47,742 nucleotides of DNA from Deltaproteobacteria bacterium (GTDB lineage Bacteria; Desulfobacterota; Desulfarculia; JACQYL01), in contig JACQYL010000002.1 in NCBI GenBank assembly GCA_016208165.1, positions 1-47,742 on the forward strand, in the 5' to 3' direction. Within the stretch, counting starts at the first letter, position 1, and each line of letters begins with the position of its first letter. Shown piece by piece: positions 1-47,742 of the stretch. Below the pieces are notes generated by a model. That model was not told where the DNA came from. It did no database searches and worked only from the letters and a program-made list of their open reading frames with translations. The translations under genes and the position numbers were made by a program.

Positions 1-51
1 ATAATGATCGGCATGCGCTGCATCACCGGGCCCGAGGGAGAAACGACCTGA
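1..51 (+). CDS. C-terminal tail of a gene entering from the left (tentative)
   Basis: Frame 1 is open from the first base and ends in TGA at 49-51, giving 16 residues that finish in PEGETT. This may be the 3' end of a plus-strand gene whose body lies outside the window. The fragment is far too short to assign a family, and an open frame of this length is also expected by chance. Confidence 0.2.
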   Translation: MMIGMRCITGPEGETT

Positions 52-244
52 TGGAAGTATCCGGCGCCGGCGGCGGGGACCGGGAAGTGGGATGCAAAGG
101 GCAGACACTCCTTTTGTTTCGTGGTAATAAGGAACGTCGCTATGCGGCCGAAGGGAGGCCCAACGTCTTCCGCCGGTGCGCCCAAGAGTTGTCAGCACGC
201 CACGTCCGTCCCCTTGGAGCAGATGGTTGGCAGAGAACCGAAAA

Positions 245-1669
245 ATGGCCTTTCATGACTGTAGTCAGCTCGATACCGCGAAACGCCCATCCGGCAAGTA
301 TGAACTTCTATTTGGCCTGGAAGACCGACCGCCTCTTCTAAAGATGTTGCTGTATGGCGCGCAGTGGGCCCTGCTGTTTCTGCCCATGATCACGGTATCG
401 GCCGGTGTCGTTTCTTCTTATCTGGGATTCGGCCCCGCGGAAGAGACGGCTTTCTTGGGACGCATTCTTCTCATATCCGGTGGAATTATGGTCCTGCAGA
501 CCTTGTTCGGCCATCGACTTCCGTTGTTGGATGGACCATCATCGGTCATCATGCTGGTGCTCATCGCGCTCGCCCCGCTGGGGCTTGCGTCGATTTCCGG
601 CGGATTCATTTGTGGTGGCATCCTTACGGCGCTTTTGGGGTTTCTGGGATTGTTCAGATACATCAAGAACCTGTTTACCGACCTTGTGGTCGGTGTGATC
701 ACTTCCCTGATAGCCCTTTCCCTGATCCCCTTCATGCTGCCTCTGATCCTGGGTCGAAGCAGCGGACATCCCCACGGGGATCCGTCTGTGTTGCTGGTCT
801 CGGCGCTGATCATGGCGACTATGATATTGTTCACCTACAGATTGAAAACGATTCACCGAACCTATTCTTTCTTATGGGCCATTGTCCTGGGCGCCGCACT
901 CATGATGGCGATTGGAAAGTTCTCTCTGCCGGATACGGCTTCCCAGACCTGGTTCCGTTTTCCCCGACCGTTCTGGGGCCCGAAACCTGAACTCGATGCC
1001 GTAAGTATTGCCACGTTTATGATCGCTTATCTTGCGGTGGTGGCGAACGAGGTGGGCAGCATTTACAGTATCGCTGAAGTGGTGGGCAACGAAAATCTTG
1101 AGAGCAAGTTGCATCGAGGTATCGGATTCACCGGATTGGGAGGGGCTGTTTCCGGAGTGGTTCCAACCTTGGGCACGGTGAGTTATGCTCTCAGTCCCGG
1201 GGTCGTGTTCGCAACCCGAGTCGGTAGTCGATTTGCGCTGACCGCATGCGGGGGGATCGTCCTGGTGGCGGCTTTGTGCGAAAAGCTTAACGCGTTCCTG
1301 GCGGCCATTCCCCTTCCCGTGGTCGGGGCGGCTTTGATGGTGGCCATGGGGTCGCAATTGATGGTGGGCATGTCTATCGTATTTCGAAAAAAGGGCGAGC
1401 TATCATCACGCGATTACTATGTAGCAGGAGTCCCACTGATTCTGGGGACCGCGGCGTCCATTTTGCCTCAGCCGTTTCTTGACTTGCTTCCGCTTTGGTT
1501 GCGAGTGATGGTCGGCAACGGAATGGTGGTAGGGATTGTTTCCGTGTTGCTGTTGGAGCATGTGCTGCTGCGAAATGGGAAGGAACACCGGCGGACGGAG
1601 GGGGAAATCCCCGTCAAAACCGGTACGGCGGGTAATAAAACGGATAAAGATCAAAATAGTAAGGTATGA
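245..1669 (+). CDS. NCS2-family nucleobase (uracil/xanthine-type) permease
   Basis: Inner-membrane symporter that takes up a purine or pyrimidine base with a cation. The N-terminus has the family's KYELLFGLEDRPP segment, followed by about 12-14 hydrophobic segments. Length from ATG 245 is 474 residues, normal for NCS2. The frame can be extended upstream to GTG 176, but the extra 23 residues (many Pro, Arg, Trp) look non-native, so ATG 245 is preferred; no strong Shine-Dalgarno precedes either start. The hydrophilic C-terminal tail runs 56 bp into the convergent lipoprotein gene. The substrate cannot be set from sequence alone: members carry uracil, xanthine, urate or adenine. No purine-catabolism gene or recognisable riboswitch lies nearby. 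Confidence 0.88.
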   Translation: MAFHDCSQLDTAKRPSGKYELLFGLEDRPPLLKMLLYGAQWALLFLPMITVSAGVVSSYLGFGPAEETAFLGRILLISGGIMVLQTLFGHRLPLLDGPSSVIMLVLIALAPLGLASISGGFICGGILTALLGFLGLFRYIKNLFTDLVVGVITSLIALSLIPFMLPLILGRSSGHPHGDPSVLLVSALIMATMILFTYRLKTIHRTYSFLWAIVLGAALMMAIGKFSLPDTASQTWFRFPRPFWGPKPELDAVSIATFMIAYLAVVANEVGSIYSIAEVVGNENLESKLHRGIGFTGLGGAVSGVVPTLGTVSYALSPGVVFATRVGSRFALTACGGIVLVAALCEKLNAFLAAIPLPVVGAALMVAMGSQLMVGMSIVFRKKGELSSRDYYVAGVPLILGTAASILPQPFLDLLPLWLRVMVGNGMVVGIVSVLLLEHVLLRNGKEHRRTEGEIPVKTGTAGNKTDKDQNSKV

Positions 1670-2144
1670 AAGGTCCTTCGTAGTACCGCTCCCTGAGCCG
1701 AGTGTAGTCCGGGTGCAGAACGATCTGTTCCCCGCTTATGAGAGGAACCACTAGCGTCCGGGTTCCCACCTCCACTTGCCGGCTCCCCAGAACGCTCCCC
1801 GCCGCTGTCACAAGCCGATCCTTTGCGTAGATCTCCGGATCCAGGTACCTGTCGCTCCGGACAATGAATCGACCGCGAGACTGATCCCGGTCGCCGGGCA
1901 GGTCGGAAATATCGAGCGGAGTCTGAAGGACATGTATATAAGAATGCGTGGCCGTGATTTCGGTCTCGATAATATATCCGCCCAAGATGACCGTCCTACC
2001 GATATAACGATCGGGTTCGCTTTTCAGTGCCTCGAAATCGACCCTGGGCTCGGCTTCCTGCCGATACTCCCTGGACACCGAGGAGCAAGCCGCAATCAAC
2101 AGAAGCACGAAAAGCAGTCCGCAACGGGTCACACCGGAAGGCAT
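1614..2144 (-). CDS. Slp-family outer membrane lipoprotein (copy 1)
   Basis: Predicted Slp-type lipoprotein of 176 residues. The N-terminus is a lipoprotein signal peptide ending in the lipobox LIAAC, with the acylated Cys near residue 20. The core resembles the Slp fold: YIGRTVILGGYIIET, then VLQTPLD, GRFIVRS and LDPEIYAKDRLVTAAG. The C-terminus is very rich in Tyr, Phe and Pro (PYYFDLYPFYYPPYRF). The start is supported by TAGGAGA upstream of ATG. It follows copy 2 by 8 bp and is surely cotranscribed with it. Slp proteins in enterobacteria are starvation or acid-stress outer membrane lipoproteins of unclear mechanism; function here is by family only. Confidence 0.8.
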   Translation of the reverse strand: MPSGVTRCGLLFVLLLIAACSSVSREYRQEAEPRVDFEALKSEPDRYIGRTVILGGYIIETEITATHSYIHVLQTPLDISDLPGDRDQSRGRFIVRSDRYLDPEIYAKDRLVTAAGSVLGSRQVEVGTRTLVVPLISGEQIVLHPDYTRLRERYYEGPFIPYYFDLYPFYYPPYRF

Positions 2145-2152
2145 GACGTCTC

Positions 2153-2695
2153 CTAAAATTGGGTGCCAAAGCCGAAACCGAAGTGGAACATGGGTGTTGC
2201 ATCCTGTTTCGGTTCCCAGACTTTTACCTCTTTCGGCTCGATCACCGGGTAGATATACTCGCGTTCCCCGATGTTGGACACCTCCCCGTCCATCAGGGTC
2301 CCCACAACGCTGACCATCAGGTCTTTGTTGAATACCGCCGGGTCTAAGAGTTCCGGCGACCGGACGATAAACCGGCCGAGGTAGTCGTCGGAAGAGAGAG
2401 GCCTGTCATCCAAGTCCAGCGGCTGTTGCAGAACATAAACATCCGTACGCTCCTTGAGAACCCGGGTTTCGATGATTCGACCGCCCCACAACACTACTCT
2501 TCCCATGAATTCTTTTGGCGATTGTTGTACGTCCAAAGCCGTACCGTCATAGTCCACCAGAGACTTCGCATCCCTGCTCAAGCCGTGGGCGCAAGCCACT
2601 GCGCCCGCCAAAAGAAACACACACAAGACCGTTTTCCACTGTGCGCCCGAGTGGTTCACCCTGGTCTCATACACGCAAAGATCCGCTGTTTTCAT
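2153..2695 (-). CDS. Slp-family outer membrane lipoprotein (copy 2)
   Basis: Second Slp-like lipoprotein, paralogous to copy 1: both share an MGR/IGR-x-V-x-x-GG-x-IIET segment, VLQ-x-PLD, GRFIVRS and LDP-x-x-x-x-KD in the same order. A hydrophobic stretch ends in a lipobox-like LAGAVAC. The ATG at 2695 lacks a good Shine-Dalgarno; GTG at 2659 would give a more typical short signal peptide and is a reasonable alternative. Upstream extension to 2827 would overlap the HD-domain gene and is rejected. It lies between the HD-domain gene and copy 1 on the same strand. Tandem slp genes suggest duplication; a specific role cannot be given. Confidence 0.75.
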   Translation of the reverse strand: MKTADLCVYETRVNHSGAQWKTVLCVFLLAGAVACAHGLSRDAKSLVDYDGTALDVQQSPKEFMGRVVLWGGRIIETRVLKERTDVYVLQQPLDLDDRPLSSDDYLGRFIVRSPELLDPAVFNKDLMVSVVGTLMDGEVSNIGEREYIYPVIEPKEVKVWEPKQDATPMFHFGFGFGTQF

Positions 2696-2739
2696 ATAAT
2701 TGGGGTGAGGGTACGTCGTATGTCGATACGGTTCCGGAG

Positions 2740-3300
2740 TTACAGACCCAGATCGTCGGAGATCCCGTTCATCGCTTGCACGCTTAACTGCGCGAACTCG
2801 TTCAGGGGAATGCCGATTCGCTCGCACAGTCGTATATGGTCCCGATTCACACTACGGGCGAACTGCTTTTCTTTCATGCGCTTGATGACGGATTTCGGAT
2901 TCACGCTCCGGATCTTTTTATCCGGATACACGAGCGTTGCGGCAATGACCATTCCCGTCATGGTTTCCGCGCAGGTAAGGGCCAAAGCCATTTTCGTATC
3001 CCGAGCGATTCCCAGCGCTTCCGCATTATGAGCTTTTACGGCCTGGATCATTTCATCATCCACTCCGGCATCCCGAAGGATCGGCTCAGCCACCAGCGTA
3101 TGCTTTTCAGGACGGTCTTTCGTCTGGTCGTAGTCCACATCGTGAAGCAAACCGGCCATGCCCCAGCGTTCCGGGTCTTCGCCCAGACGCTCCGCCAAGG
3201 CGCGCATGATGGCCTCCGAGGCCAACGCGTGCTTGAGCAGGTTCTCCTCGCTGGTGTGTTGCTTCAGCAAATCAAGGGCCTGTTGTCGGTCGATGGCCAT
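2740..3300 (-). CDS. HD-superfamily metal-dependent phosphohydrolase
   Basis: Soluble protein of 186 residues with the HD-domain signature: a helix containing KHALASEAIMRALAER, then the metal-binding pair in LLHDVDYD (around residues 51-57) and a downstream His in EKHTLVAE, plus KAHNAE. Single-domain HD proteins of this size act on small phosphorylated substrates, often nucleotides, but the substrate here is unknown. It is 8 bp downstream of the Rho-N gene and probably part of the same transcript. Length fits the short HDIG-like hydrolases that are common and uncharacterised in anaerobes. Confidence 0.85.
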   Translation of the reverse strand: MAIDRQQALDLLKQHTSEENLLKHALASEAIMRALAERLGEDPERWGMAGLLHDVDYDQTKDRPEKHTLVAEPILRDAGVDDEMIQAVKAHNAEALGIARDTKMALALTCAETMTGMVIAATLVYPDKKIRSVNPKSVIKRMKEKQFARSVNRDHIRLCERIGIPLNEFAQLSVQAMNGISDDLGL

Positions 3301-3307
3301 CGCCGCC

Positions 3308-3643
3308 TCACGCCGCTCTTCGTGTCTTTTTCCTCAACTTGTTGATTTTTCTACGTATAATATTGACTTTCTTTCTGTCGTTGGCGGTGCGTGCTTCTTC
3401 CTTCCGTCCCTGCAATTCCCTGATCCTGGCTTTGAGCTTCCGGTTCGTTTGAGACCGGTACTCGTTCGGGGTCGTTACATCCTCGATCCCCTTGATCTCT
3501 TTAATGGCTTTCAGCAGTTCATCTTTTTTCATCGCATGAACGCCTGTGATGCCACCGATCTGAAGCGCAAGGTTTCGCAAGTCCTTGACGGTCATCTTTT
3601 CGAGCGAACTTACGTCCGTCGCTTGTTTGGTTTCTTCAGCCAT
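3308..3643 (-). CDS. Small Rho N-terminal-domain protein
   Basis: Basic protein of 111 residues. Residues about 14-50 (EKMTVKDLRNLALQIGGI followed by MKKDELLKAIKEIKGI) match the Rho_N helical SAP-like nucleic-acid-binding module. The remainder is strongly basic and probably helical, ending in RRKINKLRKKTRRAA. ATG 3643 is chosen because GGGAGG sits just upstream; the longer form from 3685 has no such support. It lies between the slipin and HD genes. It probably binds RNA or DNA; it has no ATPase domain, so it is not a transcription terminator itself. Small Rho_N proteins are common but poorly characterised. Confidence 0.75.
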   Translation of the reverse strand: MAEETKQATDVSSLEKMTVKDLRNLALQIGGITGVHAMKKDELLKAIKEIKGIEDVTTPNEYRSQTNRKLKARIRELQGRKEEARTANDRKKVNIIRRKINKLRKKTRRAA

Positions 3644-3705
3644 TCTTTCCTCCCTGTCACGTTCAAATTCGATAGACCCTGCCACGGGTCCTCATGGACC
3701 GCTTA

Positions 3706-4473
3706 TTAGTCCTTTTTGTTTCGATCTTCAACCATTTTAATAAAAGGCGTCAGCAGATCGATGGGAATCGGAAACAGCGTAGTGGAGTTGTTCTCCGCTG
3801 AAATCTCCTTCAATGTTTGCAGGTAGCGAAGTTGAAGCGCTATGGGATGTTCCGCGATGATCGCCGCCGCCTCGGTCAGTTTGGCGGATGCCTGGAACTC
3901 GCCTTCGGCCGCGATGATCTTCGCGCGTCGCTCGCGCTCCGCTTCGGCCTGTCTCGCCATTGCGCGCTGCATCTCCGTTGGCAGGTCGATATGTTTTACT
4001 TCAACGTTGGAGACCTTGATGCCCCATGGATCCGTGTGTTTGTCGAGTATACTCTGCAGTTCCTGATTGATTTTCTCCCGCTCGGCCAGAAGTTCGTCGA
4101 GCATCGCCTGACCGCAAACGCTCCTCAAGGTGGTTTGCGCCAATTGAGACGTTGCGAAGAGAAAGTCCTCCACTTCGACGATCGCCTTGTTCGAATCCAT
4201 GACCCTGAAGTAAACCACTGCATTGACCTTCACGGAAACATTGTCCCGGGTGATCACGTCCTGCGGCGGCACATCCATGGCCACCAAGCGAAGGCTGACT
4301 CTTACCATGCGGTCGATAACCGGAATCAGAATGATCAAGCCGGGTCCTTTGGAAGCGATGAGCCGTCCGAGTCGAAAAATGACGCCGCGCTCGTACTCCC
4401 GCAATACCCTCAGGGCCGAACTGAGAAACATAATCACGAGGACAAGAATCAGAATCAACGCATACATGTTCAT
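3706..4473 (-). CDS. Slipin (stomatin/SPFH, Band 7) membrane protein
   Basis: Membrane scaffold protein of 255 residues. An N-terminal hydrophobic hairpin ([16 protein letters not shown]) is followed by the SPFH core: [49 protein letters not shown], and a coiled-coil region near [17 protein letters not shown]. Slipins typically partner an NfeD protein whose protease domain cleaves the slipin C-terminus, and an nfeD gene lies directly upstream on the same strand (155 bp gap). The start is supported by GGGAGG. The expected role is organisation of membrane microdomains; bacterial targets are not settled. Confidence 0.92.
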
Positions 4474-4628
4474 GGCAACCTCCCAACGCGGGCAACCGGG
4501 GTCCGGTCCGCTCGTTTTATCGACTTAGGAGAAACGTTTGGCGGTCACCCGTCGGATTCCCGGCTTTCCGCCATGGAAAACAGGTGAAGCCCCCAAAAGG
4601 ACCTCACTACAATGAATGGTTCGTAAAC

Positions 4629-5954
4629 TCAGTCCCCCTGTGATCGTACGGCCTTCTTCACTTGAAGAAAAAATTGCTTTTTCCCGACTACCCGGATCCG
4701 ATCGCCCAACTCGAGCCTCTCATCGCTTTCCGCGTTCCAGGTCTCTCCATGTACGAACACTTTGATTTCGCCCGAATCCGCCAGTTGCGTTACCTGGCCT
4801 TCTTCTCCGAGCAAGCCTTCTAAACCCGTGGTGGGTTTGTGCAGCATGGCTTTGACGATCAACCCAAGAACGACCGTGAAGAACAGAGTTACAACAGCCA
4901 CCGTAGGCACGAGCACCTGCCAGGACACGCGAACCAAACCCAGGCTGTCACTATGAAATAGAAACATGGATCCCAAAACAAGACAAGTCAGTCCTCCGAT
5001 CGTGAGCATCCCGTAGCTGGCGATTTTGATCTCCAGGATAAAGAGGATGAGGCCGAGGATAATCAACAGGACGCCCGCGTAATTGACCGGCAAGGTCTGA
5101 AACGCATAAAAGGAGAGGATGAGCGATATGGCTCCTACGATTCCGGGAAAAACCGCGCCGGGGTTCGCCAGCTCGAAATAGAGTCCGACCATTCCCAGCA
5201 TCATCAGGATATAAGCGATGTTCGGGTTCGCTATAGTACGCAGAATCTTCTCCCGAAGGCTCTCCTCCTCATACGTCACGGTCGCGCCGGCGACGTCTAT
5301 CACCCGTTGCTTCCCTTTGACGAGCACGGTGCGCCCATTGATTTTCGGCAGCAATTCCTCGATGTTGCCGGCTACAAGATCGACAACCTTGTTTTTCAAG
5401 GCCTCATCTGCCGTGATCGACACGCTTTCACGTACGGCCTTTTCAGCCCAGTCCGCGTTTCGTCCCCTCTCGTCGGCAATGCTTCTGGCGTAGGCTACCA
5501 TGTCGTTTTCCACTTTTTTGGCCATGGCGCCCTCGATTTCCTTACCCATGGCCACCGGATGCGCAGCGCCGATGTTCGTGCCGGGAGCCATGGCGGCCAC
5601 GTGGGCTGCAATGGTTATGATCACGCCTGCGCTGGCCGCTCTGGCTCCGCTCGGGGCCACGTATACGACCACCGGCACATCGGATTCCATAATGGATTTG
5701 ACAATCGAACGCATGGAGTCGGCGAGTCCTCCGGGCGTGTCCAGCTGGATTACGAGGCACTCATCGTCGGCTACGTGAGCGTCCTTGATGGTCCGCTCGA
5801 TAAAAAGAGCCACCCCTGGGTTGATGCTGCTGTCCACTGTGGCGACTCGGACCGTTTTACCAAGTGCATAGGAGGTCGAGAAGAGAGTGCATAAAAAGAC
5901 CAAGATAAAACAAGCCGGAAAGGCTCGGCTCGTGTACACGCAGGTGCCGTTCAT
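4629..5954 (-). CDS. NfeD-family membrane-bound ClpP-class serine protease
   Basis: A signal sequence or first membrane helix (residues about 10-30) is followed by a ClpP-like periplasmic protease domain: VIQLDTPGG, then the catalytic Ser region SGARAASAGV, MAPGTNIGAAHP, and a likely catalytic Lys in the helix near EKAVRES. Four to five membrane helices follow, then a C-terminal OB-fold NfeD domain (GEEGQVTQLADSGEIKVFV, GDRIRVVG). Start 5954 overlaps the uracil-DNA glycosylase stop as ATGA, implying translational coupling; the open frame continues upstream only inside that gene. About 441 residues, the long NfeD1b form. Paired with the downstream slipin, its known family partner and substrate. 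Confidence 0.9.
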   Translation of the reverse strand: MNGTCVYTSRAFPACFILVFLCTLFSTSYALGKTVRVATVDSSINPGVALFIERTIKDAHVADDECLVIQLDTPGGLADSMRSIVKSIMESDVPVVVYVAPSGARAASAGVIITIAAHVAAMAPGTNIGAAHPVAMGKEIEGAMAKKVENDMVAYARSIADERGRNADWAEKAVRESVSITADEALKNKVVDLVAGNIEELLPKINGRTVLVKGKQRVIDVAGATVTYEEESLREKILRTIANPNIAYILMMLGMVGLYFELANPGAVFPGIVGAISLILSFYAFQTLPVNYAGVLLIILGLILFILEIKIASYGMLTIGGLTCLVLGSMFLFHSDSLGLVRVSWQVLVPTVAVVTLFFTVVLGLIVKAMLHKPTTGLEGLLGEEGQVTQLADSGEIKVFVHGETWNAESDERLELGDRIRVVGKKQFFLQVKKAVRSQGD

Positions 5955-6655
5955 GCTGAACTCCGTGGCGATGTTTTTTTCATCAGGTCCAACGCCCCCA
6001 TGATCTGCTTCATGTCGTCCCAGACATCCTTTTTCTTCGATGGATTTCTGAGCAGGTAGGCCGGATGATACGTGGGCATGACCCTGATCTCGCCCATGGA
6101 ATGAAACCGGCCCCGTAGAATGGAGATGGGGGCGGCTGACTGCAAAAGGGTTTGCGCCGCGGCCAGGCCAAGGGCGCAGATGATCTTCGGCCTGATGATC
6201 CTGATCTGGCTCCTCAAACACGGATTGCAGGTTTCGATTTCTTCAGGGAACGGGGTGCGGTTTCGGGGGGGGCGGCATTTGACCACGTTTGTTATGTATA
6301 TCTCTTCGCGCAACAAATCCATGGCCCGTATGATCTTAGTGAGCAGTTCCCCCGCCAATCCCACGAAGGGCCGGCCAAGACGATCTTCATCCCTGCCCGG
6401 ACCTTCTCCCACGAACATAAGATCCGCGGTTTCGTTTCCTTCACCGAACACAAGCAGGTGACGATTCTCGGAGAGATTGCAGCGGGTACAACCGGCCCAT
6501 TCCTGTTGCAACGCGCCCAAGGTCTCGGGCCTGCCCGGAGAATTTTTTCGCACGGAACCAGGTCCGAGGGCGTCCGCAAGATCGGGAGGAACAAAGATCT
6601 CCCGAATTCCGATGGATCTGTAAAAATGTAAAAGGCGATTCAGCTTTGGGTCCAT
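5951..6655 (-). CDS. Family-4 uracil-DNA glycosylase (Fe-S type)
   Basis: Removes uracil from DNA at the first step of base-excision repair. Family 4 features seen: the Cys pair CTRCNLSE, motif A GEGPGRDEDRLGRPFVG with the activating acidic residue, NVVKCRPPRNR and CNPCL, which supply the remaining 4Fe-4S ligands, ALGLAAAQTLL, and the HPAYLLRNP motif. ATG 6655 (MDPKLNRLLHFYRSIG) gives 234 residues, typical of the family. ATG 6790 is possible, but its extra 45 residues have no family character. It lies just downstream of coaBC and is coupled by a 4-bp overlap to the NfeD gene. Family 4 enzymes are common in anaerobes and thermophiles. Confidence 0.9.
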   Translation of the reverse strand: MDPKLNRLLHFYRSIGIREIFVPPDLADALGPGSVRKNSPGRPETLGALQQEWAGCTRCNLSENRHLLVFGEGNETADLMFVGEGPGRDEDRLGRPFVGLAGELLTKIIRAMDLLREEIYITNVVKCRPPRNRTPFPEEIETCNPCLRSQIRIIRPKIICALGLAAAQTLLQSAAPISILRGRFHSMGEIRVMPTYHPAYLLRNPSKKKDVWDDMKQIMGALDLMKKTSPRSSA

Positions 6656-6799
6656 ATATCCCGCGCCAAAGGTCCGGGCGCATCCCTCATACGTCAATTG
6701 CCTTGTGGCGTCTCCGGCAGGCCGGCGCCGGCCTGAAAGTTCTTGAAGGGGCGCCGGGAAAAAGCTCAAAGAATAGCGCCGGTGAATCATTGCCGTGAA

Positions 6800-8020
6800 T
6801 TAAGGGTTCATTCCGGATGCGTCTCTTTCCAGGATCCAGGTTCGCACGCGATCCAGCACCATATGGGCCGTCTCGATCTTTTCCAGAAACGGGATATCAT
6901 CGACCCGACCGTCCCTGTGAATGATCTTTACTTTGTTTGTGGAACACCTGAATCCGCAGCCGTCCTGGGTTATGTCGTTCGCAACGATGAAATCGAGGTT
7001 CTTGTTCTTCATCTTCCGGTTTGCATGCATCAAAAGGGCTTCCGATTCCGCGGCAAAGCCGACCAGACACTGGTGCGTCTTCTTCTGGCCCAATTCCCGG
7101 AGTATGTCCGGATTTTCCGTGAGCCGGATCTCCGGCTCCGTGGCCTCCCGCTTTATCTTCTGGGCCTTCGGCTCCCTGGCGGGCCTGAAGTCCGAAACGG
7201 CCGCCGTTTTGATCACCACCTGACTCGCTTCGTACTCGGCCAGCATGGCCTCTCTCATCTCGCGGGCGCTGACCACTCGAATCGTTCGAACCCCTTTTAT
7301 ATCCGCTTCCTCCGACGGTCCCGTAACCAGACAAACCTCTCCGCCTCTTCGAAGGGCGGCCTTTGCCACGGCGAACCCCATGCGGCCTGAGGAACGGTTT
7401 GTCAGGCAGCGAACCGGGTCCAGATACTCCTCCGTCCGGCTGGCGCTGATCAGAAAGCGGATGCCTTGAAAGTCCTTGGGAGAAAGAAGATGCTCGATTT
7501 CGGCCAATATGTCCTCAACTTCGGCCAACCTGCCGGGTCCTTCGGTTTTGCAGGCCAAATCGCCCGTGCCCGAAGGAAGAATCGAGTATCCGAGAGCGAT
7601 CAGCGCGTTCAGGTTCTTCTGCACGGCCGGATGCAACAGCATGTTCGAGTTCATGGCCGGGCAAACCAGCAGTTTGGCCCGTGTGGCCAGAGCGAGTGTG
7701 GTCAGGAAGTCGTCCGCAATGCCGTTGGCCAATTTCCCGATGATATTGGCGGTGGCCGGAACAACGGCGACCAAATCGGCCCACTCGGCCATGGCCACGT
7801 GCAGAACGTATCCCACGGTCTCCTGGAAGGTGTCCGTTATCACTTCCTCCCCGGACAAGGTCTGAAACGTCAACGGGGTCACAAACTTCTGGGCCGCCGA
7901 TGTCATGGCGACCTTGACCAGGGCGCCCCTTTTCATCAATTCCCGCAGGAGAAAAGCCGACTTATACGCGGCAATGCCTCCGGAAACTCCTAACAGTATT
8001 CGTTTCCCTTTGATGTGCAC
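6800..8020 (-). CDS. coaBC: Bifunctional phosphopantothenoylcysteine decarboxylase / phosphopantothenate-cysteine ligase
   Basis: Coenzyme A biosynthesis enzyme: the CoaB half joins 4'-phosphopantothenate to cysteine using CTP, and the FMN-dependent CoaC half decarboxylates the product to phosphopantetheine. The N-terminal flavoprotein domain shows ILLGVSGGIAAYKS, a His in VGYVLHVAMAEWAD, PATANIIGKLANGIADD and the substrate-clamp PAMNSNML. The C-terminal ligase shows EYLDPVRCLTNRSSGRMG and KIKREATEPEIRLTENPDIL. 406 residues, the normal bifunctional length. Translation starts at GTG 8020, with GGCGGAG upstream. It begins 4 bp after the stop of the upstream NAD-binding gene, so the two are tightly coupled. 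Confidence 0.96.
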   Translation of the reverse strand: MHIKGKRILLGVSGGIAAYKSAFLLRELMKRGALVKVAMTSAAQKFVTPLTFQTLSGEEVITDTFQETVGYVLHVAMAEWADLVAVVPATANIIGKLANGIADDFLTTLALATRAKLLVCPAMNSNMLLHPAVQKNLNALIALGYSILPSGTGDLACKTEGPGRLAEVEDILAEIEHLLSPKDFQGIRFLISASRTEEYLDPVRCLTNRSSGRMGFAVAKAALRRGGEVCLVTGPSEEADIKGVRTIRVVSAREMREAMLAEYEASQVVIKTAAVSDFRPAREPKAQKIKREATEPEIRLTENPDILRELGQKKTHQCLVGFAAESEALLMHANRKMKNKNLDFIVANDITQDGCGFRCSTNKVKIIHRDGRVDDIPFLEKIETAHMVLDRVRTWILERDASGMNP

Positions 8021-8023
8021 AAG

Positions 8024-8722
8024 TTACTCCGCCGGATGGGATGTTTCATCGTTGCCGGACGTCTTCCCCCGGGCCGGTTGAATGCGTTCGAAAGGGGTCA
8101 GAACGCCGTGACAGCGGCATGCCGTACCGATGAACAGGCGGCCTCGAGCGTTCTCGACCCGGGACAACAGTTCGAACAGAGCCGCCGGCCGGTATCCTCC
8201 TACACCGGGGCCGAGTTGGTGGCTCCGAATGACCAGCGCTTCGAGATCGGGTAAACGGATTTCGCCGAGCAGGTCGAACATGTTGCGTTGCCTTGGCTTT
8301 TGTGTCACCGTACACAGGTTCGCGGGTTCGGGACAGTGGTCCGGACACCGGAAATCGGCATGGCTGACATATATATTTCCGTTGGAGCCACGGATGGGGT
8401 GGGGCAATAACGGCTCGATATCGGACGAAAACGTGATTCGACGCAGTCTATTCGGGCCAAGCCGGCCCAGAACCCACTCCGCGGCCAGATGAACGGGCAC
8501 TGCGGGAATGATCCAGTCGGGACCCCGATCGTGCTCGAGATGCTCGAGCACGAAGGCCACTCCGTCACCGGGATGCAGCGTACGGTTGGGCCCCCGGCCC
8601 TTGTCCAACTGTTCCTGAAGGGGGTCGATCAGCACAAAGTGCGCGTCCGTTCGGCTGGAAGACAGACTCCGAAGGGCGTGTAGACCGAATTGGCCTATTC
8701 CAATGATCCAAATCGTTTCCAT
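8024..8722 (-). CDS. Rossmann-type NAD(P)-binding protein of unknown function
   Basis: 232-residue protein opening with METIWIIGIGQFGLHALRSL, a GxGxxG-like dinucleotide-binding turn (G-I-G-Q-F-G) at the start of a Rossmann fold, followed by an acidic strand end (FVLIDP) as in TrkA/RCK or dehydrogenase folds. The C-terminal half has several His and Cys (CPDHCPEPANLC, ACRCHG), possibly a metal site. No specific enzyme family is recognised. The ATG is only about 8 nt from a TATACT that could be a -10 element, and no Shine-Dalgarno is present, so it may be leaderless or start further in. Divergent from the ParB-like gene and 4 bp ahead of coaBC. Confidence 0.7.
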   Translation of the reverse strand: METIWIIGIGQFGLHALRSLSSSRTDAHFVLIDPLQEQLDKGRGPNRTLHPGDGVAFVLEHLEHDRGPDWIIPAVPVHLAAEWVLGRLGPNRLRRITFSSDIEPLLPHPIRGSNGNIYVSHADFRCPDHCPEPANLCTVTQKPRQRNMFDLLGEIRLPDLEALVIRSHQLGPGVGGYRPAALFELLSRVENARGRLFIGTACRCHGVLTPFERIQPARGKTSGNDETSHPAE

Positions 8723-8825
8723 AAATTTAAGTATACCATATTGCCATCTTGGGCACCAACGGATTAGAATCCCGGAGCAACTGATTCGTAACCATAAACC
8801 ATACGTTTCGTCTTGAAAGAAGAAC

Positions 8826-9824
8826 ATGAGTTCGCCCCTATCCGATGATTTCGTACATGCGTCCACGGAATCCGTGCCTCTATCCCGGCTGGATCTCTCG
8901 GAACGTTCTCACTGCCTGTCGTTTGGACGGGATTTGGAACCCTTGCTTCGCTCCATTCAGGCCATCGGCCTCGTTCAACCCCCGGTTGTCTGCCGCGGCA
9001 AGGATGATTTGCTTACGGTTCTGAGCGGATTCCGCCGCATCGAGGCGTTGGTCGATCTGGGAGTGGAAATCCTTCCCTGTCGAGTGTTGGACCGGTCCCT
9101 CGATCCGATGGACCGGCTCTCACTGGCGTTCTGGGAAAACCTCTCGCACCGAGGCTTCAACATCGTGGAAAAAGCCAGGGCCGTGGATGCCTTCAGTTTG
9201 CTTCAAGGATCGGAAAAAACCATGGAGAATGTGATGCCGGCCTTGGGGCTCCACCCGCATCTCAGGGAGCTGGAACGCATGAAGAAGACCGCCGGTCTGC
9301 CTGAGCCGGTTCTTCTGGCTTTAGTGGACGGGCGGATTTTTCCGGATCCGGCCATCTACCTGACCGAGTTCCCGGAATCAGATCGAATGCCCGTGTTCGA
9401 GTGTCTCACGTACCTCAACCTGAATCTGAACCAGCAGAAGGAATTCCTCGAGATGCTGCGCGACTTGTGCCTCCGGGACGGAGTGTCGGCCCGCCGGGTC
9501 CTCGAGGACGAAGACGTCCGGCGGTTGCTGGATCACCCTGCATGGAGCAGGCCGCAAAAAGCCGATCGAATGAAGCGGTGGCTCAAGGATCAGCTCAACC
9601 CTCGCCTGAAAGCCGCGGAAACCGCCTTTGACGAGCAGCTTCGGGAGTTGCGTCTGCCCGGCAGAGTACGCATTGCCCACGCGCCTTTTTTCGAAGCCGA
9701 AGGGCTGCGCGTGACCATGGACGCCGCCAACGGCGCGGAGTTGCTCGAGACGGTTAGGGAATTGAACCGGGTGTTCGAAAGCGGCGGTGTGGAAAAGCTG
9801 TACGACATCGTGGACGGGCTTTGA
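8826..9824 (+). CDS. ParB/sulfiredoxin-fold (ParB N-terminal domain) protein
   Basis: 332 residues. Residues about 15-110 match the ParB N-terminal nuclease-like fold: SVPLSRLDLSERSH, LLRSIQAIGLVQPPVV, a VLSGFRRIEALVDLG box (the GxRRxxA-like CTP/phosphate-binding motif) and IPCRVLD-type strand. After this come a helical region and a C-terminal domain without an obvious ParB HTH or dimerisation domain. It is not the chromosomal ParB: there is no parA beside it and no parS was noticed. It precedes an SPL-like radical SAM gene on the same strand by 156 bp. A DNA-binding or nucleotide-dependent regulatory role is likely, but inferred. Confidence 0.78.
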   Translation: MSSPLSDDFVHASTESVPLSRLDLSERSHCLSFGRDLEPLLRSIQAIGLVQPPVVCRGKDDLLTVLSGFRRIEALVDLGVEILPCRVLDRSLDPMDRLSLAFWENLSHRGFNIVEKARAVDAFSLLQGSEKTMENVMPALGLHPHLRELERMKKTAGLPEPVLLALVDGRIFPDPAIYLTEFPESDRMPVFECLTYLNLNLNQQKEFLEMLRDLCLRDGVSARRVLEDEDVRRLLDHPAWSRPQKADRMKRWLKDQLNPRLKAAETAFDEQLRELRLPGRVRIAHAPFFEAEGLRVTMDAANGAELLETVRELNRVFESGGVEKLYDIVDGL

Positions 9825-9980
9825 TCGTCGAGAGGAAGGACGTTTGATATCCGTGCGAGGCGGATTTCCCTGTGTTCCTTTTCAAGACGTTTTGACCCGG
9901 CGCCGACCGGCCGGGCGCTGCGGAGCCCTTTCCCCATCAGAAATGCTCTCTGGTCCGGATGCTTCCGGACAGCGAATCGA

Positions 9981-11111
9981 TTGAGCGTGCGAACCGTGTT
10001 CAAACCCACGAAAAGATATGTTGAACCGAGCGTTGAATCTTCTCCACTCGCCTCGAGAGTCGGGGCGAAACCACTGGTCCAACCACCGGCGCTGGACGAT
10101 CTTGAAGCCAAACGGACCCTGGTGCTGGCGGAAAACAAAGGACCCTTCCTCCGGCCGTGTCCGGGAACTCAGAACTACATCTGCTGCGGGTATCAAATTC
10201 TTCATGTGGGCACCGGGTGCCCGCTCAATTGCTCATACTGCATACTCCAATCCTATCTGAACGACCATCGCCTGCGCGTTTTCGCGAATCAGGACCGGTT
10301 GATTGAAGAGCTGAAACAGGAAGCTCGATCCCACCCGGACCGCCTCTTTCGATTGGGGACCGGGGAATTCACGGACAGTCTCTATATCGAGCACCTGGTT
10401 CGATTCGTGGACCGCATCGTCCCGGTGATCCAGGGCGAACCCAATCTGATGATCGAATTCAAGACAAAAACGGATAACATCGGTACTCTGCTGGAACTGG
10501 ATGATCCGGACCGCATTGTGGTCTCGTTTTCCATGAACAGCCGTCGTATCGTCCGCTCCGAAGAGCACGGAGCCGCAAGCCTCGAACAGCGCCTTCGAGC
10601 GGCGGAGCGATGCCGGGCCCGCGGCTTCAAGCTGGGGTTCCATTTTGATCCCATTATTCATTATCCCGGCTGGGAGGCGGAATACGGGGAAACCATCCGG
10701 ATGATATTCGACCATGTGGATCCGGCCGGGGTGATCTGGATCAGTCTCGGGTGTCTTCGATATATGCCGGACTTGAAAGTTGTCGCCCGAAAGCGGCACC
10801 CCCAATCCGCCATATTTTCAGAAGAATTTATCCGGGGCTTGGACGGAAAGACACGGTATTTCAGACCCATCCGGCAAGAGATCTACGCCGGCATGGCGGC
10901 GCGACTCCGCCGGGCGGATCCGGACTTGTGCGTCTATCTTTGCATGGAGAGCGATCTGGTGTGGCGTTCGGCCCTGAACCATTCACCTGAAACCGGTGAA
11001 GGGTTGGCCCGGATCTTGGATCGGCGGGCTTTTTCGTTTTTCCCGTCTCTGCGGGTTCAGGATTCGAAAAAGGCGGAGGCGGATAGGACAACGGGACGCC
11101 AACCGCTTTAA
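9981..11111 (+). CDS. Spore photoproduct lyase-like radical SAM protein
   Basis: Radical SAM enzyme with the CxxxCxxC cluster motif in TGCPLNCSYCILQSYLN (around residues 79-95), a region RLGTGEFTDSL resembling the SAM-binding part of SPL enzymes, and a DPIIHYPGW motif. Overall order and length (376 residues) match the spore photoproduct lyase family, which reverses the UV thymine dimer of spores. In a Gram-negative organism with no sporulation genes in view, the same repair chemistry is not proven; many such homologues are uncharacterised. Start is TTG 9981, or GTG 9987. The preceding ParB-like gene may be in the same transcription unit. Confidence 0.82.
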   Translation: MSVRTVFKPTKRYVEPSVESSPLASRVGAKPLVQPPALDDLEAKRTLVLAENKGPFLRPCPGTQNYICCGYQILHVGTGCPLNCSYCILQSYLNDHRLRVFANQDRLIEELKQEARSHPDRLFRLGTGEFTDSLYIEHLVRFVDRIVPVIQGEPNLMIEFKTKTDNIGTLLELDDPDRIVVSFSMNSRRIVRSEEHGAASLEQRLRAAERCRARGFKLGFHFDPIIHYPGWEAEYGETIRMIFDHVDPAGVIWISLGCLRYMPDLKVVARKRHPQSAIFSEEFIRGLDGKTRYFRPIRQEIYAGMAARLRRADPDLCVYLCMESDLVWRSALNHSPETGEGLARILDRRAFSFFPSLRVQDSKKAEADRTTGRQPL

Positions 11112-11150
11112 TCTACGGCTGATCCATGGTCTTTTTTTTGAAAGGACATC

Positions 11151-11708
11151 ATGGTCTGCAAGCATTGCCAATGGTGTATCGAAAACCGAAAACCCTGCAA
11201 ATACAAAGACGACGCCAATTGGATCATCCGGAAAATGATCGAGGCCGATGGGCTGATCTGGGGCACCCCGGTGTGGACCCATACCATTCCTCCGTGGATG
11301 ATCAATCTCATGTCCAGGGCCCGCTACATGGTGTTTCTCAGCGGCGAGCTTCGCGACAAGGTGTTGGGAACCTATGTGGTGTCCTGGTTCGGAGTGGGCG
11401 AGGAAATGGCGTTGATGACGCTCGAAGCCTTGGGGCACAATTACCTCATGTTGCCCGTTTTTCGCGGCTGGGCGCGCGTGAGCACCGCGGCTTTCGGTCA
11501 AAGGCCGGACTATCTCGAAAACGGCGCACTGGAGGATACCGCAGGCATGCTCCGGATTCGAACCATGGCAAAACGAGTCGTTGAGATCACCCGAAAAATG
11601 AAATTTGCCACACAGGCCGGAGTCGGGATCCCGAAAGAAGAGATTCGCAGCATCACCTGCGGCCGCTTTCCCTTCTGGGGTAAAGCTCAAGACATCGAAT
11701 CATCCTGA
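11151..11708 (+). CDS. Flavodoxin-like NAD(P)H-dependent FMN reductase family protein, N-terminally short
   Basis: 185 residues. The visible part matches the middle and end of the FMN-reductase/flavodoxin family: CxxCxWCIENRKPCKYKDD, MIEADGLIWGTPVWTHTIPPWMINLMSR. Typical relatives begin with about 45 further residues holding the first beta strand and the phosphate-binding GSPR loop for FMN. These are absent, and the space upstream is occupied by the end of the radical SAM gene. ATG 11151 has AAAGGA upstream, so the short form may be translated. Either an ancestral 5' deletion occurred, or it is a specialised Cys-rich variant (four Cys in the first 16 residues). FMN binding is doubtful. Confidence 0.7.
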   Translation: MVCKHCQWCIENRKPCKYKDDANWIIRKMIEADGLIWGTPVWTHTIPPWMINLMSRARYMVFLSGELRDKVLGTYVVSWFGVGEEMALMTLEALGHNYLMLPVFRGWARVSTAAFGQRPDYLENGALEDTAGMLRIRTMAKRVVEITRKMKFATQAGVGIPKEEIRSITCGRFPFWGKAQDIESS

Positions 11709-11726
11709 GCCACGATGCACCGCTCG

Positions 11727-11750
11727 TTGGGAAGCCTCCGGGCTTCCCAA
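11727..11750 (+). terminator. Stem-loop after the flavodoxin-like gene
   Basis: A perfect 10-bp inverted repeat, TTGGGAAGCC and GGCTTCCCAA, with a TCCG loop, starts 18 bp past the stop codon. The run of T after it is poor (GGATTT), so termination strength is uncertain, but position and stability fit an end of transcript. Confidence 0.55.
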
Positions 11751-12758
11751 GGATTTCAACAACCGCGCATGATGAACGGCCGGCGAAAGGGCATGAAAGA
11801 ATAGATGCGCGGATGGAGATCGAACCGGAAGCTCATCGGATTCCGGAGCGCTGGAGAAACCCTTCATCATAGAATGGCTTGTCCGTCCTTACGGCCGCTC
11901 CTCCCATCACGACGACCGTGTCGAGCCGGCGACACGATGACAGGACGAAAAGCGATCGCCAAAGGGAGGACGCGCCAAATCCGAGGGCTCATCGTTCACC
12001 GTTTCGTCCGATATTTCGCACTTATTGGACTTGCCGATTTGGGCCAGATCATAGCAGTATTCGTTACTTTGAGGGCAGGAGGGGCGGATACTATATGTTG
12101 TAGGCGGCGATACGGACACCGACTCTTCGCTGCGGTTCATCCTGTGATGTTGGCCTAATAAGAGTCAAAACGAGACTTGATCCTTTTTTCCCCGGGAACG
12201 CCGAGCCCCAGCTCGGCCCAACTTCGTGCCCGGAGCGAGGATCGACCCCGAACGGCCACGAGGACTAAGTCATCTTAAGTTCGGAATTTCTTGCAATAAT
12301 AAAGAAATAATGGGGACGTCCATACCTTTATACCATCTTTCTCCAATCAAACTGGATCATTATTCTATTTGTTCACCCCATTCCGACAAGAGACTTGCCG
12401 ACGGTAGAAAGATCTTGGGCCTCCCGGCTCTCTCGGAGAGGGTCCCCCCAAACTCTCGTTTAGCCCGATAGTATAAGAGCGCCCGAACCTTGAGGGTTTG
12501 CGGCGATGTACCGAACTCCGTTACTTCCTTAGCTGTCCGTTGAAGAGTAGAAACGCGCAAAATCAACCCCGTCCCCTTTTTCCCACGTGAAAAGGGTTCC
12601 AAACAGGTTTGGAGAATGCATCAGCGGTGTCTTGAGCGGCTTTGCACCCTTTTCGTGCTTTCGAAACATGGGAAGGACTTCAAAACAGCGAAAAATCCGT
12701 GCGGAACCTCTTTTTCAAGGAGGTTGCCGTATAATCTGGGGTAACATCTTTTTTACAC
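11751..12758. other. Gene-poor stretch with repeat remnants
   Basis: About 1 kb with no reading frame that I can support on either strand. It contains a REP-type hairpin at 12194-12217 and a sequence at 12312-12330 beginning GGGGACGTCCATACC, similar to one end of the inverted repeat near 15.16 kb. The rest looks like decayed accessory DNA. An 80-codon minus-strand frame at 12360-12602 has no ribosome binding site or family match. Confidence 0.5.
12194..12217. repeat. REP-type hairpin, copy 1
   Basis: A GGGAAC head is followed by a stem GCCGAGC, loop CCCA, and GCTCGGC. The same 24-bp core occurs in opposite orientation at 13785-13808 and 32346-32369, where each lies next to a RAYT (REP-associated tyrosine transposase) gene remnant. 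This copy stands alone without a transposase. Confidence 0.8.
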
Positions 12759-12788
12759 TTGCCAGGAATCGGCGATCGCCCCTATAAT
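12759..12788 (+). promoter_or_regulatory. Sigma-70-type promoter for the 116-residue protein gene
   Basis: TTGCCA (12759-12764), an 18-bp spacer and a perfect TATAAT (12783-12788). Transcription would start near 12795, giving a leader of about 145 nt that contains a strong hairpin before the gene at 12939. Confidence 0.5.
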
Positions 12789-12850
12789 AAGACAAATCCA
12801 TAAACGAGCATTCCAGCATGGATACCCCCCTCAAAATGGGCCTAACAACG

Positions 12851-12877
12851 CCCTGACGGTGTTTTTTTCCGTCAGGG
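12851..12877 (+). promoter_or_regulatory. Leader hairpin with oligo-T loop
   Basis: CCCTGACGG and its perfect complement CCGTCAGGG flank a nine-base loop with seven T. It lies between the predicted promoter at 12759-12788 and the ribosome binding site at about 12924-12933. The T run is in the loop, not after the stem, so it is not a standard terminator. A leader regulatory or stability element is possible; alternatively it is a palindromic repeat. Confidence 0.4.
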
Positions 12878-12938
12878 ACTGTTGCGTTGCCGGTCATCTA
12901 CCAAAACAAACCCGAAAAAATCCGGAAGGAGGACAATC

Positions 12939-13289
12939 ATGGCGGACAGAGTACTGTTCCTTGGATGGAACCGTCCCGTCGCCGGCAGGGAAAAACAAGC
13001 TGCGCAACTGTTTCAGAAGGCGATGGAGACCTATGGCAAGCTGCAGGCAAACGGACGTATCGAGAATTTCGAACCGGTTATTCTCGCTCACCACGGGGGC
13101 GATATGAACGGTTTCATTTTGATCAGGGGGGAAGCGGACAAGCTCGCTCAGCTTCGGGAAGACGACGAATTTGTGAACATGATAATAGAATGTGGTTATT
13201 GTCTGGAGGGTTTTGGACTGGTCAATGGATACACCGGTAACGGCGTAGCGGAAGTAATGTCACGTTGGATGGCGCTCATCAACAAGTAG
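12939..13289 (+). CDS. Conserved-looking hypothetical protein, 116 residues
   Basis: Small soluble protein with an excellent ribosome binding site (GGAAGGAGGA) 5-6 bp before ATG. It opens with RVLFLGWNRPVAGREKQAAQLF, broken here by no signal peptide, and shows strand-helix alternation (PVILAHHGGDMNGFILIRG, KLAQLREDDEFVNMI) consistent with a ferredoxin-like dimeric alpha/beta barrel such as NIPSNAP/YciI-type folds. No catalytic motif is certain; HHGGD and ECGYC are the most distinctive stretches. It has its own promoter and leader hairpin and is flanked by repeat debris, with no functional neighbour. Function unknown. Confidence 0.75.
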   Translation: MADRVLFLGWNRPVAGREKQAAQLFQKAMETYGKLQANGRIENFEPVILAHHGGDMNGFILIRGEADKLAQLREDDEFVNMIIECGYCLEGFGLVNGYTGNGVAEVMSRWMALINK

Positions 13290-13465
13290 CTCACACCCAA
13301 GAAGCCGCCCGGAAAAGGCACAGATCCGCCCTCGAACGAATTCTCCTGCTTGACGTTCTTTCCTGCTAATAATCTGTCGGCATGCGCCCTCGATAGATTC
13401 TTAGTCGTCTTCGTTTTCGCTGCCCCGGGTGGCTCGACGAAAAGCAAAAAAACGCCTTTGAACGA

Positions 13466-13732
13466 TCACTGGAATACGAAATCGTCGTGATCGCCCCTAC
13501 ATACGTCGGTAATAACGATAATCCCATGCATATGATTGGGCATGATCATCCATTCATCCAATTCCACATAACCGTGACGCGTCGCCAACCATTCCCACGA
13601 CTCGGCAACCATTTCGCCGAACTGCTTCAACGTCCTTTTTCCCTTCACGGCGTTGCCGAATAGACATTCCCGGTTCCAGGCGCAAATAGTCACGAAATAC
13701 ACCCCGGCCTGCGAATAATCGTACCCGTGCAA
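13466..13732 (-). pseudogene. RAYT (REP-associated Y1 transposase) fragment
   Basis: An 88-codon remnant with the N-terminal GYDYSQAGVYFVTICAWN signature, the family's NRECLFG, and the HUH metal-binding motif in MIMPNHMHGIIVI. After this it loses similarity and stops, so the C-terminal half, with the catalytic Tyr helix and RNYYEHIIRN-type tail, is missing. Compared with the related copy at 31.8-32.4 kb, the upstream part (ending WKSTRHNRG) is in another frame, because GGACCGCGG here is one base shorter than GGACCGGCGG there. It is therefore both frameshifted and 3'-truncated. A REP hairpin lies immediately upstream. Confidence 0.8.
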
Positions 13733-13784
13733 TCGGATGGACCGCGGTTATGCCGCGTCGATTTCCATTGCGAGGGAGGTTCTT

Positions 13785-13808
13785 GCCGAGCTGGGGCTCG
13801 GCGTTCCC
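13785..13808. repeat. REP-type hairpin, copy 2
   Basis: GCCGAGC-TGGG-GCTCGGC stem-loop followed by GTTCCC, the exact reverse complement of copy 1. It lies within a block of about 130 bp (13712-13845) that is closely similar to 32270-32405 and precedes the RAYT fragment on the minus strand. Confidence 0.85.
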
Positions 13809-14090
13809 AGGGGAGCGGTAGGAGCAGAAGCGTGATCATATGTAGCGGCGGTCGGGCCACGGCATAGCACAGCGAAGCCTCGTCGCAAACCGCCCCTCCG
13901 GACCGGCCCTTATTCATGTTGTTCTTCCCTGACCAAAAGGGCCACGTCTCCCCCTGTCTTTCGCCAAGGCATCTTCTTCATCATTGTCGGAGTCGGATGC
14001 CAGTAGCCCCGTGTTCTTTTGTCTTGCTCCCGATCCAAAGAAATACGCGAGTTGCGCTGCAGCGGAAGGTTGCGCATTTCTGTATTACAA

Positions 14091-14119
14091 ATTATATGCA
14101 GTTTGCGTGCCAATTGCAA
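14091..14119 (-). promoter_or_regulatory. Overlapping sigma-70 and near-consensus sigma-54 promoter elements
   Basis: On the minus strand TTGCAA, a 17-bp spacer and a perfect TATAAT are present. Nested inside (14097-14112) is TGGCACGCAAACTGCA, which matches the sigma-54 consensus TGGCACG-N4-TTGCA at all but one defined position. It points away from higA towards 13.9 kb, where no convincing gene begins. Either it drives an unrecognised short transcript, or it is a relic. Confidence 0.45.
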
Positions 14120-14132
14120 TAACAGACTTATG

Positions 14133-14477
14133 TTATGTCCCGGAATTTGGTTCTAGTTGAGACGTTGGCTCTTTTGCTCTGTTTACGGGGATAATTCGCT
14201 GTTCAATGTCATTCCCAATCTTGCGTTTGATCAACCTCAAGTCGAACTCAGATTGCAGATTCAACCAAAACTGGGCCTCAACTCCAAAATACCGCTCCAG
14301 CCTTAGCGCCGTATCAGCGGTTATGCTCCGTTTGCCGTTGACAATCTCACTGATTCTATTCAGTGGTACGGCAAGATCCCGCGACAACCGGTTTATGCTG
14401 ATGCCCAAGGGTTCCATGACATCTTCTCGTAGGATTTCACCCGGCGTAATGGGATCCAGCAAATCTTTGCTGCTCAC
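14133..14477 (-). CDS. higA: HigA-family addiction-module antitoxin, orphan
   Basis: 114-residue Xre-type HTH antitoxin. The N-terminus PITPGEILREDVMEPLGIS and the helix-turn-helix INRLSRDLAVPLNRISEIVNGKRSI are characteristic of the HigA/VapI subfamily, followed by TADTALRLERYFGVEAQFWLNLQSEFDL. Start is GTG 14477 with GAGGTG upstream. In normal higBA loci the RelE-fold toxin precedes higA, but no HigB-like frame lies on either side. It may be a solitary survivor of a decayed module, consistent with the surrounding repeats, and could still repress its own or other promoters. Confidence 0.88.
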   Translation of the reverse strand: MSSKDLLDPITPGEILREDVMEPLGISINRLSRDLAVPLNRISEIVNGKRSITADTALRLERYFGVEAQFWLNLQSEFDLRLIKRKIGNDIEQRIIPVNRAKEPTSQLEPNSGT

Positions 14478-14640
14478 TATTGCACCTCAATGATAATTGA
14501 TCGAGGAAATGTGCGCTTCCCAAGGGCCGGCCCGTACGCTCGCGCCGTTGTAACAGGTTCCTTTCTTCCTCGTCCACGCCCGCGGCAAGAAATCGATTCC
14601 AATTTCTACAGTTTCCGACCGGAAACCGCAATCAGCACAT

Positions 14641-15063
14641 TCAGGCATTCTGGGCTTCAAGCACGGCAAGGCCGTCTTGGTTATACGTTTTGTACTTATA
14701 GATGATCACGTTGCGGCTGCCGTCCTTGATGGGACGTTTTTCAATGAATTCCACTTCCACGTGTATGGTATCGCCGACGTACACCGGCGCAAGGTAGCGC
14801 AGCTTATCCGCCCCCATAAAGGCAATGACGTCGTCCAGAAATCCGGCCTGCTCGAGCAGTCCGATGCTGCACGACATGGTCATTACGCCGGGGACCATGC
14901 GTCCCGACCACCCTTTGGCTTGGGCGGCCTCGTCCGTGAGGAAAATCGGGAGGGTATTGGCTGTAATTTGACAGAATTGGCTTTGCTCCGCTTCGATGAT
15001 GGTCTTGTAATCGGTGACGAATTTTTCGCCGGGTTTACCTTGAGAGATGGTCTTGGGCTGCAT
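14641..15063 (-). CDS. MaoC-like / FAS1-type hot-dog dehydratase
   Basis: 140-residue single hot-dog-fold protein: Gly-rich GEKFVTDYKTIIEAEQSQFCQITAN, a PIFLTDEAAQAKGWSGRMVPGVMTMSCSIGLLEQAG segment (broken here only for reference to the DEAAAxxxG...PGxMT-type motif of MaoC proteins), and LAPVYVGDTIHVEVEFIEKRP near the C-terminus. Family members hydrate enoyl-CoA or act as thioesterases. The classical MaoC Asp/His pair is not clear (the usual D-x5-H is replaced), so activity is uncertain. AAGGAG precedes ATG 15063. No fatty-acid gene adjoins it. Confidence 0.75.
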   Translation of the reverse strand: MQPKTISQGKPGEKFVTDYKTIIEAEQSQFCQITANTLPIFLTDEAAQAKGWSGRMVPGVMTMSCSIGLLEQAGFLDDVIAFMGADKLRYLAPVYVGDTIHVEVEFIEKRPIKDGSRNVIIYKYKTYNQDGLAVLEAQNA

Positions 15064-15155
15064 GAGTACTCCTTTGTTTGTATGGAATAAATATTCTCCC
15101 ACGATATACGTTCGCGCGGAATTAGGCAAGCCGTCCAAACCCAACGGCTTCGATC

Positions 15156-15270
15156 GGGGGACACCATACCTATTTCCGCCGTGCTTTTGCAATCAGGGGA
15201 CATCATACAAGATAAAGCCTTGCGTTGTGTTCTACGCTGAAGCCTGTTCGCAAATAGGTAAGATGTCCCT
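15156..15270. repeat. Imperfect inverted repeat element, about 115 bp
   Basis: Left end GGGGGACACCATACCTATTT (15156-15175) is matched by right end AAATAGGTAAGATGTCCCT (15252-15270) in inverted orientation. A second internal GGGGACATCATAC begins at 15196. This end type, GGGGACACCATAC, is familiar next to Y1-transposase genes; a related piece lies at 12312-12330. No coding sequence is inside. Probably a non-autonomous mobile-element relic. Confidence 0.6.
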
Positions 15271-15413
15271 GGAATCGGAGGCATACCTCCTTAGAACGGT
15301 ATGGATCCGCTCTCCAAAAAGCGTTCTTTCGCGCTTTCAAACCGAAATCGGATTCAAACAACAGCTGCCCTCACCCCCGCCCCGATCGGCCCGGCGAAAA
15401 AGTCTGGTTGCTA

Positions 15414-15536
15414 CAGGCTGCTGAAAAACGATGACATGCAAGGCGCGCAAATCCCGAGGAATGAGTCGTACATAGAGTACGTCGCAGTGACGAGGGATGA
15501 AGCTCAACGCAGCAGATCGCGTTTTTCAAGAGCCTG
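15414..15536. mobile_element. MITE-like element with CAGGCT ends
   Basis: A 123-bp element bounded by CAGGCTGCTGAAAAACG (15414-15430) and its near-perfect inverted copy (15520-15536; 15 of 17 positions). Inside are GAGGAATGAGTCGTACATAG and a GTCGCAGTGACGAG block typical of a short non-coding repeat that I recognise from Desulfobacterota genomes. It has no gene of its own. It lies directly upstream of, and partly within, the longest possible reading frame of the MauE-like gene. Confidence 0.7.
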
Positions 15537-15577
15537 GTACGGAACCTGCGATTCCTCCGGTCGTAGTAAGGCGAACC

Positions 15578-16060
15578 GTGCATTCGGTCTGGCTGTACCG
15601 GTCGATCAAATGGATCCTGGCCGGGCTGTTCCTCGCGGCGGGAATCCTCAAGCTGCAAGACCTCAAAGCGCTCACGCTCACCATCGGCGCGTTCGGTCTT
15701 GTACCCAGTCCGGCGATCGAGCCCCTTGCGGTCCTGTTGCCGGTTGTGGAGATCGTGGCCGCGGCGGGCCTGATCCTCGAGGTGCGCGGTTGTCTCGGTA
15801 CCATCACCGGACTCATCCTGGGCTTCATCGGTGTTCTGTCCTACGGAATCGCTCTCGGTCTTGACATCGACTGCGGCTGCTTCGGTCCCGGTGACCCTGA
15901 AGGAGAGGCGTTCCACGGCCTCCGTTCGGCCCTGGTGCGGGACTGCTTTATGCTGGCGGGCGTGACGTTTCTCTATGGGTGGCGGTTCCTCCATCCGGTC
16001 CGGTTTTTCAGACCCTGGAGCCGGGTGCAACGAAACGGAATCAAACGGAAGGGGAGGTAA
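15578..16060 (+). CDS. MauE/DoxX-like membrane protein
   Basis: About 160-residue inner-membrane protein with four hydrophobic segments and the MauE signature DIDCGCFGPGDPE between the third and fourth. MauE-type proteins are linked to thiol redox or maturation of periplasmic proteins. The reading frame extends upstream to ATG 15497, but those codons lie inside a MITE-like repeat; GTG 15578 has TAAGG seven bases before it and begins VHSVWLYRSIKW, close to the first membrane helix, so it is preferred. Two bases separate it from the rhodanese gene, which suggests that both act on a shared periplasmic sulfur or thiol process. Confidence 0.8.
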   Translation: MHSVWLYRSIKWILAGLFLAAGILKLQDLKALTLTIGAFGLVPSPAIEPLAVLLPVVEIVAAAGLILEVRGCLGTITGLILGFIGVLSYGIALGLDIDCGCFGPGDPEGEAFHGLRSALVRDCFMLAGVTFLYGWRFLHPVRFFRPWSRVQRNGIKRKGR

Positions 16061-16062
16061 AG

Positions 16063-16599
16063 ATGCGCAGGTTCAAATGGATGTGGGTATTGACGATCGC
16101 GGCGGTGTGGGCTTTGGCCATGGCGCCCGGGGCTCAAGCGTTATTCGACGACAAATTCGAGCAGGAATTGGAAAAGGAAAGGGAGGCCGTCAAGCTGGTC
16201 CGGGAGGTGCAGCGGGGCGGTTACGACGTCGTGACCACGGACGAGCTGAAAAAGTGGATGGACGAGGGCAAGGACATGCTCATGATCGACACCATGCCGT
16301 ACGAGGACAGCTACAAGAAGGAACATGTTCCCGGCGCCAAACAGTTTCTCTTTCCCATACCCGACATGAACGCGTGGGACACGAAGGAAACGGGGGCCAA
16401 GACCCAGGAAGACTTCATCCAACTGCTCGGACCCGACAAGGACAGACTGATCGTCATCTACTGCGGATTCGTGAAATGCACCCGCAGCCACAACGGCGCG
16501 GCATGGGCTTTAAAGCTCGGGTATAAGAACGTGGTTCGGTATCCGGGCGGCATCTTTGCCTGGAAGGGCGCAAAATATCCGATGGAAGCGGTGGAATAG
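16063..16599 (+). CDS. Exported rhodanese-like protein
   Basis: 178 residues with a clear Sec signal peptide (MRRFKWMWVLTIAAVWALAM, cleavage near AQA-L). The mature part holds one rhodanese domain: DELKKWMDEGKDMLMIDTMP, HVPGAKQFLFPIPD, then the active-site loop YCGFVKCTRSHNGA and GGIFAWKGAKYPMEA. The loop holds two Cys (C-G-F-V-K-C-T-R), unlike the usual single-Cys C-X5-R, so assignment of the persulfide Cys is ambiguous. GGGGAGG precedes ATG 16063. It lies in an operon with the MauE-like gene upstream and the C_GCAxxG_C_C gene downstream. Expected to carry sulfane sulfur in the periplasm. Confidence 0.88.
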   Translation: MRRFKWMWVLTIAAVWALAMAPGAQALFDDKFEQELEKEREAVKLVREVQRGGYDVVTTDELKKWMDEGKDMLMIDTMPYEDSYKKEHVPGAKQFLFPIPDMNAWDTKETGAKTQEDFIQLLGPDKDRLIVIYCGFVKCTRSHNGAAWALKLGYKNVVRYPGGIFAWKGAKYPMEAVE

Positions 16600-16656
16600 C
16601 GGCGTTGCATTCGTTGCCGCTGTGGCTGAAAAGCGGGGTCCATGGGAGGGGTTTCG

Positions 16657-17196
16657 GTGAGTGAGCAGGTGGAAACGGTGGTCCTGCAAATTCGGGAACG
16701 GGCGGAGAGTCTTTACCGCACGAGACAGCTCCTGTGTACCGAAGCGGTGTTGGTGGCCATGAACCGGTCTTTGGGGGGAGGATTGACCGAAGCTCAGGCG
16801 GTGGGCTTGGCGTCGGGTTTGACCGTGGGCCTGGGGGAGAGCGGGTGTCTGTGCGGCGCTTTGAGTGGGGCCGTCCTGGCTCTGGGCTTACTCCTCGGCG
16901 GCGCCAAGCCGTACAAGCAGCGCAAAGAGGTGCGAACCGCCGCCAAGGAACTGCATGACGCCTTCACGAGCAAATTCAAGAGCAGTTGCTGCCGGATCCT
17001 GACCAGAAAAGTGAAAGGGAACGACAAGGCCCACTTCGATCAATGCGCTCAGCTTACGGGTGAAGCCGCGGAGATGGCCGCGCGTCTGGTTTTGAGCCGC
17101 CGGCCTGAACTCCTGGCCTCTGCCGAGACAGAATACCTGTCCCGGAAAGATTCCCCGGCATTCGGGCTCATCAGAAGCCTCGTAAGGCGGTTGTAA
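16657..17196 (+). CDS. C_GCAxxG_C_C family protein
   Basis: 179 residues with the family's spaced cysteines: LLCTEAVL, then GESGCLCGALSGAVLALGLLLG (the GCxxGAxxG core, shown here as its key residues G-C-L-C-G-A-L-S-G), KSSCCRIL and FDQCAQL. Such proteins are widespread in anaerobes and are often next to redox or metal genes; a redox or metal-carrier role is presumed, not shown. GTG 16657 is preferred because GGGAGGGG lies five bases upstream; ATG 16642 is the alternative. It is the last gene of the MauE-rhodanese operon and is followed by a strong terminator. Confidence 0.82.
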   Translation: MSEQVETVVLQIRERAESLYRTRQLLCTEAVLVAMNRSLGGGLTEAQAVGLASGLTVGLGESGCLCGALSGAVLALGLLLGGAKPYKQRKEVRTAAKELHDAFTSKFKSSCCRILTRKVKGNDKAHFDQCAQLTGEAAEMAARLVLSRRPELLASAETEYLSRKDSPAFGLIRSLVRRL

Positions 17197-17290
17197 CGTA
17201 ATCGGGCGATCAGCAGCCCTTTTTGAAAAACGGGTTCCCAAATCACCATCAAACTGTTTGGGCGGCGCATTTGCCGTCCGCCGCACAAAG

Positions 17291-17326
17291 AACCGGAAAG
17301 GCCCCGATCGATGGGCCTTTCCGGTT
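17291..17326 (+). terminator. Intrinsic terminator-like hairpin
   Basis: A 14-bp perfect inverted repeat, AACCGGAAAGGCCC and GGGCCTTTCCGGTT, with the loop CGATCGAT, followed by GCTTGTTTTC. It lies between the convergent C_GCAxxG_C_C and chemotaxis genes and could serve both strands. Confidence 0.8.
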
Positions 17327-17402
17327 GCTTGTTTTCTGCGCCGGTTTCTATAAGGCGAACCGGGTGGCGATGGCTCCGCAGGGATCGGCTACGCCGTCGT
17401 GA

Positions 17403-20195
17403 TCAGAAATCCTTCAGGTCATCGTCATCCATTGGGATGATGTCTGCGGGAGTGACCTCTTTTCCATTTCCGCGGATGGCCGGCTCGTTACCTGATGAGG
17501 TTTCGGCGGAGGTTCCCGCTTCCCGACGCACGCGGGATTTGGAGGGCCCCCCTGGGCTCGGCCGTTCGCCGGTTCCGCCTGCCCGGACTTTTCCTCCAAC
17601 AAGCGCGGTCAACTGGCCCACAAAATCCTTTAATTGTTCGGCCTGACTACTCAACTCTTCCGAAGCGCCGGCCGATTCTTCCGCATTGGCCGCGCTTCTC
17701 TGAATGACCTTGTCCATTTCGTTGACGGCCTTGTTCACCTGCTCGATGCCTTGAGACTGCTCCCTGGAAGCAGTGGCGATCTCCTCGACCAGCGCACCGG
17801 CTTTTGCCGACCTGGTCGCCACCTCGCCGAAAGCCGTGTTGGTCGAGGACACGAGTTGTGTCCCGTCCTTGACCTTATGGATGGTGACTTCGATCAGGCC
17901 GGTGGTGTCTTTTGCCGCATCCGCCGCCCGCATGGCCAGATTGCGGACTTCGTCGGCCACCACGGCGAATCCGGCGCCCGCTTCTCCGGCCCTGGCGGCT
18001 TCCACGGCGGCATTCAGGGCGAGCAAGTTCGTCTGAAAGGCGATCTCGTCAATGGTTTTAATGATTTTGGAGGTTTCGACACTCGCTTTGGATATCTCGT
18101 TGATGGACACCGTGAGTTTTTTCATCGACTCGTTGGCCGATTTTACCACCTGGTCGGTTTCTTTGACCAGACGGTTCGCCTGATCCGCATTCTCGGCGTT
18201 CTGGCGGGTCATGGAAGACATCTCTTCGAGGGAAGACGAGACCTCCTCGATGGACGCCGCTTGTTCCGACGTTCCTTCGGCCAGCGACTGGCTCGAAGAT
18301 GAGACCTCGCTGGCCGCGGCCGCGACCTGTTCTCCCGAATCTCTCAGCCCCGCGATGAGACGATTGATCGGTTTAGTTATGGATCGGGTGACCAGAAAGG
18401 CGACCAGGATAATGGCGGCGATACCGATGACGGCAATGAGAGCGGTCAGCCATTTGATTTTGCCCACGGCCGCGAATGCTTCATTTTCGTTGATTTCCGC
18501 CAGCATGGCCCATTTGACATCGCCGAACTGCAGCGGCGTATAGGCGGAAAGCACTTGTTGCCCGAGGAAATCGGTGATGATTCCCCCGCCCACGTTGCCG
18601 GCCAGAGCATCCCGACTGGCCTCCGTGTCGACGCTTCCCTTGGAGGGATCGGTGAACGAAGCTTTGACCGAGTGGTTCTCCGGGTCCATGGTGGAATCGG
18701 AGCGCATGAGCTTGTCGCTTCCGATCAGGTAGGTTTTCCCGGAGTCGCCCATGCCTTCGCGCTGGTGCATGACCTCGTTGATTCCGTCCAGGGAAAGGCG
18801 ACAGGCCACGACCAGGTCCACCGCGTCTCCGCTGACAAGGGCTTGCGCCGCGAAGCCGGCGATCTCGCCGTTATCGGCAGCATAAGGCGCGAAATCCTCG
18901 AAACTGAACTTCTGCGACCGGGTCGCTTTTCCGAAGACTTTGCCCAGTCCGGAGGAAGCATAGTCACCGTCCACGAGATTGGTCCGATAGTCCGGTTTCT
19001 TCTCCACGCTATAGAAGCAATAGCCGTCCGGATTAATCAGAAAGATGTCCTTATACCCGCTCAATTGTCTATACTTGGCAAAAAACTCGACGCCCTGGGC
19101 GTCCTTTGGGCAAAAAGCTTCGCCAACGTCCATTTCTGCTATGATGCACCATTTCAACCCTTCAATCTCGAGGGGTGCATACGCGGATAAGACCTGCTTG
19201 CCATGGTAGGAAACGACCACATTGTTTCCCGATTTTCCCGACAAGGCCTCGTTGCCGGCCACCGTGTCCACGGTTCCCTTCGTGCGATCGGCGAAAGAGG
19301 CCGCTACGGAATGATGGGTGGGGTCCATAAAAGAATCCGAACGCATCAGTTTGTCTTCGCCCACCAGATAGGTTTCACCGGTCTCCCCCATTCCCTGCCG
19401 TTCCTTCATGACGGCATTGATGGGGTCCAGCGAAATCTCGAGAGCCGCCACGGCCAGCAGCTTTCCGCTCAGATCGAAGATCGGTGCGCCTATGAAGGCA
19501 GTGGGTTCTCCGTTCCGAGGTGTGTAGGGATGAAAGTCTTCGATTTTTATGTCTTTGGACTGGACTACCTTTTGCCACAATGACGCCAATCCTTCATTGC
19601 TGTACGGGCCGGTTTTCAGATTCGTCCCTAAGTCTTGCAATTTCTTTGCCGTATACATGACATGGCCGTGATCCGCACTGATAATGAATGAATCCGCATA
19701 CCCGTAAATGTCCACATACCCGACTAGCGTCTTGCCCTTCTCTTTCCATATTTCTTCATATTCGTACGTGTCGGTCAGGAAGGGCTCGTCCGCTCCGATG
19801 CCTTCCTCATTCTGGTAATGTCGAAAGGCGTTGTACAGATTCTTCGAGTCCTCGCCGGCCGATAGAACGGTAATGTCCTCTACGGCGCGCTTGAAAAACG
19901 CCTCAATCTGGTTCTTCTTTATCCTCTGAACGCCCTGCAGCTTCTCAAATCCTTCTCGTCTGAGCGTGTCCGCCGTTTCGATGAGCTTGGCCATGTTGCC
20001 TTGAAGATCGTTGAAAAAACCTTCAATTTGAGCCTTTTTGATGCCTCTCAGACTCAATAGCTGGCCGAACGCCTGCTTCGATAACGCGTCGCCGGCCGTG
20101 GTAACCGAGATAATTCCGATGAGGGCCAAAGGAATGACTCCCACGACCAGGAACGCTACAAGCAGTTTAGTTCCAAGTTTCATGTTCTTGAACAT
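17403..20195 (-). CDS. Methyl-accepting chemotaxis protein with duplicated sensor domain
   Basis: 930-residue transmembrane chemoreceptor. TM1 is about residues 11-31, the periplasmic region runs to about 580, TM2 is about 582-602, then HAMP and a long signalling coiled coil whose tip contains [21 protein letters not shown]. The periplasmic part contains a Cache-like module twice, about residues 217-361 and 430-574; the 94-residue cores starting [12 protein letters not shown] and [12 protein letters not shown] are roughly 55% identical. The C-terminal tail is disordered and ends DDDDLKDF, with no CheR-binding pentapeptide. Start ATG 20195 follows GGAGGAGG. An orphan binding-protein gene lies upstream on the same strand and may supply the ligand-binding partner. 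Confidence 0.92.
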
Positions 20196-20524
20196 GCTGT
20201 GCCTCCTCCAATTCGACCTCGCGTTCATCCTGAAGCATCCATTGCGCAGGCCTATTACCGGCCGACCGGTCTCTTCCTCCACGCTTATCCGTGCAGCCGG
20301 AACATAGATCCCATGGCCGCCCGATGTCTCCGAGACCATGGGTGATCGAAGACACACTGATCATGCTCACCCAAGACCGATCGCCGATTCGGGGAAAACG
20401 CGGGCAACGTCAGTCCGTTCTCCCTTGCAGATCCTTCCGGATCATTGGACGTCCGCCGGATCCTGTGGAGAATGCGTCTCCTAAGGAGCGACCTCTGTGC
20501 GTTAGATGAAATTGGGGTTCGATT
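20196..20524. other. Intergenic leader of the chemoreceptor gene
   Basis: About 330 bp without a supportable gene. It includes the GGAGGAGG ribosome binding site for the chemoreceptor at about 20202-20209. No confident promoter was identified, although the terminator-like hairpin that follows implies an independent one. Confidence 0.4.
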
Positions 20525-20568
20525 GGGCGCGTTCGAAAACCGGCATTCCGGTGTTTTCGGACGCGCCC
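20525..20568 (-). terminator. Terminator-like hairpin after the binding-protein gene
   Basis: A long interrupted inverted repeat, GGGCGCGTTCGAAAACCGG against CCGGTGTTTTCGGACGCGCCC, with a CATT loop, begins about 40 bp past the end of the solute-binding protein gene. It should separate its transcript from that of the chemoreceptor. Confidence 0.65.
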
Positions 20569-20609
20569 TTTCGGTCCGGTTTCAGCCGCTGTACGGCTGA
20601 ACATCAGGC

Positions 20610-22187
20610 CTACTTTTTTACAGACCAGTGGTTGTCGGTAATTTCGATCTCCCATAAAGGCATGGACGCCATTTTGTATGGCTTGAAGATGACTTCCTTG
20701 TTTACGGCGAGAACCTTGTTGGGAGCGGGCACGAACAGCATGTAGGCGTTATCGTACACATGCCGCATGATCTTGTCACAGATGGCCGTGAACTCGGGAG
20801 TTCCCACCGTCAGCTTGAACATGTCGTCCACGTAGCCGTCCAACACCGGATCGGGGAAGATGGTGCTCCAGAAGTTATGAGTCCTGTATACCAGAAAGGC
20901 GGACCAGGGGTGGTTATAGTACCAGTCGTCGCATCCCCACACCAACAGGTCCCATTCTTTCGTGTTTTTTCCGGCGTTGGTAGTCAAGAGCTGAGCGAAC
21001 ACGTCCTTTTCACTCGTGGTGATTTCAAAGTCCAGCTTGACGCCCACCTTCCTCAGATCGCGTGCAATGCCCTTCCAGATGAACATGAATCGATCCTGCG
21101 TGTACACCTTCAATGTCAATCCGTTCAGAATGGATTTCAGTTCGTCTTGCATTTGTTCCGGCGAACGAACCTCGGAATACGGGCGCAGCGTTTTTACCAC
21201 CTCGGCGACGCCGGGAAAGAGGGGCGAAGCCAGTGTTGGCTTGGTTATGCCCTCTCCATCATAGGACTTCTGGAGAAGCACGGTCTGGTCGATGGCCTGG
21301 TTCAGGGCCACTCTGACCTTCTTGTCCAATAACTGCTTGTTGCCGTTCCGCAAATTGAAATGAATGGCGATGTTGTTTGTAGAGGGAGCAGTCACCACCT
21401 CCGCATAGGGCGATGTGTTGGTTCTGGCTTTTTCGGAGAAAGGCATCGGCATGATGTCCAGCTCGCCAACCTTGTCCAGCACGTTTTCGAGCGCGACCTT
21501 GGTGTCCAATTCCGTGTAAACCGTTATTTTCCGGATCTTCGGATATCCCTTTTCCCAATAATAGGGATTGGCCTCCAAGACAGCCACCGGAGTCTGGCGG
21601 TCGCCCTCGATATACCCCTCTTTGAGGATATAGGGACCCAGCCCGTATGGTCCCGCCTCGGCGAGATTGGGACAGGTCGCCTTTCCGTTCCATCCGAATT
21701 TCTCCAAATAGGCCGGGGTGTAGAATTGCATCCAGATCGTATCGTTCAGAAACTGGCCGTATTTCTCCTTCAAATGAAATCGAACCGTATAGTCGTCGAT
21801 CTTTTCCACGCGATCGAATACCTGATCGATCTTGGTGAAGAGAATCGGTTTCTTGGCGAAGTATTCCATGTTCAGAACCACGGAGTCTGCATTGAATGGG
21901 CTCCCGTCCTGAAAACGAACGTCTTTTCTCAATGTGAATTCGTACGTTTTCTCATCGATTTGATTGTGGCTTACGGCCATATCGTACTTCCAGCCGCGCT
22001 CGTTGTCCGCGGGGCGCAGTAGGGCGCCGTTAATGGCATGGGAAATGTAGATGTAGGGAAGGCTGGGGATAAAGACTTTCAGGTGGGAACCTTCCGCCAG
22101 CTCTTGGGTGGGGGCCTTGGCGACCGCACCCGTTACGAACGTCAAACCGATCAGTCCGGCGACTACCAACAATAACGCCTTCTTCAT
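20610..22187 (-). CDS. Orphan ABC-type peptide/opine solute-binding protein (SBP family 5)
   Basis: 525-residue periplasmic binding protein. Sec signal peptide MKKALLLVVAGLIGLTFVTG with cleavage near AVA-K; no lipobox Cys. Family-5 features: YEFTLRKDVRFQDGSPFNADSVV, VRFHLKEKYG, YGLGPYILKEGY, and IDQTVLLQKSYDGEG. Family members bind oligopeptides, nickel or opines for an ABC importer. No permease or ATPase gene adjoins it; the downstream same-strand gene is a chemoreceptor and the upstream divergent gene is a histidine kinase, so it may act as a sensing adaptor rather than in import. That role is inference. Confidence 0.9.
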   Translation of the reverse strand: MKKALLLVVAGLIGLTFVTGAVAKAPTQELAEGSHLKVFIPSLPYIYISHAINGALLRPADNERGWKYDMAVSHNQIDEKTYEFTLRKDVRFQDGSPFNADSVVLNMEYFAKKPILFTKIDQVFDRVEKIDDYTVRFHLKEKYGQFLNDTIWMQFYTPAYLEKFGWNGKATCPNLAEAGPYGLGPYILKEGYIEGDRQTPVAVLEANPYYWEKGYPKIRKITVYTELDTKVALENVLDKVGELDIMPMPFSEKARTNTSPYAEVVTAPSTNNIAIHFNLRNGNKQLLDKKVRVALNQAIDQTVLLQKSYDGEGITKPTLASPLFPGVAEVVKTLRPYSEVRSPEQMQDELKSILNGLTLKVYTQDRFMFIWKGIARDLRKVGVKLDFEITTSEKDVFAQLLTTNAGKNTKEWDLLVWGCDDWYYNHPWSAFLVYRTHNFWSTIFPDPVLDGYVDDMFKLTVGTPEFTAICDKIMRHVYDNAYMLFVPAPNKVLAVNKEVIFKPYKMASMPLWEIEITDNHWSVKK

Positions 22188-22518
22188 TTCTTACTCCTCG
22201 TTTCTCGAAACAGTCACAATGACCATGTCCCGGCCGTATCCCCCTCTTCAACATGTCTCCAAGCCTGCAGCATCCGCGGCCCGAAGACTCCGGCTCCTGT
22301 GGTGACGGGCTTTTTCGGATCGGATTTCATTTAGGGGGGTCCGCCGGCTCCAAATCTGAAGCCCATCGGGTTCCAAAGGTGGTGTATAATGTACCTTATC
22401 GGGTTCTTGGAGCGGAACTTTAGTCGATTCTGTTACAAAGAACGGGTTTAGACGTCTATATAATCCTTTAGAATGTCATACAAATCCGTGCAATCCGGTC
22501 ATTCATACGTTCCAATGC
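22188..22518. promoter_or_regulatory. Divergent intergenic region
   Basis: 330 bp between the binding-protein gene (-) and the histidine kinase gene (+). On the plus strand TTACAA (22433-22438) with TATATA or TATAAT at 22457-22464 is a weak promoter candidate. No operator-like palindrome stood out. Confidence 0.3.
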
Positions 22519-23634
22519 TTGTGCCGGTTCAATAATAAGGATCAGAAGACGAGCAATCAGACGTTCCAAAGCCATACCGATCTGGCGTTCTACAAATGGG
22601 TCATTGATCTCGTGCCGGTTGGCGTGATGACGGTGGATTCTCATCTGGAGATCACGGGCCTCAATCCCCGGGCATTGGAAATCACGGGTTTTACTGAGCA
22701 GGAGGCCTTGCATCGTTCTTGCGGGGATATCCTGCAAGGTGGAATGTGCGACATGGAGTGTCCATTGAGATCGGTTCTTAAACGGGAAAAACCGATGATC
22801 GGAATCGAAACCACGATCCGACGCAGGTCCGGAGAAACCATACCCATCAGAATGCATGCGGCCGGATTGTTTGACACGAAGGGGAATCTTATCGGCGGAA
22901 TCGAAGCCTTTCAGGACATCCGTCGTATCAAGTCCCTTGAAAGAGAGCGCGATAACTTCATATCCATGATTGCCCATGATATGAAGTCACCGATCATCGG
23001 CATTCACGGCTTCGCCCACCGTCTGCTGAAGAGGCCTCAAGAGCAGCAAGAAATGAGGGAGTACCTCGAAATCATACAGAGGGAATCGGAGAAATTGGAA
23101 TCTCTGATCAATCAATTCCTGGAAATTTCCCGGTTGCAGGCCGGGAAACTGAACTTGAATTTGAGCGCCACTTCGCTGGATAAAGAGCTTCACGAGCTGT
23201 ACGACACGTATCGTTTGCTAGCGGCCGAAAAGGGACTCCATCTTGAACTTCATGCAGACGAGCCTCTTCCGATCATCGAGGCGGATTCGGCTGCACTGCG
23301 CAGAGTATTCACCAATCTGCTGGACAATGCGATCAAGTATTCCAAAGAAACCGGCGCCATCTCCATCTCCACGTATGAAACCGGGAACGAGGTTGTTGTC
23401 GAGATCAAAGATCAGGGTATCGGGATCGGGCCTGCCGATCTGCCATACATATTTGAGGCATTCTATCGATCCACGGGCGAAGGAAAGGAAAGCGCCGGTT
23501 TTGGGCTTGGCCTGGCCGGAGTCAAGGCCATCGTGGAAAGACACGGCGGAGGCCTGCGTGTGAACAGCACGCCGGGGGAGGGCTCGACCTTTATAGTCCT
23601 GCTGCCGAAGGCCCGGCATAAGGTTCCGGAATAA
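22519..23634 (+). CDS. PAS-domain sensor histidine kinase
   Basis: 371 residues, with no membrane helix. The N-terminal PAS domain (about 20-130) contains a Cys cluster C-x8-C-x3-C in CGDILQGGMCDMECPL, a PAS variant that could bind a metal or Fe-S centre or sense redox. The HisKA H-box is MIAHDMKSPIIG and the ATPase shows the N-box NLLDNAIKYSK, G1 DQGIGIG, and G2 GFGLGLAG. The likely start is TTG 22519; the frame is open further up without an ATG. No response regulator is adjacent; the nearest regulators are 20 kb away. A cytoplasmic redox or metabolite sensor is the best guess. Confidence 0.88.
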   Translation: MCRFNNKDQKTSNQTFQSHTDLAFYKWVIDLVPVGVMTVDSHLEITGLNPRALEITGFTEQEALHRSCGDILQGGMCDMECPLRSVLKREKPMIGIETTIRRRSGETIPIRMHAAGLFDTKGNLIGGIEAFQDIRRIKSLERERDNFISMIAHDMKSPIIGIHGFAHRLLKRPQEQQEMREYLEIIQRESEKLESLINQFLEISRLQAGKLNLNLSATSLDKELHELYDTYRLLAAEKGLHLELHADEPLPIIEADSAALRRVFTNLLDNAIKYSKETGAISISTYETGNEVVVEIKDQGIGIGPADLPYIFEAFYRSTGEGKESAGFGLGLAGVKAIVERHGGGLRVNSTPGEGSTFIVLLPKARHKVPE

Positions 23635-24068
23635 GAGTTTCCCATTTTCCCCGCTCGGGGATCTCCCGGCAAAGAATTGCCCTCCTTTTTTTCGGAAAAG
23701 CCATTTCGGACAACCCTGTCATTCGTTCGTTCGATCACGCGGACCGGTGGGGGCCGTCACGGCCGTGGGGCCGGCGCGTGGAAGCTCCGGGGTGAACGCG
23801 CGCAAGCCGGTCAATATTTTCACCGTCCGGGTTTTGACCTTGCCCATCACAGGCTTGACTTCCGCGGGCTTTTTCCTGCTGCCAAAAGCCATATTCCTAT
23901 AGAGCGCCCGGTTCTTTTTTGGGTTGATTCCTCCGTCACCTCGTGTAATCAATGGCCTGGGCAGCCAAGAGCGAGACAACCAGGTGCGGCAAAGACCTAC
24001 TATCGGTCCCGGCCGAAACCACGCGTGTTCGTCTGCCCGCGAAGTCATTGGAATAAGGGAGGACGAGC
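23635..24068. other. Intergenic stretch, nothing recognised
   Basis: 434 bp between the histidine kinase and the exported protein gene. A 109-codon minus-strand frame (23719-24048) has no ribosome binding site or recognisable family and is rich in Arg and Pro. Only GGGAGGACGAG just before 24069 is functional-looking. Confidence 0.35.
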
Positions 24069-24689
24069 ATGAGATGCACGAAGCTTCTGAATGTTGGTAT
24101 CAGGTACCGGTTGCAGGTATGGGCTTTGCTTGCGGCGGCGGCGGTGGTCCTCGCTCTTGCGATGTGCCCGAAGGAGGCCTTATGCGGGAGTCTGTCCAAG
24201 GATGTTCCTTCCTTGGCGATTTTTCCGTTCTATCTGCCCGGCGTCACCGAGACTCGCGCGCCCTTTTTCGTGGCCGCCCTCTATGATGTCTTGGAAGAAT
24301 CGAAGGCGTTTATACCGAAATATTCCTGGTACCCGGGAGACGATCGCTTCAGGCCCGATTCCATGCGACCTCTGATTGGATTGAAGGACCTGTCGAAACG
24401 AATATGGAAGCAAACGGAGAACGATCCGAAGAAGGGTCCGGACCGGGAGGTCGTTTTCAAGGTGGGTGAACAGTTGGGCGTGGATGCAGTGATTCTGTAC
24501 GCTTTTCACGTCAGCGGCTATGGAAATGACCTTGTCGAAGGGTACCTATTCGACGTAATCCGGAAAAGGGTCTTTGTGGAGAAACGAGACGGTAAGATGG
24601 TGTATGTTTTTACGGGCGAAATCCTGGAGACGGCGTTGGCTGAATGGATTCACGATATTACCAGACAGCTCTTTCGCATGGAGGATTAG
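24069..24689 (+). CDS. Exported hypothetical protein
   Basis: 206 residues, with an excellent GGGAGG ribosome binding site. The N-terminus is a signal peptide or anchor (VWALLAAAAVVLALAMC followed by PKEALCG), so it is probably periplasmic. The mature part begins SLAIFPFYLPGVTETRAPF and contains a VFKVGEQLGVDAVILYAFH segment, resembling proteins in which a CsgG/LpoB-like or TolB-N-type fold (LAIFPF, GVDAVI) senses or assembles at the envelope. That resemblance is weak. The next gene is an ICMT-like methyltransferase 72 bp downstream. No function assigned. Confidence 0.7.
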   Translation: MRCTKLLNVGIRYRLQVWALLAAAAVVLALAMCPKEALCGSLSKDVPSLAIFPFYLPGVTETRAPFFVAALYDVLEESKAFIPKYSWYPGDDRFRPDSMRPLIGLKDLSKRIWKQTENDPKKGPDREVVFKVGEQLGVDAVILYAFHVSGYGNDLVEGYLFDVIRKRVFVEKRDGKMVYVFTGEILETALAEWIHDITRQLFRMED

Positions 24690-24761
24690 GCCGCTGCGGC
24701 GACCTCCTGTCGTATGAGCCATTCCTTCTTTCTCTGCCTGATGTGATCCGCTGGAGACAAC

Positions 24762-25370
24762 ATGAGCACCAAATCCGAAAAGTATCGAATACTTCTTTCT
24801 CGTATTGCGGCGGCCGCCGGTTTTTTTCTTTTTTGCGTCACAAGGAGTTACTGGGAAACAAGTAATGAGAAGTTCACCTTAGCTCTATCTTTTTTGGGGA
24901 CATTTCTGGTCGCTATTTCCGCATTAGGCAGGTTGTGGTGTTCACTCTATATTGCGGGTTACAAGGACAACCGTTTAGTTACGGAAGGGCCTTACTCGAT
25001 CAGCCGAAACCCCTTGTATCTTTTCAGTGCGATAGGAGCCGTGGGGATTGGATGCGCCACCGATACATTTACTTTTCCGCTCGCTTTAATCGTTCTGTTT
25101 ACACTGTATTATCCATTGGTCATCAAGAGCGAAGAAGTTCGTCTCAGACAGCTGTATGGAGCCAAGTATGAAGAGTACATGAAACGAGTTCCTACGTTTT
25201 TCCCGAAATTTTCGGCGTTTCATGAACCGGAAGATTACACTGTGAAGCCCATCGTCTTCAGGAGGCATATTTTTAGCGCAGTATGGTTCATTTGGATTAT
25301 TGGAATTATCGAGTTGATCCAGCGACTGAGACAAGCCGGATTGTGGTCGGCTCAGTGGCCGTTGTATTAA
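24762..25370 (+). CDS. Isoprenylcysteine carboxyl methyltransferase (ICMT)-like membrane protein
   Basis: 202-residue integral membrane protein. The ICMT/PEMT C-terminal SAM-binding motif is clear: NRLVTEGPYSISRNPLYLF, then EEVRLRQLYGAKYEEYMKRVPTFFP. Bacterial members methylate small lipids or unknown membrane substrates, since prenylated-Cys proteins are not expected. Four to five hydrophobic helices surround the motif. CTGGAG lies before ATG 24762. The base composition is slightly more AT-rich than its neighbours. Possibly cotranscribed with the exported protein gene upstream. Confidence 0.85.
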   Translation: MSTKSEKYRILLSRIAAAAGFFLFCVTRSYWETSNEKFTLALSFLGTFLVAISALGRLWCSLYIAGYKDNRLVTEGPYSISRNPLYLFSAIGAVGIGCATDTFTFPLALIVLFTLYYPLVIKSEEVRLRQLYGAKYEEYMKRVPTFFPKFSAFHEPEDYTVKPIVFRRHIFSAVWFIWIIGIIELIQRLRQAGLWSAQWPLY

Positions 25371-25371
25371 G

Positions 25372-25728
25372 CGAGGAGACGGCCGAGATGTATGGGCTTT
25401 CCGGGAAACGGACCTCCTGACAGCGGCTCAAATCCGCGAGCAGCAGGCGCTGGAGGCCGGTCGCGCCAAAGACTATATCGCGTCCGCCGGTAAATGGGAT
25501 ATTTCCCGCCAAGACTTCGACACTGAACTCAACCGCGCCCGGAACCGGCACGCGGAGATGTATGGTAAAGTAATAGTTACGACCGAGCGTATGAGAGGAT
25601 GTTGCACTATTCTACAGGCGCTCCTGCGTGAAGGCCGTGGCGTAACCTCCGGCACCCCGACCGTGACCAATATCAATCTACCCGGGACACGCTCGACTGC
25701 GCCTCTTCAAAACCGTTTCCGCCGATAA
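25372..25728 (+). pseudogene. Startless open frame, possible gene remnant
   Basis: An open plus-strand frame of 118 codons ending in TAA at 25726. It reads like a real soluble protein (DLLTAAQIREQQALEAGRAK, then KWDISRQDFDTELNRARNRH), but has no ATG, GTG or TTG near its beginning and runs into the 3' end of the preceding gene in another frame. It may be the tail of a foreign or phage gene whose 5' end was lost. No family recognised. The alternative is a chance open frame. Confidence 0.3.
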
Positions 25729-25767
25729 CCTCCAAAAGCATGTAATTGAACCGGAAGGAGAAGTGGA

Positions 25768-26550
25768 ATGACAAGATACGAAACCATCATTGTTGAAAAG
25801 GATGAAAAGTACATTGGAGACATCACATTAAACCGCCCTGACAAGTTAAATACGTTCAGCAGCGAAATGGCCGGGGAACTGTACGACGCTCTCGTTGCCT
25901 TGGACGCGGATTGCGACGTTCGGGTAATTCTAATCAAGGGAGCCGGCAAGGCCTTTTGCGCAGGCATCGATGTAAATGAGCTTTCCAATAAGACCGCGAT
26001 GGAATATCGGGAATGGATCGAACGGATGGAAAGACCGTTGCTGGCGATTTCCAAATTGAAAAAACCGGTCCTTGCGCAAGTACACGGCGTTGCCGCTGCA
26101 AATGGCATGGGGCTGGCCGCGGCCGCGGATCTGGTCATCGCCTCGACGGATGCCCGCATGGGACTTACAGCGATCAATGTAGGATTGAATTGCGTCGGCC
26201 CCGTGATTCCTGTCGCCAGATGCGTCGGGCGAAAGAAAGCATTGGAGTTACTGCTGTATGGTGATTTGATTGACGCTCGAGAAGCGCTCGCTCTGGGGCT
26301 GGTGAACCGGATCGTCCCCAAAGAGGACCTGGAAGCGGAGGCGCATCGTTACGCGGAAACATTGGCCCAAAAGAGCCCCATAGCCGTCCAGATTGCGAAA
26401 CGAGCGTTTTACGCATCCGAGGATATGGACTATGAGAAACAGTTCGGATACATGAACGAGGCATTTGCCCGCCTGTGCACCACGGATGACGCCAAAGAGG
26501 GGGTTCTTGCTTTTCTTGAAAAGAGAAAACCCGTATGGAAGGAGAAATAG
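25768..26550 (+). CDS. Enoyl-CoA hydratase/isomerase (crotonase) family protein lacking both catalytic Glu
   Basis: 260 residues with the full crotonase fold: GDITLNRPDKLNTFSSEM, KGAGKAFCAGIDVNEL (oxyanion hole 1), KKPVLAQVHGVAAANGMGLA (oxyanion hole 2), and LGLVNRIVPKEDLE. In hydratases two Glu lie in the GGGxE and PE positions; here these are Gly (in NGMGLA) and Ala (in MGLTAINVGL). Ordinary hydratase activity is therefore unlikely; crotonases with other residues act as isomerases, hydrolases or decarboxylases on CoA thioesters. GGAAGGAG precedes ATG. No fatty-acid operon surrounds it. A hairpin follows the stop. Confidence 0.85.
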   Translation: MTRYETIIVEKDEKYIGDITLNRPDKLNTFSSEMAGELYDALVALDADCDVRVILIKGAGKAFCAGIDVNELSNKTAMEYREWIERMERPLLAISKLKKPVLAQVHGVAAANGMGLAAAADLVIASTDARMGLTAINVGLNCVGPVIPVARCVGRKKALELLLYGDLIDAREALALGLVNRIVPKEDLEAEAHRYAETLAQKSPIAVQIAKRAFYASEDMDYEKQFGYMNEAFARLCTTDDAKEGVLAFLEKRKPVWKEK

Positions 26551-26557
26551 AACATTA

Positions 26558-26591
26558 GGGGACGTCCTTGAGCGTTTGAACGGACGTCCCC
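26558..26591. terminator. Hairpin between convergent genes
   Basis: Perfect 10-bp inverted repeat GGGGACGTCC and GGACGTCCCC with a 14-nt loop, 8 bp past the crotonase stop and 12 bp from the Roadblock gene stop. It could stop both transcripts. The GGGGACGTCC arm resembles the repeat remnant at 12312, so it may derive from a mobile repeat. Confidence 0.55.
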
Positions 26592-26602
26592 TGATTCATG
26601 CG

Positions 26603-26983
26603 CTATTTTCCTTCCAGGATCCGAATGATTTCAGTTTCATATTTCTTAACCCTAAGCCTTACCCTGCCCAGCCATTCGTTTCTTTCGGTCATAATGAAAA
26701 GAAAGTAGGGCTTGCCCGGCTTGTGCCTGATCAGGAAATAGTAATCGTTCGTGGTGATAAGGATGTCATCGGTAACCTGGTCTTGGCCGACGAGCTTCAG
26801 AGCCTTGAGATTGGATTGAACGATGCTTGTCATATGGGCGGATATGGCCTCCGGGTCGACATCCGCGCGCTTGCTCAACCCCGCGATGGGGAGACCGTCC
26901 TCCACCAGGACCGCCGCCGACGCCACAAAGCCGGGGAGATCGTCGGCGATGGTTTCCAGAACGGTCTTTATGTCATATATCAT
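26603..26983 (-). CDS. Roadblock/LC7-domain protein (divergent type)
   Basis: 126-residue single-domain protein. The order of strands and helices fits Roadblock/LC7: ASAAVLVEDGLPIAGLSKRADVD, a long helix, then DDILITTNDYYFLIRHKPGKPYFLFIMTERNEWLGRVRLRVKKY (key elements: the central strand pair YYFLIR and YFLFIM). Bacterial members such as MglB regulate small GTPases or act as dimeric scaffolds. It is clearly more distant from the two other Roadblock domains of this locus than they are from each other. Last gene of the seven-gene minus-strand cluster; no GTPase gene is present. Confidence 0.8.
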   Translation of the reverse strand: MIYDIKTVLETIADDLPGFVASAAVLVEDGLPIAGLSKRADVDPEAISAHMTSIVQSNLKALKLVGQDQVTDDILITTNDYYFLIRHKPGKPYFLFIMTERNEWLGRVRLRVKKYETEIIRILEGK

Positions 26984-27040
26984 GCAAAAGGCCTTTTATT
27001 GTTACCCAGGACAGGTCGAAGCATGGTCGCGGAAAGGCTG

Positions 27041-27328
27041 TTATTTGAATACCTGGTTGACGGTTCGGTGAATCAGGTATTCCGCTTCCACCGAATAGTT
27101 GACGTAAAAGACCCGGACGGTCCTGTTTCCTTGAACCCCTTTAATACTGAATGCGCCGGGTTTTCTAACACGGAAAAAGGGTTTTGGAAAATGAGGGAAA
27201 TATTCAAGTGTTCCGAGTTTTTCCAGGCCCCGGATGAACGTTTCGTCGACCGGCGCATCAAAGAGAAGTTCCTTGATGACGAGCCCGTCGATACATTCCT
27301 CGACATCCTTTGTTTCCAGCAATTTCAA
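27041..27328 (-). CDS. Hypothetical protein, 95 residues, coupled to the PLP enzyme
   Basis: Small soluble protein of no family I recognise. It begins MKLLETKDVEECIDGLVIKE and has aromatic-rich strands (YFPHFPKPFFRVRKPGAFSI, TVRVFYVNYSVEAEYLIHR). Its ATG overlaps the stop of the PLP enzyme gene as ATGA (27325-27328), so translation is coupled and equal amounts are expected, consistent with a partner or acceptor protein of that enzyme. It has one Cys (CIDG), which could accept sulfur; this is speculation. It is followed 57 bp on by the divergent Roadblock gene. Confidence 0.7.
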   Translation of the reverse strand: MKLLETKDVEECIDGLVIKELLFDAPVDETFIRGLEKLGTLEYFPHFPKPFFRVRKPGAFSIKGVQGNRTVRVFYVNYSVEAEYLIHRTVNQVFK

Positions 27329-28458
27329 TGTTGGTTCGTGATGGTTCTTAAAGCCTGAACGAAGGTTTCGATTTCATCGTGTGTGTTGAAGCAGGAAAAA
27401 CTCGCTCGCACCGCGCCGAGTGGGAATGTCCCCATGGCCCGGTGGATCAGCGGCGCGCAATGAAGACCCGTTCGGACTCGAATATCGAAAGACTCGTTTA
27501 AGATGTACCCTATTTCCTCGCTACTCCATCCATTTACATTAAAGCATACGATTCCGCAATGATTCTGTTCCGGTGGCTCGGAGAAGATCGTGACGTCGTC
27601 GAGTTTTCCGAGTTCTCGAACCATGTGGCGCACCAGCTCCTCTTTGGTGTTTCCCAAAAAGGAAAGTCCTTTTTGAAGGATATATCCCACGGAGGACGCG
27701 AGGCCCGCGATACCCGGCTGATTCAGTGTTCCCGCTTCGTATTTGACCGGCCACATCTCCGGCATGGATTTCAGGTCGCTTCGAATACCGGTTCCTCCTG
27801 ATTTCCAGACGCGAGGATTCAATCGATCGCCCACCAGAAGACCTCCCACGCCCTTGGGGCCCAGAAGACCTTTGTGTCCGGTGAAGGCGAGTACGGCCCG
27901 GGACATGCCCGACATATCCACATCCAGGGATCCGGCGGATTGGGCCGCGTCGATAACGAGCGGTATTTCGTGAGCATCACAGATGTCGTAAATGTCGGAA
28001 AGGCATAACCGGGCGCCGGTGACGTTCGAAGCGTGATTGACGACCGCGAGGCATGTGTGTTTTTTCAAGGTATTCTTGAAGTCCGAGGCGGACGGATATC
28101 CGGGGAACCGGCACGGGAGGACGTCCACGTCGCAGACACCGTTCGTTTCGAGATAGTGAAGCGGGCGAAGAACCGCGTTGTGCTCCAACTGAGTGGTAAT
28201 GATATGGCCGCCCTTGGAGGCCAGGCCGTGGATGGCCATGTTGAGTGCTTCCGTGGACCCGGAGCAGAATAAGACCCTGTTCGGGTCCGGGAAATGAAAC
28301 AGCCGGGCAATTCTTTCCCTGCATGACGAAATAACGGACTCTCGCGTCACGTTCTCACGGTATGGATTGGTCGGCGGATCCGTCAGGCTTTTCGTAACCG
28401 CCTCGGCCACGCCGTCGGGCTTCGGATAACTGGTGGCCGCGTTATTGAAATAGATCAT
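27325..28458 (-). CDS. Cysteine desulfurase-like class V PLP enzyme (TIGR01977-type)
   Basis: 377-residue fold-type I PLP enzyme. Key residues: His93 (LEHNAV) stacking on PLP, Asp170 in VIDAAQSAG, the Schiff-base Lys196 in FTGHKGLLGP, and Cys334 in RTGLHCAPLIH at the place of the catalytic Cys of group II desulfurases. The N-terminus MIYFNNAATSYPKP is typical. Expected reaction: cysteine to alanine with persulfide on the enzyme, or a related beta-elimination. No iscU, sufU or thiamine/molybdopterin sulfur acceptor is adjacent; instead it lies within the Roadblock/V4R cluster and is translationally coupled to a 95-residue protein. Confidence 0.9.
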   Translation of the reverse strand: MIYFNNAATSYPKPDGVAEAVTKSLTDPPTNPYRENVTRESVISSCRERIARLFHFPDPNRVLFCSGSTEALNMAIHGLASKGGHIITTQLEHNAVLRPLHYLETNGVCDVDVLPCRFPGYPSASDFKNTLKKHTCLAVVNHASNVTGARLCLSDIYDICDAHEIPLVIDAAQSAGSLDVDMSGMSRAVLAFTGHKGLLGPKGVGGLLVGDRLNPRVWKSGGTGIRSDLKSMPEMWPVKYEAGTLNQPGIAGLASSVGYILQKGLSFLGNTKEELVRHMVRELGKLDDVTIFSEPPEQNHCGIVCFNVNGWSSEEIGYILNESFDIRVRTGLHCAPLIHRAMGTFPLGAVRASFSCFNTHDEIETFVQALRTITNQH

Positions 28459-28492
28459 GCCGGAGCGTTCTATTCAGGGATATTCGACAAGG

Positions 28493-28855
28493 TTAGAAGA
28501 AATCAGCCAGAACGGGAACGAACTTCTTGACATACAATCGAATCATTCCCAAGGTCTTGGAATCCGGCGCCAATATAACCAGAAGCGCATCCCCGACCGG
28601 GACGCACATGATCATGGCGTCCGGGGCTTCGAACGTCAGCGTACTGAAAGCCGAGATGTTCAATTCGTCGGCCATCTTATCGGTACCCATGATGACCATG
28701 GCCACGGACGCCCCAATGGTATCCATGTCCTGTGTCCCAAAAGAGCCCGCGGATTCAATGACAAAACCGTCTTTCCCGACGACGATAATTCCCCTGACTC
28801 CGGGCACCTCGAGCATTTCCTGGAGTATTTGAGTTGAAGTTCTTTTAACGACCAT
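28493..28855 (-). CDS. Roadblock/LC7-domain protein
   Basis: 120-residue Roadblock protein: GIIVVGKDGFVIESAG, GASVAMVIMGTDKMADELN, IMCVPVGDALLVILAPDSKT, LGMIRLYVKKFVP. Over 98 aligned positions it is about 50% identical to the C-terminal domain of the receiver-DUF4388-Roadblock protein at the head of the cluster, so the two may form a heterodimer, as Roadblock proteins usually dimerise. A good AAGGGAG site precedes ATG 28855. Lies between the V4R-like gene and the PLP enzyme gene. No GTPase partner in the window. Confidence 0.88.
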   Translation of the reverse strand: MVVKRTSTQILQEMLEVPGVRGIIVVGKDGFVIESAGSFGTQDMDTIGASVAMVIMGTDKMADELNISAFSTLTFEAPDAMIMCVPVGDALLVILAPDSKTLGMIRLYVKKFVPVLADFF

Positions 28856-28934
28856 TGAGAGTCTCCCTTCTGATAGCCTGATGGGAATCGTTCAAAAGGA
28901 TTGGAATCTTCCAGTCCTTGTGTCCCCGTGCCTT

Positions 28935-29513
28935 TCATTCAGAAACGACAAATTCGCCAAAAGGGTCGCCAACCTCGATACCCTGAGTCTGTTCACACTT
29001 GAATTTGCCCATGCCGTCGGGGTAGGGATCGCTGTAAGCGAGGTCAAAGAAGGCGGAGCTGACGCCTCGGATCATGAACGCGCATTTGTAGCCGGGCTCC
29101 ATGTCCGCTTCGTAATAGTCCTGGGCGCGAACGACCATTCTCTTGCCCTCTTTGATTTGGGCGATTCCGGACTTGGCCCATCCCCAGGCCGTGAATACCG
29201 CGTACGCTCCTCGAAGGACATCCTTGGCCCCTTCGGTGATCATGGGTTCGACCACGGATTTGAATTCTTCCGAGGTAATGATGCCATATCCCGTGTTGTA
29301 CCCGCACTCGAGCGCGCAGTTGACCAGAGCGTCCTCCAGCTCCCGGCGGCGTTCCTCCGGGGCGGCGTCCATCATTCTTGCGGTAAATGTGTTCCAAAAA
29401 GCGACGGGAAGGTTATTCACCAACACGTTGTAAGCGGGGATAAGACCCTCATCGTCCCCTTGCACGCGTAATTCCGCCAGCTGTTTCACAACCAGATCTC
29501 GCTGAACCGTCAT
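28935..29513 (-). CDS. V4R-like (4-vinyl-reductase/hydrocarbon-binding fold) protein 1
   Basis: 192 residues. The C-terminal half resembles the V4R domain: a helix pair (KSVVEPMITEGAKDVLRGAY), KCAFMIRGVSSAFFDLAYSD, and the terminal KCEQTQGIEVGDPFGEFVV, where V4R proteins normally have a Cys-x-x-x-GD-x-C-x-F metal- or ligand-binding end; here the last Cys position is Gly. V4R domains bind small hydrophobic ligands or metal and often feed signalling proteins. GGGAGAAG precedes ATG. It follows the second V4R-like gene by 12 bp, so the products probably work together. Assignment is moderate. Confidence 0.6.
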   Translation of the reverse strand: MTVQRDLVVKQLAELRVQGDDEGLIPAYNVLVNNLPVAFWNTFTARMMDAAPEERRRELEDALVNCALECGYNTGYGIITSEEFKSVVEPMITEGAKDVLRGAYAVFTAWGWAKSGIAQIKEGKRMVVRAQDYYEADMEPGYKCAFMIRGVSSAFFDLAYSDPYPDGMGKFKCEQTQGIEVGDPFGEFVVSE

Positions 29514-29525
29514 CAGTACTTCTCC

Positions 29526-30041
29526 CTATTTCAACCTAACGGAAAATTGGCTCGACTTATCTCCAACGACCATGCTTGAATTCTCGATGACCTCGTAGCT
29601 TCGGGGCGGCTTGTTTGAAGCCGAAGCGAACATGGCGGAGATGTATCCCTGGGTCCAGAAGTTAACAGGTCCGTCGTTCCTTCCCCATTTCTTTATCCAC
29701 CCTTGATCCACATGGGATCGGGTCAACGTGACCTCACCTCCCTCTTTGCTTCCACCGGCGTGCATCAGTCCCATTCCCATGACGGAATAATAGGCTCCGC
29801 CCACCTCGAGTCTGTCTTCAAACGATACGATGTGGTTCTTGGCGCAGTAGTCGTCGATCATCGGTCTGACGGAGTCTTCGACGGATTCCCGGAGTATTCG
29901 AACGCCTCCGAAGTCGTCAAAATCTATAGCCAGCTTGGAAAGCAAGGTCATGTAATGGTGGCAGTGCATAACGGTCAAGAATCCGTTCGTAAAATGCCGG
30001 TAGGTCTTCTCGTCAAATGAAAATTCGACATGTAACGCCAT
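29526..30041 (-). CDS. V4R-like protein 2, His/Cys-rich
   Basis: 171 residues from ATG 30041, supported by AAAGGAG eight bases upstream. N-terminal FSFDEKTYRHFTNGFLTVMHCHHYM contains an HCHH metal-ligand-like cluster (split here as MHCHHYMTLLSKLAIDF), and YCAKNH follows. Overall helix-strand pattern and the pairing with the next gene suggest a relative of V4R/ATC-hydrolase-like hydrophobic-ligand proteins, but the match is weak. It is 70 bp downstream of the receiver-DUF4388-Roadblock gene and 12 bp upstream of V4R-like protein 1. Possible metal- or ligand-sensing partner; function unknown. Confidence 0.5.
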   Translation of the reverse strand: MALHVEFSFDEKTYRHFTNGFLTVMHCHHYMTLLSKLAIDFDDFGGVRILRESVEDSVRPMIDDYCAKNHIVSFEDRLEVGGAYYSVMGMGLMHAGGSKEGGEVTLTRSHVDQGWIKKWGRNDGPVNFWTQGYISAMFASASNKPPRSYEVIENSSMVVGDKSSQFSVRLK

Positions 30042-30111
30042 TAAATGGGCTCCTTTCATTCGAACTAAGGGTTCGGGATAGAACCTTTATATGGTTTGGT
30101 CCGCACGGGGT

Positions 30112-31494
30112 TCATCGGTTTTTGAAATGGATTTCCATGTCGGGTATTCTTTTCTTCATGCGTAGCCGGATCATTCCCAATCTTTGTGAGTCGCGCGCCA
30201 CCAGAACGAGAAACACGTCTCCGACGGGTGCGCAGACGATGGCGGCGCCTGCGGATTCAAGCATCAGGTGTTGGAACGCGGATATGGCCAGTTCGATCCC
30301 CATCCTTTCGGCCCCCTGCAAAACCATGGCGACCGAAACGCCGACCTTTGTCCTGTCGATGTCGCCGGAGCTTACGGAAGACTCTAAGACGGAACCGTCC
30401 TTTTCGACCAACATGACGGCCTCAACGCCGGAAATCTCCAGAAATTCCCCAAGGGCCTTGGAAAACGGATCCGTAGTCTCAACGATCCGGATTTCCTCTT
30501 CCGCTTGTTCCTGTCTACGCTTTCCTTCGGATTCCCTCTCGATGCGCTCCAACGAATAGAACGTTTCAGAATCTTCAAAGGCCGAGTCCGGTTTCTGATC
30601 TCGATCCGTAACAGCCGGAGCTGTTTCCACGGCAACGACCGGTTTTTGCCGAAAAGACGATTTCTCGTCCCTGTGCTTCATGGCCGCCATGATCAAGCTC
30701 ATCAGCCCGGATTCGATTCTTTTTCGGATCTTCTTTTTGGGGAGGTTCTTGAACAGGATCTCGGCCCTTTCCCACCCGATGATTTCAATGGCCGCTTCTT
30801 TGCCCGTCAAGGCTCCCCACATCGCGTCCCATAGCTCTCCCTTGTTAAAATACAAGTAGCCCGGTTTGGATATCTCCGTTCTGGCTTCCACGAGGCAGGT
30901 CTTTTGATCCGAATCCACCATTTGGATGAAACTGGCAATGGATACCCCGCTGATGGAGCCTTTGCCGTGCTCTTGCTGCAGGCTATACAGAATGGCGTCT
31001 TCCAATTCTTTGAATTGGAGCGGTTTCTTTATGAAAGGAAAACTCCCGAGGCGCTGCAGTTTTTCTTTTGTTTCGGGGGTTTCGTATGTGCTGACCACGA
31101 TAACGGGTGTGGAGGGAAAATGATCGTTGAGGTAGGCCAAAAGTTCAAAACCATCCATTTCAGGCATCATGAGATCGGTGACCACCAGGTCCACCGGTTC
31201 GTTTTCAATGATTCGGATGGCTTGCTTTCCGTTTTTGGCCGGGAAAAGCCCAAGATCGCACGAAGAGGCCTCAAAATAGTCTTCGAGCGCTTTCAAAAAA
31301 AGGTCGTCGCCATCAACGATGAGAATACCAGGCATCGGCGCGTTCCGGTAAGACGGCTGGAGGTTCTTCCTGAATTTCTTCCCCGGCTCCGCTTCGACTC
31401 GGATGGACGCGGACGAAGGGTTCGAGGATCGTAATCGATTGAAAAGAGCCGGCCGGGTGGCTTCTCTGCCCGAAACATGCAGGTCCCGCTCCAT
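30112..31494 (-). CDS. Response regulator receiver-DUF4388 (PATAN)-Roadblock fusion protein
   Basis: 460 residues, head gene of the cluster. Residues about 56-170 form a receiver domain (GILIVDGDDLF, phospho-acceptor Asp in TDLMMPEMDG, Thr/Ser in VSTYET, Lys in FIKKPLQ). Residues about 178-270 match DUF4388/PATAN (GSISGVSIASFIQMV, CLVEARTEI, GYLYFNKGELWDA). A charged linker follows, then a Roadblock/LC7 domain (about 355-455) close to the neighbouring stand-alone Roadblock protein. ATG 31494 has AAGGGGG upstream; ATG 31335 directly at the receiver lacks one. There is no DNA-binding output, so signalling is presumably by protein contact. Confidence 0.88.
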   Translation of the reverse strand: MERDLHVSGREATRPALFNRLRSSNPSSASIRVEAEPGKKFRKNLQPSYRNAPMPGILIVDGDDLFLKALEDYFEASSCDLGLFPAKNGKQAIRIIENEPVDLVVTDLMMPEMDGFELLAYLNDHFPSTPVIVVSTYETPETKEKLQRLGSFPFIKKPLQFKELEDAILYSLQQEHGKGSISGVSIASFIQMVDSDQKTCLVEARTEISKPGYLYFNKGELWDAMWGALTGKEAAIEIIGWERAEILFKNLPKKKIRKRIESGLMSLIMAAMKHRDEKSSFRQKPVVAVETAPAVTDRDQKPDSAFEDSETFYSLERIERESEGKRRQEQAEEEIRIVETTDPFSKALGEFLEISGVEAVMLVEKDGSVLESSVSSGDIDRTKVGVSVAMVLQGAERMGIELAISAFQHLMLESAGAAIVCAPVGDVFLVLVARDSQRLGMIRLRMKKRIPDMEIHFKNR

Positions 31495-31660
31495 GTCAGC
31501 CCCCTTGTCCGCTCACCGAGATTACGATGCGTACGTTTCCCGTGCGGCCGCGACCGTCGAAGGCGGATTTTTACATCCGTGGCTTTCCGCTCCTGCTTCG
31601 GGACGGAATTCAGTTTTCCGTGGAGAACGAATCCCGACTTGATGACTTGAATACTTGTTA

Positions 31661-31689
31661 AGTGTATGTCTGTTGCAATACTTTGTCAA
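31661..31689 (-). promoter_or_regulatory. Sigma-70-type promoter of the Roadblock/V4R operon
   Basis: On the minus strand a perfect TTGACA (31684-31689), a 17-bp spacer and TACACT (31661-31666) lie about 165 bp upstream of ATG 31494 in a locally AT-rich stretch. All seven genes down to 26603 are on this strand with short gaps, so this could be the operon promoter. Confidence 0.55.
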
Positions 31690-31742
31690 CAATATATTTT
31701 TCCACCTAAAATACCAACCCGCTCTCATTGTGATCGGATTCG

Positions 31743-31796
31743 GTGGGTCGAGCGGATGGGGATGGAACCCGCGACCTCGTGAATACCATTCACATG
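31743..31796 (-). other. tRNA 3'-half relic
   Basis: On the minus strand the sequence reads like the anticodon arm (stem TGTGA, loop ATGGTAT, stem TCACG), variable loop, T-arm (GCGGGTTCCATCCCCAT) and acceptor 3' strand of an Ala/Thr-type tRNA. The D-arm and 5' acceptor half are missing and replaced by the tail of a RAYT pseudogene. The T-stem contains one mismatch and CCA is not encoded, so it is non-functional. It looks like a residue of integration at, or duplication of, a tRNA gene end. Confidence 0.5.
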
Positions 31797-31800
31797 ATCA

Positions 31801-32418
31801 TCAAGACCCTGCACTCGGATTCTCCGGGTCCGAATCCCACCGGGTAGGGTTACAGATGATGTATTCCCGGATACGGTTCAGTTCCTCATCATTGCGAATG
31901 ATGTGTTTGTAATAATTTCGTAGTCCTATCTTCGCGCCGGGGGTGTTGCGTCATTCATTGATCTGTTTGGTGGTGGCGGATTTAAATCCGCGTAGGATCG
32001 CGCCAATGGTCTGCGAGGGTGACCGGGGTTCCGTAGGGGCGTATTGCAATACGCCCCTACCACGTTCCGAAATGATCACGATACCGTGTATATGGGTCGG
32101 CATTACCACGAATTCATCCAACGCCACATTGGGTCGCAATTCCGGTGTATTTAACCATAGGTTCTTAACAGTCCGACCTGAATCATCCAAAACCATTTGT
32201 CCGTTCACCACATGTCGGAACAGACATTCCCGATTCCGGGCGCACATGGTCACTAAATACACCCCGGCCTGCGAATAATCGTATCCCCGCAATCGGATGG
32301 ACCGGCGGTTATGCTGCGTCGATTTCCGTTGCGAGGGCTGTTCTTGCCGAGCTGGGGCTCGGCGTTCCCAGGAGAGCGGTGGGAGCAGAAGCGTGATCAT
32401 ATGTAGGGGCGCGACCAC
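31801..32418 (-). pseudogene. RAYT (REP-associated Y1 transposase) broken by one in-frame TGA
   Basis: The frame starting at 32418 gives RRSIRLRGYDYSQAGVYLVT, NRECLFRH, the HUH motif FVVMPTHIHGIVII and TIGAILRGFKSATTKQINE, then stops at TGA 31951-31953. The same frame continues without interruption as RNTPGAKIGLRNYYKHIIRN, the conserved family tail with the catalytic Tyr region, to TGA at 31801. One base change (for example CGA to TGA) would account for it. The first codons, up to about 32310, overlap the REP-containing repeat and are probably not part of the original protein. Transposition by RAYTs moves or maintains REP hairpins. Confidence 0.85.
32346..32369. repeat. REP-type hairpin, copy 3
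   Basis: Same 24-bp core as copies at 12194 and 13785 (stem GCCGAGC/GCTCGGC, flank GTTCCC), in the same orientation relative to the RAYT gene as copy 2. The surrounding block from 32270 to about 32405 is nearly identical to 13712-13845. Confidence 0.85.
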
Positions 32419-32452
32419 GGCTGCCTCTGTGCTCCTTCTCGACTCAGGAGAT

Positions 32453-32469
32453 CTTTACAATATGTAAAG
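32453..32469. promoter_or_regulatory. Palindrome, possible activator site for the sigma-54 promoter
   Basis: CTTTACAATATGTAAAG is a perfect 7-bp inverted repeat with a three-base centre. It lies about 105 bp upstream of the -24 element at 32573, the usual distance for binding of an NtrC-type enhancer-binding protein. Only one copy was seen. The regulator is unknown. Confidence 0.45.
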
Positions 32470-32572
32470 AAATCGAACATCCCTTCCTGGGGAACTCGTC
32501 AACGGACCTGACGCCGACCCTTAAATGGCTACAGTTTGCAGCGTTTCCGGCGTTTCCGAGGCTTATAGCTTG

Positions 32573-32588
32573 TGGCACGTTCATTGCT
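32573..32588 (+). promoter_or_regulatory. Sigma-54 promoter, full consensus
   Basis: TGGCACGTTCATTGCT matches the sigma-54 consensus TGGCACG-N4-TTGCW at every defined position. It faces the universal stress protein gene at 32827; the predicted start near 32599 leaves a leader of about 230 nt in AT-rich DNA. It likely controls the stress protein, CBS-ACT and acyl-CoA synthetase genes. Confidence 0.75.
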
Positions 32589-32826
32589 TCTCAGAATTTG
32601 CGATAGCCTCTTTGTCAAATGAAACGGTTTATGTGGATTTCGACTTTCATTCGATACGAATATAAGACGATGTATGATCGGCACGTGAAAGCCCGTATCT
32701 CTCGTGTTTGATTTATGTAATAGAAAGAGATGCTTATACTTGAATCATCGATCGTCCATTTAGAATCCAAGGTTTCTGAGTCTATGTACCTATTATGATT
32801 GGCTTAATTATGGAGGTATTTCGGAT

Positions 32827-33768
32827 ATGGGAAGGGAGTACAAGAAAGTATTGATCTGTGTGGATGGATCGGACAGTGCGCTGGAAACGATTCAGTACGT
32901 AAGCAATATGTTACCTCCTGAAATGGTGGATATCGTATTATTCCATGTGAGGACTCCCATTCCCGAGGATCTCTGGGATTTGGAGAAAGGTTCGGAATTT
33001 CATTCACAACTGGCGCCTGTGGCCGCCTGGGCCATGCAACAAGAGAGTGAAATCCGATCTTTCATGTCTAAAGCGAAACATATTCTTACCGAAGCCCACT
33101 TCCCTGAAGAAAAGATTATTCCAACAATACGGGACAAAAGAGCGGGTGTTGCAAGAGATTTAATCCAGGAGAGCCAGGAAGGCTACCATGCGGTTGTGGT
33201 GGGCCGACGAGGATTCAGCAGGCTGAAAGAGCTCATACTGGGCAGTGTGGCCACAAAGCTCATCGAGCGCGCCTCCAACGTCCCGATCTGGGTAGTGGGC
33301 AAGACTCCCAAAACGGGCAAGATTCTTCTGGCCGTCGATGGTTCCGGCGAGGCGGTGCGGGCCTCGGACTATGTGGGCGCCCTGATGGGCGGCGCCGATG
33401 TCGAGATTACGTTGTTTCACGCCATCAAAGGCATCGGTATGACGGAAAAGAAATACAAAGAGCACTCCATAACGCAGATCGACGAGGAGTGGATGAAAAA
33501 GGCCGGCACGGCCACAGACCCCGTCTTTCACGATGTGAGAAATCGTCTGGTGGCTGCGGGACTGAATCCGAACAAGATAACCACAAAAGTCATGACGGGT
33601 GTCAGCAGCAGGGCCGGAGCCATCGTGGGAGAAGCGGAAGAAGGCGGCTACGGCACCATTGTCATGGGAAGACGCGGCAAACACAAAGTCCAGGAATTCA
33701 GCATGGGGCGTGTCACCAATAAGGTGATTCAACTGGCCCGGGAAATGGCTGTGTGGGTGATCAACTGA
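32827..33768 (+). CDS. Universal stress protein with two UspA domains
   Basis: 313 residues, tandem UspA domains. Domain 1 (1-160) begins KVLICVDGSDSALE and ends with the ATP-binding G-x2-G-x9-G-S motif GRRGFSRLKELILGS. Domain 2 begins KILLAVDGSGEAVRAS and has GRRGKHKVQEFSMGRVT, where the last Ser/Thr position is altered. Cytoplasmic nucleotide-binding stress or energy-state protein. GGAGG lies before ATG. First gene downstream of a full-consensus sigma-54 promoter, 43 bp ahead of the CBS-ACT gene, which suggests a joint response with acyl-CoA metabolism. Confidence 0.93.
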   Translation: MGREYKKVLICVDGSDSALETIQYVSNMLPPEMVDIVLFHVRTPIPEDLWDLEKGSEFHSQLAPVAAWAMQQESEIRSFMSKAKHILTEAHFPEEKIIPTIRDKRAGVARDLIQESQEGYHAVVVGRRGFSRLKELILGSVATKLIERASNVPIWVVGKTPKTGKILLAVDGSGEAVRASDYVGALMGGADVEITLFHAIKGIGMTEKKYKEHSITQIDEEWMKKAGTATDPVFHDVRNRLVAAGLNPNKITTKVMTGVSSRAGAIVGEAEEGGYGTIVMGRRGKHKVQEFSMGRVTNKVIQLAREMAVWVIN

Positions 33769-33811
33769 TTCGACAAGCGTGAGATAACGAACCAAGCGAA
33801 GGGAGGTACCT

Positions 33812-34495
33812 ATGCTTGTCAGAAATTGGATGTCGAGAAACGTGGTTACCGTCGAGGCCGACGATTCCATGGCCAAAGCCGGCCGCCTGATGAAAGAGAA
33901 CAAAGTCAGCAGGCTTCCTGTTATGAAGAAAGGCAAGTTGGTAGGTATCGTGACCAACGGGGATATCAGAAGGGCTTCGGCTTCGGACGCCACTTCGTTG
34001 GAAATTCATGAACTGCTCTATCTGCTTTCCAAGATCAAGATCGGCAGCATCATGACGCCGGATCCCATCACAGTGCCACCCGACTATACGGTTGAAGAGG
34101 TTGCTCAAATCCTTCGAGAACGGGGCATTTCCGGCGTTCCCGTTGTCGAGACGGACGGCCGCCTGGTGGGAATCATCACCAAGAACGATCTCTTCAATGT
34201 CATCGTCTCATTGACCGGATTCGACAAGAAGGGGATTCAATTCGCCGTACGGATCGAAGACCGGCCGGGATCCATCAAGGAAGTTACGGATATCATTCGC
34301 AGTTATGGGGGACGGCTCGCGAGTATTCTGAGTTCCTACGAAAAAGTACCTGAAGGGTATCGCAATGTATTCATCCGTACCTACGACGTAGATCGCGCCA
34401 AGGTGGATTCATTGGTCAACGACTTGAGAGCCAAGATTACCCTGCGTTACTATGTGGATCATCGCGAAAACAAACGAATGATCTACGATGCCTGA
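33812..34495 (+). CDS. CBS-CBS-ACT protein (AcuB-like)
   Basis: 227 residues: two CBS domains (NWMSRNVVTVEADDSMAKAG to about 60, and IMTPDPITVPPDYTVEEVAQ to about 135), forming a Bateman adenine-nucleotide-binding module, followed by an ACT-like domain beginning QFAVRIEDRPGSIKEVTDII. AcuB-type proteins accompany acetyl-CoA synthesis genes and are thought to adjust enzyme activity to energy charge. Strong GGGAGG site. Between the stress protein and the ADP-forming acyl-CoA synthetase/acetyltransferase, consistent with a regulatory subunit for the latter. Confidence 0.9.
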   Translation: MLVRNWMSRNVVTVEADDSMAKAGRLMKENKVSRLPVMKKGKLVGIVTNGDIRRASASDATSLEIHELLYLLSKIKIGSIMTPDPITVPPDYTVEEVAQILRERGISGVPVVETDGRLVGIITKNDLFNVIVSLTGFDKKGIQFAVRIEDRPGSIKEVTDIIRSYGGRLASILSSYEKVPEGYRNVFIRTYDVDRAKVDSLVNDLRAKITLRYYVDHRENKRMIYDA

Positions 34496-34650
34496 CAGGG
34501 AGGTTGAGCGCAGCTTTCATGAATGACGGCCCGGTTTGAGCCCTCTCCGGTTTCGGGCGGTCACCGGCAGGCCCGAAAAAGCGGATTTGCAGGCCGGGCG
34601 ATCGGTCTCGGGTATTTGAATTTCAACGTGGGGAAAGGAGCTTTCCGCGG

Positions 34651-37320
34651 ATGGGCATCTATCATCTGGACTATCTGTTCAATGCGACTTACATCGCCGA
34701 CGTGGGGGCGAGTGAGAAGACCGGGACCATAGGTCACGCCGTCATGCAGAATCTCCTTAAGTCGGGGTACGAGGGAAGACTGTTTCCCATCAACCCTCAC
34801 TACTCGAATGTGTTTTCCATCCCGGCTTACCACTCTCTAAAAGACCTCGAAGGCCCCATCGATCTGGCTGTGGTCGCCATACCCCTTACCCATGTTCCCG
34901 AACTCATCAAACAGTGCATCAAGGTGGAAGTAAAAGGGCTCGTTGTGATTTCCGCCGGAGGCAAGGAAATCGGCAGTAAAGGAAGGGAGATCGAAGAGGA
35001 GATCCGGCAGGAAGCCAAGAAGGGCGGTATTCGGATCATGGGACCCAATTGCCTTGGTTTCTTCTGCGCCGGGTCCAAAATCAACGCCAGCTTTGCCCTG
35101 GATTCCATTTTGCCCGGCAATATGGCGTTTATCTCCCAGAGCGGCGCCATTTGTACGGCCATTGCCGATCTCTCCGTACAAGAACAGATGGGGTTCAGTC
35201 ACTACGTCAGCATCGGCTCCATGTTGGATATAGACTTCGGGGATCTGATCGACTATCTCGGCAACGATCCCCGCGTCAAAAGCATCATCCTGTATGTGGA
35301 GAGCCTGACCAATTTCCGCAAATTCATGAGCGCGGCCCGAGCCGTTTCCAGAGTGAAACCCATCGTGGTGTTAAAAGCCGGAAAAAGCGCGGCGGGAGCG
35401 CGGGCGGCCGCTTCGCACACCGGGGCCATGGCCGGAGAAGACGCCGTGTATACCGCCGCTTTCAGGCGCGCCGGCATCCTGCGGGTCGACACCATTGAAG
35501 AGTTGTTCGATTGCGCCGAACTGCTGGCCAAACAGCCCCGGCCGCTGGGTCCGAGGCTCGCCATTATCACCAATGCGGGGGGACCGGGTGTCATGGCTGC
35601 CGACGCCTTGTCGTCCTATGGCATCGAACCGCATGCCCTTGGACCGGATACGAAACAAAAGCTGGACGAATTCCTCCCCCCCTTCTGGAGCCGAAACAAT
35701 CCCATCGATATTCTAGGCGACGCTTCGCCGCAGCGATATCGACAGGCCCTGGACGTGTGTGTATCGTCCTCGGATTTCGACGCCATCCTGATTATGATGG
35801 TTCCCCAGGCACTGACGGATGCGGCGGCCGTGGCCGCCGAGCTGACGAAAACGCTCGGGGATCGAAGGCATCTGTTGCTCACTGTTTGTATGGGCGGCGC
35901 GTCCATGGTTAAGGCTCGGGAGATCTACAACAAGGCGGGCATCCCCACCTTCGAAACTCCGGAACGCGCCGTACGGGCGTTCATGCACATGGTCTCGTAT
36001 ACTCGAAATCTCGAGATGCTTCAGGAAATCCCTCCGTCGCTTCCCCGTTCTCTGACATTCGATGTTTCAAAGGGCAATCGTGTCGTCCATGCGGCTTTGG
36101 ATCGTCCCAACCATCTGCTCACCGAGACGGAGTCGAAAACGCTCTTGGCGGCGTACGGTATTCCCGTCAATCCGACCAAAGAGGCCGCCAGTGAGGACGA
36201 AGCGGTCCAGTTGGCCGAGACCTTGGGATACCCCCTCGTGATGAAGGTCAATTCCCGCGATATCACTCATAAATCCGACGCCCATGGAGTCATCCTGAAC
36301 CTGAAAAACACCGAGGATATTCGATCGGCCTACCGAGCGATCATGTCGGCCGCCCACGATTATAATCCCAAAGCCGAATTGCTGGGAGTGACATTGCAGC
36401 CCATGTTGCAGCGCATCGAGCATGAACTGCTCGTGGGCGGCATCAGGGACAAGGACTTCGGACCGGTCATTCTGTTCGGTTCAGGAGGAACCCTGACGGA
36501 AATTCTCAGAGACCGCTCCCTCGCTCTACCGCCCCTCAACCGGTTGTTGGCTCGCAGGCTTATCGAAGACACCCGGGCCTACGTTTTCCTCAAAGGGTAC
36601 CGCAACCGCCCGCCGGCCAATCTGGATCTATTGGAGGAGGTCTTGATACGCGTTTCCCAACTGGTCACCGATCTCCCTGAAGTCGCCGAACTCGACATCA
36701 ATCCATTGGTGGTGTCCGGAGATCGGATGTATGCCGTCGATGCGCGGGTAGTTGTGAAATCTTCGGACGTTTCTTCGCCCTATCATATGGTGATCAGTCC
36801 TTACCCGAATGAATATGAAACCTACTGGCATATGAAGGACGGCACGGAAGTGTTTATCCGCCCCATCAAACCCGAGGATGCGCCTCTGCTGGAGAAATTG
36901 TTTTCTTCCCTGTCTCCTAAAAGCATCTATTTTCGATTCTTCAGTCCATTGAAGCACCTGCCTAAAGATATGCTGGCGCGCTTCACACAGATCGATTACG
37001 ACCGCGACATGGCTTTTGTGGCCAGCCACACACTGGGTGGAGAGGAGCGCTTTCTTGGCGTCGGACGTTTGATGAGTCTTCCGGATTTCACAACAGCCGA
37101 ATTCGCTATAGTAGTAGGGGACCCCTGGCAAGGCAAAGGCCTTGGCGCCCAGTTGCTGAGTCTCGTGATATCCATTGCCGCAAAGCGTGGCATAAAGAAG
37201 CTGGGAGGAAGAGTGCTGGCTGAAAACACGACCATGTTGTCCCTGTGCCACAAAACCGGATTCACGGTTAACAGAATACCGGATACGGGCGAGTATGAAG
37301 TGGAAAAGCGCCTGAGCTAA
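34651..37320 (+). CDS. ADP-forming acyl-CoA synthetase fused to a GNAT acetyltransferase (Pat-like)
   Basis: 889 residues. Order: CoA-binding domain (ADVGASEKTGTIGHAVMQNL, MGPNCLGF), succinyl-CoA-ligase-like domain with the phospho-His region ASHTGAMAG (His at about residue 256), ATP-grasp domain (YGIPVNPTKEAASEDEAVQL, VMKVNSRDITHKSDAHGVIL), and a C-terminal GNAT domain (FIRPIKPEDAPLLEKLF, VVGDPWQGKGLGAQLL). E. coli-type Pat enzymes keep this architecture for lysine acetylation but are reported to lose the catalytic His; here it is present, so real acyl-CoA/ATP chemistry is possible too. Upstream CBS-ACT and Usp genes point to energy-dependent control. Confidence 0.92.
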   Translation: MGIYHLDYLFNATYIADVGASEKTGTIGHAVMQNLLKSGYEGRLFPINPHYSNVFSIPAYHSLKDLEGPIDLAVVAIPLTHVPELIKQCIKVEVKGLVVISAGGKEIGSKGREIEEEIRQEAKKGGIRIMGPNCLGFFCAGSKINASFALDSILPGNMAFISQSGAICTAIADLSVQEQMGFSHYVSIGSMLDIDFGDLIDYLGNDPRVKSIILYVESLTNFRKFMSAARAVSRVKPIVVLKAGKSAAGARAAASHTGAMAGEDAVYTAAFRRAGILRVDTIEELFDCAELLAKQPRPLGPRLAIITNAGGPGVMAADALSSYGIEPHALGPDTKQKLDEFLPPFWSRNNPIDILGDASPQRYRQALDVCVSSSDFDAILIMMVPQALTDAAAVAAELTKTLGDRRHLLLTVCMGGASMVKAREIYNKAGIPTFETPERAVRAFMHMVSYTRNLEMLQEIPPSLPRSLTFDVSKGNRVVHAALDRPNHLLTETESKTLLAAYGIPVNPTKEAASEDEAVQLAETLGYPLVMKVNSRDITHKSDAHGVILNLKNTEDIRSAYRAIMSAAHDYNPKAELLGVTLQPMLQRIEHELLVGGIRDKDFGPVILFGSGGTLTEILRDRSLALPPLNRLLARRLIEDTRAYVFLKGYRNRPPANLDLLEEVLIRVSQLVTDLPEVAELDINPLVVSGDRMYAVDARVVVKSSDVSSPYHMVISPYPNEYETYWHMKDGTEVFIRPIKPEDAPLLEKLFSSLSPKSIYFRFFSPLKHLPKDMLARFTQIDYDRDMAFVASHTLGGEERFLGVGRLMSLPDFTTAEFAIVVGDPWQGKGLGAQLLSLVISIAAKRGIKKLGGRVLAENTTMLSLCHKTGFTVNRIPDTGEYEVEKRLS

Positions 37321-37698
37321 GCCCGGTCTGTTGCGGTTACGGAATCTTTCCGCGACTCCCATTCCGGCAAGACCTCGGTGCACTCCAATTCCGCATGTGT
37401 GAACCATCCTCACGGGGCATCCACTTTCCCGTGCGCATGAACCCTTGTCTGCCGGACGAGGAACGGAGCGCCGTGCATTCCCAACGCCATCGGCTATAAA
37501 GCGCCATCACGAACAACGCGCGCGGAGGCGGACTCCTCCCGTGGTTGACTCATACGTGCTCGTGGGATACAGTTTCAGCATCACATATGACTCCTGAAGC
37601 GAGACTCCGATACGGATTCCAACGGGTGACCGAAAGGAATCCGCATGCGTCCGCTGGGGGAGGCCACAAAGCATTTTGCCGATTGCGAGGGCATTAAG
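37321..37698. other. Intergenic stretch, nothing recognised
   Basis: About 380 bp between the acyl-CoA synthetase gene and the next plus-strand gene. No terminator with a T run, promoter of good quality, or conserved frame was seen. GAGGG near 37687-37691 is the likely ribosome binding site of the following gene. Confidence 0.35.
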
Positions 37699-38220
37699 AT
37701 GATGATTCGCAAGTTTGTGACGATCTTGGAAGAATGTTGCATGGAATCCGGTCAACTCGTAGACCCACCCACACGGCGCGCCGCCGCCGCTGCGGTTGTG
37801 ATGAATCCCTATATGGATGAATACGAGGAGGAGGTAGCGCCGCGCCTGGCTTTTGAGGGAGATTTGGGAATTCTGCTTACCCGAAAATGCACGGACATTC
37901 TCGGCATCGGTCCCGGGCAAGCTGAATGTTGCGGCACAGCCGCCCTGGTGGGCTCCCAAGGCGAACTCGAACACGCATCGAGCATTCTGAGAAGCAACGT
38001 GTGCAAACCCGTCGGCGAAATTGCCGGCGATGCGAAACCCGCCGCCCCATCCACTAAGAAACTGGGCATTCCGGGATCTGAAATCGATGTTCCTTTGCAC
38101 CGCAGGAACCCCTCGGACGTTCGGGCGTTTTTCGACAGCATGCTGGTTCGAATACCGGATGCGCCTCGTGAAGACGAAATCGTGGTGGTTCTCGCCATGT
38201 CCATCACCAACCGTCCCTGA
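37699..38220 (+). CDS. Amino-acid-synthesis family protein (PF06684-type)
   Basis: 173 residues. Recognisable family segments: IRKFVTILEECCMESGQLVDPPTRRAAAAAVVMNPY in shortened form (VDPPTRRAAAAAVVMNPY), ECCGTAALVGSQGELEHASSIL, STKKLGIPGSEIDVPLHRR and VRIPDAPREDEIVVVLAMS. Members occur in anaerobic bacteria and some aromatic- or amino-acid-degradation clusters; the name is historical and the biochemical activity is not established. The protein stops at ITNRP, a few residues earlier than usual. ATG 37699 is preferred over 37645 on family alignment. RNase HI follows about 105 bp downstream. Confidence 0.82.
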   Translation: MMIRKFVTILEECCMESGQLVDPPTRRAAAAAVVMNPYMDEYEEEVAPRLAFEGDLGILLTRKCTDILGIGPGQAECCGTAALVGSQGELEHASSILRSNVCKPVGEIAGDAKPAAPSTKKLGIPGSEIDVPLHRRNPSDVRAFFDSMLVRIPDAPREDEIVVVLAMSITNRP

Positions 38221-38324
38221 AACAAAATCCCCGCTCCGGAAAGCAAGAACCGGGAAGGGAGACCTTTACCTTCGCTATTCGTGGCGAGTAAAGCGAAACC
38301 GACAGAACCGGAAAGGACCTCTGA

Positions 38325-38990
38325 TTGCATATGGAACCACTGACGCCGGAAGAGATTGATGGGATGGAGCGCCGCCTGCAGGCGGGCGAGAACGTATCCC
38401 TCGAGGAGGCGCGCCGGCTCCTGCTCAGCCTGCGAATAGCCCTGGGAAACAACAGCGCCGGCCCTTCCGCCGAGGAATCGGTGCGCCGGCGTACTCCCCC
38501 TCGAAAGACAACGTTGGCGGAAAACCAACGTCAGGCGCCGGACACCGAGCAGAACATGGACCTTGTCGAGATTTACACGGACGGTGCATGCCAAGGAAAT
38601 CCGGGACCCGGCGGCTGGGGGGCCGTCCTCCGTTCTAAAGGCCGCGAAAAGGAAATATCCGGCAATGAACGGCTCACCACCAACAACCGAATGGAAATGA
38701 AGGCGGTCATCGAGGCCCTGAAACAGCTCCGCAAGCCGAGCAAAGTGGTGATTCACACGGATTCGCAATATGTGAAGAATGGAATAACGAGTTGGCTTCC
38801 CAAGTGGAAACGAAACGGCTGGATCACCAGCACGAAACAACCGGTGAAAAATGCCGAATTATGGAGAACCATGGAGGCGCTTTGCCGTAAACACTCCGTG
38901 CGCTGGGTGTGGGTTCCGGGGCATTCGGGCCATCCGGAGAACGAACGTTGCGATCAACTGGCGAGATCGGCGATCTTGAATTTGAATTGA
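38325..38990 (+). CDS. rnhA: Ribonuclease HI with N-terminal extension
   Basis: Cleaves RNA in RNA-DNA hybrids. The C-terminal 145 residues are a complete RNase HI: Asp in [18 protein letters not shown], Glu in [13 protein letters not shown], Asp in [13 protein letters not shown], the basic handle [13 protein letters not shown], and [15 protein letters not shown] with the last His and Asp. About 77 extra residues precede it, with a helix-rich segment ([19 protein letters not shown]) and a charged linker, and no recognisable hybrid-binding domain. GGAAAGGA fits TTG 38325 (7 bp) better than ATG 38331 (13 bp). Convergent with queC. Confidence 0.94.
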
Positions 38991-39091
38991 CTGCATCGGA
39001 CAGGACGGTGTTTCGGCATCCCCCGCGCGCCAACAGATCTCCTTATTCCGGAATCATGGATGAGAGCCTCCGACCTCGACCTGACCACACC

Positions 39092-39790
39092 CTATCCGTT
39101 TATATACTTCGTGGGATCCTCGATCCCGGCTTCCGCGAACCCGCTCTTTCGAATCTGACAGCTGTCGCAGCGACCGCATGCCCGGCCGTCCGGCGCCGGG
39201 TCGTAGCAACTGTGAGTCAGTCCGTAATCAACCCCGAGCTTTACCCCTGTTTGAATGATCTCGGATTTCGTCATGTGAATCAGCGGGGCCCTGATCCTGA
39301 TGCGCAGGGCGCCCTCGACGCCCGCTTTGGTGGCCAGATCGGCCATGCGCTGAAACGCTTCCAGATACTCGGGGCGGCAATCCGGATATCCGCTGTAGTC
39401 TATCGCGTTGACACCGATAAAAATATCCGATGCCTGTAACACTTCCGCCCAAGCCAATGCAAAGGACAGGAAAATCGTATTGCGGGCGGGCACATAGGTT
39501 ACCGGAATTTCGGACCCCTCCGCACCTGGCCGCCGGTCTCTTGGAACCTCGATATCACTGGTAAGCGCCGACCCTCCGATGGCTTCGAGTCCGATTTCCA
39601 TGACCACCCGCCGCCTGACCCCCAAAGCCTCGACAACCCGGCGGGCGGCGTCAAGTTCGGCGGCGTGCCGTTGCCCGTATTTGAAGGTCATGGCGCATAC
39701 TTCGAAACCTTCCTGCCGGGCGATGGCCGCAACGGTCGTGGAATCGATCCCTCCACTCAACAGTACAACCGCTTTTCTTTTCCCGTCCAT
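39092..39790 (-). CDS. queC: 7-cyano-7-deazaguanine synthase
   Basis: Converts 7-carboxy-7-deazaguanine to preQ0 with ATP and ammonia in the queuosine pathway. Shows the PP-loop [59 protein letters not shown], and the zinc site with Cys in [19 protein letters not shown]. 232 residues, normal size. ATG 39790 follows GAGG; a start at 39814 adds only eight residues. No other queuosine gene is nearby. Likely downstream in a transcript with the PNPOx-like gene, 38 bp upstream. Confidence 0.96.
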
Positions 39791-39827
39791 TCCATCCAGC
39801 CTCGCGCAACGCAATATCCAGCCGCGT

Positions 39828-40328
39828 TCACAAGTCTACTTTTTCTCGGAATCCAAAACGGACTCGATTGTCCAGATAATACACCCGTTCGGGGATAAAA
39901 GCATATAGGCGAACATTGAAACGCTGTTTGAAATCCTCTACCTTCAGAGGCGCACCCGAGCTGAAAAACTCGCTGGTAAACGGGAACTTCTTCAGATACG
40001 CGGCTAAAGCCCTTGCCGACTCCGGGCCGATGGATACGCGCCGAATGTGACCGGACATCTGAAGTCCCCGGATGTCTTTCCAAGTATTCGCGGCAACGTG
40101 AACGGATGCGGCGGACCTGCCGGAGGCTTGAGATTCGACGATGTGTCTGGACCTCGGATCCGAAAAGAAATAGAAGCCGCCTTCCTGATACACATAATAC
40201 ACGGGCGCGGCCCAAGGCGTATTCTCCTCGGCCGTGGCCACCGTCATCGTGGTCTCTCGAAGCGCCAGTTCCTTGGCCAGACCTTCGAGTTCGTCACTGC
40301 TCGGACCGTCCGAAACGTTGATCGGCAG
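39828..40328 (-). CDS. Pyridoxamine 5'-phosphate oxidase-fold (PNPOx-like) protein
   Basis: FMN-binding split-barrel protein. Core: [66 protein letters not shown] (shown by its parts). The first ATG (40247) cuts into the first barrel strand; the same frame extends upstream to an in-frame TGA and includes CTG 40328 with AAGGAG eight bases before it, giving [20 protein letters not shown] and a family-like [13 protein letters not shown] therefore prefer CTG 40328 (166 residues). It lies between polA and queC on the same strand. Substrate unknown; probably a flavin- or heme-binding redox protein. Confidence 0.75.
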
Positions 40329-40342
40329 AGATGCGCTCCTTT

Positions 40343-40370
40343 GGGGTCAGCGTGATCCGGGGCTGACCCC
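40343..40370. repeat. Hairpin between polA and the PNPOx-like gene
   Basis: GGGGTCAG and CTGACCCC flank a 12-nt loop; TTTTT follows on the plus strand only. No plus-strand gene ends here, and both neighbours are on the minus strand, so it is not an obvious terminator for them. It may be an imported palindromic unit, or an attenuator-like structure ahead of the PNPOx-like start. Confidence 0.5.
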
Positions 40371-40579
40371 GTTTTTCGCTGACAGTCTATTATGCTTGCT
40401 CGATTCTTCTCTTTCAGCGGGCCTAACCATCCGCCCGCGCCTCCAAGTCCGACTCCTTCCCCCCCCTGTCGCGGAACTCGAGCTTGTCGAGGGAAGAGAA
40501 GACCGGAATGAGGGCGTGTGACATTTCAACCCTTTTTCGGCATCATTCCTCGACTCATCGGCTTCAAGGAACGGTTCGC

Positions 40580-43267
40580 CTAGTCTCGCTTGGACCAGGT
40601 GTCTCCGATACTCACATCCACAATCAGGGGAACGTTCAGATCAACGGCGGTTTCCATCTCCGTACGAATGATCGGTTCCAGAGCATCGAGTTCATCTTCC
40701 GGCACTTCGAACACGAGTTCGTCGTGGATCTGCAGAATCATTTTGGTGTTCCGTTTCTGTTCCCGGAGAATCCTCCACATCCGTATCATAGCCACTTTTA
40801 TGATATCGGCGGCGGAACCCTGAAACGGCGCGTTCGTGGCAACACGTTCCGCATTCGATCTGAGGGCGTTGTTCTGGCTGGTCAGTTGGGGTAGATAGCG
40901 GCGTCGATCCAGAAGCGTGGTCACGTATCCCTGTTTCCGGGCGCGCTCCAAATTCTCCACCAGAAACGACTTGACCCCGGCGAATCGCTGAAAGTAGGCG
41001 TCGATGAACCTTTGAGCCTCTCCTCTGGAAATACCGAGTTCACGCGCCAGACCAAAGGCCTGCATCCCGTAAATAATGCCGAAATTAACCACCTTGGCCC
41101 TTCTGCGCATTTCGGGCGTGACGCCCTCGGGGTCCACTCCAAACATCCCGCAAGCCGTTTCCGTGTGAATATCCCGCCCCTTTTTGAACGCCTCGGTCAG
41201 CACCGGATCCTTCGAATAATGAGCCAGGACCCGCAGCTCGATCTGGCTGTAGTCCGCCGACAGCAGCTTGCAGCCTTTTTCCGGAATGAACGCACGACGG
41301 ATACGGTTGCCCAATTCCCCCCGAATCGGAATATTCTGAAGGTTCGGGTTGCTGCTGCTCAACCGTCCCGTGGCTGTCACCGTTTGATTGTACGACGTGT
41401 GCAACCTTCCCGTTTCGGGGTGGACCAGCCCCGGCAACGCATCTACATAGGTCGATTTCAGCTTGCTCAGGATGCGATAGTTTAGGATCTGCTCGGCTAT
41501 GGGCTGGGTCTGCGCAAGGATGGTCAACACTTCCATGTCCGTGGAATAGCCGGTTTTCTTTTGAGTCTTTTTGACCGGGTTGAGCCCCATTTCCTCGAAC
41601 AGCACCACTCCCAGTTGTTTCGGGGAGTTTAAGTTGAATCTGCTGCCGGCTAATTCGTAGACTCGGTCCTCGATTTCCTGCAGTTGTCCGGAAAGCTCGT
41701 TGGACATGTCCCGCAGCAGGGGGCGGTCGATCTTGACCCCCCACATTTCCATGGAAGCCAGAACGGAAATAAGCGGGACTTCTACGTTCTTGAGAAGCGT
41801 GTCCAGCGATTTCTCCCGGAGTTCGCTCTCCAATAGGGCATAGAGGCGAAAAGCAACATCGGCGTCCTCGGCGGAGTATTCGCAGGCCGTCTCCAATGGA
41901 ACCATGTCAAACGTCGCTTCGTTCTTTCCCGAGCCCACCACCTCCTTATAGGTAGTGACGCGCTCGCCGAGAAATTCCCAGGCCACTTTGTCCAGGCTGT
42001 GCGCGTGACGGTCGGGATCCAGAAGGTAGGAGGCCACCATTGTATCGAAGACAATACCCTTCAACACGATACCATGCCGCTCGAGTACGATGGCGTCGTA
42101 CTTGATGTTGTGACCGATTTTGAGCGGCTTCGCGCCCTCGAGAAGCGGGCGCAGGCATTCGATGCCGTCCCTCAGTCCCACCTGCTCCGGCGCCGCCAAG
42201 CGCGAATGCGCCAAGGGCACATAGTAGGCTTCTCGAGGCGAGCCGCACAGAGAAATTCCCACCAGGTTTGCGCGCATAGGCTCCTGGGACGTGGTTTCCG
42301 TGTCCACCGAAAGGACGGGAAGGCTGCTCAGGCGTTCCACCAGAGCCTTCAGATCCTCCAGGCGAGTTACAGGCCTGTAGACATGATTCGGACTCTTGTC
42401 GGACCCGGATTCCTCGAGAAATGAATGGAAATCCAACTCGAGGTAAAGCGCCTTGAGCGCTTCGCTATTTCTCGGGTCGATCTCGAGGTTGTCGATGGAC
42501 AAATCCAAAGGGACATCCGTACGGATCTTCATGAGTTCCATCGCTTCAAGGGCTTGATCTCCGCAGCGGAGCAGGTTCTCCCGTATCTTTTTTTGTTTGA
42601 CGGATTCTTTGTTCTTGAGCAGATCTTCCAGGCTCCCGTACTCCTCGATCAATTTTACCGCTGTTTTTTCACCGATTCCGGGAACCCCTGAAATGTTATC
42701 CGAAGTGTCACCCATGAGGCCCATCACTTCCAGAACACGGGACGGTTCCAGGCCGAATCGCTCTTTAATGTCCTCGGGCCGCAGGACCGTGTCTTTCATC
42801 GTATCCCACATGACCACGCGATCCGAGAGCAGCTGAAAAAAGTCTTTATCCGACGATACGAGCACCGCCTCGCCCCCTGATTCGGTTGCTATCCGTGATA
42901 GGGTTCCGATGATGTCATCCGCTTCGAATCCGACCAACTCCAGTTGTGAAATTCCGGAAAGACGGATAAATTTTTTTATATACGGGATCTGTGTCACAAG
43001 ATCTTCAGGAATCACGTCCCGCTTGGCCTTGTATTCCGGATAGCGCTCGTGTCTGAAGGTCGGAGCTTTTGTGTCAAAAGCCACCAGCATATGCGTAGGC
43101 GATTTGGTCTTTAGTATTTTCAGGATCATGTTGACAAAGCCAAAAACGGCATTCGTTGGGAGACCATTGCGATTCTGCAATCCCCGAACGGCAAAAAAAG
43201 AACGGTACATATACGAGCTTCCGTCCACAAGGTACACGGTCGGTGCTTTGGCTTTCTTATCCGGCAT
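40580..43267 (-). CDS. polA: DNA polymerase I
   Basis: 895 residues with all three domains. The 5'-nuclease is at the N-terminus (TVYLVDGSSYMYRSFFA, GFEADDIIGTL, SSDKDFFQLL, GVPGIGEKTA). The 3'-5' exonuclease keeps its metal ligands: SVDTETTS, HNIKYDAIVLE and YSAEDADVAFRL. The polymerase has SADYSQIELRVLAHYS (motif A), RRRAKVVNFGIIYGM (motif B) and QIHDELVFEVPEDE (motif C). Functions in Okazaki fragment processing and repair. ATG 43267 is preceded by AAGGA; the longer form from 43336 adds residues without family match. A TTGACA-containing promoter candidate lies about 90 bp upstream. Confidence 0.97.
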   Translation of the reverse strand: MPDKKAKAPTVYLVDGSSYMYRSFFAVRGLQNRNGLPTNAVFGFVNMILKILKTKSPTHMLVAFDTKAPTFRHERYPEYKAKRDVIPEDLVTQIPYIKKFIRLSGISQLELVGFEADDIIGTLSRIATESGGEAVLVSSDKDFFQLLSDRVVMWDTMKDTVLRPEDIKERFGLEPSRVLEVMGLMGDTSDNISGVPGIGEKTAVKLIEEYGSLEDLLKNKESVKQKKIRENLLRCGDQALEAMELMKIRTDVPLDLSIDNLEIDPRNSEALKALYLELDFHSFLEESGSDKSPNHVYRPVTRLEDLKALVERLSSLPVLSVDTETTSQEPMRANLVGISLCGSPREAYYVPLAHSRLAAPEQVGLRDGIECLRPLLEGAKPLKIGHNIKYDAIVLERHGIVLKGIVFDTMVASYLLDPDRHAHSLDKVAWEFLGERVTTYKEVVGSGKNEATFDMVPLETACEYSAEDADVAFRLYALLESELREKSLDTLLKNVEVPLISVLASMEMWGVKIDRPLLRDMSNELSGQLQEIEDRVYELAGSRFNLNSPKQLGVVLFEEMGLNPVKKTQKKTGYSTDMEVLTILAQTQPIAEQILNYRILSKLKSTYVDALPGLVHPETGRLHTSYNQTVTATGRLSSSNPNLQNIPIRGELGNRIRRAFIPEKGCKLLSADYSQIELRVLAHYSKDPVLTEAFKKGRDIHTETACGMFGVDPEGVTPEMRRRAKVVNFGIIYGMQAFGLARELGISRGEAQRFIDAYFQRFAGVKSFLVENLERARKQGYVTTLLDRRRYLPQLTSQNNALRSNAERVATNAPFQGSAADIIKVAMIRMWRILREQKRNTKMILQIHDELVFEVPEDELDALEPIIRTEMETAVDLNVPLIVDVSIGDTWSKRD

Positions 43268-43334
43268 CGAGGAATCCTTACGTTGTAAACGAACGAACCA
43301 CCGATGATCTCCCCAAGAATCGTGATCCTTTTCC

Positions 43335-43363
43335 ATCTAATTTTATGCCAAACCCCTTGTCAA
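43335..43363 (-). promoter_or_regulatory. Candidate sigma-70 promoter of polA
   Basis: On the minus strand a perfect TTGACA (43358-43363) is followed after 17 bp by a weak -10, TTAGAT (43335-43340). It lies 68 bp upstream of the polA ATG. The rest of 43268-43599 holds no supportable gene. Confidence 0.4.
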
Positions 43364-43599
43364 GTAGGAAAGGCCCGCGTCGATCCCCGCGGCGCAGCCT
43401 GAAGGAACCCCCAGGAGACCTGTGGCAACGTACCGGGGCGCCGGTCGTATGCGGTTTTCGGCAACAGGGTGAGGATACCCTGCTTTTCGAGAGCGATTGG
43501 GGCTCCTTTCTCGAAGACCGTTTAGCCATTTGACATTTTCGTTCCATACGTTCAAGATAGGGCTTGTATCTTGAGAAAAAATTTACATGGAGCAGCACA

Positions 43600-44955
43600 T
43601 TGGTACCAAGCACTAGAATATTGATCATAGATGATGAATTTCACATTGGTGACTCATGCATCCAGGCCCTCTCGAGCAACGGGTATGCCGCCGAGTGGGC
43701 CGACAGCTCGAAAAAAGGGCTCGAACTCATCGATCGCTATTCATATGACATGATTATCCTGGACCTGAACATGCCCGATATTCACGGCATCGATGTTTTG
43801 AAGAAGATCAAACACCAGGATCCGGATGCGATGGTCATCATTCTTACCGGATACGGTACGGTGCAAACCGCAGTAGACGCTATGAAACTGGGGGCATACG
43901 ACTTCCTGTCAAAACCTTTCACTCCTCAGGAAATCAGAGCGGCTGTCCGCAGGGGGGTCGAGCAAAAACGGCTATCGAGAGAAAATATTTTTCTCAAACA
44001 GGAACTTGAACGGCAACGGCGGGCGGCGACTCTTATCGGAGACAGCAAGGTCATGGCGCGCGTGAAGGAGATTATCACGCTGGTTGCTCCCACGGACAGC
44101 ACCGTTTTGATTACAGGTCCCAGCGGAACCGGCAAGGGACTCGCGGCCCGCCTGATTCACGGGTTTTCGCAGCGAAGCAACGCGCCTTTCATCTCCGTGG
44201 ATTGCGGTTCACTGGTCCCGACCCTCTTCGAAAGCGAACTGTTCGGACACGTTCGGGGCGCTTTCACCGGCGCGGAACAAAGCAAAATGGGAAAGCTGGA
44301 GATGGGGCAGGGTGGCACCGTCTTTTTCGACGAGATCAGCAACATTTCTTTGGAAATGCAGGCCAAGCTCCTCAAGGCTGTCGAGGAAAGGAAATTCTCC
44401 CGCGTCGGCAGCCACCGAGAGATCGATGCGGACGTGCGCATCATGGCTGCCACAAACAGTGACATACGATCGGAAATCGATCGAGGCCGGTTTCGAGAGG
44501 ATCTCTACTACCGGCTGAATGTGGTGTCTATAGATATGCCTCCCCTGAGAGACCGCATGTCGGATCTTTCGAATCTCATAGCTCATTTTCTGAAGGAGCA
44601 TGGCGAGCGCTCCGACGGACGCTTTCTGACCGTATCACCCAAGGCCATGGAAATACTCACGAGCCACAACTGGCCCGGAAATGTCCGCGAACTCGAGAAT
44701 GCGGTGAAACGACTGGCCGTGCTTTGTCGTTCCGATGAGATTCGGCCTTCGGACATCTATTTTGCCGGAGTTGCCCTCGACAAAGGAGTGGACAGGGATT
44801 CCCTGACACTCGACGATGCCGAGTGCAGGCATATTCGGAAAGTGTTGACTCTTTTCGGCGGCCATCGGTCCAAGACGTCGGCCGCTTTGGGAATCGATCG
44901 TAAGACCCTCCGTGAAAAAATCAGAAAATGTCGTCTGGAGTCCGTGCCGGATTGA
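43600..44955 (+). CDS. NtrC-family sigma-54-dependent response regulator
   Basis: About 451 residues. Receiver domain with RILIIDDEFHIGD and phospho-acceptor Asp in IILDLNMPDIHG; AAA+ domain with Walker A GPSGTGKGLAARL, the sigma-54-contacting RGAFTGAE loop, Walker B GTVFFDEISN, and the arginine-finger region RFREDLYYRLNV; C-terminal Fis-type HTH (HIRKVLTLFGGHRSKTSAAL). TTG 43600 has GGAG seven bases upstream; TTG 43564 is the alternative. It activates sigma-54 promoters after phosphorylation. The kinase is not adjacent; the next gene is another receiver protein. It could act on the sigma-54 promoter at 32573, but no evidence links them. Confidence 0.93.
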   Translation: MVPSTRILIIDDEFHIGDSCIQALSSNGYAAEWADSSKKGLELIDRYSYDMIILDLNMPDIHGIDVLKKIKHQDPDAMVIILTGYGTVQTAVDAMKLGAYDFLSKPFTPQEIRAAVRRGVEQKRLSRENIFLKQELERQRRAATLIGDSKVMARVKEIITLVAPTDSTVLITGPSGTGKGLAARLIHGFSQRSNAPFISVDCGSLVPTLFESELFGHVRGAFTGAEQSKMGKLEMGQGGTVFFDEISNISLEMQAKLLKAVEERKFSRVGSHREIDADVRIMAATNSDIRSEIDRGRFREDLYYRLNVVSIDMPPLRDRMSDLSNLIAHFLKEHGERSDGRFLTVSPKAMEILTSHNWPGNVRELENAVKRLAVLCRSDEIRPSDIYFAGVALDKGVDRDSLTLDDAECRHIRKVLTLFGGHRSKTSAALGIDRKTLREKIRKCRLESVPD

Positions 44956-45224
44956 ACATATATTCCCTCGTCCCTTTGTCGAAACATAAATGAGGACCAC
45001 GCAGAAGACGATCTGAACGTTTCCCATGGGGTCCGGGTTCAAAACTCCCCGGTATGCGGCGGATTGCCCCAAGTCATCCTTGAGACGGTCTTTTCGGTAA
45101 GGCCTGTGGGTGTTACCATGGTTCTGTCTGCGCAACCGCCATCGGGACCAACGAGGTTCAGCCTGGCGGTGGTATGGAAATTGCTCCGATAAAACGGTTC
45201 AAACCCCTTTTGCCGAGGAAAGCC

Positions 45225-45842
45225 ATGACACACACTGTCCAACCCATCCGAGTCCTGGTCATCGATGACGAAGAAGCGATGCGGGACTCCTGCAGCCAGG
45301 TATTGACCAAGGACGGTTATGATGTCCATTCGGCCGCCGATGGGAAAACCGGACTGGAGCTTGCGAAAGCGCTGAAACCAAATCTGGTTCTGGTGGACCT
45401 TAAAATGCCCGGTATCGGAGGACAGGAGGTGCTGGAACAGGTCCGGGACCTGGATGCTTCCATCGCTTTGGTGGTTATTACCGGGTATGCGACCGTGGGT
45501 AGCGCCACGGAGGCTATGAATCGCGGCGCTCTCGATTTTCTTCCAAAGCCGTTTACTCCCGCCGAGCTGAGGAATGTGGTTCAGCGAGCCCTCGAACGGT
45601 GTCACTTGATGACAAGGGCCACACTCGAAAAGGGCAATAAGAACGAGCAGCAGCATTATCTGGCTTCCATGCTGGAACACGAGGTATTGGTTCCCCTCGC
45701 CGAGCTGAAGAAGCAACTCGAAATCATATCCGTGGAGTTACCGAACCCCATTTCCCATAGCCTCCGATCCGCCGTGGCGGACTCCCGGCGCAAAGTTGAC
45801 CAGTTGATGATCCTGATGGAGAAATGGCGTCAATTGATGTAA
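45225..45842 (+). CDS. Single-receiver response regulator with helical C-terminus
   Basis: 205 residues. Receiver domain (residues about 7-125): [13 protein letters not shown], phospho-acceptor Asp in [13 protein letters not shown], Thr in VVITGYATV and Lys in FLPKPFTP. The last 80 residues are charged and helical ([21 protein letters not shown] and following), with no DNA-binding, GGDEF or enzymatic domain; they may form a coiled coil or histidine-phosphotransfer-like bundle. GAGG precedes ATG 45225. Its receiver resembles that of the NtrC-type regulator 270 bp upstream, so both may take part in one phosphorelay. Confidence 0.87.
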
Positions 45843-46101
45843 AGACGGGTTTTCGGACCATCCTCTTATCGGCTCGGCGCATATAGAAGCGTCTGTTGGA
45901 TCTCCGTTTTCCTCTTGCCTGCCTCGAAGCGAGCGCACTCTCCCGCCCGCGTCGGCTCTGACGGGTCGTTCTCGGCAAAACGAACGTGTTTCTCTTTGCC
46001 CGTGGGGCTATTCCGGCGCCTCGGGCGATTCCAACTTGACACCATCGGTAAGGAATCCTATACAACGGACAATACGAAAGGCCACGGAGGGACGACCCCA
46101 T

Positions 46102-47529
46102 ATGGAATACGAAGCGGTTATCGGACTTGAAGTCCATGCGCAACTCTTGACCAAAAGTAAGACCTTTTGCGGATGCTCCACGGAATTCGGCGCGTCGCCA
46201 AACAGGCATACCTGCCCTGTGTGTCAAGGAATGCCGGGCGCCTTGCCCGTGTTGAATAAGAAGGTCGTTGAGTTCGCAATGATCATGGCTCTTGCCACTG
46301 GATGCCGTATCGCTCCTTATTCCCGTCTTGCCCGTAAGAACTATTTCTACCCGGATCTCCCCAAAGGGTATCAGATTTCCCAATTCGAAGAACCCTTGGC
46401 TCAACATGGGAACGTGGAAATCGAAGTCAACGGAGCAACCAAACGGGTCGGGATTACACGAATTCACATGGAGGAAGACGCCGGCAAACTCATTCACGAC
46501 GATTTCAATCCTGTTAGCTACGTGGATTTCAACCGCTGCGGCGTCCCCTTGATCGAGATCGTAAGCGAACCGGATATGCGATCCAGCGAAGAAGCTGTTC
46601 AGTATTTGAAGAAGCTGCGTCAGATACTCCAGTATGCGAACATCTGCGATGGAAACATGGAAGAAGGCAGCTTTCGATGCGACGCCAACGTTTCAATTCG
46701 TCCTTACGGTCAAGCCGAACTCGGTACAAGAACAGAGTTGAAGAACATGAACTCGTTCAAGCACGTTCAGCAGGCCCTCGACTTCGAGATTCGCCGTCAG
46801 CGTTCCTTGATTGAAGCCGGTGGCCGGGTCGTTCAGGAAACCAGGCTCTGGGACACGGCGCACAACCGCACGCACTCTATGCGAGGCAAAGAGGAGTCGC
46901 ACGATTATCGCTACTTTCCGGATCCGGATCTGGTTCCCGTTGTGGTCGACGAGGCCTGGATCGAGGAGATCCGTCAAAGACTGCCCGAACTCCCCGACGA
47001 CAGGAAAGCTCGATTTCAGAGAGAATACGCTCTCTCGGACTACGATGCATCGGTTCTGACCGCCCGGAGGCCCGCCGCCGATTACTTCGAAGAGGTAGTC
47101 CGGCTTGTTCCGGACCCCAAATTGGTGGCCAACTGGGTCATGGGAGAGCTGATGTTTCATCTGAACAAAACCGGCGTGGAAATCGAGAATTCCCCCATAT
47201 CCTCCACCGCATTGGCGGATGTGCTGAAGATGATCCAAGCCGGGACCATAAGCGGGACCATTGCCAAGACCGTTTTCGAGGAAATGTTCGCAAGCGGGAA
47301 ACCGGCCGGTGTGATCGTGGAGGAAAAGGGCCTCCTGCAGGTCAGCGACACCAGTGCTATCGAGTCCCTGATCCGGACTGTTCTCGAGGAGAACCCGGCG
47401 GAGCTTCAGGCCTACAAAGGGGGTAAGAAGAAGCTGTTCGGATTTTTTGTAGGCTGCGTCATGAAGAAGTCCCTGGGCAAGGCGAACCCCCAGGTCGTAA
47501 ACGAAACCCTGCGTAAACTGCTCGACTAG
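46102..47529 (+). CDS. gatB: Asp-tRNA(Asn)/Glu-tRNA(Gln) amidotransferase subunit B
   Basis: Subunit B of the GatCAB complex, which phosphorylates and amidates mischarged Glu-tRNA(Gln) or Asp-tRNA(Asn). Begins [20 protein letters not shown], with the zinc-binding Cys set FCGCSTEFG and [16 protein letters not shown], then [33 protein letters not shown], and the C-terminal YqeY-like tail ending [18 protein letters not shown]. 475 residues, normal length. GGAGGG precedes ATG 46102. gatA and gatC are not in the window. mtnA starts 40 bp downstream. Confidence 0.97.
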
Positions 47530-47568
47530 GCATGTCGGTCTTCGCAGTTCATTCTTTCAGGTACTGAT

Positions 47569-47742
47569 ATGTTAAAGACCATCTACTTCGAAAACGACCA
47601 CGTATACATGCTGGACCAACGTAAGCTCCCTTGGGCCGAAAAGTATCTGGTATGTCGCACCTACAGAGATGTGTCCAATGCCATAAGCCGCATGGTGATT
47701 CGTGGAGCGCCCGCCATAGGCATTGCCGCGGCCATGGGAGTG
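47569..47742 (+). CDS. mtnA: Methylthioribose-1-phosphate isomerase, 5' part (runs off the window)
   Basis: The first 58 residues are visible. TIYFENDHVYMLDQRKLPWA followed by VISRMVIRGAPAIGIAAAMG-type sequence (here AISRMVIRGAPAIG and IAAAMGV) is the MtnA/eIF2B-alpha-like signature, with the conserved RGAPAIG active-site loop. The enzyme isomerises 5-methylthioribose-1-phosphate in methionine salvage. The start ATG 47569 lies 40 bp past gatB, so both are probably cotranscribed. The rest of the gene is outside the window. Confidence 0.85.
   Translation, partial: MLKTIYFENDHVYMLDQRKLPWAEKYLVCRTYRDVSNAISRMVIRGAPAIGIAAAMGV

Follow-up and report, generated by a model that had tools for sequence, protein, structure and literature searches.

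A seven-gene bacterial cluster pairing zinc-less V4R-like proteins with Roadblock proteins, a desulfurase-like enzyme and a small cysteine protein: a candidate trans-acting sensor

The cluster comprises seven ORFs on the minus strand at positions 26603-31494 of the window, by which we mean the whole 47,742-nt stretch of DNA that was analysed. In order of transcription these are g1 (30112..31494), which carries a receiver (REC), a DUF4388 and a C-terminal Roadblock/LC7 domain; g2 (29526..30041), the predicted V4R subunit A with 171 amino acids and an HCHHY motif; g3 (28935..29513), the predicted V4R subunit B of 192 amino acids; g4 (28493..28855), a stand-alone Roadblock/LC7 protein of 120 amino acids; g5 (27325..28458), a class V PLP enzyme of the TIGR01977 cysteine desulfurase family (selenocysteine-lyase/desulfurase type); g6 (27041..27328), a 95-residue protein of an undescribed family; and g7 (26603..26983), a divergent Roadblock protein of 126 amino acids. 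A check of ORFs and sequence agrees with the preliminary description of seven genes on one strand with short gaps, these being 70, 12, 79, 34, -4 and 57 nt from g1 to g7. The ATGA coupling which it reported has to be corrected: the 4-nt overlap of g5 and g6 reads TTGA, with the TTG start of g6 lying over the stop of g5. The same 4-nt overlap is kept at loci L079 and L033.

Two start sites were reconsidered. The g2 ORF opens at 30059, and its start is most likely at 30041, because AAAGGAG directly precedes that ATG and the homologues begin there. The start of g1 is probably at about 31338 (ca. 408 amino acids) rather than at 31494, since similarity to its counterpart in genome G285 begins at residue 54. 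The TTGACA-17-TACACT box previously proposed as the promoter is indeed present ahead of g1, on the minus strand (31661..31689); the number of such sites in the region is at chance level (four found, 3.5 +/- 2.0 expected from shuffled sequence), and no conserved promoter was found between the window and L079. A 10-bp perfect inverted repeat (GGGGACGTCC/GGACGTCCCC; 26558..26591, no strand assigned), read from the sequence, sits where g7 and an enoyl-CoA hydratase gene converge, between their stops. It is a possible bidirectional terminator; it has no T run and is absent from the output of the terminator scan. The Rfam and tRNA scans were empty.

All three domains of g1, namely Response_reg, DUF4388 (which we take to be the PATAN domain) and Robl_LC7, score over their Pfam cut-offs, and the Robl_LC7 matches (PF03259, cut-off 23) reach 31.0 bits in g1 and 49.2 bits in g4, in keeping with the domains first assigned to these two genes. 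The description of g7 as a divergent Roadblock protein also holds: its Robl_LC7 match is sub-threshold at 17.9 bits, and the three best PDB matches of a two-sequence g7 profile are MglB chains (E 0.005-0.009). MglB/Robl chains are likewise the best PDB matches of the g4 profile; g7 and g4 compared directly with hhalign give a probability of 14%. No Ras-like GTPase was seen within the window cluster or among the neighbouring ORFs in L079, so that the earlier remark that no GTPase is present is correct for the cluster. It does not extend to the genome, in which an MglA-like GTPase lies beside a third Roadblock protein elsewhere (L003/L031). PilT is present in the window genome and in both of the other genomes with Roadblock-type loci, and no PilT match over the cut-off was obtained in some of the genomes with chemoreceptor (MCP)-type loci. 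The PATAN receivers of cyanobacteria are tied to the pilus apparatus, PixE to PilB1 (PMC7690835).

Neither g2 nor g3 matches the V4R family (PF02830) at E<=1. Homologous pairs do match it, with 37.1 and 32.6 bits against a cut-off of 31. The AlphaFold model of g2 (pLDDT 95.4) finds the phenol-sensor domains of PoxR and MopR as its best PDB matches, followed by TRAPPC3/Bet3; the match to PoxR (5frw) has a TM score of 0.79 and an E-value of 1.4e-7. The profile of the g3 family matches MopR with an E-value of 8.5e-6. Because homologous pairs match PF02830 and the g2 model matches PoxR/MopR, the initial V4R assignment is right, and by model and profile g2 and g3 are V4R-fold proteins. V4R and TRAPPC3/Bet3 are homologous, Bet3 having been proposed to descend from V4R (PMC2253512). 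Some Gammaproteobacteria, from the order to which the source of locus L032 belongs, encode an A-type sequence (with an FHCN motif) and a B-type sequence within single polypeptides of ~400-470 amino acids. These A-B fusions argue for joint action of A and B, and they strongly imply that g2 and g3 would form a heterodimer.

The pair belongs to a larger family. When 84,980 species were scanned with a V4Ra alignment, 42 loci were obtained, of which 37 are of the canonical type (L037-L073). V4Rb directly follows V4Ra in 34 of these 37, and a histidine kinase directly follows V4Rb in 33 of the 34 canonical pairs (two examples were checked for kinase domains); at the remaining one the contig ends. 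On another contig, the window genome itself has a pair of the canonical type, accompanied by a kinase and a response regulator.

A profile alignment places the PAC, ETHC and GDEHC positions of MopR opposite a Cys, Glu, Cys and Cys of the canonical subunits. The zinc of DmpR is held by three cysteines and one glutamate (PMC7264223), and the V4R cysteines of MsvR influence redox-dependent DNA binding (PMC3729527). The CECC set is present in 20 of 20 canonical A and 15 of 15 canonical B subunits aligned, and is replaced in all ten A and all ten B subunits of the branch to which the window belongs, by N-E-S/A-S in A and A/G-Q-G/A-G/A in B. The window's own residues are N-E-S-S in g2 and A-Q-G-G in g3. 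With the cysteine columns left out the zinc-less subunits form one clade with 100/100 support, in a tree that is unrooted and has one canonical row (L030) on a very long branch. The simplest reading of the alignment is that the site was lost once, in both subunits together. The metal binding suggested earlier for the V4R proteins does not fit the known zinc site here, because this branch has lost its ligands. Loss of the site is compatible with the V4R fold, since mouse TRAPPC3 also lacks it (PMC10933270).

The genes around the zinc-less pairs differ from those of the canonical loci. No histidine kinase accompanies any of the 11 zinc-less loci. Roadblock proteins occur at three of them (the window, G285 and the gammaproteobacterial L032), a minimum for loci of this type; the order in L032 is V4Ra-V4Rb-Roadblock-receiver, and its g4 homologue is 64% identical. 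Four others have a chemoreceptor, recognized in L036, L080 and L086 by the MCP signal domain and in L033 (Ignavibacteriales) by Cache and HAMP before the contig ends; L033 has CheW in addition. Three of these four read V4Ra-V4Rb-PLP-g6 with the MCP (L033, L080 of genome G372 and L086 of genome G603) and L036 reads V4Ra-V4Rb-MCP. No recognizable output was found in the genes adjoining the pairs of L034 and L035. Directly ahead of V4Ra lies a protein of 60-62 amino acids at seven non-Roadblock loci and at none of the Roadblock loci. The zinc-less branch has two alternative kinds of output, Roadblock proteins and a chemoreceptor, and the change of output may be functionally linked to the loss of the zinc site.

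A g6 homolog adjoins the pair at seven of the 11 zinc-less loci, in five of them together with the PLP enzyme; it is absent genome-wide from four carriers (L032, L034, L035 and L036). The desulfurase-like nature proposed for g5 is borne out, narrowly, by a TIGR01977 score of 378.6 bits (cut-off 377); g5 also matches Aminotran_5, and the loop cysteine of an RTGLHCAP motif is present in its sequence. With nine class V aminotransferase-type matches over the cut-off in the window genome, g5 is not the sole possible desulfurase. As SelD is present in the genome, the element handled could also be selenium.

As first described, the 95-residue g6 belongs to no recognized family: it has no match in Pfam or NCBIfam, and neither it nor its relatives match PF11823 (DUF3343/Se_S_carrier). 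Its model is confident (pLDDT 92.6) and finds nothing in the PDB at E<=0.001, with only weak TBP-like and PLP-fold matches. Cys12, Pro50, Phe52 and Lys63 are invariant in the 24 family members aligned, and in 13 of these 24 loci a TIGR01977-like enzyme lies beside g6. It has been proposed that selenium or sulfur is trafficked by a TIGR01977 enzyme together with DUF3343, a small protein in which one cysteine is highly conserved (PMC5322559; PMC2276186 on TIGR01977). The PLP-g6 pair is also found without V4R, in a Trs-type locus of G203 and in a pheS-carboxyltransferase neighbourhood in Ignavibacteria, and is a separable module. Together with the four carriers that have no g6, this means that the sulfur pair is no strict requirement. 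Two candidate selenocysteine versions of g6 with an in-frame TGA (L102, L103) were dropped, there being no g6-like reading frame around the match, which leaves 15 of 17 g6-carrying genomes in the class Ignavibacteria. A 104-amino acid protein of genome G116 does not align with g6, and its locus, L030 (V4Ra-V4Rb-SufS-like-small protein), was left out of the system for that reason.

When 395 genomes drawn from the phylum were searched with a two-sequence g6 profile, three besides the window's own were found (G285, G372 and G203). In G285, which belongs to another family of the same phylum, the whole set of seven is present and its order is kept, and the flanking genes differ; identities from g1 to g7 are 42 (over 424 amino acids), 70, 82, 72, 60, 62 and 47%. 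In G372 the order is V4Ra-V4Rb-PLP-g6 followed by a chemoreceptor. In G203 the PLP-g6 pair lies without V4R in a locus with genes of the TrsS, DVU_1553 and DVU_1555 families, none of which is among the window cluster genes or their immediate neighbours. An independent search with a profile of the window-type V4Rb gave 326 bits for G285 and 338 bits for G372, the remaining, canonical-type sequences reaching at most 160 bits. Without the window's own genome 394 remain, of which three have g6 and two, both among those three, a zinc-less V4Rb (hypergeometric p = 4e-5, uncorrected for shared descent). Parts of the cluster recur in two further phyla, Gammaproteobacteria and Ignavibacteria; no relatives were found in viral contigs or plasmids. 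Co-occurrence in other genomes, whose failure the preliminary description had named beforehand as refuting it, was found to be complete in G285 and partial in the Gammaproteobacteria and Ignavibacteria. The gene set is a real conserved unit.

We propose that the cluster is one signalling unit, in which a V4R heterodimer acts as a sensor in trans, has exchangeable motility or polarity outputs, and is served by a desulfurase and a sulfur acceptor. We give this reading roughly even chances as a whole; the sensor pair and its evolutionary switch are well supported, and the ligand, the flow of sulfur and the output of the cluster are the parts that we infer. Against it count the small number of Roadblock-type loci (three), the two zinc-less pairs with no recognizable output beside them, the MCP-type genomes without PilT over the cut-off, and the sulfur pair's occurrence without V4R and the absence of g6 from four carriers. 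A small ligand would be bound in the V4R cavity of the g2-g3 pair. With ordinary pairs the histidine kinase encoded directly after them is the presumed output; in the zinc-less branch the signal would be read by something else instead, in the window by the receiver-PATAN-Roadblock protein g1 with g4 and g7, and at related loci by a chemoreceptor with or without CheW. As the outputs are of Roadblock or chemoreceptor types, motility or cell polarity is the probable process, that is, type IV pili and MglA-type switching with Roadblock and chemotaxis with the MCP. For the Roadblock version polarity or type IV pili would be our leading guess, because g4 and g7 match MglB, the genome has an MglA-like GTPase and PilT, and PATAN is linked to pili; for the MCP version the leading guess would be chemotaxis. 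The enzyme g5 would take sulfur (or selenium) off cysteine (or selenocysteine) and transfer it to g6, onto its invariant cysteine, and g6 may pass it to the sensor or to the sensor's ligand, so that the sensor would read, or depend on, the sulfur state of the cell. The view that a Roadblock complex works with a sulfur- or ligand-handling unit is a fair reading as regards the receiver and Roadblock proteins and the sulfur pair; it is to be amended in that the sensor is probably the V4R heterodimer, a member of a larger family in which a histidine kinase is the usual output.

The same genes could be read as serving delivery before signalling, with g5 and g6 building or thiolating a cofactor, the V4R pair carrying or accepting it and the Roadblock proteins forming a scaffold. 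The occurrence of PLP-g6 as an independent module suggests this, as do the genes that follow another, divergent V4R pair (L030/G116), for a SufS-like enzyme and the 104-amino acid protein, the association described for TIGR01977 and DUF3343 (PMC5322559, PMC2276186), and SelD in the genome. Most relatives of the V4R pair, however, adjoin kinases or chemoreceptors, which speaks for signalling, and do so without the sulfur pair, and we regard delivery as a tentative and somewhat unlikely explanation. Were selenium rather than sulfur what is sensed, through a selenocysteine lyase, one could point again to SelD, to EF_2568, the name-giver of TIGR01977 and a proposed selenocysteine lyase (PMC2276186), and to the one g6 relative in a seleno-associated TrsS/DVU_1555 locus (G203). 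Yet g5 scores far under the cut-off for the SclA lyase (296.9 vs 525), no selenoprotein gene was found in the cluster, and SelD was looked for, among the carriers, in the window genome only; a selenium sensor seems highly doubtful.

A regulator of an MglA-type GTPase is an alternative on the output side. The V4R heterodimer and the Roadblock proteins would then make up a TRAPP/Ragulator-like scaffold and serve as GAP or GEF for the MglA-like protein whose gene lies elsewhere in the genome. MglB is among the best matches of the Roadblock profiles, the genome has both an MglA-like GTPase and PilT, and the homology of V4R with TRAPPC3/Bet3 (PMC2253512) is reflected in the match of the g2 model to TRAPPC3. 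None of the loci, however, includes a GTPase, the one in the genome already has an MglB-like partner in its adjoining Roadblock protein (L003/L031), and the MCP-type loci have no Roadblock, so that we judge this unlikely. A composite, in which a TRAPP-core-like complex of V4R heterodimer and Roadblock senses sulfur through the desulfurase and g6 as a persulfide carrier and acts by way of an MglA-type GTPase on polarity or pili, appears to us a little less likely still. That the genes are neighbours by chance or inheritance, without a functional link, could be argued from the finding of a full copy outside the window in one genome only, and neighbours may persist by drift. The seven genes in order between different flanks in another family, the fusion of A and B elsewhere and the sub-blocks that in other phyla reassort among the same partners make this very hard to credit.

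In the open-access literature searched we found no description of this gene set, as the preliminary description supposed when it knew of no pathway using it, nor of Roadblock with DUF4388 or of V4R-kinase pairs. The variation of the pair's apparent output partner (kinase, chemoreceptor or Roadblock/receiver) together with the loss of the zinc site is a case of module swapping, and g6, an unnamed family with one invariant cysteine, may be the carrier of sulfur or selenium for a family of desulfurases about whose acceptors little is known. In fold, sensor role and the C/E/C/C alignment of its canonical relatives the pair resembles the V4R domains (PF02830) of PoxR, MopR and DmpR. In those proteins the sensor is fused to AAA+ and DNA-binding domains, whereas here there are two separate subunits that would act in trans, and the three Cys and the Glu that hold zinc in DmpR (PMC7264223) are lost from both. 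The cluster also differs from a two-component system in having no histidine kinase. The receiver and PATAN architecture of g1 is common to the cyanobacterial PixE, LsiR and PixG, to which g1 adds a C-terminal Roadblock; the cluster has no light receptor. The MglB matches of g4 and g7, the receiver protein and the genome's MglA-like GTPase and type IV pilus genes recall the MglB/RomY regulators of MglA, but the MglA/MglB/RomR system has no counterpart of the V4R proteins, the desulfurase or g6, and the cluster has no GTPase. As in selenium trafficking by TIGR01977 and DUF3343, a TIGR01977 enzyme lies beside a protein of 80-100 amino acids with a single conserved cysteine; in contrast to DUF3343 (Se_S_carrier), g6 has no match in Pfam, and nothing in the PDB clearly resembles its model. 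Lastly, the occurrence of V4R and Roadblock in one bacterial operon bears on the origin of TRAPP-like assemblies, because Bet3 is proposed to have arisen from V4R (PMC2253512). The cluster has Roadblock rather than longin, is bacterial and has no Rab, and the relation to TRAPP is at the level of fold only; at that level it shares with the TRAPP core (TRAPPC3/C6 heterodimer and longin) a V4R-type pair accompanied by small Roadblock proteins, and g2 and g3 have in common with mouse TRAPPC3 the loss of the zinc site (PMC10933270).

A protein of 60–62 amino acids is encoded immediately before V4Ra, the gene for V4R subunit A, in L033 (767–949), L034 (9788–9976), L036 (9755–9943), L080 (253–435), L085 (7598–7786), L086 (7941–8123) and L108 (1804–1992), all zinc-less loci (CECC site replaced in both subunits) of the non-Roadblock type. 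One such protein gave a weak, sub-threshold SoxZ match (16 bits). Some Gammaproteobacteria carry both subunits in one chain (L150; L151, 556–1974; L154, 940–2157; L155, 295–1485); most of these fusions lack the zinc cysteines, and a Pfam scan of three returned no match.

In genome G116 (L030, 6744–9981) a 168-aa protein, V4Ra, V4Rb, a SufS-like desulfurase and a 104-aa protein occur in that order, the V4R pair having an intact zinc site; this is possibly an independent V4R-desulfurase association. In Ignavibacteria-class genomes the pair formed by the TIGR01977 desulfurase-like enzyme and the 95-residue protein, g6, is flanked by pheS-like and carboxyltransferase-like genes (L109, L112, L114; about 4.0–9.5 kb), with V4R absent around it. 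In L115 (6156–9692) a g6 has hydrogenase-maturation-like genes on either side.

Elsewhere in the window genome, a Roadblock ORF precedes an MglA/Ras-like GTPase (L031, contig C48, about 5900–6862). Upstream of g1–g7 lies a 155-aa minus-strand ORF (window 31951–32418), which contains a REP-associated transposase-like sequence (GYDYSQAGVYLVTMC...MPTHIHGI); a Pfam search gave no match.

At most of the V4Ra matches of L037–L073, adjoining V4Ra and V4Rb precede a histidine kinase. Hosts of this module include Desulfobacterota, Nitrospirota and others, and it is widespread and apparently undescribed.
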